Origin: Blepharisma japonicum
Lineage: Eukaryota; Ciliophora; Heterotrichea; Heterotrichida; Blepharismidae
Length of the DNA: 64,000 nt
Reading direction: 5' to 3'
NCBI GenBank assembly: GCA_949751835.1
Contig: CATKHK010000035.1
Location: forward strand, 186,001 to 250,000
Of the stretch, positions 1 to 64,000 are shown piece by piece; the first letter of the stretch is position 1, and every line of letters starts with the position of its first letter. The notes under the pieces are model-generated. The model was not told the DNA's origin. It was given only the letters and a program-made list of their open reading frames with translations, and ran no database searches. The translations under genes were made by a program, and so were the position numbers.

Positions 1-956
1 TTTCAGCATTTGAGCAGAAGAAAAATGAAGGTACAGAACTATTTAAGCAAGAAGAATTCCAAAAAGCTTTATTTAAGTATGAAGAAGCCTTGACCGTGTT
101 TAGATGGGTAGACAATAAAAATAAAAATTGGAAAAATAGCGGAATTGAAGATTCAGATCTGACAGTACACAATGAAGAGCCAAATGAAGAAGCTAAACAG
201 TGTGTGATTGCGATTTATCTGAATATTGCACTATGCAATATAAAGCTGGAGATATGAAAAGAAGCAGTCAGAGCTTGTGATGAAGTACTAAAAATTGACC
301 CGAAAAATACAAAAGCCCTTTATAGGAAGTCACAAGCAATGACAATGCCTGCAAGCTCTGGAATAAATGATTATAAAGATGCCTTGAAATTGTTAAAAGA
401 AGCAGCTTTAATTGATCCTAAAAATGCAGCAATAAGACAAAAGATCACAGAATTTAAAGATTTTATTCAGGACCAAACAGAGAAATCTAAACAGACCTTT
501 AATTCTTTTTTTAAAAAACCTTCATATGATGATGCAGCGCCCCAACCAAAACAGAATTCTGCTGCTGAAATTGAAGATATGATTGAGAAAGGAGAAATTA
601 TGGTAAAAGATCTCTTATCAAATGGACAACAAACTGAAGCAAAAAATTTGAGAAAAAAAATAAATAAGATGAAAAAATATAGAAGAGATGCAAAAAAAGC
701 AATAATGGATTTTGAAAATCCAAGCAAAGAAATGCTTGAACAAGCAGAAAAGTTTGGATTGGACCTAACAGACCCTCTTGTAAAATCAGAACTGAAAAGA
801 CTTAAAGAGCAAGGGGTTCAGCCATTACCAAACACTCCGAGAAAACCAAAAGAAGCATGGAGTGGATGGTTTTGGATTTTAGTCATATTTGTTTCAGTTC
901 TGATATTAGTGTCTTATTTATATGAGAGTAGCTATGATAATCTATATAATTCGTAA
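1..956 (+). CDS. TPR protein with C-terminal membrane anchor (5' truncated by window)
   Basis: The frame is open from the first base, so the start lies upstream of the window. An in-frame TGA at 255-257 reads as Trp (context LEIWKEAV). The visible part carries tetratricopeptide-type helices (residue blocks such as YEEALTVF, YLNIALCNIKL, CDEVLKIDPKNTKALYRK), a charged helical segment, and one hydrophobic span close to the C-terminus (about 871-930, FWILVIFVSVLILV). TPR followed by a tail anchor resembles the C-terminal half of FKBP8-like immunophilin co-chaperones, which bind Hsp90-type C-termini from an organelle membrane. No FKBP domain is visible here, so that part is inference. Stop is TAA. 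Confidence 0.8.
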
Positions 957-2055
957 TCAAATTAAATTCTTTATAATTTTTAATGAAGTGATCTTCCAAC
1001 GAGAAAAATATTTAGAATGATTTTTGCTATAAAAAATGGTAGCATAAATAACTTTCAAGGATTAAACAAAGGTCCTTGATGCAAGTTTGAGATATACTTT
1101 ATTTTGCATCATTTTAGTTGGAGTCTGCCATGATTAATTTTAAAAAGAAATAATAATCATCCACGTCAACTTTCTCGATGGATTTTGAAATTTTCTTATT
1201 TGAATTTATTCCAACAATCGGACTTATTTATGCAATAATATGACTATTTTAAATTAAAGAATTATCAATTTAATTTCTATTGGGTTCTGAACGGTATGTT
1301 AAAAATTAAAATCAAACTAGCTTTATGAATTTAATGGCTTTTCAAGTCTTATAAATTTTTTAGTAAATACCTTAAAGAACCCAAGAGATGAACAAGAAAT
1401 CAATCCGAAGGAGCGGCAGTGGCTATTGGTCAGCATCAACAACGGAAAGTGAAGATAGTAAGAAGCCCTGCTTTTTTCTCGCGAAGTGGACTGTAGCTCC
1501 CGATCCCCGAAGTCTGCCTTTTCCAAGCTTTACTGACTTGAGATCCAATAATTCCAAGACTTATAGTACCTAAATCATTCTTTCTTAGTTTGATTCTTGA
1601 TGACTTTAAGACATCAGAGGCAAATTAAGAATGAAGCGAACTAAAGTAAATGAGTTGAATAAAATTAGGACTAACAGTAAGAATTAAATTCCTAAAGTAA
1701 TTTGAATTCAATTTTATGCTAAGAAAAAGTCTAACAGAACTTTGGAAAAATTAGCATATGTCAGAATGAAACCCTTTTATTTTTCTTATAAGTGTGCTTC
1801 ATAAATAATGAATATTTTTATCTGAAGCGCAAAATAAAAAATACCTAGAAGCTATAATTCCAAAAGAGCAATTATAGATTATTAATTTCGGGAAAAAATA
1901 TATGTGACTTATCATGTGAAGATAACTGCTGTTTTAGAGTTTAGTTGGAATATATTCAGTGATACTACTATATTTCAATTCTAATATTTCAACCCTTATA
2001 TTTGAACTCCATTTTATTATATTTTAATAATCCAAAATAGATAACACAAAAATAA
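957..2055. other. Intergenic, no gene assigned
   Basis: This 1.1 kb stretch is AT-rich. Around 1330-1570 it is less AT-rich, and all three plus-strand frames stay open for 40-60 codons, which is not by itself evidence of coding. No frame can be joined by a 15- or 16-nt intron into a longer gene. It may hold the worn remains of a gene, but I cannot show that. Confidence 0.4.
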
Positions 2056-2901
2056 ATGGCTGGCGCTGAAAGTAATTATGACGAGAATTTTGAAAAGTAT
2101 AACTCTGTTAAGAAATCGCCGCTGTATTACTACTGTGGTGAATATACAACTATAAAGTATATATCAAGAGATGGACAGTACAGTAAAACCTCTTTATCAG
2201 GATTAAAAATTCTTGACCTAGGATGTGGGTCTGGAAAATCCATTGCCCATTTTTTTGAAAAAGGAGCTGATCAAGTTATCGGTCTTGATATTTCGCAAGG
2301 AATGGTTGAGAGTGCAAAAGCTTACCTAGAGAGCCTAAAAATTCCTCATCAAAAATTCTTGATAAGAAAAGCTGATTGCTTGTCTTTAGAAAGCGTCTCT
2401 CATGTGTTACCAATAGATCAATATAATAATTATTTCGATGTAATAACCGCCTTCTATCTGCATTGCTATGCAAACGATGAAAGTCAGCTTTCAGATTCAT
2501 TTGATTTATGCAACAGATATCTAAAGCCAGAAGGTAAAATTGGGTTTGTAACAATAAATCCAGAAACTTATGCAAATTTCGCCACTTTTGCAGATCTGGC
2601 CAGAAACAATTTCTTTGTACAATACAAAAGCTTAACTGTTATTAATAATATACCGTATGTAGAGCTCTTATTTATCGACCAAGAAAAGAATAAGGAATTA
2701 TTTACTGTTAACAATACAATTTTTACTATCGAACAAATTCAAAGAGCAATGGAGAGGAATGGCTTGGAGCTTATTGAAGCAAAACCTCTTGAGATTAACC
2801 CTAATTTTGATAAATCTAATATTTCAACTGAGACATTGAGATTATTAACTGGAAATTTTTGCATCGGCTATTTTTTTCTGGGGAAGAAAATTAGCTTTTA
2901 A
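2056..2901 (+). CDS. Class I SAM-dependent methyltransferase, copy 1
   Basis: This 281-residue protein has a Rossmann-fold methyltransferase core. Motif I LDLGCGSG is at about residues 55-62, followed by the acidic end of strand beta2 in VIGLDISQGMV. A KADCLSLESV segment fits motif II, and YLKPEGKIGFVT fits the motif III region. The substrate is not evident; the core resembles small-molecule methyltransferases. It is the first of three tandem paralogues on the same strand and the most diverged of them. It has no introns and no Trp. The start is the ATG after an AT-rich leader (AAAATAAATGGC). Confidence 0.85.
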   Translation: MAGAESNYDENFEKYNSVKKSPLYYYCGEYTTIKYISRDGQYSKTSLSGLKILDLGCGSGKSIAHFFEKGADQVIGLDISQGMVESAKAYLESLKIPHQKFLIRKADCLSLESVSHVLPIDQYNNYFDVITAFYLHCYANDESQLSDSFDLCNRYLKPEGKIGFVTINPETYANFATFADLARNNFFVQYKSLTVINNIPYVELLFIDQEKNKELFTVNNTIFTIEQIQRAMERNGLELIEAKPLEINPNFDKSNISTETLRLLTGNFCIGYFFLGKKISF

Positions 2902-3412
2902 AAAGAGAAAATAATCTGAAAAATTATAATTCGTTATAAGGTGCTTCAAATTAAAAATTATTATAGTACTCTCTTACCATTTTTATGGCTTTCTATTACT
3001 TTATGTTTAATTTATGTGTAGGTTAGAGGCATAATTAAATTTAAGTATTTGCGTCTAATAAGGCATGCAAGAAAGATAGATTGTATACCTATATTAGAAA
3101 ATGAAATGAGATAGTCAACAATTTTTATCGTTATATGCTCTTATACCTAGAAAGCAATTAAGTTTTGTAATAAAAATCGTTTTTTGCCAACTAAATAATA
3201 TTTGACCTAATGCAGTTTGTCTCTTCAATAAAAATAAAAATTTCAGAGCAAGTGTTTTCAACTTGACTAATTTAGAAGGTTTAGTATTTATTTCTGATAT
3301 TTATCGGATGCAAAATTTTGTGAAAGTAAACTAATAAAAAGCTACAGAAGTCAATTTAATATATATAGAAGAGAAACTATAAAGGTATCATATATAATTT
3401 TATTATATATAA
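2902..3412. repeat. Intergenic spacer; right part is a duplicated upstream region
   Basis: There is no open frame worth reporting. From about 3020 onward the sequence matches the region upstream of methyltransferase copy 3 (from about 5680), including shared blocks such as AAGAAAGATAGATT and a TATA-rich stretch just before the start codon. The flank was therefore copied along with the gene. Confidence 0.6.
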
Positions 3413-4261
3413 ATGGCCAACTCTGAAAGAAATTTTGATGAAAATTTTAAAAAATATTATGATGTCAAGAAATCGCCTCTATATCATTACTGTGGCGAAT
3501 ATACAATTATAAAGCAGCTATCAAGAGATGGAACTTATTCAGAAAATTCCTTATCAGAATTAAAAATACTTGATCTAGCATGTGGATCTGGGCAGCCAAT
3601 AGCTCATTTTTTTGAAAAAGGAGCCGATCAAGTAATAGGTCTAGATATTTCACAAGAAATGGTTGAAAGTGCAAAACGCTATTTAAAAAGTCTTAAAATA
3701 CCTAGTCACAAGTTTCTGATAGAAAAAGCTGATTGCTTGTCCTTAGAGAGTGTCTCTCGGATTTTACCACTAGGTCAATATAATAATTATTTTGACGCAA
3801 TAACTGCTTTTTATTTACATTGCTTTGCAAAAGATGAAATGCAGCTTACTGAAGCGTTTGCTTTATGCAACGGATATCTCAAGCCAGGAGGAAAGATTGG
3901 ATTTGTGACTCTTAATCCAGACACTTATGTAAATTTTTTAGCTTTTAAGGAAATTGCAGAAGACAATTTCTTCGCGAGATACAAAAATATAACAGTAATT
4001 AATGAAATTCCACAAGTTGAGCTATTGTTTATCAACCAAGAAAGCAACGAAGAATTGTTTTCAGTATTTAATAATATTTTTTCTGTAGAGCAATTTAAAA
4101 GCGCAATGCAACGAAGCGGCTTTGAGCTTATTGAAGCAAGAACTCTTGACATGAATCCAGATTTTGATAAAACTACTATTTCAGCTGAAACTTTATCATT
4201 GTTAACAGGCAATTTATGTGTTAATTATTTTTTCCATGGAAGGAAAGTCTCTGATTTGTAA
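3413..4261 (+). CDS. Class I SAM-dependent methyltransferase, copy 2
   Basis: This 282-residue protein is about 88% identical to copy 3 by my hand count (about 35 differences). The SAM-binding motif I reads LDLACGSG: the first Gly, present in copies 1 and 3, is Ala here. The rest of the core (VIGLDISQEMVESAK, KADCLSLESVS, YLKPGGKIGFVT) is intact. Most differences from copy 3 lie in the first 150 residues, while the last 130 are nearly identical. The leader contains TATATATAATTTTATTATATAT just before the ATG, which is also seen upstream of copy 3. The substrate is unknown. It is probably expressed, since the frame is undamaged. Confidence 0.85.
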   Translation: MANSERNFDENFKKYYDVKKSPLYHYCGEYTIIKQLSRDGTYSENSLSELKILDLACGSGQPIAHFFEKGADQVIGLDISQEMVESAKRYLKSLKIPSHKFLIEKADCLSLESVSRILPLGQYNNYFDAITAFYLHCFAKDEMQLTEAFALCNGYLKPGGKIGFVTLNPDTYVNFLAFKEIAEDNFFARYKNITVINEIPQVELLFINQESNEELFSVFNNIFSVEQFKSAMQRSGFELIEARTLDMNPDFDKTTISAETLSLLTGNLCVNYFFHGRKVSDL

Positions 4262-4297
4262 TGAATTTAAACAAAAAATTATTTTTATTAATTATGA

Positions 4298-4410
4298 TAT
4301 ATTTTACATTAGTATGGATTGCTATCAGGTTTCTCATGTTATTGATTCCATTCTTGTATTTTTCGTTCCTTCTGTAAGTCTAACACTTTCTTTTATTATT
4401 AAAGGATGAA
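4298..4410 (-). pseudogene. Truncated copy of the 3' end of the FYVE-like coiled-coil gene
   Basis: On the minus strand this stretch reads SVRLTEGTKNTRMESITWE, matching the C-terminal SVKPTEGTKRARMESITRE of the gene at 7066-7947. It lies at the same position and orientation relative to methyltransferase copy 2 as the full gene does to copy 3. The similarity stops near 4410, and no upstream part of the gene is present, so this is a duplication by-product and not a gene. Confidence 0.75.
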
Positions 4411-6172
4411 GTCAATGATTAAAATGGACTCAAATGCATTGACCAGAATTTATTAGGTTATTAATTTTATTTATTAGAATTAATCTTTTAAAATGACTTA
4501 CCAATTTAAAATTTCTTTGTGAAGTACAGAGATAAATTATGTGAAAAATTTATTTAAGAATTAGTGGGATTTTTTTGCTTTATAATATTTTAATTAATTT
4601 AGAATTTTCTGTTTTGTGCTTATGCAAATAAAAAAGTAAAAATGTTTTTCTCTTTTTATATTATTTACCCTTTGAATCTATTTTACTTATTTCGCTAAAA
4701 TTTAAAACTTTCCTTCTCTATTGAACATTTATTAAAAAGATTGATCTTTGAGGAATTTTAAAGTTGAAGTAGTGAAAATATGTAATTTTACCTAATGCAA
4801 TTTTAATTTCTATAGAGCATATATGATTTGTTTTTGAAATTTTTATTAAGGCTTTTTTAAAATCCATTTAATTTTAGAATTTTAAATCCGTGCAAAATAA
4901 GTCTATTTCTTCAATAATGTGATATTTCAATGATTCATTGCTCATTAGTAGTAATATCTTATACAATTTAAGATAATCGAAAAAAGCGATTTGGAGGATG
5001 TAGTATTATGCTAAAATGGTTTTAATGTGAAAAAAGCTAGCAGATTTTAAATTTGAATCAGCATCGTACTAGAGACTTTGCACAGTATATTGGTTGTACC
5101 AGATAAATAATTAAATCTTCTTTCGACAAGCAGCACCTTTTCATTTTCTATCTCTTAGTTTCATTTCCCGTTTCTCCATAATGGGCGCCATCTTTACTAT
5201 AAAAATAAGAGGATTATATAAAATTACCTATTGGTAGCATTTTATCGCATTTTTAATCTATAAATGTGACTGAAAAATTAAGAATTTATCCATTAAATCA
5301 TAAGCATTTTTTGAGGCTTTCGCTGTCTAAATCTATACTACATCCAATAAAGTGTTCATTGAGAGATTGCATAGCAGTTGTCAGCTGAAAATACGAGAGA
5401 TAAAGTTGGGAATCTGGAAGCACTTGACTTCCTTTTAAAGCGTGTTGATTCTTCTGCAGAGATATTTTTTTTATTAAAATTGTGATATCAAGAAAATTTT
5501 GCCGAATCTTTTCATCGCGAGATATTTGATAGAAATTAATAATTTGCTTACTAAATATCTAACTAGTTTATATTTCCTAGGAAAAGCATCTATGCAGTTG
5601 ACAAAAATGCAGGATAATAATATCTTTCCCAAATCCATTAGGAACCAGAAAATGAAGTCCAATATCAATATATATAGATAGCTTCGAGGCATAATAAATA
5701 TAAGCATTTGCATCTTTAAAACATTCAAGAAAGATAGATTATTGATGTATATTGGAAAATGATATGATTTTTATCATTAATATGATCTGAGAGCTAGAAA
5801 ACAATAAACTTTGTAATAATATGGTTCAGATGCAAATTAAATAATTTTTACCAAAATGCATTTTATCTCTTTAATAAAAATCAAAAAAAGTAGAAGCTTT
5901 GAATAATTTTTTTGAGATATTAGAAGCTTAGTGCGTATTTATTATATGAAGATATTCATCGAAATGCAAATAAGTAGCGAAAGTAAACTAATAAAAGGCT
6001 ACATAAGGCACTTAAAATTGATATAAAGAAATTTTTTTAAATTGAATCTTATTGATAATAATTCCAAAACAAAGTAAGAAGAAGATTGATTCAAATTTAT
6101 GAGTATATTTTACAGAGAGAAATAATGCTGATTTATTGTCAATAAAAATATATATAATTTTATTAAATATAC
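4411..6172. other. Long AT-rich spacer between methyltransferase copies 2 and 3
   Basis: No complete gene was found in 1.8 kb. It contains a possible minus-strand coding remnant (5286-5558, listed separately). From about 5680 it contains the duplicated upstream flank shared with 3020-3412. Confidence 0.5.
5286..5558 (-). pseudogene. Possible coding remnant on minus strand
   Basis: With TGA read as Trp this frame is open for 90 codons without an ATG at its 5' end. Its composition looks like real protein (segments such as SRDEKIRQNFLDIT, KGSQVLPDSQLYLSYF and CSIDLDSESLKKCLW). Upstream the reading can only continue by changing frame, and no 15- or 16-nt intron supplies the needed shift. I therefore treat it as the decayed end of a gene. 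The family is not recognised, and chance remains possible. Confidence 0.3.
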
Positions 6173-7140
6173 ATGGTCGACCTCGAAAGAAATTTTGATG
6201 AAAAATTTGAAAGTTACAACGATGTCAAGAAATCGCCTTTATATCACTACTGTGGCGAATATACAACTATAAAGCAGTTATCAAGAGATGGAACTTATTC
6301 AGAAAATTCCTTATCAGGATTAAAAATACTTGATCTAGGATGTGGATCTGGGCAACCTATAGCTCATTTTTTTGAAAAAGGAGCTAATCAAGTAGTAGGT
6401 CTAGATATTTCACAAGAAATAGTTGAAAGCGCAAAAAATCATCTAAAAAATCTTAGCATACCTAGAAACAAGTTTAAAATAGAAAAAGCTGATTGCATGT
6501 CTTTAGAGAGTGTCTCTCAGATTTTACCACTAGATCAATATAGTAATTATTTTGACGCAATAACTGCGTTTTATTTTCATTGCTTTGCAAAAGATGAAAG
6601 CCAACTTATTGAATTATTTGCATTATGCAACAGATATCTCAAGCCAGGAGGAAAGATTGGATTTGTGACTCTTAATCCAGACACTTATGTAAATTTTTTA
6701 GCTTTTAAAGAGATTGCAGAAGATAATTTCTTCGCGAGATACAAAAATATAACAATAATCAATGAAATTCCGCAAGTTGAGCTATTGTTTATCAACCAAG
6801 AAAGTAAAGAAGAATTGTTTTCAGTATTTAATAATATTTTTTCAGTGGAGCAATTTCAAAGAGCAATGCAAAGAAGCGGCTTTGAGCTTATTGAAGCAAG
6901 AACTCTTGAAATGAACCCAGATTTTGATAAAACTACTATTTCAGCAGAAACTTTATCATTGCTAACAGGCAATTTATGTGTTAATTATTTTTTCCATGGA
7001 CGGAAAGTCTCAAATTTGTAATGAAATTAAGCGAAAAAATTATTTTTATTAATTATGAGATGTTTTTACATTAGTATGCATTGCTTGCAGGTTTCTCTTG
7101 TTATTGATTCCATTCTTGCTCTTTTTGTTCCTTCTGTCGG
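5680..7140. repeat. Tandem segmental duplication, unit B
   Basis: This is the counterpart of 3020-4410: upstream flank, methyltransferase copy 3 and the 3' end of the antisense FYVE-like gene. Here the antisense gene is complete, so this unit is likely the parental arrangement. Confidence 0.7.
6173..7021 (+). CDS. Class I SAM-dependent methyltransferase, copy 3
   Basis: This 282-residue protein has motif I LDLGCGSG, the acidic strand-beta2 end in VVGLDISQEIV and a motif-III-like YLKPGGKIGFVT. It is the closest paralogue of copy 2 and is less like copy 1. It ends 44 bp before the stop codon of the convergent gene at 7066-7947. There are no introns and no Trp codons. The three copies probably arose by unequal crossing-over. 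A local job for the cluster cannot be read from the neighbours. Confidence 0.85.
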   Translation: MVDLERNFDEKFESYNDVKKSPLYHYCGEYTTIKQLSRDGTYSENSLSGLKILDLGCGSGQPIAHFFEKGANQVVGLDISQEIVESAKNHLKNLSIPRNKFKIEKADCMSLESVSQILPLDQYSNYFDAITAFYFHCFAKDESQLIELFALCNRYLKPGGKIGFVTLNPDTYVNFLAFKEIAEDNFFARYKNITIINEIPQVELLFINQESKEELFSVFNNIFSVEQFQRAMQRSGFELIEARTLEMNPDFDKTTISAETLSLLTGNLCVNYFFHGRKVSNL

Positions 7141-7947
7141 TTTAACACTTGCTTTCAATATAAAACTTGTTAGCAAGCTTTCCCTGCCTTCATTTCTAAG
7201 CGCCTCCATATATTTTTCCTTAAAAGTTTCTTTTAACTCTTCATAGCACTTTAGGCAAGCAATCGATTTTATCTTGATTGCTGGAATTGTGTTTCTCAAG
7301 TTTTTATTAATTTCATCAATGTTGTTCAGAAACTTTTCTTCAGTTTCTCTCATTTCTCTTATTTCCTCTATATGCACTTTGATTTCTTCCTCTTTGATTT
7401 CTTTTTTCTTTTTCATTTGCTCTTCTGAGTTCTGAGATTCAATTAAAGCATTTTTTAAGCTCTCAATTACATTCTGCACTGTCTTTTCTCTTTGATTTTC
7501 TTCTTCAATTTTCTTTTCAAAATTCTCCAACCTCTGCACATAAGTTTTTTCATTATTTTTCATCTGAATTTCTAGCCTAGAAATAATTTCATTTTTTCCT
7601 ATAATCTCTGTTTTAATCTTTTCCTTTTCTTTAAGCATTCAATTCATGTCACCTTTTAATGACTTATACTGAGGAGCAAGCTCTCTCGCGATTTCTTTTT
7701 TAATTCTGCTTCTTTCACAATCATCACAAATAGGAAGCAACGTCATAGCAGTTCGGACCAGAATGTGCTCTTTGCATACTCCTTTTTTGCATACTGAACA
7801 TTCAAATCCTTTATGGATCGACGAAAATTGAAGATTGCAAATATGACAATGTGCATTTAGATTTGATGACCTAGGAGGCTTTTTCGAAAAAATGTTTGTA
7901 AAACTAGGACTTGAAGGTGTTAAAACCTGTGTTTTGGTATTTTCCAT
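7066..7947 (-). CDS. FYVE/RING-like zinc finger plus coiled-coil protein
   Basis: Two frames join through a TGA (7639-7641) read as Trp, giving 293 residues. The N-terminal third holds a two-zinc cluster with the order CHIC, then GFECSVCKKGVCKEH, then ICDDC. This fits an FYVE-like or rabphilin-effector type finger. From about residue 85 to 250 the protein is a highly charged coiled coil. Such proteins often bind membranes or Rab GTPases, but neither ligand can be shown from sequence. The last 25 codons are duplicated as a fragment at 4298-4410. The start ATG at 7947 follows an AT-rich spacer of about 70 bp from the next gene. Confidence 0.75.
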
Positions 7948-8018
7948 TTATCGATGACAATGTGAAATATAAATATAGTTTTTAGTATAAATTTTATCAG
8001 ATTAAAAGGAAGGTTTAT

Positions 8019-9104
8019 TTATGAATTTTTCAGCTCTTGAATGAAGGTTTGAATTTGTGAAATAATTGCTGGCTTACCTTGAGCATCCATGTAGTATTTT
8101 ATCAACTCGTTTTCTGGGCCAGGCTCATCTATTTTGATTTGCACTTCAAAGTTTGGCTCCACGTCCATACTTACATCTGGCAGATGGACTGTACCTTTGC
8201 AAGATCTTAATTCATTGCCTTCACCGTCAAAAATTTTCCCAACCCATTTGACGTCTATGATATAGCTGTATGTCACGATTTTCTTGGCTTTCCTAATACT
8301 AATTGATGCATCTCCTTGCAAATTCACTTCAGTAATGCTTATATTTCCAGCCGGGATCTCAAAGTGGATCATTTTTATCAGCTCTTTCAGTCTATCAGCT
8401 GCCCAATTTACCGATTTTTCTTCCCAGAAATAAGACCCAGCGTTCCACACAGATCCCTGAGCTTTATTATCTTCTACTTGTATTGGTTTATTTTCTTGGT
8501 TCGCCTTTTTCAATACCTCTTCTCTTTCCTGGGCTAGTTTGCTTAACCTTTCTTGTTCAGCTGAATTTTGTTCGATTGCTGCTTTCCTTTTATCCTCTTC
8601 TTCCTTTCTCTTATTCCTATCTTCTGCAAGTTTTGCCTGGTTGCTTTCTAGTTCTTTGAATTCATTTGCAAACTGATTGACTATCTGCACAATTTGAGCT
8701 TTTGCCTCTTTTTGCAAAAATATTTTAATGGCCCATGATTCGTCATTTTCCTTAGAAGGCTCAGCCATGATAATGATTTCGTCAGCTTCATCTTGATTGA
8801 ATTCTTGGATTTTTAGAGTCCCAGATTCTTCTTTGTCATCTTTATTTGCTTTCCAGCTGGCATCAACTTCGAATTCAAACAGAAGGATTGTTTTTCCTTT
8901 CCTTATCATAACACTTGCAGAGTTTTTGATTTCTGTGATTGAATCTAGATAGATCCTCCAAGAATTGTGTGTGAAAGAAAGACCGAGGAGAAGCTCTTTA
9001 AATCTGTTTTGAGCCCAGATTTTGTAGTTTTTCTCTTCCCTAAATAGAGGTTACCAATGCCAAGAGTTTGCGTTCCAGACTGATCCAGCGCCTGAGCCGA
9101 GCAT
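8019..9104 (-). CDS. AHA1-like Hsp90 co-chaperone with two N-domains
   Basis: This 356-residue protein comes from two exons, with a 15-nt intron at 9040-9054 that splits a Trp codon (TG|G). It contains two copies of the Aha1 N-terminal domain. The first has NANSWHWEEK and the basic motif MIRKGK; the second has NAGSYFWEEK and SIRKAK. They are separated by a charged coiled coil (about residues 150-210). AHA1 N-domains bind the Hsp90 middle segment and stimulate its ATPase. The usual C-terminal AHSA1 domain is absent and the N-domain is duplicated in its place. All 11 Trp use TGG, perhaps reflecting strong expression. The start codon lies 28 bp from the divergent gene at 9133. Confidence 0.85.
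9040..9054 (-). other. 15-nt spliceosomal intron (AHA1-like gene)
   Basis: GTAACCTCTATTTAG. Without removal the frame meets TAA at once. Removal restores the conserved WHWEEK motif. Confidence 0.9.
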
Positions 9105-9132
9105 ATTTAATATGAAAAATTGAATATAAAAT

Positions 9133-9478
9133 ATGGCAGAGGAGATAATAACGCTACTTGGGATAGTGCACCCTAGCAAAATGGAAACCAACGTGAACAG
9201 TGATTTAATTGAGTATGTTATAAGTGAAGGAATCAGTGTATTTTTTATGTTAGCTGGCTTGCTATTTGCCACATCTTCGTGTATTACTAGAGCCAGTAAT
9301 TAAAGAAAAAAAATGAATTGATATACAAGAAATCTTTAAAGTCCTTGATGATGTAGAGTTCTGACAGAATGTCAGAGAAGTATTAGATATTTAGCTTGCC
9401 AATGGTTTTGAAACTGAAATAAATGTCAAGTTAATCAAAGCTGCAATATTTTTGTTAAGCAAAAATAAAATAACGTAG
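9133..9478 (+). CDS. Small hypothetical protein with two tiny introns
   Basis: Three exons (9133-9280, 9297-9379, 9395-9478) give 104 residues, ending in TAG. The introns are 16 and 15 nt, both GT..AG, and both are needed to keep the frame open. Two TGA codons read as Trp (KKWIDIQ, EFWQNVRE). A hydrophobic stretch near residues 33-48 (ISVFFMLAGLLFATSS) could be one membrane helix or a buried helix. I do not recognise a family. The gene sits head to head with the AHA1-like gene, only 28 bp between ATGs. The model rests on frame and intron fit alone, so it remains moderate. Confidence 0.5.
9281..9296 (+). other. 16-nt intron (small hypothetical gene)
   Basis: GTATTACTAGAGCCAG. Its removal joins exon 1 to a frame that stays open for 28 codons to the next intron. 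Confidence 0.5.
9380..9394 (+). other. 15-nt intron (small hypothetical gene)
   Basis: GTATTAGATATTTAG. If retained, its own final TAG is an in-frame stop. Confidence 0.6.
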
Positions 9479-9523
9479 GAAATATATAGTGTCCCGTGGA
9501 TAAAAACATATTATAGTGCTTAT

Positions 9524-10573
9524 ATGTCATTAGATTTTGAATCGAGGAGGAATGGAGTTAAACAAGATCCGAATATATTACAGAAGTCATTTATATTAGT
9601 TAATAGGTTTTTGCCACTGAAACTTATATCTTTATGGCTGGAACATAACACCTCAAATTTTAAGCATATAGGAAGATTAACTCCTCATGAGTATTTATTT
9701 TTAGCTGCAAACACTTATGATAGGAGCAAGCTAATTGAAGAAAGACTTTTTTCGCAGCCAGATTTGATTATTGCAAAAGATTCAAATACAAAAACTTTTA
9801 TCTTATCAGAAACAGTTTCATCTAACCCTGATTTAGACAAAAGGCTTGAAAAGATCATGAGCAGCCAAATAAATGCTTCAAATGTACTATTTGAGCCTCA
9901 AGAAACAATTAGCGATAGTCGATCTCCTTTAAGATTAAAAACCTTTTTGAGAAAAACCAAAAATCAAGTCCAAAGTAAGCAAATGAACGAATTAAGAGTG
10001 TTATTGCAAGACCCAAATCTTTATGAGCAAGTAAAGCAGACTCTATCGAAGAGTTCTTCAATTGTCAATAAATCGAGAACTAATGAAAATTTTTCCTATC
10101 AAAGAATGAGAGCAACTTGTGGAATTTTAAATAGTGCAAGACCTTATACAGCAACAACGCAGTTAAAATCAAGGTCTGAAAAAGATCTGAAGAGTAAAAG
10201 AATATTACCTGATTATCAGTTACCTTTTGATGAGCTTAATAAAACTGGAGGTCAACATCATAGATATATTGTAAGTTTTAGAGAAACCGACAAATCAAAT
10301 TCATCGTCAAATTTAATTAAAGATTGCTCTGACAGTCAAATTAGGCCTTTTTCTGCAGCTTCAACGGCAACATATAAAGGGACAAATCGTGTAGCTTCAT
10401 CGAGGCCAATAACTGGAAGCACAAGACCATTTACCGCAAATTCGCTTGTCAGTACTTCTGTGTCACTAAGATTAAAAGAAGAGTCTTATCACCTATGCTC
10501 ATTGAAAGAAGCTGTAATTAGAGCATCTCAGCCATCTAGCTTGAAAGTAAAGATCAAAAAGTGGAGATTATAA
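9524..10573 (+). CDS. Hypothetical basic protein, 349 aa
   Basis: This is a single continuous frame from ATG to TAA. The first 90 residues look folded (LPLKLISLWLEH, TPHEYLFLAANTYDR). The rest is rich in Ser, Lys, Arg and Thr and probably disordered. Short repeated motifs of the type RPFSAAS, RPITGSTRPFTANS and RPYTA occur in the C-terminal half; such R-P-x-[TS]-A strings are common in ciliate cytoskeletal proteins, but this is only suggestive. No catalytic motif or membrane segment was seen. It lies 45 bp downstream of the small two-intron gene on the same strand. Confidence 0.7.
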   Translation: MSLDFESRRNGVKQDPNILQKSFILVNRFLPLKLISLWLEHNTSNFKHIGRLTPHEYLFLAANTYDRSKLIEERLFSQPDLIIAKDSNTKTFILSETVSSNPDLDKRLEKIMSSQINASNVLFEPQETISDSRSPLRLKTFLRKTKNQVQSKQMNELRVLLQDPNLYEQVKQTLSKSSSIVNKSRTNENFSYQRMRATCGILNSARPYTATTQLKSRSEKDLKSKRILPDYQLPFDELNKTGGQHHRYIVSFRETDKSNSSSNLIKDCSDSQIRPFSAASTATYKGTNRVASSRPITGSTRPFTANSLVSTSVSLRLKEESYHLCSLKEAVIRASQPSSLKVKIKKWRL

Positions 10574-10834
10574 ATATAAATAATTATTTTCAGTATATTA
10601 TCTTGATAAATTTATCAAATTTCTTTATTTTTAAAATTGCAGTGAATGTTTTCAGTAAAATAATGTGTATAGAATTGATTTGGGATCAATTATAAAATCT
10701 TAAATTTTTCATGCAACCTGAGCTTTCAAAATTTTCGAACTATTAAAATTATTAAGAACTTGCCTTCAGCTGCTATAGAAGCTTATTACAAAATTAACAA
10801 AAATGCAAAACGTCATTTTTTATAAAGAAGATAA

Positions 10835-11701
10835 ATGAAAATTACAGCGATAGGACTTTGCTGTGTGGGACTTATTTATTCACTATTATCTTTGGGAGAA
10901 TACACAATCATATTTCAGCTAATCCCAATGTGGTATCAAGTGGGCAACCATTATACAAAAGGCGGAGTAATATGGATTCTTATTTATCATTGCTTTATCA
11001 CTCTTACAATAATTTCACATCTAAGGTCAATGTTTAGTGATCCAGGATATACTCCTACTATGCAAGTCCCAGATTCAGTTCCTCTGGAGCATTTAAGTTA
11101 TTGTGATAATTGCCAGCAATGGAAACCTCAAAGAAGTCACCATTGTCAAATATGCAAGAAATGTGTGCATAAGATGAATCATCATTGTCCTTGGATTTGT
11201 AATTGCATAGGAGTTAAAACTCAAAAAAGTTTTATATTGCTATTAGTATACTCTTTTATTCTTAGTGGGCTTACACTATTTATTATTATCTCTTCTATTT
11301 GTTTTGCGATACAGGCTCAAAATTATAATTTGGATGAAAATTTGTTTATAATTTTGCTATCTGCTTTTATCTCACTGTTTGCAAGCTTATATCTTGTTTT
11401 TTCTGGATTTTTATTGTATGATCAATTGCTGATAATTATAAATAACCAAACAGAAATTGAAAAAAGGAATAATAAGATCGCTATTACTGTTTCAATATAC
11501 GAAAATTTCAAAACTGTTTTAGGTAGTTATATCACTTCATGGTGAAATCCTTTAACAGAAATTCCTGACCCAGATTATACTGAGGAAGTAGTTACTCAAA
11601 TCAAAGTGGAAAAATTTCAGATTAAGCGAATCTGGATTGTTTTGGGACTTTCCTTTTTCTTGATATTCTCTTTATTCGCAACAATAATCAACATGATCTA
11701 G
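10835..11701 (+). CDS. DHHC-type palmitoyltransferase with NHHC core
   Basis: This protein is 288 residues once TGA at 11543-11545 is read as Trp (SWWNPL). It has two N-terminal membrane helices, a Cys-rich domain (CDNCQQWKPQRSHHCQICKKC, then MNHHCPWICNCIG), two further helices, a cytosolic tail and a last hydrophobic helix before TAG. The order matches zDHHC protein S-acyltransferases, which autoacylate on the core Cys and transfer palmitate to membrane proteins at the Golgi or plasma membrane. The first residue of the DHHC signature is Asn instead of Asp. Most zinc-binding Cys and His positions are present. No TTxE motif is clear, although QTEIE sits nearby. Confidence 0.88.
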
Positions 11702-11872
11702 TAATATATATTTTTTTACTTATAATTAGATTATAATAAGCTCTATTCACTAAAGTTCACATCATTCAAATCTATTTATTATTTGATAGTAAAAATAGCT
11801 GAATCTTTTGAAAATATTATAATAATTCATTCTGTCTTTCCTATAAAACGAGTATAAATGATGCACTCCCAA

Positions 11873-11945
11873 GCAAGCGTAGTGTAGTGGTTATCACATC
11901 TGCCTAACACGCAGAAGGTCGTGGGTTCAATTCCCACCGCTTGTA
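11873..11945 (+). tRNA. tRNA-Val(AAC)
   Basis: A 73-nt cloverleaf. The acceptor arm is GCAAGCG with CGCTTGT (one G-U at the first pair). The D arm is GTGT/TCAC, the anticodon stem TCTGC/GCAGA with loop CTAACAC (anticodon AAC), and the T arm GTGGG/CCCAC with loop TTCAATT. Internal A box (TAGTGTAGTGG) and B box (GGTTCAATTCC) are present. There is no intron and CCA is not encoded. Confidence 0.95.
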
Positions 11946-11950
11946 TTTTT
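11946..11950 (+). terminator. RNA polymerase III T-run after tRNA-Val
   Basis: Five T directly after the discriminator base, the usual Pol III stop. Confidence 0.75.
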
Positions 11951-12297
11951 TGCTTATTTTTACAAGTTTATATTTCTTAAATATGTATGAAAATCTTCCA
12001 AGTGCTTATTCGAGATCTAAAATCAAGCGTTTATTTACTCAATTTAAATAAAATTGATAATTTTTTAATTTCTACTAAGAAAAGATCATTGCAAAATAGA
12101 TTTAAAAAATTAATTAAAGTGAATTTCTGATATAAAAAATAAAGCTTTACAAAAGCATCTAGAGCCAGAGAAGAGCTATTTAATGTGAAAAAAAATAATA
12201 TTAATCTTCGGATTGTTGTGCATATCTTGGTAATAATTAATTAAAATGATAATATTCGATATCTTCTTATGCTTTCATATATTATGTTGAACCTTGC
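11951..12297. other. Intergenic, nothing identified
   Basis: AT-rich spacer between tRNA-Val and the convergent Rho-like gene; no open frame or RNA signature seen. Confidence 0.5.
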
Positions 12298-12903
12298 TTA
12301 CCAAATTAAGCACTTTTCTTTTTTCTTCCCTGTTGCATGTATTTTATCATAAATTGCCAGCTTAATAGCTTCATCAAATACTCTCCTTATCCCATCACCA
12401 GTAACTGAGGAGCAGGGTAAATATCCTTGATATCCCAATTCATCTGCAAGTTTTTTTGCTTCCTCATCAGTAACAGCGGATTCATTTGTGCGACTAAGTT
12501 TTTCTCTTATTTCTTGATTATCAACCAGATCTTTGTTTGTACCTACAAGGATTATTGGAGTGTTGGGAGAATGAGATTTGATTTCTCGATGCCAATTATT
12601 TCTTACTGATAAAAATGAACCTGGATTGACCAGTGAAAAGCATAGCAAGAAAACTTTTGCTTTTGCATAGGAGAGGATTCTTAGTTTTTGATGTCTTTGA
12701 GCTCCTCCAGTATCGCATAATTCTATCGTTATTGGTAGGCTTTTTATTTCAATCTCAGCTAAATAATTGTCTAGAACTGTAGGTGTATATGCTTCTGGCA
12801 GGTTACGGTGTGTGTATTTAAGAATCATTGCTGTTTTGCCGATATTCATGTCTCCGACTGCAACAAATGTCATATCAGGTGTTTTTGGTTCTTGAGATTC
12901 CAT
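12298..12903 (-). CDS. Rho-family small GTPase, predicted GTPase-deficient
   Basis: This 201-residue GTPase carries the G1 loop GDMNIGKT, switch I with YTPTVLDNY (effector Thr present), switch II DTGGAQRHQ, NKxD as GTNKDL, a Rho-type insert around residues 135-155, the SSVTG box, a polybasic tail (KKKEK) and a C-terminal CLIW that fits CaaX prenylation. The effector loop and insert place it in the Rho/Rac group. Two positions that control GTP hydrolysis differ from active Rho: the G12 equivalent is Met and the Q61 equivalent is Ala. By analogy with Rnd proteins it may stay GTP-bound. Tryptophan as the CaaX X residue is unusual. Confidence 0.88.
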   Translation of the reverse strand: MESQEPKTPDMTFVAVGDMNIGKTAMILKYTHRNLPEAYTPTVLDNYLAEIEIKSLPITIELCDTGGAQRHQKLRILSYAKAKVFLLCFSLVNPGSFLSVRNNWHREIKSHSPNTPIILVGTNKDLVDNQEIREKLSRTNESAVTDEEAKKLADELGYQGYLPCSSVTGDGIRRVFDEAIKLAIYDKIHATGKKKEKCLIW

Positions 12904-13634
12904 TTATAATTTCTTACTACAATTGAATCTTGGTTTTTTTACTTATAAAAATTATATTATTTTTTGAACCGCTGTTGTCATTTTTCTTAAATAATTTCCA
13001 ATAAAAAATTAATCTTAAATGTTCATTTGCTAAATAGTTATAGCAAAAGGCTATAATCTTTTATTATGCTAATTTATCAATGCAAAACTGATTATAGTCG
13101 TCTAATTAAATTGTGAATATTAGATTTTCTTTAAATATAAATATTTAATATTTGCAACTCAGGCATAAAATGACCAAAGCCGTCTTAATTCTAATTTTAA
13201 AAAAATACCCCCGTTGATTTTATAAAAATTAATGCTTTCTGTCTGAATAAGGTATCTTAAAAACTCTTGACATTCTCACAATTTTAATGCTAAATCCGAT
13301 GGTTCTTAATTTTCTCAACTTATCATGCTAAGCATACTCAGAGAGAAATTGCAAACATAAAGCAAACTTTAGCCCAAAAAAATGAAGGAAAGAGCTCATC
13401 AATTGCATACATAAGTTTCACTAATAATTTTGAAATTTATCTGTTTCACAATTGCGAGACAATACAAATGGCAATTAAAATGTTGATTTCTCGAAATCCA
13501 TCAGCTTACTAACATTTAAGAATTTTAATTTAGAAGGTATTTGGAGATAAAATTATTAACAATATTAATTCAATAATTCCAGAAGTGTGAATTAAGATTT
13601 CTGGTCCAAATTCGTTCACCTATATATAGTTAAA
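12904..13634. other. Intergenic, nothing identified
   Basis: 730 bp between the Rho-like gene and superoxide dismutase. Short open frames (for example near 13300-13517) lack an ATG and are within chance for this base composition. Confidence 0.5.
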
Positions 13635-14282
13635 ATGGTCCACACCTTACATCCACTTCCTTACACCTATACAGCTCTTGAGCCTCATATGGATGCTAGA
13701 ACAGTTGAAATTCACCATACAGCTCACCACAATACTTATGTCACCAAACTAAATGCTGCTCTTGCAGATTTCCCAGACAGAGCTAATCTCGATCTCACTG
13801 CTTTGCAACATGTTCTTGCTGGCACTAGCCCTGCTGTCATCAACAACGCAGGTGGACACTATAACCACACTCTGTTTTGGCAAAATATGGGCCCTGTTGG
13901 GTCTTCAAACCCTGCTCCATTTGGAGAACTTGCTGCCAAAATTGATGAAAAATTCGGTTCATTTGAAGCTTTTAAGCAACAATTCACAGCAGCAGCTGTT
14001 AATAGATTTGCATCTGGTTGGGCATTTTTGACTGTCAAACAGGATGGATCACTTGAAGTGCACAACACCCCTGGACATGAAAATCCTCTTATGGACGGAA
14101 TTGGAACAGTCCATGGAGTCCCTATTTTGACTTGTGATGTTTGGGAGCATGCTTATTATTTGAAATATCAACAGAGAAGACCTGAGTTTGTTGAAAACTG
14201 GTGGAGAATTGTAAATTGGGATGCTATAGTGAGCAATTATGACAATTACGCCAAGAATGGGCAGGCAGTACCATTTGCTTAA
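13635..14282 (+). CDS. Superoxide dismutase, Mn/Fe type
   Basis: This 215-residue SOD has all four metal ligands visible: His27 (in EIHHTAHHNTYV), His78 (GGHYNHTLFW), Asp168 and His172 (DVWEHAYYLKY). It dismutates superoxide to peroxide and oxygen. No mitochondrial targeting extension is seen, so a cytosolic location is possible. The outer-sphere position that is usually Gln in Mn enzymes is His148 (PGHENPL), so metal choice cannot be called. The gene is richer in G and C at third positions than its neighbours and uses TGG for all six Trp, suggesting high expression. A TATATATAG lies 6 bp upstream of the ATG. Confidence 0.95.
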   Translation: MVHTLHPLPYTYTALEPHMDARTVEIHHTAHHNTYVTKLNAALADFPDRANLDLTALQHVLAGTSPAVINNAGGHYNHTLFWQNMGPVGSSNPAPFGELAAKIDEKFGSFEAFKQQFTAAAVNRFASGWAFLTVKQDGSLEVHNTPGHENPLMDGIGTVHGVPILTCDVWEHAYYLKYQQRRPEFVENWWRIVNWDAIVSNYDNYAKNGQAVPFA

Positions 14283-14738
14283 TAACTAAATTCTTTAGAA
14301 ATTAAAATAAGCTTATTTAATGCACTAAATGTTTTGCTAGTTTTAATGGCATGCTGCTTTTTGAATTTTTAAAAATTAATTTTGAAAATATTAACAAGAT
14401 TATCGATAAAATAATTAATACTTTGACTATTAAGCCTAAAATTAGAGAGGCCTTAGGCTGATATCCCTTTGCAACCCTTTTAAAATTAGAATAGCAAGAT
14501 TATTATCGGAATTTCATAAATTTATAGCAATCATGCTCTACCAATAATTTATAAAATTAAGCATCTATGATGCTTTTTTAGCCTCTTTTTTACTAAAATT
14601 AATAAATGGTTTTCAAAGATTGAGCTAATTAGTCTTCTAGTCATTGATTTCGATTTTCATCAAAGATGAAAGTTACTAACTTTCTTGAATTTGTTGGTAA
14701 TCCAAAACAAAAATTTATGCTTAATCATTACTAAATTA
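14283..14738. other. Intergenic, nothing identified
   Basis: AT-rich; no supported gene. Confidence 0.5.
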
Positions 14739-15098
14739 ATGAATTTAATAACCTCAATTTGTCTGCGCACTTGCCGCTGCTTTGGCCACCATAGCAAAGA
14801 TGCAGTCCAACAAGATATTGATACCAAAGAACCTGTTAATGCAGAAAACGATTTATCTGATTCTCTAAGCAGCGTAAGAGCGGAAATTGGATCCAATGGG
14901 ATTCCTTTAGAAAAGGAAAAGTATTATGATAAATTAGGAGGAGTGCTCGTCTTGAAAGAAGAGCCAAGACGAAACAGCTTGGTTAATACAATAGACTCAA
15001 AAGAGTCAAAATATGTATTGGAAAGGCGAAATACGTTTCCTTCATCCGAAAAGATTTTAATTACTCGTTTGACATTGTTGAATTTATGTAAAGAATAA
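14739..15098 (+). CDS. Hypothetical small protein with Cys-rich N-terminus
   Basis: This 119-residue frame starts at the ATG that gives MNLITSICLRTCRCFG. Clustered Cys close to the N-terminus could be S-acylated. The remainder is acidic and Ser-rich and ends with two similar basophilic-kinase-like sites, PRRNSLV and ERRNTFP. No family is recognised. An upstream in-frame non-ATG extension is open but not needed. Coding status is supported by composition and length only. Confidence 0.55.
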   Translation: MNLITSICLRTCRCFGHHSKDAVQQDIDTKEPVNAENDLSDSLSSVRAEIGSNGIPLEKEKYYDKLGGVLVLKEEPRRNSLVNTIDSKESKYVLERRNTFPSSEKILITRLTLLNLCKE

Positions 15099-15351
15099 TA
15101 TAATTAACCTAAAATTTTGAGCTTTTTAAGCTTCTTATGTCTAATTATCAAGCAAAAGATTAGCAATGCTAATCTTCATTTTTCTTTAAAGTTTCATTAA
15201 ATTTTAAGCCGTTTAGTTATGATTTTAAATAAAATATTATTATTCAACAAATTATTCCTTCCATTTATCATTTTATGACTGGATAATATATATATAAGAA
15301 TTTTTAACGGTTTTATTTCACATTTAGAAATCACAATATTTCAAATTTTCT

Positions 15352-17484
15352 TTACAAAAATTTCTTTACAGTTGCTATTATAATATCAGGAGGGCAAGGC
15401 TTTGTTAGATAATCTACCATCCCACATTTTAAGCAGCAGTTTTTATCTTCTTCTGAACTATAGGCTGAATACCCAATTATAAACGGCATATATTGTAGCT
15501 TTTCTTCTTCATAAAACGCTTTTAGAGTTCTGGATGCTTCATAGCCATCAACAATAGGCATATTACAATCCATAATAATAGCTTTGTATCTTCTATTTCT
15601 TTTATCGCCTTCCAAGATCTTGCTAATTGCATCTTTTCCATTATAGGCTTCATCATAAGTGATTTTATATTGAGCCAGAATTGAACTCAAAGCCATTCTA
15701 TTAAACTCATCATCATCAACTATTAGTATATCAGGAATATTCATTGATTTTATAGAATTATACTTTGCCATGTCTAGAGGTTTTAATTCTTCAATGCCTA
15801 TTTGTAAATTTGTTGTACTGAAATTTGATTCTTGCTTTTCCTGGAAAATCTCCAAAGAAAAATAAAATATGGAACCTTTTCCTACAGCTGACTTAACTTT
15901 AATTCTTTTGCCTCCTAATGATTTTACTATGTAATTTGAAATTCAAAGACCAAGTCCAGATCCTTGAGGGTTAATTCCAGGAATATAAGTTGATGCAAAT
16001 TCGGTAAATAATTTTCTTTGAATATCGCCACTCATACCAATTCCTGTGTCTTCAACTGAGCATTTTAACCTGTGCTTTGAATCCAATGTAAAGCACAATT
16101 CAATTGAGCCACTAAATGTGAATTTAAGTGCATTACTTAGAAGATTTAGAATTACTTGACTAAGCCTAATTGGATCTGTAAAAATTTGTAAAGGCAATGA
16201 AGGATCTACTCTGTAGCTCATATTTAAATTCTTTGCTTTAGCTTGCAGGTCAATTAATTGGCAAACATGACTCACAATTTTTCGTATATTGCAATAGGAT
16301 TTTTTTATTGTAAAAACACCTGCAATTATTTTTGAATAATCTAATAAATCATCAATTAAAGAGAGCATCAGTTTTGAAGATACCAAAATTATTCGTAATT
16401 TTTGTAATTCAGCTTCTTTAAGAACTTGCTCAGTTTTAACAAATAAATCATTTGCAAAAAAGCTTATAGAATTGAGTGGAGTTCTAAGCTCATGAGAAAC
16501 TGACCTGAGGAGTATAGTTTTCATTTGGCTATCAGCAATCGATTTTTCAAGCTCCACTATTTTGTTAATGTTTCTAGCAGTTACAAAAAGCGCAGAATTA
16601 TTTTCCCATAAGATTTTCTGAACTTTTCACTCAATATTGATATTATGAACAAGAGTAACCCCAAGAGTCATTTCTGGGTCTTCCAAGTGTAGAAAAGCAT
16701 GATTTATATCATCAATTAAAAAATTCGAAGTTTGGAAGGAGGAAACCTTTTTATCTGGGCAATATTCATATTTGCATAAATCATCCATAATTTCATCAGG
16801 ACTGCACAGCATTATGTTTAGGATATTTGAATTGAAAAAACTAACTTGATTTTCGCTGGAAATAATAATTATTCCATCTGAATGGGCTTGGGTGATAAAT
16901 TTCAGCCTGTCTTTTGAAATTTCAATTTCTTTGCTGAATAGATATCGTTCATAAGAAATTTTGTGATTATAGCTATTGCTATAATTACACATGACAACAA
17001 TTGATATAAATAGATTGAATTGGGCGGCGTTTATGGCTAGATCATTATTTAAGAATATCATCTTATGAAAAATCCAGCAATAAGAATGTTTGATGAGCAA
17101 TAAATTGAATAATAGTTTATTTTTTACCATTGGCATTTCTAATACTGTTGTAAAAATGATTGAAAATGACAAATAAACATTTTGCTGATCCATAAAGTAT
17201 TCCTTTGTCATAAAAGTAGCAGTGTTATATATTTCTGACACAATTATTACAACAAAAGCTTTTATATCAGGGTACTTCTTTTCATTAAATTTAATCAGAG
17301 ATAAGCCTAAAGCATGGACAAGTAAAAATATCAAATGATCACGAATAAAGTCTGTATTTAAGAAAAAACAACTTAGGAGCCTTATACTTGTTGAAACAAT
17401 AGCAAATGAATAGGAAAAGCACTTCAGAAGTTGATAAGCATTATTCACTTCTTCCTTTCACCATAGCTCTCGATAATTCGACAT
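15352..17484 (-). CDS. Membrane-bound hybrid histidine kinase
   Basis: Three frame blocks join through TGA=Trp codons (16627-16629, 15943-15945 and one near the N-terminus) to give 710 residues from ATG 17484. Order: several N-terminal membrane helices (about 20-200), a PAS-like sensor region (about 215-300), HisKA with phosphoacceptor His331 in SHELRTPLNS, HATPase_c with N box LLSNALKFT, G1 DTGIGM and G2 GSGLGL, then a receiver domain with phosphoacceptor Asp639 (IIMDCNMPIVDG) and a conserved Lys in YLTKPCPP. It should autophosphorylate on His and relay to its own Asp. The signal sensed is unknown. All catalytic motifs are intact. No partner phosphotransfer protein is nearby. Confidence 0.92.
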
Positions 17485-18737
17485 TTATAAGCGCATTTTC
17501 AAAAAAAAATAATTGTCATGGAAACTATTTCTAGCACTCTCTTATGAAAATAATATCTTCACTAAAATCTTTGATTCCAAGAGAATTCTTGCGAAACTTT
17601 TGAAAATCCTTATTTTTGGGTAAAACTAAGTATGGCTTAAATTAGCAATGTAAATCTTTTATTATGCTTATAAAATAAATACGTCACATAATTCAGCATA
17701 ATGAAATTAATTAAGCTAGAAATGGTACAGTAGAAGCATTTGATATTTAAACTATCAATTAATTAATATCATTTTAGACATTAGGAAGCATAATTTAGTA
17801 ATTTATTGTTTTGAATTATAATTTTTTTGTCATAAGCAAAAAATACTTTTTAAAACTCGAAGTATTTAAACTTATAATATTAAATAAATTTATACCAAAT
17901 TCTTTTCAATTATTATGCTTAACCTCTTGCTATGCATCTTATGATATTAACTCCTCTTTACATTTTCCTTATATTTTTCATAAATATATTCTCTTTTTCC
18001 ATAGGAAATTATCGATTTTATTCTAATATTCTACTTCAATTTGCTATAGGCATTTTTAGTTAGAATAAAAATATTTTTAGGGGTAATATATCTATTAAAT
18101 AACAGCTAAGCATTTATAACTTTCTATTTTTCGTATTTACTTCTTTTCCAAATTCGAAATGATCTCATTCTGATTTATCACTGAAAATTATTCAAATATT
18201 TATTTTTTTTATTTACCTATTTTGGTTGTTGTAAAAATGGATAAAGATTTATCCTGATTACACTCCTATCAAGAAAATTACTCATAACTTAAAATCAGAT
18301 TCTTTGCATCAAAGATTATCTCACAAGCTTAAAGTTGGGAATAATTTAGTTGAATAATGACAATTTTCTGTTCTGGAATTTATTACATATGACATTTTAT
18401 ATGATAAAAATGAAGAATATTGTGCAATAAGACTATAAAAGAGTTCAGCACTTAAGATAGAGTATAAATTTTCTGAAGCGTCCTTACTTTTATTACTGAT
18501 TATTTTGATTGGGCTATTTTAATTTTAAAGAAGCTCGAGAGACAATTATTTTAATTTAATCTCATTTAAATATACTTTATAATAATTACTTGATTTTCCT
18601 AAATTCTATCAGTTATATCCAATTTCCATCTATCAAACTAATACATATCTGATAAACTTCTAGTGATTCAATTTCTAATTTATTTTCTGATAAAAATAAC
18701 TCTGAAACCGATAGGCAATCTAATAAATAATTCAAAA
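17485..18737. other. Long intergenic region, nothing identified
   Basis: 1.25 kb, very AT-rich, between two divergent kinase genes. I read both strands with TGA=Trp and found only short frames without starts or intron continuity. It probably contains promoters for both genes. Confidence 0.5.
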
Positions 18738-20150
18738 ATGGGAATAAACGTTAGTAAAAGAAGTTTAAAAAAAACGAAATGTGAGCAAAATACAGAAAAC
18801 TGCTTAACAATCAAGGTAGCTTCAATAAGATCTGTATATAATATTGGCAAGATTATTGGGCATGGCCATTTTGGAGTAGTCAGAGAAGGTGTGCATATTG
18901 GAGAAAGCATAAAAGTCGCAATAAAATTGATTCAAAAGTCCTTAGTAAAAGATAAAATGGGTGCTCTGCTTAGAGAAGTTGAAATCCTTAAAGCACTTGA
19001 TCATCCAAATATTGTCAGATTTTATGGGGCATATGAAGATGACATAAATTTGTACATAGTTATGGAACTTTGCTCTGGAAAAGAGCTCTTTCACAAAATA
19101 GTTAACACAGACCAAATAGACGAGCACAACGCCCAAGCAATTATGAGGAAAATTTTGATGGCAGTCAATCATCTACATGCAAATGGGATAGTCCATCGAG
19201 ATTTGAAACCGGAGAATATTTTATTCGAATCAAATGAAGAAAGAGCAGAAATAAAAATAGTTGACTTTGGCCTTTCCCGTAAATTTCAAAGACAGTCCAA
19301 GCATTTTCATGGCGCGGTAGGTACTCCATATTATATGGCGCCTGAAATTATTAAAGGATCATATAATTTCAAATGCGACCTATGGAGTGTCGGAGTAATT
19401 TTGTATAGTATGATATGCAGAAGATTGCCTTTTTGTGAAAGATTCGACTGTGATACATTTAAAAAAATTAAATCAGGGGATTTTAACACAGACAATGATT
19501 TATGGAAGCAAGCCTCAAATGATGCAAAAGATTTAATCAAAAAGCTTTTGGAAGTGAATCCCTCAAAAAGAATGTCAGCAGCTCAAGCATTAGAGCATCC
19601 TTGGTTCAAAGCGATGCCACAAGCAAAAGTTTCTATTGACAAAGCATTGCTGAGCTCTCTTCAGGACTATTGCAAATCATCATTATTTCAGAAGCAGGCT
19701 CTAAATATTTTGGTCAAGCATTTAAGCTTTTCAGATTTGAAAGAGCTTAAACAAATATTTATAAGCTTGGACCAAGATTTAAACGGCAAAGTTACCAGAA
19801 AATCTTTGAATCATACATTGGAGAATTCAGGATTCAAACTAGCCCATGATGAAATTAAAACGCTCATGAAGTCAATTGATATTGACAAGAATGGAGCCAT
19901 AAATTACTCAGAATTTTTGGCTGCCGCGCTGCTCTCAAGACACAATTTAGAGCAAGAAGAATTGGGATTTATTTACAGCCAATTCGATACTAAAAGAAAA
20001 GGATTCATCACAGGCAAAGACATAGAAGAAGCGTTTAATAGGTGCGGGCATGATATGAATAGGAATTCTGTGAAACTAATAATGACAGAAATTGGAAAAG
20101 CTGAAGAAGATACAATAACTTATGCAGAGTTTACCAATATCTTTGTGTAA
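18738..20150 (+). CDS. Calcium-dependent protein kinase (CDPK)
   Basis: 470 residues from the ATG giving MGINVSKR, a good N-myristoylation signal; a longer non-ATG reading was rejected. The kinase domain (about 35-290) has GHGHFGVV, VAIKLI, HRDLKPENI, DFGLS and GTPYYMAPE. A junction helix is followed by four EF-hand-like loops: DQDLNGKVTRKS, DIDKNGAINYSE, DTKRKGFITGKD and a weaker last one (EEDTITYAE). This is the standard CDPK plan of plants and alveolates, in which Ca binding by the C-terminal lobe releases the kinase. Ciliate CDPKs often act in motility or secretion, but this one's role is not evident. There are no introns, and Trp is TGG only. Confidence 0.95.
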   Translation: MGINVSKRSLKKTKCEQNTENCLTIKVASIRSVYNIGKIIGHGHFGVVREGVHIGESIKVAIKLIQKSLVKDKMGALLREVEILKALDHPNIVRFYGAYEDDINLYIVMELCSGKELFHKIVNTDQIDEHNAQAIMRKILMAVNHLHANGIVHRDLKPENILFESNEERAEIKIVDFGLSRKFQRQSKHFHGAVGTPYYMAPEIIKGSYNFKCDLWSVGVILYSMICRRLPFCERFDCDTFKKIKSGDFNTDNDLWKQASNDAKDLIKKLLEVNPSKRMSAAQALEHPWFKAMPQAKVSIDKALLSSLQDYCKSSLFQKQALNILVKHLSFSDLKELKQIFISLDQDLNGKVTRKSLNHTLENSGFKLAHDEIKTLMKSIDIDKNGAINYSEFLAAALLSRHNLEQEELGFIYSQFDTKRKGFITGKDIEEAFNRCGHDMNRNSVKLIMTEIGKAEEDTITYAEFTNIFV

Positions 20151-20530
20151 GTTCTATCTTGGTAATTAAATTAATTTTCAAAAATATTTAATAAAAGTTT
20201 CAATTTAAAACAGAAAAAAAACCTAATAAATTGGCCAATTCATATAAGCAGTTTCAAAAAATTATAGTAGCAAACTAATTCTATCTAATATAATAGCTTT
20301 AATAAAATAATTTATCTGTGCTTTATAATATATACTTCTTGGAAACCTTATATATCTTTACAAGTTTTTATAATATTTAATTTTGCATTATTTCGATTTT
20401 TTTTGGTATGCCCTTATAACCGTTTAAAATTGCAAAAATTATCTACAAGATCTTCTCTATTTGAAATAAAGCAATTTAAGCTATCTTATTTTAATTTATT
20501 TAATTTTTAAATATCAATAAAAATTACTTC
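20151..20530. other. Intergenic, nothing identified
   Basis: AT-rich spacer between two same-strand genes, with poly-T and poly-A runs only. Confidence 0.5.
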
Positions 20531-21187
20531 ATGGGAGGCAATTGCACAAAAAGCGAATCTGATGAAAATGTGATCAGGCCGAGGTTTACAATCGGCAAAG
20601 ACTATCAAGAACTTCCCAATCAGTTCACAGGAGAAGGTGTTCTGAAAACTATTTCTTGGAAAGCCACAATTACAAGACAACAGTTAGAAGCTAAAAGAAT
20701 AGAATTTTGGAGAACAAGGACAACAGGAAGAAGGCATATTTGGCTTGCAATAAAAGGTGCCATTGAAGCTGACGCAGCCACAGCTAAGGTTTTGCTTGAG
20801 ATGAATGAAATTAAGCTAAAAAGCGAAAGCATTACCCTGTGTGAAGATCCCCATGGGACAATTTATGAAATTCCTCCTTATATAGTGAACGATCCCATTT
20901 ATTTTCCAAATGAAAAAAAGGTTATGGTCCCTAAGCCTGCTTTGATAGAGAATGAACTTGTGACACTGAAGATTAGAAGGGCTGGAAAAGAACATGATAC
21001 AGTCATCCAAATAGAAACGAAAAATGTATCAAGAGTCCTTAAAGAAATGTATGCAGAAAAAGATGGACTTGATCCAGATTCTTTACGCCTATTCTTCAGC
21101 GGGAAAGAGCTGAAAGACGATCAAACCTTGTCAAGCTGCTATGTTAGAAATGATATGGTTGTCCAAGCTTTTGTGAAGCCAGCCTAG
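20531..21187 (+). CDS. Ubiquitin domain-containing protein, UBTD1/2-like
   Basis: This 218-residue protein begins MGGNCTKS, matching the myristoylatable MGG start of UBTD proteins. The N-terminal domain (about 35-120) contains ISWKATITRQQLEAKRIEFW and GRRHIWLAIKGA, typical of the UBTD N-domain that binds E2 enzymes. The C-terminal 75 residues form a ubiquitin-like fold (SRVLKEMYAEKDGLDPDSL, LFFSGKELKDDQTLS) without a terminal Gly-Gly, so it is not a conjugated modifier. By family knowledge it supports E2/E3 ubiquitination. It is a single exon ending in TAG. Confidence 0.88.
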   Translation: MGGNCTKSESDENVIRPRFTIGKDYQELPNQFTGEGVLKTISWKATITRQQLEAKRIEFWRTRTTGRRHIWLAIKGAIEADAATAKVLLEMNEIKLKSESITLCEDPHGTIYEIPPYIVNDPIYFPNEKKVMVPKPALIENELVTLKIRRAGKEHDTVIQIETKNVSRVLKEMYAEKDGLDPDSLRLFFSGKELKDDQTLSSCYVRNDMVVQAFVKPA

Positions 21188-21748
21188 TCTGGAAATAAAT
21201 ATTATAACAGCTGACTTCAATAGTCAAGAATCTATAGCAAGCAATTAATCTATTTTCTTTAAATTTCATATCGTTTAAGTTTTACGCAAGTGAGCTATTT
21301 CATATGATAGGCATTAATATTATTCAGCAGATCTTGATGATTTAGTTGTTTATCTCATTTTAATTTTGAACCAAAGATATATTTATTACTTTATTTATGC
21401 TGAATTATTATATAAATCTTCTCAAAGAATAAGTTTTCATCGTTGCCATATTTTAGTCTTCTATTGTCGAATTTATTGAGTAAGTATTCAACTTTAGCTC
21501 GTCCAATTACTAACGAACATCTCTTAAGGTTTTTTAAAAAATCATTTATCTATCTTTTAATGATGATACAATAGATTTATGTGCATAAATTCTTTTTTCC
21601 TCATTAATTACTTAAATTCAAGTGAAGAAAATCAAATAAAAAATAAGACACTCAACGTTTATTGATGAGAGTATCCTCAATTACAGAGTTCACATATTTA
21701 TAATAATTTAAACTTAAATCAGAGAAATATAATAAGTCATATAATAAA
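21188..21748. other. Intergenic between convergent genes, nothing identified
   Basis: 560 bp AT-rich; no supported frame. Confidence 0.5.
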
Positions 21749-23251
21749 TTATCGCTTATTCAATATCTCTAGCACAAGCTCCACATTTGCTCTGGCCATA
21801 TCTTTAAAAGATGCCGTTTTGCAAACTTGGTCAAAATTATTCACAATATATCTCAGCGATGCTTCTCTCAAATTTGAAGCTCCATGTAGGTCACTTGCTT
21901 GAAAAATATTGGCTGCATTTTCTATATTAATTGATGACATTATTCTTTGCTCACAGATTTTCTTCAATCTTTCAATGCAAAACAAATCTGCTGCTTCAAA
22001 TAAGTCCATTGCAATTTCTAAATTAACATCAGCTTGATCAGTATACAGATACCTCAAAATAGTCAAGAAAATAGGGTAAGAAATACTATTAATTGTAATT
22101 TCTTTAGAATTTCCTTCAATCATATTTCCACTGAACATTGCTGAAAAGTAATTAGATCGGCACAGTAGTAATTTATGTGCATAAATTGGTTTTCCTTCTA
22201 TAATAAAGGTGATGTCACTGAATTGCTGATTATTTACAAGGCATGAAAGCTCTTGAGTCAATGTGCTTTCTGGGACATCTGAGCTCTCAGTTTCGAACCT
22301 GAATTGTTTGAAATCATTTAGCCGTGTAGAGCCATCATAGCCTCCAAAAATAAAGAAACATTTCCCATACACCACCCCAATATGGCAAAATCTACTGCAT
22401 GGAGCAGTGCCTCCTGTTGCGCAAATAGGAAGCCACCTCTGCTCGTCGAATTTATATTCAAAAAAATCACTTCTCGCATTTCCAGTTGATCCTCCAAAGA
22501 TAAAAAGCGAATTTTTAAAGCTAACTGCTACATGAGAGTCCCGAGGACTGGGAGGAAACCCAAGAGTTTCAATTTCGCTTCAAGTTTCATTTGTAAAGCT
22601 TCATGCATAAAAGTCATTCAGCTGCCTTGCTCCATCATGCCCTCCAAATACAAGCATTTTATCACTGACAACTGTTGCTGTAGTTCTATACCTGGGCTTC
22701 GGCCAATGTTCATTGGCCCCTAAACTGTCAGTCACGATCCTTCACGAATTTGTTTCAAAGTTATACCTATGAAAATCATTTCTATAAAGTCCATCATATC
22801 CTGCAAAAATATACATAGAGCCTTCATATACAACGCCTGAATGGCTGTGCCGAGCTGAAGGAGGACTTCCGTTGCCTGAGCTAATTATTTCCCTTCATGT
22901 ATTGGTTTCAGCATTATACTCATAAAAATCATTAACTCTGTTATATCCGTCATAACCTCCATATATATAAACGCAAGTGCCAAAAACTACTGACACATGC
23001 CGGTCCCTAGGAGTTGGAGAAACACCATTGGATACTATTTGGGTTCATCGGGAATTTGCAAAACTGAATCGATAAAAATCATTTGTTCTTTGCACACCAT
23101 CGTAGCCTCCGAAAATATATAATGAGTTTTCTAATACAACGCCAGTGTGCAATGATCTTTGACAAGGAGGCTTTGATTGGGCAAGGACTGTTGTCCAGCA
23201 CCATGGTTTATTTTCGAGGCTTTCTTCTTCAGGATGTTTTAGCTCAGCCAT
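21749..23251 (-). CDS. Kelch-repeat BTB protein, LZTR1-like order
   Basis: 500 residues in one frame after reading at least five TGA codons as Trp (for example RWTQIV, TWREII, SWRIV, AWSF, TWSEI). Residues 15-320 form about six kelch repeats with recurring IFGGYDG and FAGYDG turns, so a beta-propeller is expected. A BTB domain follows (about 330-435, CLVNNQQFSDITFIIEG to LRYLYTD), and the tail resembles a BACK helix region. Kelch before BTB is the order seen in LZTR1-type proteins, which act as substrate adaptors of cullin-3 ubiquitin ligases; the usual KLHL order is reversed. The partner is unknown. Confidence 0.9.
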
Positions 23252-23456
23252 GTTAGTTCAAATTTGCAAGAGCAGTTTAATATTTAAGAGATAAATTAAG
23301 GTTAGATTAAATGCAAATTTTTAAATAATTTAAACTTTGCGAGCTTAAATAACAAAAACGTTTTAAACTGATAAAAATTTGCGAGACTTTGATTCATATT
23401 TTCTAGAAAAATCTTAAGCCTTATTATTGTTATAAAGATTCTTGAATATATTTACA

Positions 23457-24044
23457 TTATATCAATCTCTGATAAAGCTCTTCTTTATTTTTGTCTTGCT
23501 TCCCCTTCGAAGTCAAAAAATAAATTCCGCACCCAACTATACTAATTGTAGCGAGAACTATGCATCTAGCATATTCGAAAACAAATGAACCACTCATTTT
23601 CCCAACTTGACTACTTGGTAGTCCTGAGCAACTGCTTTTCAAACAAGCGTCCAAACATTTATCTAGCTGATCCCTTAATTTTCCTTTGCAGTTGATCGTG
23701 CATGTATCAATGCATTCTGTATCATCCATATTCAATTCATTTTCTTGATTTATCATCTTTTGGCATCCTGCTGAGACTAAGCATTCATGAATAGATTCTT
23801 CAAGGAAATTTTGTTTGCAAAACCCAACTTTGTTTAGATTGCAACCAATATTTTCAGTAGATTGAAAATCTTGGTCTTTAAATGCTTTAAACGAATACTT
23901 TATGGAGTTGTGTGTAAATTTGAAACCAGTGAAAATGCTTGAGTCACACCCACAGCTCTGTATGCATGGCGTGGTTGTGCATTGAGAGTAGCATGAGAAT
24001 TCGCAGGCTGAAATTACCGCAATAAACAGAAAAAATAGTTTCAT
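23457..24044 (-). CDS. Cys-rich type I membrane protein
   Basis: 195 residues from the ATG that gives a clear signal peptide (MKLFFLFIAVISAC); an upstream ATG would put ten extra residues before it. The ectodomain has over 20 Cys, many in CxxxC and CxxC spacing (CTTTPCIQSCGC, CIDTCTINC, CLDACLKSSC), implying disulphides. One membrane helix near residues 150-175 (IVLATISIVGCGIYFL) is followed by a short basic tail that ends YQRLI, a possible sorting motif. No family is recognised. A cell-surface or secretory-pathway role is inferred from topology. Confidence 0.75.
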   Translation of the reverse strand: MKLFFLFIAVISACEFSCYSQCTTTPCIQSCGCDSSIFTGFKFTHNSIKYSFKAFKDQDFQSTENIGCNLNKVGFCKQNFLEESIHECLVSAGCQKMINQENELNMDDTECIDTCTINCKGKLRDQLDKCLDACLKSSCSGLPSSQVGKMSGSFVFEYARCIVLATISIVGCGIYFLTSKGKQDKNKEELYQRLI

Positions 24045-24439
24045 TTTATTAATTACCCATATTGGATAAGCCATATGCCTTATTAATTAGAATTTTATGA
24101 CTATTTTATGATAATATAAAAAGATGATTAATTCTTAAAAAAAGCAATTAAAACTATTTCAAAATATTTTTATTTATCAAATAAAAATAATTTAAGAGAT
24201 ATCAAATAAATTCTAGGCAATCGTATCTCAAAAATTTTAATTTAAATTACTTCTAAACTATTTAAAGGTATATGTTATTACTATTTGGCTTTTTCTAATA
24301 ATCTGAAAGATATCCCAAAATTCCTAATTCATTTTATAAATTTCTGTTAAAATATAACAACTAATATTATAATACTTAAGCCGTGATATGTTATTTCCTA
24401 AGAGTAACAATCTGGCTAAAGAAATCTATATATAATTTT
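24045..24439. other. Intergenic, nothing identified
   Basis: 395 bp AT-rich spacer between two minus-strand genes. Confidence 0.5.
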
Positions 24440-25567
24440 CTAATCACTTTTTATTAATTCTTGAATCAAGCTATTTTTTCTTGCTTCTTCTGCTTTATCA
24501 ATAAAATTATCCAGCAGCCCTCCATTCAGCATGCTATCAATCCCATACATCGTAAATCCAAACCTATGATCAGTGATTCGATCCTGAGGCCAATTATAAG
24601 TCCTTATTTTTTCGCTTCGATCACCTGTTCCTTTTTGCATCATCCTAGAAGCTTGTGTTTCTTGCTCTCTTTCCTGTTTCTCCAAAGCATAAACTCTTGA
24701 TCTCAGCACCTTTCAAGCCCTTTCTTTATTAATATGCTGATATCGCTCATCTTGGCACTGGGCTGTAATCCCAGTAGGAATGTGTGTTAACCTAATAGCA
24801 GACTCAGTTTTATTTACATGCTGGCCTCCTGCGCCTCGAGATCGCATGGTTTCAACTTTGACGTCTTTTTCATCAATTTTGAAATCTATAGGAGCTTCTT
24901 CAGGTAAGACCACAACAGATGCGGTTGATGAGTGGAGGCGTCCAGAGGCTTCTGTCTCTGGAACGCGGATTACTTTGTGTACACCTGATTCGTATTTTAG
25001 TCTACCATATGAGTTTTGTCCTTCAACTTTTAGCGTTGCTTCTTTAACTCCTCTTAAGGTTGTACTATCTCTTGTAATTGATAGTGTTTGGGTGTGCCAT
25101 CCGTGATGCTCTGCATAACAGATATACATGTTTAGTAAGTCATCACAAAATAAGCAGCTCTCTGAACCGCCGACGCCAGGTCTTAATTCAATAAGTGTAT
25201 TAGAAGCATCATCTGGGTCTTTTGGAATTAAAATCTCAATGGCCACAGCTTCTAAATCTTCTAGCTCAGATTCTTTTTCATTCATTTCATGCTCGGCGTC
25301 TTCTTTCATCGTCTCATCTTTTGCGAGGATTTCCAGCTCTTCTATACTTGTTGTCAGTTCTTTTAGCTTATTATAAAAATTAACTTGATCATTAAGTGAG
25401 GCTGCTTCGATTTGCAGCCTAGGAATTTGGCTTGTTTCTTTCGCTTCAGTCAATATATGCATAATTTGCTCGTTTAATAATTGGTGCTGCTTATAATACG
25501 GCTCAAGCTTTTTGAGTAATGACAGTGTTAGTGGCTTGAAAGAATATGATCTCACAATTTGCCACAT
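24440..25567 (-). CDS. Mitochondrial peptide chain release factor 1
   Basis: 375 residues joined across TGA=Trp at 24713-24715. A basic, Ser-rich N-terminus ([20 protein letters not shown]) looks like a mitochondrial presequence. The PCRF domain is followed by a codon-recognition region with PxT as PET ([14 protein letters not shown]), which marks the RF1 type reading UAA and UAG. The catalytic GGQ follows in [14 protein letters not shown]. It hydrolyses peptidyl-tRNA at stop codons in the mitochondrion. An RF1-type factor is enough where UGA is not a stop. The gene ends 46 bp downstream of the next gene's stop. Confidence 0.93.
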
Positions 25568-25613
25568 ATTTTAATATGAAAATAAAAGCTTAGCTAACAC
25601 AAAATTTTAATTT

Positions 25614-27563
25614 TTACAATGCTATGTCTACATCGTTATCTGATCTTCTGGGCCTTTTATCAATAAACTCTCTCAGCTTCCTTATCATATCAGCCCCTCT
25701 TATTACCTGCCGTAAAGACTTTCGACCAGTAGCGTTCGTAAACTGTGAGTTAGGTAGCGGCCGAGGCACATACTGTTCTGAAATTTCTGAAAAATCCTCA
25801 TCTGAGTCCAATAAAATTTGAGCATCATCAAAGCTATTAAGTGACAAAAAAAGCTGCTGGGCCTCATCTAAACTTTCGTCTGCGCTGCATGACATTTCAC
25901 ATTGATAATAAAAATCAGACGACCTATCGCCCATTTTTGCAGTGGACTCTTCTGATATTGCTTGATTTGAGTACTCGCTTTCCAGTCTAAGTTCCTCGTA
26001 GTGTATTTTATTGGTCGTTAAATCTACTTCAAATAAAGAATCTTCAGGGGAAGCAATTAAAACACGTTCAAACGTAACAATTACCTTTACTGAGGCATAA
26101 ATAGGGATGATAGCCTTTACAGGGAAGCCTATTTCGCTTAACATGCTGTGGCTTAAAAAGGGTTTTAATTTATTAGCCTTTTTGCTCACAGTAGTCAAGA
26201 GATCTAGTAGTGGAACGAAGCTTTTTAATGAAAGCGGGTATGATTCGCATGCCATTAAAGTAGCTGTTATGTCTTTAGATATGTGCTTGCTTGATTTTGG
26301 ACTCAGCAGAACAGTATTAAAGTTTTCACTTCTTGAAGAGTTCTGTGAATAGACTAAATACTCTTCAAAAGTCTTAAGATTCTGCAGATTTTTATCAAGG
26401 ACGATCTCTCTTTTTTCCATATCAGCTGCAGCTTTACACGTCAGCTTATATTTTACGCAATTTCAATTTTTAACGTTTTCTGTAACTGGGTCACCTTTCC
26501 AGTTTTTTTCTGGTTTTACGTTTACTCCGAAAATTTCAAACTCGCCACTTATTTTTTTCTTTTTAAATAGTTTTTCTACAACCCTCTCCACTTGCTCATT
26601 AGAGGGATCGATTTCTAGTTCTTTGCAGGTTTTATTGTTGTGGTCTACGATTATGACCTTTCCTTCGTCACTATCATAAATTATTGATAGGCAGCCCCTT
26701 TTGGATTTCAGACCTTCTCAGCCGATCAACGTTAAATCGATCCTAACTTGGCTCCCTTTTTTGTAAATCCGATAAATATCTGAAGGTGTTATTTTTTTTA
26801 CAAAAGGAATCAAATTACTATTGCATTCCCATCGCATTATCATTGAAAAGTCAGGCATTTCACTCAGAGCCTTTTTGAACTCTTCTTGATGATTGACTCA
26901 TGTTTCCCTTGTATTTCGTAGATATCCTGCAACTAATACTGATAGAATGTGGCGATCTTTCATACCTAAAGCTTGCTCCAAAGGACTTGGATCTTCTGAT
27001 GATAATCGGAATTTAGGATCTGCCCCATGGTCAACGAGGACTAATACTTCTTCATAGCGCTTCAATTTGACAGCAAGCATCAAAGGTGTGTTACCTAAAA
27101 AATCCACCTCATCTATATCAACATATATTCGGTCATTATCCTCTCCAGCGCAAAGTTGGCGAATACGGAATAAATTCCTCTCAAAAACGGCCTTGTGTAA
27201 TGGAAAACTGTCATTGGAATCAAGAGGAGGTAAAAGTGTAATGTATCTAAGTAAAGATTCAACGGCATTTGAGATATTTGAAATGGTCACTCCTTTTCAG
27301 AATTCGTAAAGCACCTTACGAACGAGTGGTCGCTCCCAAGTAAGTGGATGAATTAGACTTCTTAATCTGTGTAAAGTTTTTGATTCGTCGTTTGGAAAAA
27401 AGCGAACATGTTTTTCTTTTATTTCTAATATAAGGCTCAAGGATTTTAGGACTTGAAGTTTTCTTTCATTGTGGGAGATGCTAGGGAAGCTGTTGCTATT
27501 TATTATCGCGATACAATCTTGACAAATTGAATGTAATTGGTTTAAACCCCATCTCATTTTCAT
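25614..27563 (-). CDS. ANKRD13-like protein (ankyrin repeats plus GPCR-chaperone domain)
   Basis: 649 residues after reading TGA as Trp at 27297-27299 and 26898-26900 and within the middle part. An N-terminal helical region is followed by ankyrin-type repeats (about 100-220: FPLHKAVFERNL, GNTPLMLAVKLKRYEEVLVLVDHGADP). A long domain with DFSMIMRWE, KGSQVRIDLTLIGWEG and LTCKAAADMEKREI follows, matching the GPCR-chaperone domain of ANKRD13 proteins. The acidic tail probably carries interaction motifs. ANKRD13 proteins bind ubiquitinated membrane cargo in endocytosis; that role is inferred. No ubiquitin-interacting motif is clear to me. Confidence 0.82.
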
Positions 27564-27929
27564 TTTTATATCTAATTTTAAGCTAGCAGCTCAAACTTGC
27601 CAGCTCTCCTTGCAATTTAATAAAAAATTAAGATTCAAAAGCATTAGGAACTGAGTTTGTGAAGGATTTATCGTTTTTAATAAAAAAGAATATAATTTAT
27701 AAAAATTCAAAAGCGAAAATCTGATTGCGGTTGCCTTTTGGTTTAAAAGCTGAATAAAATAGCACTTCTTTGTTTAAAAATAACTGTTTTTGAAAATAAA
27801 TATTAAAATTTGCAAATAAAGCTAAATATTCATCATGACTAGCCAGCCATTGAGAAATATGTTCTGGTTTTCAAAATAGAAATAAACCAATTTTTTGATA
27901 CAAACGCAACATTCCAAATAAATTTAAAA
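27564..27929. other. Intergenic between divergent genes, nothing identified
   Basis: 366 bp AT-rich, presumably the shared promoter region of the ANKRD13-like and RING genes. Confidence 0.5.
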
Positions 27930-28373
27930 ATGGGAAGAGACCTCAGCTTGATCAAAATGGGAACAGAGCTGATTCAGTGCTCCATTTGCCTTGAATTTCC
28001 AATAGAGCCATTGGAATGCAAAGGCTGTGACAATTTATTTTGCAAAGAATGCTTATTGCTTTGGTTTCAAGTGACAGGGAAGCTGGAATGCCCACATAGA
28101 TGCGAGAAATTGTATTTTAGCACAGTTGACCATACCTTAGCAAGGCTAACGAGATGTGTCACTACAAAATGCAGAAATGAAAATTGTTCCTACCAAGGAA
28201 GCATTGATGAAGTCATGAAACATGAAGAGCTATGCATCCCGCTAAATGAAAATAGAGCAGATATGGCATATGAAAAAATAGTTGAATTAGTCAACAGTCG
28301 AAGGGATGCTGAATGAATGATGTATTTGCTGTCTGCCTATAGATCGGCGCCACCTTATTACTTGTGTTATTAG
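27930..28373 (+). CDS. RING finger plus TRAF-type zinc finger protein
   Basis: 147 residues from ATG to TAG. TGA at 28314-28316 is read as Trp, adding about 20 residues to the C-terminus. The RING has CSICLEFPIEPLECKGC, CKEC and CPHRC; the usual His ligand position is taken by Cys, giving a C8-like RING. A second cluster, TKCRNENCSYQGSIDEVMKHEELC, is a TRAF-type finger. Such short RING-TRAF proteins are candidate E3 ubiquitin ligases. Substrate and partners are unknown. Confidence 0.8.
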
Positions 28374-28464
28374 GTACAACGTGTGTAATAAATTAAAATA
28401 TCTTGTACTTTAATTTTTATTTAATTAATTTATACGGCAATAACAGTAATTTAATAGCAAGTAA

Positions 28465-28842
28465 ATGGATGAGTTAGAAGAGCTAAGTGGAGAAGTTAAT
28501 TCTGATGATGCTTTGTGCAAAATCGTAAGAGGTGAAATTGACCCTGAAATAAATTATGTATTTGAGCTCAGAGATTTTCAAAGAAATGGAGAAGATGATT
28601 TTACTTTATGATTGGCTACAACAACTTTAGCAAATTATTTTGAAGATTTAGGAAATTTCGATTTGGCAGCTAAATATTGAGCGTTAACTTATTATCATTA
28701 CCCAGAAGATCAAGATATTACGACAAAACTTCAAGAGGTTGGATTTTTAGAAAATGTTAAAAGTATTTATAATATGGAGCAAGGAATGGATTATTTTATC
28801 GATCATGCTGCTCATTTTATAAAGCAAGCAATTATTCTTTAA
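28465..28842 (+). CDS. Hypothetical helical protein, 125 aa
   Basis: The frame is open only when two TGA codons are read as Trp (FTLWLATTTLANYFEDLG and AAKYWALTYYHYP). The repeated helical pattern and the LANYFEDLGNFDLAAKYWALTYY stretch resemble tetratricopeptide helices. It starts with an ATG after an AT-rich leader and ends in TAA. The family is not recognised. It lies 91 bp downstream of the RING gene on the same strand. Confidence 0.65.
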
Positions 28843-29030
28843 CATAAATAGTTTCTTATCTGTATTTTGTCTTTGTCATTTTAATGCAATACATAAAAGA
28901 CTTCTTAAAATAAGTCATATTTATTTTGATAAGCAAAGTAATAGCTTAGGTTAGATATTTCTTTATGTGTTTAGTAAAAGCAAATAGATAGTGATTTATT
29001 TATTTTTCTAAAAAAATTTTTTGTTAAATA

Positions 29031-30732
29031 TTATACAGCCTTATGGGTTTTCTTTTTTAAGTGATATTGCCTCCAATAATATTGAATATACAAAACTGCA
29101 TTTCGAATGTTCTGAAATAGGCCCCTGCATTGATGCCTTCTTACCATTTTTTGAATAGCAATTGCAGAGCTTTTCATCTTAAGATATTTTCTCCTTGCTA
29201 AAAACTTTCTAATTTCAGCTTGAATTAATACAATTGACGGTTCTTTATTTTCAAGCTTTGTTTCTGCAATAGGATTTAACATACTCCTTTTTATTCTATT
29301 TCCACCTTTATATCCTTTTAGTAGAGGATTAGCCAAGTATTTACTTTTATTAAAATTTGACTTATCTTGAGATTCAGTTTTATCGGGTTGATGTGGAATT
29401 AATTTCTGATTTTGAGGTTTTTGCTCTTTTTCTGGTTTTTTTGTTTTCTTTTTATAATTGAAATTAGGTTTTTCATTTCGAGAAGCATCATTGAACATAC
29501 CAAAGCCTTCTTTTTTAATTCTTTCTAATTCTGCTACAGCAGATAAAGCCTTCAGCTTTGATTGATTCTTATTGTAATATTTTCGAGCTATATATCCTCT
29601 TCAATGCTTTTGTATAATAATTGCATTCTTCTCTCTTAATGCTCTGTTATTATTCTGCGTTTTTTCTGCTTTTTTTACGTCGGACTTAAATTTTTTCTCA
29701 AATCCGTTTATTTTAGATTGGATTTCTCCAAATTTTTCTTGAATTTTAAGAATCGAATTTTGGTCAATAACTTCTTTTGGCACTGATCTCCCCCTTTGAA
29801 AAACAAGCTTCGCTCGGGATGGAGGCTTTAAAGAATTTAACCTCGCAGAATTTTGCTGAATATAAGAATGCTGGCTAAGGGCATTCTCAATTATATCACT
29901 TCTATTCATCGAATTTTCCAAAGATTTAGGTGTCTTTACTCTTTTATTTTTAGACAAAGGGCGTGCACTTGCTCTATTTGTTTGATTATATTTTGCATTT
30001 GATGATTTTATTTGCGGCAAAGTATTATCTAACTGCACTATTTTTGAATGCAATAATGATTTAACCGCAGAATAGCCAAAACTGGAATTCATTTTTCCTA
30101 GCTTTTTATCTGCATTTTTATTATTTTTGATCAAATCATAACTAGATAACAATTTTTGAGTCAAAGGATGAGAATTTCCTAACTTTTGTGTAGCCATATC
30201 TAAACCGCATTTATATGTTTCTTCTGCTTTTCTTATATCATTTAAAAACTCATATTCGACACCTGTGCTATATAACACCAAAATCAATGTATTAATAACA
30301 CCATCAGGACCATCACGATCATACACATCTTTTAAAATCTGAAGGGCAGTTATAGCATGGTGAAGAGCTTTATCATGCCTTTCAGCCTGGGAATAAATTG
30401 CGCATATATTTAGATGAGTTGCTGCGAGATTTGTATGATCTGCTGAGGAAAAAGCATCAAAATTAAGTGCTTTAAGCAACGATTGCAATGCAAGTCTTTG
30501 TTTTCCAAGTTTTTTGTAGTAACAGCCAATGTTATTGTTAGTGATTGCCAAAAGTTTTAAACTATTTGGGGATTTTTCACTAAATTTTAGAAGTTCTTGT
30601 GCTCGGGAAAGCTGCTGAAGAGAATCTGAATAGTTTTCTTGACGAAGATAATCCATTGCAAGCTTATTACAGTTAAGGACAAGTGAGTCTATCTGAGCTA
30701 GTTTTTACCCCTTTTTCTTCATTGAGTTCCAT
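29031..30732 (-). CDS. TPR and IQ-motif protein
   Basis: 561 residues. A 24-nt first exon (MELNEEKG) is joined by a 16-nt intron (30693-30708) to the main exon, and TGA at 29601-29603 is Trp. The N-terminal 200 residues are TPR-like (NNNIGCYYKKLGKQRLALQ, HLNICAIYSQAERHDKALHH). The middle is basic and low in order. IQ-type calmodulin-binding motifs follow (IIIQKHWRGYIARKYY, VLIQAEIRKFLARRKYL, AIAIQKMVRRHQCRG). The plan suggests a calmodulin-binding scaffold, possibly of the cortical or ciliary cytoskeleton, but that is inference. Confidence 0.78.
30693..30708 (-). other. 16-nt intron (TPR-IQ gene)
   Basis: GTAAAAACTAGCTCAG. Retention would give TAA in frame; removal links a short first exon with ATG to the TPR frame. 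Confidence 0.75.
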
Positions 30733-30894
30733 TTCACTTTAGAGCTGATCTCTAAAATATTTAAAAATAATTCATAAATTGAAGATTCGTTTATAATTTT
30801 CAAGAATAATATTCTTATTAAGTGAGCCAACTAGATTACTATTTAAGCCTTTTGCTAACATACTGACTCTAATATTGCTTATTAGAAATAATTA

Positions 30895-31836
30895 ATGACC
30901 TATAATTTAATGGAAAGAAGAAAAGTAAAATCAAAAATACCAAGTCAGCAAACAGCAGCCCTCACAACTAGTTCTACACCAGTGTCTTCCCTGCACCTTC
31001 CCGAACCAGGAGAAGCCTTTAATCTTGTGCCCAATGGAAATATAGAGCAATTAAAAGATATCATACATCAGCTTCAGTTAAAAGATGCCATAACCAGGCA
31101 AGAACTCTCTAAAGCTGAAAGAATTAAAAAAGAGCTGAGTGACATTAAACTGTCAATTCAGTCTGACATCCAAAGAATTGAAAAAGAGCTAACCCAAGAA
31201 GATAGAATGCTGCAAAGGCAAGAAGATGATCTTGTAAATATTAAATCCAAAGATTCAATTCCTTATAAATCACATAGACATTATGCCTCAGAAATTACTT
31301 TTACAACAGAAAAATGTAGAGCATGAATAAAAGAGATGGAAACCATTCATAATGAAGAAATGCAAGCACACATCAGGACTCAACAAAATTTTGGAAATTT
31401 GGAGAGAGATTTATCAAGAAATGGGGACTCAAGGGAAACGATGGAAACTATGAAAGAACTAATAAACAATTATGAAAGCCTTTTAGCTTTGAAAGACAGC
31501 AAAGTTCGAGTCGAAAGCGCATTTTTGTATCAAGATGTAGAGGTGCTGAAAAGGAATTATAGTGATGAAGCGAACATTCTTGAAGGACTGAGAACAACTG
31601 CTTTTAAATTTCAAAAAGAAAGGTATGAGATGGAAAAAAGAGTAAAAGAGTGTTTCAATGATGAAAAAATAGAGAAAGGGCTGAACGATAAGCCAGCAGA
31701 AGTAGATGCCCTGCAAACTGCAAACCAAATTTTGATGAGATTAAAAGAGAAATTGGGGAAATCAGATGAAAAAAGCACTTTCCTCACAAAATTAAATCAA
31801 CAGATAAATATACATAAAAATAGAGTTCAACTCTAG
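30895..31836 (+). CDS. Hypothetical coiled-coil protein, 313 aa
   Basis: Two blocks join through TGA=Trp (31324-31326, RAWIKEME). After a Pro/Ser/Thr-rich N-terminus of about 60 residues, almost the whole protein is a charged coiled coil (QLKDIIHQLQLKDA, IKKELSDIKLSIQ, LRTTAFKFQKERYEMEKRV). It ends in TAG 77 bp from the convergent 1347-residue gene. A structural or ciliary role is plausible; no family is recognised. Confidence 0.72.
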
Positions 31837-31913
31837 TTTGTATTTACCGGTCCATCATTAATCTTTACTCAGTCAATTATTAACCATAAAAGAATTAATC
31901 TTTAGGTATTAAA

Positions 31914-34900
31914 TTACTTTTTTACTACCATAGGTTTTTTCAGAACCATCTTTTTGGTTGATGTTGTTGAAACCGTTCCTACTTGAGATTTTGTCTCCTC
32001 TTCTTTGGCTCCTTTCGCTTTAGACCCTGTTGGTATTCCTTTCAAGTCTACATCAGTTACAATTTTTCTCTCAGTCAGCGAAGCCATCAATTCAGGAATA
32101 AGGAAAGCTCCCAATCCATATCCTGCAATGCCATATTTCATCACAATCTTTGAAAATTCGTGAGCTTCAATAGCCTCTTTTCCATCTCCAGCTCCTGTAA
32201 ATAGCTCAGAAACTTGCTCAGGGCTAAGATTAGGGTCATATTGCTGTACTAATTGAGTAAACTGTTCCAAATTGATTGTCTCAGAGTTGAATCTTGAGAA
32301 ATCTGAGTATAAGTGAGCAGCATCTTTTCTTTGTCTGGCTTTGAAGACTTCCACGAGTGCTATTAAATATGAAGCTTTTGAGACGACCCAATCAGGGTTT
32401 CTGTTGCATTCCATAAGGTACTTCATGTTTATTCTGCCTGTGAACTCGGTCTTTTCTAGTTCTCCACTTCCGTCTTTATCTAATGATTGTAGGAGTTGTT
32501 GGATATTTGCATCACTAATCCAAAGATCTAAGTCTTGCTTGACACCTGCAATAAATTCAGTAGTACTAATTGATCCTCCTCCATCTTTGTCTAAGACGTT
32601 GAATATCATTTCAGGTGTTTTGCCCATTTTGGCCATTTTATGAGTAATCATATAGGCTACATAGTTGTCTAGACCCACTGCTTCTGGTTTTATGAGCTCA
32701 AGGGCAAGAGTGCCTGATTCTTTGTCTGTAGCAAAGGTCACTAAGATCAGATCAATTACATCACTTAGTAACGCCAAGCCACCTGTTGAAGCAAGGTCAT
32801 AAGCTGCTCTGCCATGTGTAGTTCCTGTTGGAGCACCTGTTTGTTTCTTTCCTTGGACTGCACGAGCTTTTTCTAATTTTTCAATTAATGGATTGAAGCC
32901 AATTCTTGCTCTAACCAAATAAATGGCAAGATTATACGGAACTGGCTCAGGATGGAAAACTTGTAAAAGGCGACTGTAGAATATAGCATATTTATTTCCT
33001 TCTCTATAAACCTGCTGAAGACCAGGGATAAACTGTCCCAAGAACTTAAATGCCAATGACTGAATTCCAAAGTTTCTAGTAATATACTCCATCATAAACT
33101 CAGTCATTGACCTTGGCTGTCTTCTGTCAGTCAAATCTTTGCGGTCAGTTTCATATTTCTTATCCATAAGGTCTTCCAAAAATTTGAAAACATTCAAGTA
33201 GCTCAATGGCTTTTCACCTTTGACAGCAGCCTGCTCAAGTGACTTTGTAATGATGTTTGTCTCAATTAGATATCTGTTTTCATCCATCATTCCTTTAGCG
33301 GCAGCTGCATAGTTTTTCCTGTCACTTTCATCCATATTCTCTGGGATTTCAATAAGCTCTGGCTCCTTGGTTTCTTCTGGGATTGATTTCCTAACTGGCT
33401 TCAAGCTTCTCCAATAGAAGAAGCTTTGATTTTGCTTATTCTTATATGCATTGATAAACCTAATTAAGAAGTTCCTGTTCATTGCAAGATTATGCTTTCT
33501 TTCTAAAGCATTCAGCTTAGCTTTTAAGGCTTCAATTTGGTCATTGAGGTCTTTGATGATGGCTTCTCTTTTGCTGATTTCAGAGGTCAATTCTTCAATT
33601 GCTCTTTGGACTTCTTTTGACTTGTCCCCGCTGAACTCTTCAAGATAGGCTAGTTGGGTGTGAAGCTTTTGGTTTTCGTTTTCAAGAGCAGCTGCAGTCT
33701 TTATGAGCTGGTCAAGCTGTCTGGTCTTGTATTTGAGCTCTTCGTTTTCTTGGGTGAGTTCTCTGATTTTTCTTTCAAGCTCGCTAATGTCGACATCTTG
33801 CTCTTGAATCTTTTGTTCGCACTCATCTTTTTCTTCTTTTATCAGAAGATAAAGCTGATGGTATTTTTTGGCATCAGCTAGCTGGTCTTCAATTTCTGAT
33901 AGTGCTGAGTCTTTGTCTTCAATGATTTTCAATAGAATTGCTTTTTCTTCTGGGTTGTAGTGTGCAGCCTTTTCTTGAAGTTCTTTATTTTCATCCTGAA
34001 GAGCTAAGAGCTGTGCTTTTAAGTCTTCTATCTCCTTATTGAGATTCTCAACTTGGCCTTCTAAACCTGCTTTATTGTTCTTTAGGCCTTGAATTTCATC
34101 TTCTTTTGATTTTAGTTGTTCTTCTAAATCAAATATTGTTTTAGCTTTATTTGCAAGGTCTTCTTTTGCTGCAGCTAATTCTGCCTTTAAGCTGTCTAGC
34201 AGTCCTTGGTCTCCTTTAAATGCTTCCTGGCTTAGTTTTTCATAATTTTCAATACTAGCCTTCATGCTTTGAATTTCATTATCTTTTTCGTTTAGAAGTC
34301 TCTTTAAGTTTTTAATTTCTTGGTTTGCTTTATCTAGATCGTCTTCAAGCTTAGTTACTTGCTCCTTAAGGGCGTCAACCTCATTTTGAAGGCTAGTATT
34401 CTTATCCTTAAGCTGATTGATTATTCCATTTTTCTCTGTTGACTCTTGAGTTAGCTGATCAACTAATTTTTCATTTTGTTCTAAAGTGTCTTGAAGCATT
34501 TGAATTTGGGCTTCATGCTGGGCTTTTAGTTCTTCACTTTTTTGCTTTTCTTGCTCTAGCTCGTTTGCTTTAGCATCAACTTCGTCTTTTAGATTGCGAA
34601 CCTCTTTTGCAGTCTTTTCTCTAGCGTCTTTTCTTACTTTTTCTATTTTTTCTAATAGGCCTAATCTCTTGCTAATTTTTTCTAAGGCATCTGAATTATT
34701 TTCTGGAATTTCTCTTGCGAGCTCTTCTAATAAATTTTTAATTGCTTCAAGCGCAACTTTAGAATCGTCACCATCTTGAACAGCAAGAGAAGCTTCTCTT
34801 GTAGCATTGTTTAGAATATCCTTAGTTTGGTTTTCAAGCTTATCAATTTTGTCTGTCAGATTTTCTCTTGCTGGAAGAGCTTCCAAGGCTATTTGTTTTA

Positions 34901-35957
34901 GGGCTTCTTGTTTATTTTCTATATCTATTAATTCTTTTATTTTTTCTTCCAGAGAGTCTGGATTATCGAAATCAGGCTTTTGGACATTTTTCAAAATTTC
35001 AGCCAATTTTTCAACTTCATCCTTGGTGCTTGGCACAAGTCCTGAAAGCTTTGCTAATGTGGTTTCTGATTCCTTAGCTAATTTTAGCTGCTTTTCATAA
35101 ATGTCACTAAGTCTATCTGCTGATAGCCCATTGCCTCCAAAAGTTGGCTTTTCTCCTTCCCATTCAACTCTGTAGCTTTTATTAGGCTTTTTCTCTGAGA
35201 ACTCTCCCCATTTCTTATCTTTTTCTGTCCACAACTTATCTTCATGCTCATGATTAGGTTCTTTTACCCTGTTTTCGACCCATTTTACTTTCCCATTTGT
35301 CCCTTCAACATGTTCTTGTTCTTTTTCTGGCTCTTTTTTCCAGGTCTTTTTTTCGTTTTTATCTTGATCTTGTAGTGTGTTTTCTCCCCAGCTGGTCCCA
35401 TCTTTTTCATAACTTTTTTCTGACCCAATTGCTCTTCCAATTGTCCAATACTTTTCGTCTCCTTTATCATCTGGCTTTTTCCAATAATTTTCATTTCTAT
35501 GCTCCACGGTAGGGCAATTGCAAATAATTCTGGACTTATTCCCAGTAATCACTTCGCCTGATAGGGTCTCTTCTTCATAGATCTTTTTTCCCTTTCCAAG
35601 TGTCCATGAAACTTGAGTTTCATGATCTGGATAGATTTTAATGATTACACCCCACTCAGTGCGGTCCTTTAGCCAGGTCTTTATGACTGTAGAAATACCA
35701 TCTTCAACGAACCAATGCTCATAAAACCACGTGTCTGAATTGCGATCGTGGCCTAGTTTTTCACCAGTGCTTGATGTTTTGTCGAGCCATTCGTAGATAT
35801 CGCAATTGTCAATGATGATAAAGGACTCTTCCTTTTCTTCATCACCCTCTTTGAATTGCTCTGAAATATCTTTAAACTTTTTATAAATTGGCATCTCTTT
35901 GAGTTGCTTAAGGGAGCACTGAGGATAAGTCCCAACCCACCAAATCTCGCTAGCCAT
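31914..35957 (-). CDS. Giant Trp-rich, coiled-coil, EF-hand protein (1347 aa)
   Basis: A single exon. Residues 1-280 hold 16 of the 19 Trp, in a repeated pattern of aromatic-acidic strands (TWFYEHWFV, KYWTIG, SWGEN, TWKKE, LWTEKDKKWGEF). Residues about 282-825 are one long coiled coil. A globular region (about 830-1100) follows, then two canonical EF-hands near 1118-1130 (DKDGGGSISTTEF) and 1155-1167 (DKDGSGELEKTEF) and a degenerate pair after them. The tail is Lys-rich. All 19 Trp are TGG, unlike most genes here. I do not recognise the N-terminal domain. A Ca-responsive cortical or fibrous structural protein is a reasonable guess. Confidence 0.82.
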   Translation of the reverse strand: MASEIWWVGTYPQCSLKQLKEMPIYKKFKDISEQFKEGDEEKEESFIIIDNCDIYEWLDKTSSTGEKLGHDRNSDTWFYEHWFVEDGISTVIKTWLKDRTEWGVIIKIYPDHETQVSWTLGKGKKIYEEETLSGEVITGNKSRIICNCPTVEHRNENYWKKPDDKGDEKYWTIGRAIGSEKSYEKDGTSWGENTLQDQDKNEKKTWKKEPEKEQEHVEGTNGKVKWVENRVKEPNHEHEDKLWTEKDKKWGEFSEKKPNKSYRVEWEGEKPTFGGNGLSADRLSDIYEKQLKLAKESETTLAKLSGLVPSTKDEVEKLAEILKNVQKPDFDNPDSLEEKIKELIDIENKQEALKQIALEALPARENLTDKIDKLENQTKDILNNATREASLAVQDGDDSKVALEAIKNLLEELAREIPENNSDALEKISKRLGLLEKIEKVRKDAREKTAKEVRNLKDEVDAKANELEQEKQKSEELKAQHEAQIQMLQDTLEQNEKLVDQLTQESTEKNGIINQLKDKNTSLQNEVDALKEQVTKLEDDLDKANQEIKNLKRLLNEKDNEIQSMKASIENYEKLSQEAFKGDQGLLDSLKAELAAAKEDLANKAKTIFDLEEQLKSKEDEIQGLKNNKAGLEGQVENLNKEIEDLKAQLLALQDENKELQEKAAHYNPEEKAILLKIIEDKDSALSEIEDQLADAKKYHQLYLLIKEEKDECEQKIQEQDVDISELERKIRELTQENEELKYKTRQLDQLIKTAAALENENQKLHTQLAYLEEFSGDKSKEVQRAIEELTSEISKREAIIKDLNDQIEALKAKLNALERKHNLAMNRNFLIRFINAYKNKQNQSFFYWRSLKPVRKSIPEETKEPELIEIPENMDESDRKNYAAAAKGMMDENRYLIETNIITKSLEQAAVKGEKPLSYLNVFKFLEDLMDKKYETDRKDLTDRRQPRSMTEFMMEYITRNFGIQSLAFKFLGQFIPGLQQVYREGNKYAIFYSRLLQVFHPEPVPYNLAIYLVRARIGFNPLIEKLEKARAVQGKKQTGAPTGTTHGRAAYDLASTGGLALLSDVIDLILVTFATDKESGTLALELIKPEAVGLDNYVAYMITHKMAKMGKTPEMIFNVLDKDGGGSISTTEFIAGVKQDLDLWISDANIQQLLQSLDKDGSGELEKTEFTGRINMKYLMECNRNPDWVVSKASYLIALVEVFKARQRKDAAHLYSDFSRFNSETINLEQFTQLVQQYDPNLSPEQVSELFTGAGDGKEAIEAHEFSKIVMKYGIAGYGLGAFLIPELMASLTERKIVTDVDLKGIPTGSKAKGAKEEETKSQVGTVSTTSTKKMVLKKPMVVKK

Positions 35958-36524
35958 TATCCGTTAATTATGGCACTAAAATATTGGTACCGAAAAAAAT
36001 CCATATATAAAAGCATTTGATTTACTATTATAATTTGGAGTACCACATGAAAATAGGCCTTTTAGCTTCAAAGTGGCATTATAATCATCAGCTTATGCTT
36101 ATTTTATTAAGGTTAAGAAATTTTCTTCCACCTTTTTGGGATAAAATTTTTTCTTAATTTATCGAAGCAGAAAATTTCAGGCATTCTCGAAAACAATTAT
36201 CGAAAAAGGGATGGAAGAAGTTTTGTGATAAGCTATAGTATCATTCAGGATAAAGAACTTTGGTGAAAAATGAAAAAAATTGATATTTTATATATGCTTC
36301 TTTCGCTTTAACAGATCACTAAAATAGAAAAATTAATGCATATTATATCAGCATTTTATAGGTTAACTTACAGATTTTAAATTCACTAATAAGAACTTAA
36401 TCGAGTGTCTCTAATGCTCATTATAATTTTTATTTATATTAAAAAAGATGAAGGAAAATAAATTTTTAATTCATAAGCAGCTGCATATAAGTTTCTAAAG
36501 TAAATAGATTTCTTCATTATTCAA
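35958..36524. other. Intergenic between divergent genes, nothing identified
   Basis: 567 bp AT-rich, likely promoters for the Trp-rich protein and the ULK4 gene. Confidence 0.5.
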
Positions 36525-39500
36525 ATGAACAATTACCACTTTTACGAAGAAATTGGCCGAGGGAAGTATTCAGTAGTTTACAAAGGCAGAATCAAAAAGA
36601 CAATCACGTATATTGCAGTAAAATCGGTTGAAAAGTCTCGCCGTTCTAAAGTTCTTAACGAAGTCCGCATCATGCACGAATTGGATCATGAAAACATTCT
36701 AAAATTTTTCCAATGATACGAAACTAGGAACCACCTCTGGTTAATGTTTGAGTATTGCCCAGGCGGTGATTTATTAAGTTTGATTGACAAAGACAAGCAA
36801 CTTCCAGAAGCTACTGTGAGACAGCTCGGAAGTGATTTGAGAGATGCACTTTATTATCTTCACACTCATGGGATTATTTTTGCCGACTTAAAACCTTCAA
36901 ATATTTTATTCAACGAATACGGAGTTGTCAAGCTCTCAGATTTTGGCTTAGCCAGAAAAATCAGTGATGTAGACCCTGACAAAGAAGGAAGAAGAGGAAC
37001 GCCTTATTACATGGCGCCTGAATTATTTGAAGAAGGAGGGGTTTATTCCTATTACTCAGACTTGTGAAGTCTTGGGTGCGTTTTATATGAGTTAGCTGTA
37101 GGAAACCCTCCGTTTATGTCTAACTCTTTTCAAGACTTAGTAAGCCAAATCTTGACAAAAGAGACACCAGAGGTAAACAAATATTCACATGAATTTAATG
37201 ACTTGTTAGGAGATTTGCTGCAAAAAGATCCAGCAAAGAGAATTACGTGAGAAGAGCTACTGGTGCACCCATTTTGGCAGCAGAGAGGTGACCAGCTAGA
37301 AGTGGTTTTACCTGAGCATTCAATGTATGAAGAATATCTAAAGCGTAGAGGAGTTCAACAAAGGATGCCAACTGTAGCACCTTCCCCTACAGCTCTTGAT
37401 CACTCAGTCGATATTATGAGGATTTCTCAGACTATTCAAAGAAATATTCTGAGGGAAAGCCAAAAAGGGAGCTATAAAAATAAAGAAAAGTTGGAAAACG
37501 GCGACTTCATGCTCCAAAGCAAAGACCAAGTGCTGGAATTCGGAGAAAAAGCCCAATCTCAAGGAACAGAAAATGCAGAGAACATGGAAAGCAAAGAAGA
37601 AGACTTAAGAGTTTTTCATCAAAGATCAAATAGTGCAGCACAGCCAAATACCCCAGCAATTAAAACCCAATTTAAACCTCTTCCAATAGATCAGCTTTTA
37701 ATCCACAACACAGATTATTCAGTAAAGCCAATTATTGAATCTCGAGATTCATCAAATATAGTTGACGTTAGCACAAGCCTAGAGTCAATTGAGCCATGAA
37801 CTCCTGAAGAAGCCACCCAAAAAGTGGACAGTTCAGAGCTTGAAAACCATTTAAGTGAAGTTTATTCTCAGCTCAGCAACAATATCAATTCCAAATCAAA
37901 ACTCTCACTTTTGGGGTATCTTGAATCACTTATCACTAGCTCTCCAATGGCAAATAAATTAATAAACAGTGCTTTTGTGTCTCTTTTACTGAAACTTTTG
38001 AGACTAAAGTCCTCAGAAATTAAAGCCAAAATCTGCTCGGTGTTTGGACAGCTTTTGCGTCACGCAACTTTGATAGAGTCTGAGCTTGCTCAATCAGGAC
38101 TTGCTCAGTCACTGGCAGAACAGCTAAGAGATCCTAAAGAAAACACTCGTAGAAAAGCAATTGCAGCACTAGGGGAATATTTATTTTATGCAGCCACTCA
38201 AATGGACGAAGAAGATAGTGACCCTATATGAGATATCAACAGCTCTTTAATTTCAGTCTTAATAAAGCTTCTAAAGCCAAACGAAGATGAAACAATGAAG
38301 TACTACGCAACAAGAACAATCGAAAATATCACTGCTCAAAGTAAGCGTGCAGGATTAATGCTTGCAATACCAGTAACATTCAATTAGGAAGTAGCAATAG
38401 CCATGGCAACTGGATATTCACAGTCAAGATCAGAGCTTCTTAAAAATTCAGCAGCTGCAAGCTTATGCCACTTAGTGCGGCTGAATCAGAAATTGTTTAG
38501 AGAAATCTATGAAAGGGTTTTGCCTTCAAAACAATTTTTGGCTGGGCTGTCTGATGGAGAAGGGATGGTTCAGCAGGCTTTTTTGACTATTGTTTGTATG
38601 AGTTTGCAGAATAAAGAAGTAATTTTTAATGATGAACAGCTAATTCCTATCCTTGTAGGATTATTAGAAAATACTGGGATTGTGATTAGAGGAAAAGCTC
38701 TGCTGGCTATTATGTTTATTGTAAAGCATTCAGCTGAAAATCTATTAACATTAGGAAAAACAAGATTTTATCAGTTTTTAGATAGACTTGCTAGAGATAG
38801 CTATAAATACGTCCAATGCTGCTTGCACCATTTATTAGATTCAATTGCAGAATCATCCATGAATATAATCAAAATGGCTCTGGAAAGCAATTTTAGTTGG
38901 TTTCCAGCACTTTTACCTATCTTTAACTCAACTTCTGCAAGATTCAAGCTCCCTTATCCATCTCTTATCAAATCTTTATCAAACTTATTGTCTTTAGATC
39001 TTGGAAATATGAATGCAGCAGTTATTGAATTAACCGAAAGCTTAAGTACACACCAAAAAGCACTGCAAACATATTCAGAATCTGTCCTAACCACTCTTCT
39101 GCCAACCCTATTATCAATTCTTGACCGAAGCACTGATACACGATTCCGCAGCCTAAAAATATTTTCTGATATCATTATGCCTTATTTATTTGAAGACGAC
39201 ATTTATGATCCTACAAATTTGAATAAATATTCAACAAAGCTGATGAATGAACTCTTGGTAAACCAGCTGATGCCATTATATGGGCATTTACTTGAAGATG
39301 ACGACCCAATTCCTCTCTATTCTTTAAAACTTTTAAGTGCTATTGTTGAAAGATGTGGGGCTTATATTGGGATGATTAAATCTCAAGGCTTGATATCTAA
39401 TTTAATTACTCATTTTGAGCCTGGAGATGCGAAACTTAATATTCACCTAATGCAGATAATCAAAAAAGTGATTGATAGTAAAGAAATCACCCTGGATGAA

Positions 39501-39998
39501 CTGCTGGGGTATGAAATAATAGGTAGACTAAACTCTGTAATGCCTTATATTTTAGCTCAGGACTGGTGCATTGAGACTGCAATTGATATTTTATATGAAC
39601 TTTTATTTTTGATTGCCAGTAATTCAAGAGATAAATCAAACCCACCTCCTCAGACCTATCCACTATTGGATAACTTAGGAATCTGTACCAATTTTTTAAG
39701 GTCACAAGACCCAGCAATTTCTGAAAAAAGCGCTCATTGCTTGCTGCTTATTTTGCAACTATTTTCTAAACAAATCGCAAAGCATTGCACTGCTGATCAA
39801 GCTCAATCAGTTATGGATATTTTGGTATTTGAAAAGCCAAGCCTGCAAAAAAGAGCTCTTAAAGTAGTAAAGCAGCTTACAGAGAATGGGTGCATAATCC
39901 ATGGGCTTCAGACTGTTATTGAAAAGCTCAAGGAGCATGATGATGCAGAGGTTGCAGAGTATGCTCAAGATGTGTATAACTCTCTTTGTGGTAATTAA
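36525..39998 (+). CDS. ULK4-like (Fused/RUNKEL family) kinase with HEAT/ARM repeats
   Basis: 1152 residues. Five TGA codons are Trp (including FFQWYETRNHLW, DLWSLGC and ITWEELL), and one 15-nt intron lies at 38373-38387. The N-terminal kinase (1-260) closely follows ULK4: YEEIGRGKYSVVYKG, IAVKSV, FADLKPSNIL, SDFGLA, GTPYYMAPE. A linker of about 170 residues precedes a long helical-repeat region (about 430-1150) of ARM/HEAT type. ULK4 relatives work in ciliary and microtubule organisation. Vertebrate ULK4 has lost key catalytic residues. Here the ATP-binding Lys, the catalytic Asp and DFG remain, although HRD is FAD, so activity is possible. Confidence 0.9.
38373..38387 (+). other. 15-nt intron (ULK4-like gene)
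   Basis: GTAACATTCAATTAG, phase 0. Its final TAG would be an in-frame stop if retained. Confidence 0.9.
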
Positions 39999-40300
39999 AG
40001 AGATAAATATTAATGCAGAGTTAAGAATGGTATTTATTTAGCAAAAATTTTAGTTAAAAGACCATATACTTAATAAAGTTGAAATCAGAGATATTAGCTT
40101 AATTTAACTGGCTAATAAAGAAATAAATGGATCCTTTTTTATTTTTTGATATTCTTTAAAGTCTAAATACTATCAGTTTGCAATAGCTTTATTACTACAT
40201 TTACGCCTGAACAATCTGTCCATTGAGTTCCATTTCTATTTTCCATGCTTAATTTCTTTTTCTTCTAACAATCTATTATTACCTTACAAAAAAGATTATT
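39999..40300. other. Intergenic, nothing identified
   Basis: AT-rich spacer between two plus-strand genes. Confidence 0.5.
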
Positions 40301-41293
40301 ATGGAAACACCAATCATTGAGGGTTCATGCAGAGAGCGCGATATCTCCTACAAGTTTATCACCGAGCACACAGAATTAAGCGAACTTGAGGCAGGCATTC
40401 CTTATCGAGAATTTTTCTTCCACAGCAAGGCAAGGGACAAGGAATTAGAATTCCGAGTATTGAAACGAATTACAGAAACTCGAAAACACGCCGAATGCCT
40501 TGTTGAAAATTCTGCCATGACTTGTTCTATGAACCGCTACGCCGATATCCTTCCATATAAAGATACATTAGTCCATATCCCGGGATACTCTTATATCAAT
40601 GCAAATTTCGTGGACGGTGCGTGTGCAGGCTCAGAACAATTGATTATTGCAACCCAAGGCCCTCTTCGTCGGACAATGGAAGCATTCTGGGCTATGGTCT
40701 GAGAATATGATGTTTCCCTCGTAATCATGATGTGCAATTTATTAGAAGAAGGAGTCGTAAAATGTGAGGAATATTTTCCAAGCGAAAATAATATTACCTG
40801 TGATGTCTTTGAGATATCTTTAGTGAAAAGCACAATAAAATACCCAAATTTAACTGAAAGAGTATTTATTATAACACATACGCCAACACAAGAAAATAGG
40901 ATTATCACGCACTTGCAGAGCACAGCTTGGCCAGACCAAGGAGCTCCTCCACTTTCTGAGGAATTTAGCTCAATTAATTATATGATTTCTATGATCAAGA
41001 AAAAGTGACTGGCAAACAGATCGAAAGTTCTTGTACACTGTTCAGCTGGGATAGGGAGAACTGGAGTATTGATAGGAATTTTTAATGTTGTCACAGCGTT
41101 AGAAGAGCTATTGGAAAAAGAAGCTGAAGATGAAACCACAGAACCAAGGGTTTCTATTTTTGGGGTTGTCAGAAGGTTAAGAGAGCAGAGGTGGGGAATG
41201 GTAGCGACTGTTAAGCAGTATAAATTTATTTATAAATTCATGGAGTATTGAATTACTTCATTTCTGTCGCACCAGCAGCAAATTGGACAATAA
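40301..41293 (+). CDS. Classical protein tyrosine phosphatase
   Basis: 330 residues after reading three TGA codons as Trp, including one that extends the C-terminus past 41251 to TAA. A single PTP domain has the substrate loop NRYADILPY, the entry strand YINANFVDG, the WPD loop (AWPDQGAPP), the P-loop HCSAGIGRTG with nucleophile Cys247, and a Q-loop RWGMVATVKQY. All catalytic residues of the cysteine-phosphatase mechanism are present. There is no membrane segment, so it is a soluble, non-receptor type. It removes phosphate from Tyr; DYRK-type kinases, such as the one at 54783-56291, are a possible source of phosphotyrosine, but no link is shown. Confidence 0.93.
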
Positions 41294-41457
41294 GCGTAGC
41301 CTGTATTTAGTAATTTATATTTTTCTTATTAATTAAAACTTTTATAATTAATTTATTTTTACATTAGTCTTTCAATATAAATTTTGAGCTCGCCCATAAT
41401 ATATTTATTAGTAAATTAAGCTTATTTGTTATTTAAAAAAGATTTTGATAAAAAAAA

Positions 41458-42657
41458 CTATTTTAATAAATTAGATTGGCTTCGAATATGCATAATTTGT
41501 TTCCGTAAATTCTCTCTTTTAATTTCTGCATTTCTACATCGCATTTTTGCAGACTCCACGTAGGCTTGTATATTTTCCAATTCTTTTTGATATAAGGTTG
41601 GTGTTGCATTTCCAACACTGCTTCTCCCTTCTAATTGCCTCCTCAAATTATTAATTTCAGCTTGCATTTCAATTTTTTCTTGCATAAGCCTCTTAGTTTC
41701 TGCATCTCTATCTACTGAATTAACATGAAACCCAGTTTTTTGAGTGGGCACATTTTCTTCTAATTCTTTTAATTCGTCCTCCAGACAAGGTAAATGGCTA
41801 AATCTCTCCTCATCAAACTCCAATGAAAAACTGTGTGATTTTTCTCTTGGAGACATCAGCTGCATAATTCTATTTGAGTACTCGTTGGCAAGCTTTAGTT
41901 TCTCTTCTGACGCTTGTCGAATCATTGAGTTTCCTTGTTCTTGAATTTCTTCAAGCTCTGCACTGAGAATAATTATTTCTTTTGTCATTTGATTTTTTTC
42001 GCTTTCAAGCTTTTCAATGCATTTTTGAAGTGATTTTGATTTTTCTTTAGCATTTTCTTCAGCTGTGTTCAGTGCTCCCTTTAGTAAAGCTATTGAGTTC
42101 CTGAGAGATGTCACTTTACAAGATAAATGCTCGTTTTTGTTCTTTAAATCCTTTATTTCCATAGCGTTAGCATGCAAAGACTCTTCTCTTATATGCTCTT
42201 GCTCTTTATAGAGCCGATCAATTTCTTTATCTTTTATGATTAATGATTTTTGGTAAGCTTTTACCTCTTCTTCAAGAACTTTGTTTTTGTCGAGAAAAAT
42301 GTGTAGTGAGTCTTGGATTTTTAAATTTTCTTGCTCTAAGGAGTTGAATTTGGCCTGCCATGTTTGAGACTCCAATCTTAATGAGTGTTGATTTGATTTA
42401 AGTTTAGATATTTCGTTGTTTAGGTTTGAAATTTCGAGATTGAATTTATCAATAGTCGACTTCTTATTGCTTTTTTCAAACTTCAAAAGATCTTCTAATT
42501 CTATTATTTTCGCATCTTTGATTTTTACTATTTGCTCTAGTTTTCTTATTTCTGAAATATAAAGCTCGTGATTTTCCTTGGTGTTTTCGTCAGAATTAAG
42601 CTCGGCACTCAGGCTATTCTTTTCATCCCCTAAATTTTCACAAGTTTTATTTTCCAT
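41458..42657 (-). CDS. Coiled-coil protein, 399 aa
   Basis: The frame is continuous from ATG to TAG. Residues about 20-260 and 310-395 are predicted coiled coil by heptad pattern (IRKLEQIVKIKDAKIIELED, NLNNEISKLKSNQHSL). A short break contains Ser/Pro-rich SPREKSHSFSLEFDEERFS. No Trp-TGA is needed. No domain beyond the coil is recognised. It may be a basal-body or ciliary component, as many ciliate coiled-coil proteins are; that is a guess. Confidence 0.72.
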   Translation of the reverse strand: MENKTCENLGDEKNSLSAELNSDENTKENHELYISEIRKLEQIVKIKDAKIIELEDLLKFEKSNKKSTIDKFNLEISNLNNEISKLKSNQHSLRLESQTWQAKFNSLEQENLKIQDSLHIFLDKNKVLEEEVKAYQKSLIIKDKEIDRLYKEQEHIREESLHANAMEIKDLKNKNEHLSCKVTSLRNSIALLKGALNTAEENAKEKSKSLQKCIEKLESEKNQMTKEIIILSAELEEIQEQGNSMIRQASEEKLKLANEYSNRIMQLMSPREKSHSFSLEFDEERFSHLPCLEDELKELEENVPTQKTGFHVNSVDRDAETKRLMQEKIEMQAEINNLRRQLEGRSSVGNATPTLYQKELENIQAYVESAKMRCRNAEIKRENLRKQIMHIRSQSNLLK

Positions 42658-42874
42658 AATTTTAGAAACAATGGCGAGTTAATATAAATTTTTAAAAATT
42701 TATAAAATTTTTATCATATTTTCTAAGGATAATTAATTGAAATAATTTTCGGCCAAAACCAAAGACAGAAGTATATTTAAATGCAATAACAAAAATATTG
42801 AATTTTGTTGATAAAATTTTGTAAAATTAAGCTAAATTTTGAAAACATTTTATTTTTCGCTTAAATTTGGGAGA

Positions 42875-44461
42875 ATGGAAGAAATCAAAAGAAGCAAACA
42901 TAAACTAATATCAGCTTCCCATACAGCTGTCAATTCATTAGCATTTCCATTGGTGCAGGTATCTCACAAAGCCTTCTTCAAGGGAACAAGTGTTTTCGCA
43001 CAATGGGTTGATAGCGCAATGAATACATTAGATAATGTAACCAATGAAAGTTTGTCATGGGTAAAAAATATATAGTTTAGCGAAGGCATTAGAAGTTTTG
43101 CAAGTAAAGCAGAGATGACAGCACATTCGGGAATTGCCAGTAGCTATGAAACTTGGGTCAACGGTTTAACATCTCTTAATTCATCATTAGCAAATGAAAG
43201 AGTTGAAGTTGAGAATTACTTCAAAACGAATGGAATTGATCTTGAAAAGTCATTAATTTCTTCGGAAAGCTGGAATCTGATGGTTGATATTTATAAGTTT
43301 ATCAACTTGTATAGACAAGATCTTCCAAATATTTCTATTATAGAATTTATAAGATATTTGCAAGCGTATACATCAATGCAAAATGCAGAAGAAAAGACTG
43401 TAAATAGATTTATTGAGTGGCTAGATGTTAAAAGCGAGGCAGATTTGCTTGAAATGCTGTATTATAGGAAATACTCTATGGCAATTTATGGGAAAAATGT
43501 TATAAATATTCTTGTAGGCGGAAATTACCTTGACATTCTTAGATCTATTCCTGATCGCGAAATATTTGCACGGCACTGTGGAATTGAAGAAAATGATATT
43601 TTTGTTTGTAGATTTTCTTCTGATAAATTTACCCCTGGGCATGTTTTATCAGTTGACCATTCTTCCAGAAACTTAGTTTTAACAATAAGAGGTACTTATT
43701 CAATTCATGATATATTTACAGATATTAATGCTGAGAGCTGTGATTATACTTATATTGATCTTGAGACTCAAGTAGAAGTTTCAGGCGCGGTTCATAGTGG
43801 GATGATGACTTCTGCAAACATTTTATCACAGATGCTAAGACAGATGGTTATTGATGAATCTAAAAAATTAGATGGATATAGTTTAATTCTTACTGGGCAT
43901 AGCTTAGGTGGTGCTGTAGCAAGCTTGCTGACACTTATGTGAAGTTCTGATCCTGAGTTTAGTCATTTGAAAATAAGAACTTTTACTTTTGGATGCCCCT
44001 GCGTTGTTTCTAGCACATTGAATGATATACTAAAAGAGAAAGTTTTGACAACTATGCACGGAAATGATATGTTTGCAGAATTCTCAATTGGACATATTCG
44101 GAATCTTTGTAAAGTTATAGAAAAATTAAAGCAAGAAGAAGATTCTGGAAATATAGATATTAGCTGGCTAATAAATGCAGGAGAAGATGATATACCAAGA
44201 GTATATGAGCTTTGAAAGTTCGTTTTTGAAGATTTACAAGATGAGGTCTTACAGCCAGCAGGAAAAATTTATCACTATTTTGATGAGAAACGACATTTAG
44301 AAAATATTGTAATTAATAAACCTGAAAACTTAAGGTTTTGTGGCGGATGGGCAATGTATGATCTCTATTCCAAAATTCACATAGCCAAATCCTCATTCAG
44401 AGACCATCGGCCAGATATTTATGAAGATTCATTACGCTGGATTTCAGAGAATCTAAATTAA
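42875..44461 (+). CDS. Class 3 lipase (diacylglycerol-lipase-like)
   Basis: 523 residues with one 15-nt intron (43061-43075) and TGA=Trp at 43940-43942 and 44213-44215. The start is the ATG at 42875; an earlier non-ATG reading is not needed. The alpha/beta-hydrolase core has LVLTIRGTYSIHDIFTD, then the nucleophile elbow GHSLGGAVAS (Ser338), a candidate Asp in HGNDMF and a candidate His near FRDHRPDIYEDSL. This matches the lipase_3 family and is closest in pattern to DAGL enzymes that release monoacylglycerol. No N-terminal membrane helices are visible, unlike animal DAGL. A metabolic or signalling role is possible. Confidence 0.87.
43061..43075 (+). other. 15-nt intron (lipase gene)
   Basis: GTAAAAAATATATAG, phase 0. 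The intron's own TAG would stop translation if retained. Confidence 0.9.
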
Positions 44462-44499
44462 GCAAGCTTATGGAAAATTAAAATAATTTATTTCAAAAA

Positions 44500-46176
44500 T
44501 TAGCTAAGAGCAATGTCCAAAAATTTATTCCATTCAGCAGGCTTGTGCCTTTGAACTGCCATTGATAATGTTTTTATTTTATTTACTACATGATCGATGT
44601 TATCAAATTTGGGATTAATGATTTCTGACCTCAATTGAGGATTAATTTGAATCCCTAATATCATCATTTCTAATAGTTCTGTGTACTCAAATAAGGATGA
44701 TGATGCTAATTTTCCTAATTTAAAATTTCTTTTCAGTCGTTTTCAAGTGACTCCGATTTCATCATTTTCATCATACATCCTTGGACAAAAATATCTGCAA
44801 ATTCCTTTATCCTCTTCTTCTAAAGTTTTTAGCACAAGCAGAGATGGGATAATAACAAATAATTCAGCATCAGAGCATTCTAGCTGCCGCTGGAAATTAT
44901 GATATTTTTCTGAGATTTTTTCAATGAGTTTGTGGAGATATATAACTTTATTATACCTTTTTGAATTTAATATATAGGCTTTTCCGCGTTCCCAGCTTTC
45001 TTCAAATTTAACGAGTCCTTCAACTAGGTCTGGATTATTTTTCAACTGCGGATCAACTACTTCGATGTTAATTTCATATTTCCGAAATAAGGCTCTTAAT
45101 GAAGTAAATGAATGTCTGATCTTATCAGCCAAATTTTTAAGTGGGTTGTTTTGGGTCATTCTTCTGGATATCCCTTCAGCAGCAATTAATATATCAAGGG
45201 TAAGATCATCTCTGCCTTTTCCTTCTATATTTGCGACAGAGTTTATTTTCCCTAATATTTTTACAAATCTTTCTCTGCACTGATTATATTCTTCATTTTC
45301 AAATATTAATTTCCCCCTAGATCTACCTTTTGCTTCAAGCAAGAGCATCTCTCTCTCAATATCAATACCTTCGGTAATATACCTTCTTGCATCAGTCTCA
45401 ATAACCATCAACTCATGAACATACAAATTCTCAAAATCTACCCAATTATTATCAAATTCTTGTAAGGCATTAGTCAAACACAAAATGACTTCTCCTACAA
45501 TCCCTACGGTTGTTTCTTCACAGATCCTATTATATATTTCTCTTAAATCTATTTGGAGCTTCGAAAAAGAGCTATACAAATTTCTCCCAGCCTCCAAAAC
45601 TTCTTGTGAAAATAAATATTTTTCTCCATTGACATAAAGGTATGGAAATCCTTCTTGAGCAGAATCAAGAATTTCAGTAAGATAGCACAAAAATCCTTCT
45701 CTATAAAGTACTCTATAGGCGTTAGAAAAGACTTTTCGATAGCTTCTTGATCTACAAAAAGCTTTAAAAACATCGCAAAGCCTTTCTATTTGATTTAAAA
45801 ATTTTTTACATGCCGCTTGGCCTTCTTCAGAATCGAGATCATACTTCTGATCGTCAGTCCTTATGAGTTGAGAACTACAAATGACTGTGTGCTCTAATAA
45901 CAAAAAATCAGAACTTCTCCGAAACTCTTCAATGTCACTTAGTGGTCTAGCAGGGGCTGTTGAAGCTCTAAGGTTTAGGTGCTTATTTGAGTATTCTTCA
46001 GTTGAATTGAGTTCATCTTTTTCAGAAAAACTAGTATCACTGGAGTTTTCTTCAGAAGATTCATATGAATTATTATTTTTTTCTGCTTCATGAAATTGAT
46101 TATCATTCGATCTAGTGTTTACTTCTGAGGAGTTTTGGTATATCTGGTTTGGAGATTGCTGGAAGTGATTTTGCAT
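44500..46176 (-). CDS. Hypothetical protein, 558 aa, beside the assembly gap
   Basis: TGA at 44743-44745 reads as Trp, and the frame then runs to TAA at 44500-44502. The start is placed at the ATG 46174-46176, nine bases from the N-run; an upstream exon hidden in the gap cannot be excluded. The first 100 residues are acidic, Ser/Asn-rich and disordered. The rest is helical with folded-looking segments (RVLYREGFLCYLTEILDSA, IVGEVILCLTNALQEFDNNW, FVIIPSLLVLKTLEEED). No catalytic motif or known domain is recognised. Its stop lies 39 bp from the convergent lipase's stop. Confidence 0.7.
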
Positions 46177-46185
46177 TTTTATTAA

Positions 46186-46285
46186 NNNNNNNNNNNNNNN
46201 NNNNNNNNNNNNNNNNNNNNNNNNNNNNNNNNNNNNNNNNNNNNNNNNNNNNNNNNNNNNNNNNNNNNNNNNNNNNNNNNNNNNN
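46186..46285. other. Assembly gap, 100 N
   Basis: Exactly 100 N, the usual placeholder for a gap of unknown size in a scaffold. Content between the flanks is unknown. Confidence 0.99.
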
Positions 46286-46786
46286 TTAAGTAATTTTAAG
46301 ATCAACAATCATGAAAAACAGCCAAGAAATAAATTAATACAATTACAATAATAAATCATTCTATATTAAATAATTGGTTTTCTTTCAATGCACTTATATA
46401 AGATTTATAAAGAAAATGACTTATTCTAACTTTTATGTAACCTTATTTTAATGCATGATTTGAGATCCTAAAAATAATCTTTTAGCATTTCTGTTCAATA
46501 AATAAAATTTTAAGGATTTTATTACATAAATAGTTAGCATGGAAAAAATAATTTAATAGAAATTTGTTTATTTTTCACATTGAGTCAAAACTTGCTCTTC
46601 AATTAAAGTAATATTGACTTTTATATATGCCTACAGCAATTGTTGTAGCTTGAAAATAATAAAATACAGTTCGATAATTATCATCTATAAATTTGAATTT
46701 AAAAGCAATAATCCTAAATCTTCTAATATTTGATTTTCTATTTTTTATCAACTTTGCAAATTTATAATAAATCGCATATAATAAAT
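46286..46786. other. AT-rich spacer after the gap, nothing identified
   Basis: About 500 bp without a supported frame. Confidence 0.5.
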
Positions 46787-47985
<1,199 letters not shown>

Positions 47986-48196
47986 TTCAGACAATTTTTG
48001 CTCGAAATCAAGTAATTCACAAAAAAAGATAAATAATAATTATCATTAGTTAAGCTTAAAAAATAATTCATTGTGCCACTAAATATATTCGTTTTGGATA
48101 TATGAAAAAGCAATCATTGGTGTCAAATAATCCTTGGGCACAAAAATCAAATTAATCTCATTCAATATTCCTAACTAAATCTATTATTTGTGAATT

Positions 48197-48643
48197 TTAG
48201 GCTGGCTCAAACCTACTGCCCTTCCCTTGTCTACTTTTCTTGATATCGCTTCTTTTCTTTTTTTCTGAAATTCTCTTTTCCTTAACTTCATCCTCCTCTT
48301 TAAATATTTCAGTCTTTACTCTTACAATCACAGGTTTTTCAGCTTCATCAACCATCTCTTGGATTTTTTGAATAGCATCTTTTAAATTATGCTTTTGGTC
48401 CCTAAATCTCTGAGAAGTCACAAAGAGTTCTCCTTCTTTATTGATGGAATTGTGATATAATTCTTTCAGTCGATCTTTCACATTTTCTGGAAGTCATGTT
48501 GCGTCGTCAACTGAAAACCTAAGATCTACTTTTGTACTGACTTTATTTACATTTTGCCCTCCAGGCCCAGAAGACCTGCAAAAAGAAGCTTCAAGAAGCT
48601 CTTGAGGCACTCTAATAATAAAGCGCCTGACAATCCTAAACAT
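48197..48643 (-). CDS. ArfB/ICT1-type peptidyl-tRNA hydrolase
   Basis: 148 residues from the ATG at 48643, one TGA=Trp (DATWLPENV). GGQ is at residues 28-30 in [20 protein letters not shown], the release-factor catalytic loop without codon-recognition domains, followed by [10 protein letters not shown] and a Lys/Arg-rich tail ([16 protein letters not shown]) that fits in the ribosomal mRNA channel. This is the ArfB/YaeJ/ICT1 family, which rescues stalled ribosomes, in eukaryotes mostly in mitochondria. The first 15 residues ([14 protein letters not shown]) could be a targeting signal. Its ATG is only 3 bp from that of the divergent capping protein gene. Confidence 0.92.
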
Positions 48644-48646
48644 AAT

Positions 48647-49429
48647 ATGGAAGGGAGTGAAGTCAAGCTAAGAGTGATTCAATATTTTCTCAGAAACACT
48701 CCTGTAGGAGAACTCAAAGAAGTTTTAAACGACTTAAAAGTGATTATTGGAGAAGAAATATTAGAGCAAGAAACAATTCAAGACACTCTTGTCGAATGCT
48801 TAGCTTCTCATGGCACAACTGTTGCTATTAACGACAGCCAAGCCATGCTCACTCTTCAAGGAAGAGCGGGAAACCGTTTTACTGATCCTAAGCTGTCAAA
48901 AAGCTTTGTTTTCAACACCCATACTTTTGAAGCCGAATCTGTTGAAGAAATTGAGCCTCAAAGTAGCAGAGCTCAAGCTATCCAATCCAAGCTTGATCAA
49001 TATATCAGTCAGCATTTCTCAGAAACGGCCCAAGCCAGAGTTTTCAGCACAGAAGAAGGCTTTTCTATATTTATAGCTTCTCCAGTTTTGAACTTAAGAA
49101 ATATGTGAACTGGAGAGTGGATTAGCAATTGGAAAATCGCTGGCACAAAATTAGATGGAGAAATCCATATAAGAGCCCACTATTTTGAAGAAGGAAACTT
49201 GCAATTGGACCAAAAGAAAGAATTCAGCAAAAATATTGTAGGAGATGACGATGAAGCTTTTTCTCAGGCTGTGAGTAGGGCTATTTTTGAGTTTGAAGAC
49301 CAAGTACATAGAGGAATGCATACACTATATGAGCAAATACCTCAAACCTGCTTTAAATCTATGAGAAGAGCACTCCCAGTAACCCATACCAAGTTTTCAG
49401 AAATTCATCGCACCAAAATGCTGTCTTAA
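48647..49429 (+). CDS. F-actin capping protein alpha subunit
   Basis: 260 residues starting [10 protein letters not shown]; a longer non-native upstream reading overlaps the divergent gene and was rejected. TGA at 49106-49108 is Trp (RNMWTGEW). The C-terminal half carries the typical capping signature: [11 protein letters not shown], the strands [17 protein letters not shown], and the helix region [18 protein letters not shown] followed by the C-terminal tentacle ([15 protein letters not shown]). CapZ alpha pairs with a beta subunit to block growth at actin barbed ends. The beta gene is not in this window. Confidence 0.93.
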
Positions 49430-49477
49430 GCTAATTAATTTACTATTCAATAATAATCAACTTGGGTTATGAAATTA

Positions 49478-51757
49478 TTATCCTTTTCTTGCTTTATTCT
49501 GAGATGAAGGTGGTCTGGGCTCAGCACCTTCTTTTTTCCTGGTTGCAGTTCCAGGCCTTTTAGCAGCACTTCCAGGTCTCTTACCACCAGAAGATCTTCT
49601 TTCGTCTTCAACAGCAAAGGAGTAGCTTTCTATTGGGACAAATGACGTATCGCTTTCTATATCGTTAAGGATGCTGGTAATAATGTTTCTAAGTTTATCT
49701 GAAACAATTCCATTATAGTCTTCTGTTGTCCTTTCTGGCAGATCTAAATCCAATGTGATGATGTTTTCATGCCTGAAACGAGTGTTTGCGTCACCTAAGC
49801 CTCTCGCAATTCTGGCGTATTCTGAAGTTGGCTGCTTAAGACCCACAGCACTCTGAGGTCTTTTTGAGTTCACTTGCTTAGAAGCAGCCTTAAGAGGCTG
49901 CAAAACCCAATCATCTTCAGCTTCGTCCCAAAGTGCTCTTTTCTCTATTTTTTCTGATTCTTCTTTTGGCACAAAATTTTCTATCAGTGTGCTTTTTAAT
50001 TTCAGCTGTTGAGTTAGCACCCTAATAGTGTCCATCATGTCTTCTTTTTCCTTTTGTATTTCTTGCTTCATATCTCTCAAATCAGTTGCAGTGCTCTGGT
50101 ACTTGCTCCACAATTTTTTTAGTTTTTTATTTTTCGTATCTAATTCTTCTTGCAAAGAGTTAAACTTGTCGACTAATTGGAAATTGAGCTCTTCTTTTTC
50201 TTTCAGCTGCCTTTCTAGCAGCATTTCTTGCTTTCTCCTTTTTTCGACTTCTTGTTTGGCTTTCTGCAGCTCTTGTTCTTGGGTTACAGCTTGTTCCATG
50301 ATCTGAGTGCCCACACAGACTTTTTCTTCCATTTCTTTAAGCTTCTTTAAAAGTCTTTGCTGCTTTTCTTTTGCTTTTCTTTTATGCTCTCCTTTTTGTT
50401 TTAAAGCTTCAATAAGTCTTGCTTTTTCGTCTTCTGCGAGATTCTTTTGTGCCTCAATTCTCTGGATTTCTGCTTGGGCGGTTTGTTCGATTTCTAACTT
50501 TTCACGTTCAAGCCTTGCTTCAACTTCTCTTATCTTTTCTTGGTCCTCAACGTATACGTGCTTTTCTACTTCAATAACTTCTTGGCGACCTCTCATTTGC
50601 ATGCCTGGGATGCCTATTTGTCCACCTCCTCCAGTTCCATGGAGTTCTAAAGCAGCTTTCAATTTTGCAATTTCATCTTGATATTCCCTGAGAAGGGCAT
50701 CTTTAGGATCTTCATTGATTTTTGGCTTATTTTGGATATTTTTCGCTCTGTTGGCATATCTCAAGGTGCTTATGGTTTCATCATAGTTCCAATCAGCTGG
50801 GCCAATGTTTGCAATCATAAGGGTTTTTGTGTTCCCTCCCAGTGAATCTTGTAAGAGTCTGGTAAGTTTTGAGTCCCTGTATGGGATGTGAGAGGAAGCT
50901 CCATCAACAAGAGAAGAAATGACATTTCCTAAGGTGAGCAGCGATTTATTGATATTCGTAGCTTCTTTCAGTCTTTCTCCACTTGACTGAGTTTTGCTTT
51001 GTCTTTCGCTCCCAGCCAAATCAACTAAATTTAATTTTCCGACCCTATAATGTGTCACCCCATCTTTTCCAGTCTCACTTCTCTCCACTACAACGCTAAA
51101 AATAGAATGGGATCTTGACGAATCCTTATTCATTGCTGTTTGACCTGTATGTCTATTGAGTCTTCCTGCGTTCATGACTTCTTTTATTTCATCAACACTT
51201 TTAACAGCGAATAAGTTCAAATCTTTTACATAAAACCCTGTTTCAGGGTTTTCTTTGACGTCAAGCTTAGCATTATAATCTTTGGAAAGCAAATCATGGA
51301 TTTCTTCATTATAGATTTCTAGAAAAGAAGCACGGATCAAAAACTCGTTAGAAGGGTTCTGACCAACTGTATAGAAGATTTGATCAAAGGAACGCGGAAT
51401 AATACCTCGAAGCTCACTAGGCTCATCTCTTCCTTCCATAGTGAATGTCTTACCTGTTCCTGTCTGGCCATAGGCAAATATAGTACCATTGTAGCCTTCA
51501 ATGACGTTTTCAACAATTGGATAGCCGGTGTCAAGGTAGACTTGTTCTTGAGCTGAGTCAGAGCCATAGGTGCAATCATATGTAAATACCTTGATGGGTT
51601 CTGATGCATCAGCTTTGGGGTTTCTAATTGTCATTTCTCCACGATTACTGTCAACTGTGACAATGCACTGACGCGCGTCTCTAATTTCGTCATTTGACAT
51701 AGGGCGGCATCTCACAGCAACCTTGACGCATTCGGTTTTCTTAGCAACTGGAATCAT
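49478..51757 (-). CDS. Kinesin-2 family motor
   Basis: 759 residues in one exon. An N-terminal motor (about 8-345) has the P-loop GQTGTGKT, switch I NKDSSRSHSIF, switch II DLAGSERQ and the microtubule-binding HIPYRDSKLTRLLQDSLGG. The neck after NIQNKPKINEDPKDALLREYQ matches kinesin-2 (KIF3/FLA10 type), which drives anterograde intraflagellar transport. The stalk (about 355-600) is coiled coil, and the tail is basic and Pro/Arg/Ser-rich (KRPGSAAKRPGTATRKK). All four Trp are TGG. The start codon is 100 bp from the divergent tubulin ligase gene, another ciliary gene. Confidence 0.93.
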   Translation of the reverse strand: MIPVAKKTECVKVAVRCRPMSNDEIRDARQCIVTVDSNRGEMTIRNPKADASEPIKVFTYDCTYGSDSAQEQVYLDTGYPIVENVIEGYNGTIFAYGQTGTGKTFTMEGRDEPSELRGIIPRSFDQIFYTVGQNPSNEFLIRASFLEIYNEEIHDLLSKDYNAKLDVKENPETGFYVKDLNLFAVKSVDEIKEVMNAGRLNRHTGQTAMNKDSSRSHSIFSVVVERSETGKDGVTHYRVGKLNLVDLAGSERQSKTQSSGERLKEATNINKSLLTLGNVISSLVDGASSHIPYRDSKLTRLLQDSLGGNTKTLMIANIGPADWNYDETISTLRYANRAKNIQNKPKINEDPKDALLREYQDEIAKLKAALELHGTGGGGQIGIPGMQMRGRQEVIEVEKHVYVEDQEKIREVEARLEREKLEIEQTAQAEIQRIEAQKNLAEDEKARLIEALKQKGEHKRKAKEKQQRLLKKLKEMEEKVCVGTQIMEQAVTQEQELQKAKQEVEKRRKQEMLLERQLKEKEELNFQLVDKFNSLQEELDTKNKKLKKLWSKYQSTATDLRDMKQEIQKEKEDMMDTIRVLTQQLKLKSTLIENFVPKEESEKIEKRALWDEAEDDWVLQPLKAASKQVNSKRPQSAVGLKQPTSEYARIARGLGDANTRFRHENIITLDLDLPERTTEDYNGIVSDKLRNIITSILNDIESDTSFVPIESYSFAVEDERRSSGGKRPGSAAKRPGTATRKKEGAEPRPPSSQNKARKG

Positions 51758-51857
51758 TTTATAAATATGAAATTAAATCTAGAGAGCATAATAATCTAAA
51801 TTTAAATCACAAATAAATTTGCTTTATAGAAAATATTTTACATTTCTAATTATACTC

Positions 51858-54023
51858 ATGGATAAATCAGAATTTTCTTATGTTTCCGTTGCTCCAAAAA
51901 CTCAAACAATTAGAGGACCTCGAGAGTCGTCCAAAAACCAATGGGAAGGATTAACAATTGAAGGGACTGGAAAACCCCGAAAAGGTTTATTTACAATTTC
52001 AAACACTTCTCCGTATATAGAATATATGGAATCGAGGTGAGACAAGCTGCTTGACGAGCTTACTGAGTCTACACAATATAGAGTTCCAACTATAGATTTC
52101 CGAGATGCGAAGCCTCTAGGACAAGAAGTTTATTATAAATTTTATAAGGCAGATATAAAAATAGTGAAAAAAGTCTTGGAAACTGCTGGATTAATCCAGA
52201 CTATTTCACACGACTGAAGTATCCTTTGGTCATGTGGAGCTGCCAAGACTTTTCTCTATCAAAACTTAAACGAGTTCCAAAGAATCAACCATTTTCCGAA
52301 TTCAACTGAAATTACAAGAAAAGACAATTTATGCGGATCTATAGTGTCTATGCAAGAAAAATATGGGTACAAAGCATTTAATTTCGTCCCAGATACTTAT
52401 GTGCTACCTGATGAGTTCGCTGATTTTTATGCACATTTTCATAATGAAAAGAGCGCAAAGTGAATAATAAAGCCTCCAGCTTCATCACAAGGCAGAGGAA
52501 TATATTTAATTGATTCAATAAATGAAGTGCCAATTGATGAGCCTTGCATTATCTCTCAATATATTGAAAATCCGCTGCTAATAAATGATTTGAAATTTGA
52601 TATGAGAATTTATGTGCTGGTTACATGCTATGAGCCTTTAAGAATTTATGTTTATGAAGAAGGATTGGCAAGGTTCGCTAGTGAGCCTTATTCGCTGTCA
52701 CAAAAGAAAAATAGGTTTAGCCATCTGACTAATTATTCACTAAATAAGAAAAATGATAAGTTTATACAAAACCAAGATGCTCAGTGTGACGATATAGGGC
52801 ATAAATGAAGTCTATCAGCCCTTATGAGGCATTTAGAAACTGCTGGAATTGATGTAAGCTCAGTTTGGATCAAAATTTATGATCTAATCATAAAAACAGT
52901 AATTTCATCAGAGCAAGTTGTAACGGAAGAAGTGAAAAAACTCAATTTGAACTCGAAAAACTGCTTTGATTTATTTGGATTTGATGTAATTCTTGATTCT
53001 AACTTAAAGCCATGGCTATTAGAAGTAAATTTATCCCCTTCATTAGCTACTGACTCTCCACTAGATACCCATATAAAATCTAATTTGCTAATAGATGCTT
53101 TCAATTTGATGGGAATCCGACCATTTGATAAAAAAAGAGAATCTATTAATAAACTACAAAACAGACTTAAAATGCAAACAAAGTCAGATGCTTCTAACAG
53201 AACAGCTAGTCCTGGTAGAAAAGTTCCTTTTATACAGAGTGCAAAGTTTAAAGAAATTTTAAGAGACACTCTTGAAGAATACAAACGCCGAGGACATTTT
53301 ATAAGAATTTATCCATCTAGAGGTTCTGAATTCTATGATGGCTATATGGAGCCTATTAAGCTAGTTAACAGATATCTATATTCAGTATTATATACCGAAT
53401 CACTACCAAGAAAAACCCCCATTTATAGTAGCATCCAAACTCCTGAATTGGCGGTTACACCGAAACTTCTCAAAAGACATGAACGTCAAGTCAGCTCAGA
53501 AAAGCCAAAATCAAATGAAAAAGTTCTGCTAACTGGTGATGACGTGCTAATTGAATACATTTCTAGACTCTGCCATGCAGTGAAAGCTTTAAAAGAAGAT
53601 AAATTAAAACCTCAATGAAAACGCAGTATTGAGAAATTTATCACCCATCAAGTCTGGCATACGTCAGATATACGTCGAGGAAGCAATAACAGACTATGGC
53701 AAAGGCTTGAAAGTAGGCTAATCGAAATGAAAGAAAGAAGACGAAGACTTGTAGGAACCCCAACGGACGAATATGAAGAACAAAGAAGACAAGTCCTGCG
53801 ACAGTTTAGTGCTGCAGAACTGGAGTCAATGCTTAAGAGCTCATGCCGAAGCTCTGCGATTGAAATTATTTCAAGCCTATTCGATCTTGAAGGCCGCGGA
53901 ATTTTAAGTGATGTCATAAAGTGGCTGGCAACGGTTTCAGAAAAAGATAGAGTTCTAATACCGCTTGAAGAACAGATGAACCAAGAGACTACTATTTATG
54001 ATTCTATAGATGATACTTTGTAA
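51858..54023 (+). CDS. Tubulin tyrosine ligase-like glutamylase, TTLL5-like
   Basis: 721 residues after reading several TGA codons as Trp (SRWDKLL, HDWSILW, AKWIIKP, HKWSLSAL, PQWKRS). The ATP-grasp core has KPPASSQGRGIYLI, KFDMRIYVLV, HLTNYSLNKK and FDVILDSNLKPWLLEVNLSPS. The sequence following NYSLNKK (CDDIGHKWSLSALMRHL) is closest to TTLL4/5-type polyglutamylases. It adds glutamate side chains to tubulin tails. The C-terminal 250 residues are basic with a coiled segment and may bind microtubules. In a ciliate the substrate is probably ciliary and cortical microtubules. It diverges from the kinesin-2 gene. Confidence 0.9.
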
Positions 54024-54041
54024 TATATTTCTTATAATTAA

Positions 54042-54503
54042 ATGTCGCAAAGTTTAACCCAACTAAAATCAGTTTACCTTAAAAGTAACCATGTCGGCCA
54101 CAGAGTCAAAAAAAATAAACATTTGAAAAGTTTATCACATGTTCCAGGGAAGAGCTTGGGGAAACTGAATAATCCAGAAAAGAAGCAAGAAAATTGTGAT
54201 GTGCCGACTGTTAAACATATTCAAAATGACCATGAAAAGCTTTCAATTAAGATTAAGTGCGATGAGGACTTTCTCAGGCTTGAAAATTTGGGAGCCAGAA
54301 GCACATTGGCACGCACTGGACTCTTAGCTTTACAACAAAGAATAATCGAGTTGGAGTATGCGAAAGCAATTAAAACTCCGAGGAGCTATGGGATTGATGA
54401 AAAAAACTGGAGAATTGTAGAAGAAGACAGAGTTGATAGGCTGTATGATAAGTACCATCATTCTCCAGCCAATGTAAGTCCAATAAAAAGCATGATTTTT
54501 TAA
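54042..54503 (+). CDS. Hypothetical basic protein, 153 aa
   Basis: This frame starts 18 bp after the stop of the TTLL gene on the same strand. The N-terminal half is Lys-rich. The C-terminal half contains LRLENLGARSTLARTGLLALQQRIIELEYAKA and ends with YDKYHHSPANVSPIKSMIF. No domain is recognised. The tight spacing raises the question whether it shares a transcript with the TTLL gene, but in ciliates such spacing is also normal for separate genes. Confidence 0.65.
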   Translation: MSQSLTQLKSVYLKSNHVGHRVKKNKHLKSLSHVPGKSLGKLNNPEKKQENCDVPTVKHIQNDHEKLSIKIKCDEDFLRLENLGARSTLARTGLLALQQRIIELEYAKAIKTPRSYGIDEKNWRIVEEDRVDRLYDKYHHSPANVSPIKSMIF

Positions 54504-54782
54504 ATATGAAAACAAATATTGTGGGAAAGAAGTTGCAACTACTTTTGAATTTTATATAATTTGATTGAGTAAAATAAGATAAATGTTTTAGAATAACATT
54601 CTCATTACATAATTACTCGCCCATCAAAAATGGCAGAATATGAAAAGTTTAATAAGTGATTATTTTAAACAAAATTAAAACTTAAAATTAATTATATTGC
54701 TATTCAATTTTAGAAAAGTCAATTCAATTAATAATATTGTGCAAAATTAAAAGATTTATATAGGCTATACAATTTAATATAT

Positions 54783-56291
54783 TTAAATTTTTATAACTTC
54801 AGATATTCAAGGATGCTTTAAAGCTTTACTTGGGGTGAGTCGATTATCGGGATCATACCGCAGACATTCTATTTATTTCTTACCTTCTAAAAAATCTAAA
54901 AATCGTAAGTCTGTTGTTTTTATTTTATCAATCAATAAAACACTCCCAGGAGTTCTAGGCTTATTGTATGATTTTTGGTAGAGAATAGGCTCACCAAATA
55001 AATTGAAATATGAATCTTTCATTGATGATTGGGAAACTAAAGAATCAGGAGGAATGCCTAATAACTCCATTATGCAGGAAAGTTGGTCATGATCATTTTC
55101 ACCGGGAAATAGCGGAACCCCAGCAAAGCATTCGGCCAAAATACATCCAAGAGATCACATATCTATAGGATATGAATGCAAACATCCTAAAATGACTTCT
55201 GGAGCACGATAATATTTCACTTGCTCTATATTATATTTTTTATCAGAAGAAAAGCATGATGATCCGAAATCTATAAGCTTTATTTCAGATTTTGAGTACA
55301 TTTTCAGCAAAATATTTTTTGGGTTTAAGTCGCAGTGGATAATCCCGCATTTTCTCAACAATTTTAATGCTCTAATTATTTGTTTTGCTATTCTTTTAAT
55401 AATTCCCAATGGCAATCCCATAGTTTTGCTAGACCTTATCATCGTGTGTAAGCTTATATCCAAGATTTCCATCACCATGCATATATGTTTTCTAAATAAG
55501 AAAAATTCATGTATCCTAACAATATTGTACTCATCATTTTCATCTTCGTCTTTTATAGCATGAAGAATCTTAGCTTCGGCTACACCTTGTTTATAAATTT
55601 TTGGCTTACTTTTGACTACTTTTATTGCCACAATTTCTTTAGTTTTATGGTCAAAACATTTACAAACTTGGCTGCAATTTCCTGCACCTATGATTTCTAA
55701 TATCTCATATCTGTAGTTTAGATGATCTCCAACGATTAAAATATAGTTAGAATTTTCGTCGTCAAATCCGTAGTTTTTTTCTGTTTTATTTGAAAAAGTT
55801 TTTGATGCATTTATACCCAAGAAATAGACTTTGGGGTATTCTAAAATTTCTCCATGCTCAAAAGGAGTCAAAGAGTTCATGTAACGCTTCAAGGCTTGAG
55901 AAGATACAATGGGAAATTTTAAATCTTCGTTAGCTACCTGCAAATCTTGAGACTTTAGAATTGATGCTTTTCTTGAAGCCTTGGAGTTGTTAAGTTTATC
56001 CGGTGTACGAATAGGAGAGCTAGCTAAAGATTTATTTGTGGCATTGTTATATCTGGGCGATATATTTGATCTGTGATTATTGTGTATGTATGGAAGCGAA
56101 ATATCGTCTTTTTGTTTTCGTGAAGAATCCAGGATAGTAAACTTCTGATCTGCTGCAATAGATAAAGCGTATTTGTGGAGCCTTGCTTTATTTTGATCTT
56201 TCTCAGTTAATAAGCTTAAGTTTCTTGCATTTCTCGGAGTAATAAAGGTATAAATTCTTGCATTATCATTTCTTTGGGATATAGATTTCAT
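54783..56291 (-). CDS. DYRK-like protein kinase with altered motifs
   Basis: 497 residues, with TGA=Trp at 55155-55157 (PIDMWSLGC) and a 15-nt intron at 54869-54883. The start is the ATG giving MKSISQRNDNAR. The N-terminal 170 residues are basic and Ser-rich and are followed by a kinase domain with VAIKVVKSK, HCDLNPKNIL, DFGSSC, YYRAPEVILG and LAECFAGVPLFPGEND, the DYRK-family pattern. The domain end (CLRYDPDNRLTPSKALKHPW) appears only after intron removal. The catalytic-loop Lys is Asn (DLNPKN) and the second Tyr of the YxY activation motif is Ile (KKYNIEQVKYY). DYRKs autophosphorylate that Tyr, so regulation must differ. Confidence 0.87.
54869..54883 (-). other. 15-nt intron (DYRK-like gene)
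   Basis: GTAAGAAATAAATAG. Retention gives TAA in frame; removal adds the conserved last 30 residues of the kinase domain. Confidence 0.92.
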
Positions 56292-56518
56292 ATGTAATTT
56301 ACATATTATCAATGCTTCAATAGCGAATTAAAATAATGGCAACTTTGAAAGCTTTCTTAAAAAATATTTATCATCCTTTCAATCCAGATACATTTAATGG
56401 TTACATAATTGTAATAACAAAATAGTAGCTCTCAAATTAATGCTTAATTAATTTAATAGTTTCTCTTCAGTATAATATTTTATCTAAACAGATTTTGAAT
56501 TAAAAAAACTTAAGAAAA

Positions 56519-57040
56519 TTATCCTAATATAATATAATCCATAAGAAGAGCTATTGTCATTCCTATGAAAGCTCCAACTAACCCATCTGTAGGATAATGA
56601 CACATATAATAGACCCTAGAAAACATTGTTCCAATTGTCATAAACGCTCCAATTCACCAAGGTATTCAAGTGTGCCAACATAGAAAAGTTCAAAACGCTG
56701 CAGCCTGGGCAGAATCGCAAGATGGCATTGAATATTTTGAGTCATTTTTCCTAAACTCAAACATCAAAGCTTCAATTCGTGGCTGATAAGGTGTCGGTCT
56801 TTCTCTGCACAATTTCCCCTTAAGGTATTCTGTTACTTTAGAGATTAGTATTGGAAGTAAACAGCATATTAAAATTGATCCGTAAGAGATTGGCACACTT
56901 ACAAAAGCTATAATCCAAATATAGGTAAGTATCTCATTGTTAAACGAAGCTGCAAAAACTGCCATCAAATACTCAAAAGGTCCCCAAGTCCTAATAGATT
57001 TAAGTAAAAATTTGAACATACGTTCATCAATTATATTCAT
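56519..57040 (-). CDS. PAP2-type phosphatase with altered motif 2
   Basis: 173 residues after reading several TGA codons as Trp (FWTFLCWHTWIPWW). It has five to six hydrophobic helices. Motif 1 is KGKLCRERP (K-x6-RP) and motif 3 SRVYYMCHYPTD (SR-x5-H-x3-D). Motif 2, normally PSGH, reads PSCD, so the usual His is replaced by Asp. PAP2 enzymes dephosphorylate lipid phosphates in membranes. Whether this one is active is uncertain. It begins 13 bp downstream of the CABLES-like gene's stop on the same strand. Confidence 0.83.
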
Positions 57041-57053
57041 AATATTTATTATA

Positions 57054-57968
57054 TTAATTTACATCATTCCATTTATTCTCATCTCCAAGATATTTTTCTG
57101 GGTCTATTTCGAGTTTTTCTAATATCCTATAAAAATATTCTTCAAACTCACTAGCGTCACAATTTAAGTTAAATCGAAGTTTTCGATAGGCCTCAAACTC
57201 ATATTCAAAGATATCGCTTGGCTTTAAGTTAGTTTTTTTATCTAAATCGCACATTGAACGAACTAATACTTGAAGTCTGAGCTTAGAAAGATTGAGGTGA
57301 ATTTCTTCGTTAAATTTGTAAGCTAAAACAACACAAGTGTAGGCAACGAGTTTCCTATTTTGTCGAGTCACTACTCCGATACAAAGCAAACGATGAAAAT
57401 ACCGAAAAGCCATTGCAAGAGTTCATACGTCGATATCAAGATCTTTGCAAAGCACTTGTATTAAGCTGTACTGCAAGTTAACGATTTTACTTAAAGTTAG
57501 ACCAGGCCCTAGCTGAGGATTTTTCATCTGAAATTCATAATTTAGCGCATCTGTCATTTGGGATGGCGGCATACACATAGGAGCATCAGACAAATCTACA
57601 GATGGATACTTATCAGGTGAATAGTCGTTTAAAAATTTTCTGTAGGACTTTCTTTGGATTTTTAATTTTGCTCTGTTCCTATTGAGTTCATTTTGCTGAA
57701 CCAGCTCTTGGCCTGTCCTTATATTGGAAAGAAAATCAAGTGCTTTTTTCAAAAATAATTTTTCTTCAGCAGTTTGAGCAACTCTTATTTTATCTTTATA
57801 AGAAAGTCTTCGACTTTTATGAGCAGAATCTTCATGTGACTGGTAAGACTCCATATCGGGTGAATGCTCTGTTTCACTGGTTTTAATATCAGTTTTTCAA
57901 AGCTTTTTAAACAAGTCTTGGTTTAGGTCAAGAATACCGTGTCTTCGAGTTCTATGGATTTGCTGCAT
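57054..57968 (-). CDS. CABLES-like cyclin-box protein
   Basis: 304 residues from the ATG giving MQQIHRTRRHGI, with two TGA=Trp codons (KKLWKTD, DVWTLAMAF). The N-terminal half is basic, with KIRVAQTAEEKLFLKKALDFLSNI. The C-terminal half is a cyclin fold (WTLAMAFRYFHRLL, TRQNRKLVAYTCVVLAYKFNEE, FEYEFEAYRKLRFNL), with the N-R-K-L and A-x-KF spacing of CABLES (CDK5 and ABL enzyme substrate) proteins. These link CDKs to kinases in animals. The function in ciliates is not known to me. The partner CDK is not in the window. Confidence 0.82.
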
Positions 57969-58169
57969 TTTGTTTATATTATTAAATATAGTTGAAACAC
58001 CAATTTTTACTTATCCAAAATAGATCCATATTAAATCTATCAGAAGTACTGGAAATTTGAACCAAGCACTTGAAGTTCTATAATTAATAATAAATATAAA
58101 AAGGCTATTCAGAAGATTATTTATAAAGAAATAATACTAAAAAACTTATATTAATCAATTATCAATATT

Positions 58170-60884
58170 ATGGGTGATTATTCAAAACTTGCTGAAAATC
58201 ATGAACCTGAAATACAAGCACTTGACTTATCACCCGAAACACAAGCTGAACTTAATACAGGCTCTGATGGACTTTCATCTGAAGAAGTTATTCTTCGCTT
58301 TCAAAGAGATGGCCCAAATCTCCTTCCAGAGAAGCGTGAAAAATCTTGTCTATGATACCTCGGATACCTGTGGGGTCCCATTCCATTAATGATATGAGCA
58401 GCAATTACATTTGAAATCCTAAGAGATGCATGGGTGAGCTTTTTTGTCCTTTTAATACTTCAGTTTATTAATGGAATTATGAAATGATATCAAGATCGAG
58501 GATCAAGAACTTCTATCAAGAGGCTTAAAACCAGCCTGCTCCCCCAAACTTATGTGAAGAGAGAAGGGAGATGGGAGCCAGTCGCATCAAAAGATCTCGT
58601 GATTGGAGACCGCATTAAAATTAAAATTGGAGACATTGCGCCAGCTGACTTAGTTTTGGGCGAAGGCAGCTGCGAGTTTGATTTGTCCTCTATTTCTGGA
58701 GAGAGTTTTCCAGTTAAAAAAGGAGAAGGACAAGTGGTGTATAAAGGCTCTATTTGTAAGAAAGGAGAAATGGAAGCGATTGTGATGGCTACTGGAATTA
58801 GGACGTTTTTATATAAGTCAAAGCAGAAATTAATAGTCAAAAATGAGAAAACGTCGTTTGAAAAAGCCAATTTTTGGATTTCATTGTCTTTGCTAATCGT
58901 ATCAACAATACTGGTAGGAGTTATTTTGGCTGTTGTACTTGTGAGAGGAAATGATATCTTGGAGTCATTATCTATTTGTACAGTGCTTTTAGTTGCTTCA
59001 ATTCCCATCGCTATGCAGCTGGTATGCACAACTGTTTTGGCAGTCGGAGCAAATACCATGGCATCTAAAAAAACCATTGTGACAAGATTGAATTCAATAG
59101 AAAAACTAGCAGGGATGAATTTGCTTTGCGTAAAGAAAACTGGGATGCTTACCAGAAACGATTTGACTGCTCAACAGCCTGTATTATTAAGAAGATATAC
59201 AATAGAAGATATATTTTTATCAGCTGGCTTGGCCTCAAAAAGAACTCCAGGCTCCCAAGACCCAATTGATAAATGCATCACCGAGTATGCGACACAAAAA
59301 TGCAGAATAAATTTTCAAGCTTATGATGAGCTAGAATTCATACCTTTTGACTCGAAGAAGAAAAGATGTGAAGTTTTAGTCCAAAATACCCGTACTGGAG
59401 ACAGGTTTAAATGCACCAAAGGATCTCCACAAATAATCCTAGCAATGGCTCAAGATCCGGATATAGAAAATGAAGTGACTAAACAAGTAGAAGAACTCTC
59501 TGTAAGAGGGTATAGGGCTATTGGCGTCGCAAGGACAAATAAAGATGGGAAATGGTCCATGATTGGGCTAATTCCTCTATATGACCCGCCTAGAGAAGAT
59601 GCAAAAGATTCTATTGAAAAAGCATTTCAAATGCAAATTGGTATTAAATTGCTAACTGGCGACCAAATGGCTATATCAAAAGAAACTGCCAAGCTTTTAA
59701 ATTTAGGTGACAAAATATATCATGGAGAAATTGTCTGTTTTGACACAACTGAAGAGCAAAAGGAAAATCTTGATTACGTGCTGGATCATGCAGATGGTTT
59801 TGCTGAGGTATTTCCAGAGCATAAATACATTATTGTGAAGCTTTTACAAGAAAAAGGTTACAAAGTTGGAGTCATGGGCTCAAATGTAAATGATGTAACC
59901 GCTCTTAAAAAAGCTGATGTAGGGATTGCTGTTTATGGAGCTCTTGATGCTGCTAAATCTGCTTCTGATATTATTTTAACCTACCCAGGACTTTCTGTAA
60001 TAATGGCAGCCGTTCATGAAGCTAGAAAAACGTTCCAAAGACTGAATAATTATTATACCTACAGAATAGCTTGCACTTTGCAGCTTTTGCTATTTTTTGC
60101 TACAACAATGATATTAATTAATCCTAGCAAAAAGCATTGCAACCAGGGAGATTGTGATAAAGTACCTAATACCTTTGCCTTGCCAGTGATATCTCTTGTA
60201 ATAATCACAGTTCTAAACGATGGAACTATAATCTCTATCGCTTATGATAATGTAGCAGCTAACACAAAGCCTTATAAGCTGAGTTTGTCAATGATACTGT
60301 GGAATTCGCTTATTTTAGGAATTATTCCATATGTATCTTCTGTTGCTTTATTATTAATGGCAATAGGGCATATGGATACTAATCATCCAAACAGAATCCT
60401 CAAATTCTTTGGTGTTGGAGCTTTAAATTATGGAGAAATTTTGACTATGATGTATCTCAAAGTATCACTTTCAGATTATCTCACAGTATTTGCTGCAAGA
60501 ACTTCTGATTGGTTCTGGTCGAGTAAGCCAACAAAGCTATTAATGGGTTCAGCTGCTGTTGCCATTTTGATAGCAACGCTTTTATCTGTTTATTGGTTCT
60601 TGCACTATTTTGAATGGACAGATGAGAGGAGTGATTTTCCAAGTATGAAGCCTATTGGATGGGGCACTGCAGGATTTGTGTGGGGATATAATTTTGTTTT
60701 CTTCATATTCCAAGATTTAATCAAGGTGTTTATTCACAAACAACAGCAAGTGAAATCTCAGAATGACTATTATTACCCTTACAGCGGAGTAGTTGATGAA
60801 AACTTTTTAGCATTCACTGGAAGTGTTCAAAGCAAAAATTCAATTGTAACAAAAAGATCAATGATCGCAGCAAATGAAGACTAA
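58170..60884 (+). CDS. P3A-type ATPase lacking the phosphorylated Asp (predicted pseudoenzyme)
   Basis: 904 residues, the usual length of plasma-membrane H+-ATPases, in one frame with TGA=Trp at 58353, 58395 and 58485. The fold is complete: helices M1-M2, actuator with SGES, M4 with IPIAMQ, N domain with KGSP, P domain with DPPR and LLTGDQ, and M5-M10 including LNDGT (Asp684, the M6 position used for proton binding in plant pumps). The catalytic site, however, reads CVKKTGMLT where CSDKTGTLT is expected, with Lys322 at the position of the phosphorylated Asp, and GDGVND reads GSNVND (Ser571). Such a protein cannot form the aspartyl-phosphate. With no other damage it looks maintained, perhaps as a regulator of a true pump. 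Confidence 0.9.
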
Positions 60885-61638
<754 letters not shown>

Positions 61639-61689
61639 AAATTTTAATAATAACAGTCAACCTCAATAAATTGAAAATCCCATAAAGAT

Positions 61690-62082
61690 ATGATTTCTCA
61701 TTTCTTATCAAAAATGTCAGAATCTATAATGTTTAATTATAAAGCTCAGAACCCCCTTGAGAAGCGAAAAGCTGAATGTGAGAGTATTATGAAGAGCTGG
61801 CCTGATAGAATCCCTATAATTCTTGAAAAAGACCCCAGATCACAGCTTGAAAGCATTCAAAAATTCAAATTTTTGTGTCCATATGACTATACTGTCCAAA
61901 AGTTTTTGACTTCAATAAGACTTAAAGTGAACCTTCCCAAAGATGTAGCTTTATTTATATTTGTCAACGGGAATGATCTAATGACAGGTGACTCCACAAT
62001 GAAAGAAATTTACGAGCGAAAAAAGGATGAGGATGGATTTATCTACCTAAACTATTCCGATCACCCTGTTCTGGGAGGATAA
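61690..62082 (+). CDS. ATG8/LC3-family ubiquitin-like protein
   Basis: 130 residues as written, or about 117 if translation starts at the internal Met of MFNYKAQ, which aligns with the usual ATG8 start. Core matches include PLEKRKAECESIMKSWPDRIPII, LPKDVALFIFVNGN and YLNYSD. ATG8 is conjugated to phosphatidylethanolamine on autophagosomes through a C-terminal Gly. This protein ends directly in VLGG, so a Gly is already terminal; the residue before the Gly pair is Leu where Phe or Tyr is usual. It lies 51 bp after the zinc finger gene on the same strand. Confidence 0.92.
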   Translation: MISHFLSKMSESIMFNYKAQNPLEKRKAECESIMKSWPDRIPIILEKDPRSQLESIQKFKFLCPYDYTVQKFLTSIRLKVNLPKDVALFIFVNGNDLMTGDSTMKEIYERKKDEDGFIYLNYSDHPVLGG

Positions 62083-62154
62083 TGAAATAAAAGTTTAGTT
62101 TTAATTTCATAGGATTTTAAATAGAAATGGGCGCAAATCAGAATTAATGCATAT

Positions 62155-62625
62155 TTAAGATATAAAGTCAAACATATAGGACATTTGTATCAAAACTCTG
62201 CACTGCTCTGACTTGTCTGGGTTAGCACAAATTGATAAAACTTGTTTTACTACTGGCTCGGTGTCCTCAAAGCCATTCATCAAAGTATAAAATTCATTAT
62301 AATCTTTTGGGCTCGTGTTATGCTCGATGCAGACAGTTCTGAGCTTTTCTTTGACTTCTTCATCTAAAAAATCTTGTTTTGTTGAGCTATGATACTGCCT
62401 CAGTGCATTTCTAATCATCTTCTCTAAAGGATTTTCTTTCTCTTTTTCCTCATTATAGTTGGCAAGTCAATTATCAATTCTTTTCTTTTCTTCTCGATGC
62501 TCGTACACTGCAATTAAAGAAAAAACACCAAAGGGTATTACTCCAAGTCATTTGATATAAGGCCAATACGATGACTCAGGTGGAACTTCGCCAGAAAAAA
62601 ACCTTTTTGCGAACCTATGTATCAT
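62155..62625 (-). CDS. Small membrane protein, probably mitochondrial
   Basis: 156 residues from the ATG at 62625. TGA codons read as Trp extend the frame (YIKWLGVIP, IDNWLANYN). The N-terminus (MIHRFAKRFFSGEVPPES) is amphipathic and basic with an RFF-S element like a mitochondrial presequence. One membrane helix (LGVIPFGVFSLIAVYEH) is followed by a charged helical domain. Family not recognised; ciliate mitochondrial complexes contain many such private subunits, which makes that a fair guess only. Confidence 0.65.
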
Positions 62626-62666
62626 AATTGTATTAAGAAGAAATAATTATAGCAGAAAGCATTAAA

Positions 62667-62918
62667 TTATAATCCCTGCATCGCTAAACGATTTTGTTCT
62701 TCTAATAGCGCTGGGTTGTAGATATAGTCAGCGATTTTTGTTCCCCATTTCACCAATACAACAGTGGAAGCCACAAAAATGCCTACAGTGGTGTAAATTG
62801 ATTTTCTTGCAGCCCTTTCTCTAAGATCAGAGGGCCAAATAAGATTCTTTAATTGTTGGACACGGTCTTTAGATCCTTCGATGGCGAGCTGCTTCTTTCC
62901 TTCTTTTGAGTCTGACAT
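62667..62918 (-). CDS. Small single-span membrane protein, 83 aa
   Basis: Continuous ATG to TAA. A charged N-terminus is followed by RERAARKSIYTTVGIFVASTV, one membrane helix (about residues 42-58), and a short tail ending NPALLEEQNRLAMQGL. No signal peptide. It is 41 bp upstream of the preceding small membrane gene and in the same orientation. No family recognised. Confidence 0.62.
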   Translation of the reverse strand: MSDSKEGKKQLAIEGSKDRVQQLKNLIWPSDLRERAARKSIYTTVGIFVASTVVLVKWGTKIADYIYNPALLEEQNRLAMQGL

Positions 62919-62973
62919 TTATAAGTAAAGATCAATTACCAGAGAATTTAATAATAATTATTTGAATCAAAAA

Positions 62974-64000
62974 TTAGCTTACTCCTTCTATTGAATTAAA
63001 AATAGGCAAAACTACACTGATTTTCGGCATCAAAACTTTCAAGTTTTCTTCGACGCAAATCAATTTGGATTCTTCATCAAGAAGTCTTATCCCAATCCAC
63101 ACTGAATCAGGATTCTTTGGATTTAACACTTTTCCTTTGACTTTTTCCATTATTTCATCCAAGTCTCGCTTATGAAGCTTCCAACTGTTTCGCTTTAAAA
63201 ATCTCCATTTGAAGTTATTAAGGATTTTATCAATATTTGGGCTAATTTCTGATAAATTCCCTATTGGGCCATTTGGATGAGTAATTTGCGCGAAAGGCTG
63301 AAGATAGTCGGTTGAGAAAATTTGATAGGTTTGTGTGAGCTGGGTAAAGCTTTCAACTGTAAGTGCTTGAATTATTTCGTTGTCTTCTCCTGTGAAGTTC
63401 TGAGCAAACTCATTAAAAAGCTCACGGTAATAAGACTCAGACAACTTGGCATTTGAAATATGCCTTACAAGCAGCTCGAATTCTTGGAAATTTAAAAATC
63501 CATCATCATTAAGATCAGCAGCCTCATAAATGCATTTTACAAAGTTCATCCTGATAGCTCGTTTTTTACAAATTCGTTCGATAACTTCATCGTATAATTT
63601 ATCAAGCTCAATATATATATTTTTATTCTGGTCTATTATTTTCAGAGCCTCAATAGAGACTAATAGTGAGCTTACTTCCTCCTGGGCCATTTCAGCTAGA
63701 TACACTTTGCAGAATTCAATAGCTTTATCATAAAGCACAAATTGAATTTCTGCGAAATCTCCTTGGTTTTCTTTAAATCCAAAGTTTTCTTTCATGAATT
63801 TAAGCAAATCCAAATAGACCTCAAGGTCTTGATTTGTGAGCTCTGAGTATAATTTCAAAAATCTCCCGAATATATAAATTCTTTTAATATTTTTGAATTT
63901 AACACAAGATGATAATAATTGGTACATTTTGTTGACGACCACTTTATGCATTCCATACTTTCTATTAAAAACTTCTAGCAAAAGCTGAGACATTGTTTGG
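62974..64000 (-). CDS. EF-hand protein (5' end cut by window edge)
   Basis: The frame stays open through the right edge (codons for Gln and Thr precede the first visible Met), so the true start is probably outside the window. The visible 340 residues are mostly helical, with one good EF-hand loop, DLNDDGFLNFQEF, and weaker pairing around it. No kinase or other catalytic domain is seen in the visible part. It may be the C-terminal part of a larger Ca-binding scaffold. It ends in TAA 55 bp from the next gene. Confidence 0.7.
   Translation of the reverse strand, partial: QTMSQLLLEVFNRKYGMHKVVVNKMYQLLSSCVKFKNIKRIYIFGRFLKLYSELTNQDLEVYLDLLKFMKENFGFKENQGDFAEIQFVLYDKAIEFCKVYLAEMAQEEVSSLLVSIEALKIIDQNKNIYIELDKLYDEVIERICKKRAIRMNFVKCIYEAADLNDDGFLNFQEFELLVRHISNAKLSESYYRELFNEFAQNFTGEDNEIIQALTVESFTQLTQTYQIFSTDYLQPFAQITHPNGPIGNLSEISPNIDKILNNFKWRFLKRNSWKLHKRDLDEIMEKVKGKVLNPKNPDSVWIGIRLLDEESKLICVEENLKVLMPKISVVLPIFNSIEGVS

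Follow-up and report, generated by a model that had tools for sequence, protein, structure and literature searches.

A P3A H+-ATPase-like gene of Blepharisma japonicum with an open reading frame and without its two catalytic aspartates

Described systems and the gene in the window

Kinases and proteases are groups with well-known pseudoenzymes. In what follows, the chemical roles of the phosphorylated Asp, the Mg2+-coordinating Asp, the TGES, KGAP, DPPR and TGD motifs and the N-domain residues are those generally accepted for P-type ATPases. TMEM94 and ERMA are two names for the same protein, and we know of no hexameric P3A pump in a ciliate.

Fungal and plant P3A H+-ATPases are hexamers (PMC8575881, PMC8580308), the contacts of the Pma1 hexamer have been described (PMC8580308, PMC8575881), and TMH1, TMH2 and TMH4B have been proposed as the sole moving helices in transport (PMC8575881). 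Work on Pma1 and AHA2 has assigned roles in proton transport to an M2 Asn, an M5 Arg and an M6 Asp (PMC8580308, PMC8575881). Like the protein reported here, yeast Pma1 mutants at D378 are P3A proteins without the phosphorylated Asp, and these mutants interact with the wild type (PMC3692421). Pma1-D378T binds wild-type Pma1 strongly enough to aggregate it, and suppressors of phosphorylation-site mutants map to TM2 and to the N domain (PMC3692421). However, the D378 mutants are laboratory-made, misfolded and dominant lethal, and they aggregate with the wild type instead of entering a normal oligomer (PMC3692421), whereas the present protein occurs naturally and has changed at many other positions as well.

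Outside the P3A family, TMEM94 shares a P-type-like fold with the present protein and has been argued to lack a phosphorylation cycle, but it differs in having no TGES, in keeping a candidate Asp417 and in not being a P3A protein (PMC12134183); ERMA has been called an ER Mg2+ ATPase in another paper (PMC13322241). The C. elegans protein CATP-1 is comparable as a P-type ATPase for which pump-independent functions have been suggested, although it is of the Na+/K+ type, retains Asp409 and has a pump activity that matters for one phenotype (PMC11631496). For ATP13A5, a mammalian P5B isoform, one study did not detect autophosphorylation; its P-type motifs are kept, unlike those described below, and its inactivity may stem from the assay or the cell type (PMC5837089). 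Among the papers searched, mostly outside subscription, none was matched that treats a P-type ATPase as a pseudoenzyme, and none of those listed describes, by title and abstract opening, a natural P3A pump without its Asp; this coverage falls short of proving absence.

In the window, by which we mean the whole 64,000-nt stretch of B. japonicum DNA that was analysed, an intronless P3A H+-ATPase-like gene (P0001) occupies positions 58170-60884 of the plus strand, on which all of its features given below also lie. When TGA is read as Trp, the frame is uninterrupted for 904 codons, with zero stops or frameshifts over 2712 nt, as had been claimed in an earlier note made from the letters of this DNA; three TGA codons are present (W62, W76 and W106). 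Reading TGA as Trp is supported by 15-nt introns recognized by eye in two P3A paralogues, by CCCTAACA telomere repeats in the 45.2-Mb assembly of 224 contigs (62 forward and 79 reverse matches to a four-repeat pattern, overlaps counted, with 0 for the control), and by the P3A paralogues, of which five out of eight also use TGA codons. The same 15-nt introns, CCCTAACA telomeres and TGA=Trp have been reported for Blepharisma stoltei (PMC9942806). A wrong genetic code for P0001 was therefore rejected on the open frame, the telomere repeats and the TGA codons of the paralogues.

Membership of the P3A family was assessed by model and by alignment. P0001 scored 775.7 bits against TIGR01647 (P3A H+-ATPase; cut-off 615.5 bits) and matched Arabidopsis AHA2 (5ksd) at 2e-133 over its residues 26-854, while residues 22-812 and 18-818 aligned to two fungal Pma1 proteins. 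Ten transmembrane helices are predicted from collinearity with AHA2 and Pma1, and a hydropathy scan was only roughly consistent with them. Besides the near full-length alignment and the score above the cut-off, P0001 is like AHA2 and Pma1 in its M2 Asn, M5 Arg (Pma1 R695), M6 Asp, KG[AS]P, DPPR, TGD and the Lys of PEHK; it is unlike them in having Lys for the phosphorylated Asp, Ser for the Mg2+ Asp, SGES for TGES and changes in both A-domain linkers.

The genome holds at least eight further full-length P3A genes (L010-L017), counted from the 50 of 90 candidates that were scored, and all eight have SDKTGTLTK and GDG[VA]ND. Among the same 50 of 90 matches there was no near-identical second copy with intact motifs, the next best being 54% identical. 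No relatives were found in viral contigs, and as an outgroup the genome contigs offered one distant archaeal locus, 22% identical, from a genome with no match passing the TIGR01647 cut-off. Alignment A1 comprised nine rows (P0001 and L010-L017, with L012 and L013 lacking their first exon). In the tree of these nine rows, which has no outgroup, P0001 was sister to L012/L013 with support of 99/97, flagged as a long branch and unsure in its placement; its terminal branch measured 1.06 changes per site, compared with 0.25 on the stem leading to L012/L013 and 0.01-0.04 for the branches inside that pair. L017 (G000:C8:696335-698857) was the most divergent of the active-looking P3A paralogues, with its catalytic Asp residues intact. 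Its M5-M10 region departs from the family at 25 of 92 invariant positions, one of them next to the M6 Asp, where NDGT has become NDFT; this paralogue may therefore carry a different ion.

Catalytic motifs and the remainder of the protein

At 59127-59153, CVKKTGMLT replaces CSDKTGTLT and puts Lys322 (AAG, 59133-59135) at the position of phosphorylation, and at 59877-59894, GSNVND replaces GDGVND, with Ser571 (TCA, 59880-59882) at the position of the Mg2+-coordinating Asp. Both substitutions had been claimed in the earlier note, and the codons agree with it; the alignment of the DKTGT region, run within this genome, has Asp in eight of eight paralogues, and the GDGVND Asp is likewise kept in all eight. 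Because the nucleophile Asp and the Mg2+ ligand are both gone, established P-type chemistry predicts neither a standard phosphoenzyme nor a standard cycle, and judged from its sequence P0001 is almost certainly unable to pump by the aspartyl-phosphate cycle. The third catalytic feature considered, the Glu of the TGES loop, is present: the A-domain dephosphorylation loop (58695-58706) reads SGES where all eight paralogues have TGES, with Glu178 kept and Ser in place of T176.

An assembly or base-call error at these motifs is unlikely, since several base changes would be needed at both codons and across the motifs: compared with the codons of all the paralogues, D322K takes at least two base changes and D571S three, and over both motifs together the difference from any paralogue is at least 20 of 63 nt. 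An intron artefact was also rejected by reasoning, as the removal of a 15-nt intron deletes residues and cannot restore an Asp. Of the 19 family-invariant residues in the two motifs P0001 has replaced 10, compared with 86 of the 336 outside them (Fisher p=0.015), and codons with at least two base changes number 8 of 19 in the motifs vs 31 of 336 outside (p=3e-4). Motif changes in the paralogues number 0 of 19 in each of L010, L012, L014, L015 and L016 and 2 of 21 in L017, the near-twins L011 and L013 being left out.

Everything else in the protein had been described as intact, which is an overstatement. SGES, KGSP, DPPR, TGDQ and Asp684 are all present, but SGES and KGSP depart from TGES and KGAP, and P0001 alters 96 (27%) of the 355 columns that do not vary among the eight paralogues. 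Leave-one-out controls alter 12-35 of 367-379 such columns, and the most divergent copy, L017, alters 76 of 431. The constraint on P0001 is therefore weaker than that on the other copies.

These changes are unevenly spread over the protein. At invariant positions P0001 is changed in 24 of 63 residues of the A domain, 28 of 101 of the P domain, 10 of 31 of M1-M2, 7 of 26 of M3-M4, 16 of 67 of M5-M10, 6 of 44 of the N domain, 3 of 16 of the N-terminus and 2 of 7 of the C-terminus. When the A and P domains and M1-M2 are set against the N domain and M3-M10, the counts are 62 of 195 vs 29 of 137 (p=0.034), and the N domain alone is changed less than A and P together (p=0.022). Six active paralogues, pooled without the near-twins L011 and L013, lean the other way (57 of 1227 vs 100 of 924), and the odds-ratio contrast with P0001 gives z=4.7, which is a guide value because the domain limits were set by us from the AHA2 alignment and the controls overlap. 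Taken singly, the reverse lean reached p<0.05 in three of the six (L010, L012 and L017), and L014 showed no difference. Clusters of change occur in the linkers on both sides of the A domain. The M2-to-A linker (residues 112-121, 58503-58532) carries A112S, G113R, N114T, A115S, A118R and K121T and is among the 25 highest 10-codon windows, and the A-to-M3 linker (residues 213-222, 58806-58835), with F214L, G215Y, T217S, S218K, L220K, V221L and G222I, ties for the highest.

Other parts of the protein are retained. By alignment, Asn101 of the proton path (58470-58472; AHA2 N106, Pma1 N154), Arg632 (60063-60065; Pma1 R695) and the proton acceptor/donor Asp684 in M6 (60219-60221; AHA2 D684, Pma1 D730) are kept and are identical in all nine P3A rows; R475, D498, K552 and Pro279 of M4 are kept as well. 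The C-terminal SIVTKRSM (60840-60863) compares with SIVTRRSM of L010-L013. The N domain, spanning about residues 336-472 with bounds taken via the AHA2 alignment (59175-59585), retains F393, K417, R446, R449 and D472, which we take to be ATP-binding residues. The overall pattern of change fits a protein in which the cycle would be dispensable and the static frame would still be needed.

Considering these features, we propose a plausible model for P0001. A P3A H+-ATPase duplicate, sister to the active-looking L012/L013, would have lost aspartyl phosphorylation and Mg2+ coordination; purifying selection probably retains the non-cycling product. The data show the loss of both aspartates, the intact frame, a long branch with low omega, and a release of the moving and catalytic parts relative to the static frame and the N domain. 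Beyond this, P0001 would still be folded, seated in the membrane and able to bind nucleotide, and it may partner active H+-ATPases without cycling itself, setting the number of pumping subunits or the location of the complex. A properly folded natural counterpart of the D378 mutants could serve as a non-cycling member of the ring. Given that P0001 does not pump and is under selection, a role as partner or regulator of active pumps is a real possibility, although we would not yet call it probable; the three parts jointly, namely a pseudo-pump that cannot cycle, is selected and acts as partner or regulator of active pumps, are put forward a little more tentatively still. The most specific form, in which P0001 would be a dead subunit of H+-ATPase rings, co-assembling with L012/L013 so that its copy number or nucleotide state sets the pumping subunits, is unlikely on present evidence.

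The weak change in the N domain is also what would be expected if P0001 had no contact with active pumps and were a self-standing nucleotide- or proton-sensing scaffold, whose N domain would bind ATP without Mg2+ and whose C-tail or P domain would signal. The N domain is the least changed part of the protein and differs from A and P in the test above, the putative ATP-site residues are kept, and so is the C-tail SIVTKRSM. In fungi and plants, H+-ATPases have a further role in promoting TORC1 activation, although it is described for an activated pump (PMC10817110). In this scaffold Lys322 would face the ATP gamma-phosphate, but that contact is one that we infer, and the scaffold as a whole appears rather doubtful.

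Selection, decay and the remaining alternatives

The earlier note had suggested that selection keeps this gene. Support for the suggestion came from the open frame, the rejection of omega=1, a simulation of decay and a real pseudogene as control. In a branch codon model of nine genes, omega was 0.075 on the P0001 branch, that is, about 0.08 and well under neutral, and 0.025 on the background. The model rests on paralogues because the contigs searched gave no orthologue, its longest branches come to 32 neutral changes per codon, close to the limit imposed, and the omega and lnL values are rough owing to saturated synonymous sites. Fixing omega on the P0001 branch at 1 was 26.6 lnL worse, and fixing it at 0.2 was 4.6 worse. 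A single omega for all branches was 8.8 lnL worse with the branch at the length limit and 2.6 worse with a higher limit, with a neutral phase near zero; a raised omega on the P0001 branch relative to the background is weakly supported. In a two-phase model, in which background constraint is followed by neutral evolution, the best neutral phase was about 0, and a neutral phase of 0.067 changes/nt cost 2.0 lnL.

These results bear on the alternative that P0001 is a young pseudogene, or a wholly relaxed gene caught before its first stop. Such a gene would agree with the number of altered invariant residues and with a terminal branch much longer than those of the sister pair. Neutral decay was simulated from three start genes with 60 runs each and an assumed composition of 34.5% each for A and T. 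The mean number of stops was 5.2-6.0 at 0.05/nt, 7.3-8.8 at 0.08/nt and 17.5-18.7 at 0.2/nt. From 0.05/nt upward 0 of 60 runs were stop-free, and at 0.02/nt 2-6 of 60 were, so the absence of stops, taken by itself, is compatible with a very recent loss. However, P0001 has no stop or frameshift despite its motif difference from every paralogue, a difference that includes synonymous and near-motif changes possibly older than the loss. Under a neutral phase of 0.067/nt, the Poisson probability is 4.5e-4 for at least 13 motif changes and 2.4e-8 for at least 20. Together with the rejection of omega=1 on the branch, these values argue against a young pseudogene, which we consider decidedly unlikely.

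A true H+-ATPase pseudogene fragment lies directly downstream of the intact L016 (L020 1501-1959, G000:C39:66071-66529). It is identical to L016 at 516 of 588 nt and contains three in-frame stops, one 1-base frameshift and one 3-nt gap. Its appearance is very different from that of P0001, which has neither the stops and frameshifts nor the neutral evolution of a pseudogene. P0001 is thus very probably maintained by selection and is unlikely to be a relic. With its catalytic residues lost, its frame under selection as judged from paralogues, and its fold assigned by homology, P0001 is best read as a pseudoenzyme within the P3A family.

Conservation within the membrane could also point to a passive or gated proton pathway, that is, an ATP-uncoupled leak via N101-R632-D684. 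These three residues and Pro279 of M4 are all kept, and the share of changed positions in M5-M10 is smaller than in the A domain or M1-M2. Nevertheless, alternating access depends on movement of M1, M2, M4 and the A domain, and the A-domain linkers are altered; a lasting leak would be costly to the cell, and retention of the same residues is expected for folding too, which makes the leak quite improbable. Most improbable of all is an otherwise roleless relic insulated by M2 and A-linker changes that prevent it from poisoning active pumps. In its favour, L151F in TM2 and substitutions at A165 and 169/170 are among the suppressors of dominant-lethal PMA1 mutations (PMC3692421), and our reading of the alignment places these sites at P0001 98, 112 and 116-117, within the 112-121 cluster or next to it. 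However, Gln98 as the equivalent of L151 is unchanged, insulation alone would not constrain the N domain and M3-M10, and the changes at A165 and 169/170 improve folding, not insulation (PMC3692421).

Returning to the model of a static partner of active H+-ATPases, a maintained dead P3A protein leads directly to the question of whether subunit composition controls H+-ATPase oligomers. P0001 would separate the parts of the pump needed for structure from those needed for the cycle, a separation made by evolution. If a dead ring subunit proved true, then together with four damaged relatives in the same genome, pump pseudoenzymes would form a general regulatory layer across P-type families in this ciliate.

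Other P-type relatives in the genome

A census of genes detected by PF00122 was made from 99 matches, with a coding pattern for DKTGTLT sought up to 1.5 kb downstream of each. The exact motif followed 81 of the 99, in most cases by pattern alone; genome-wide there were 88 such patterns, of which 80 were used, and the control gave 0. Among the remaining 18 matches, 17 were read and C96:19579 was left out. Ten of those read had D-K-[TS]-G, and DRSGT, DKSKT and DTRYA were found once each; two had no Asp (P0001 and L080, with NKSGALT), one was motif-less (L073) and one was truncated (L074).

Besides P0001, four P-type relatives have damaged catalytic motifs (L064, L073, L075 and L080), with frames open over the stretch examined. 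L080 (G000:C18:257900-258700, minus strand) is P4-like and open over 266 aa, and its NKSGALT has Asn for the phosphorylated Asp. L064 (1-3426, G000:C1:808582-812007) is a near full-length P4 relative that scored 641.6 bits against nearly the whole of TIGR01652, with DKSKTIT for DKTGT and GEGNSN for GDGxND. L073 (G000:C1:856500-857800) is PMCA-like at 129.8 bits, which is below the cut-off, has no DKTGT and apparently lacks the N domain. L075 (G000:C8:344000-345700, minus strand) is weakly P-type and reads DTRYALL at the motif. A KTGMLT at C30:406714 was considered as a second case like P0001 and rejected, its frame (L082) not being P-type by eye.

The window itself contains a second P-type stretch at 47183-47848, which is Ca2+-ATPase-like by eye and seems to end soon after the motif. 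Its PF00122 pieces at 47183-47368 and 47517-47795 lie in different frames and are followed by a DKTGTLT pattern at 47829-47848. An apparent full relative is located on the same contig (C35:111694, L003).
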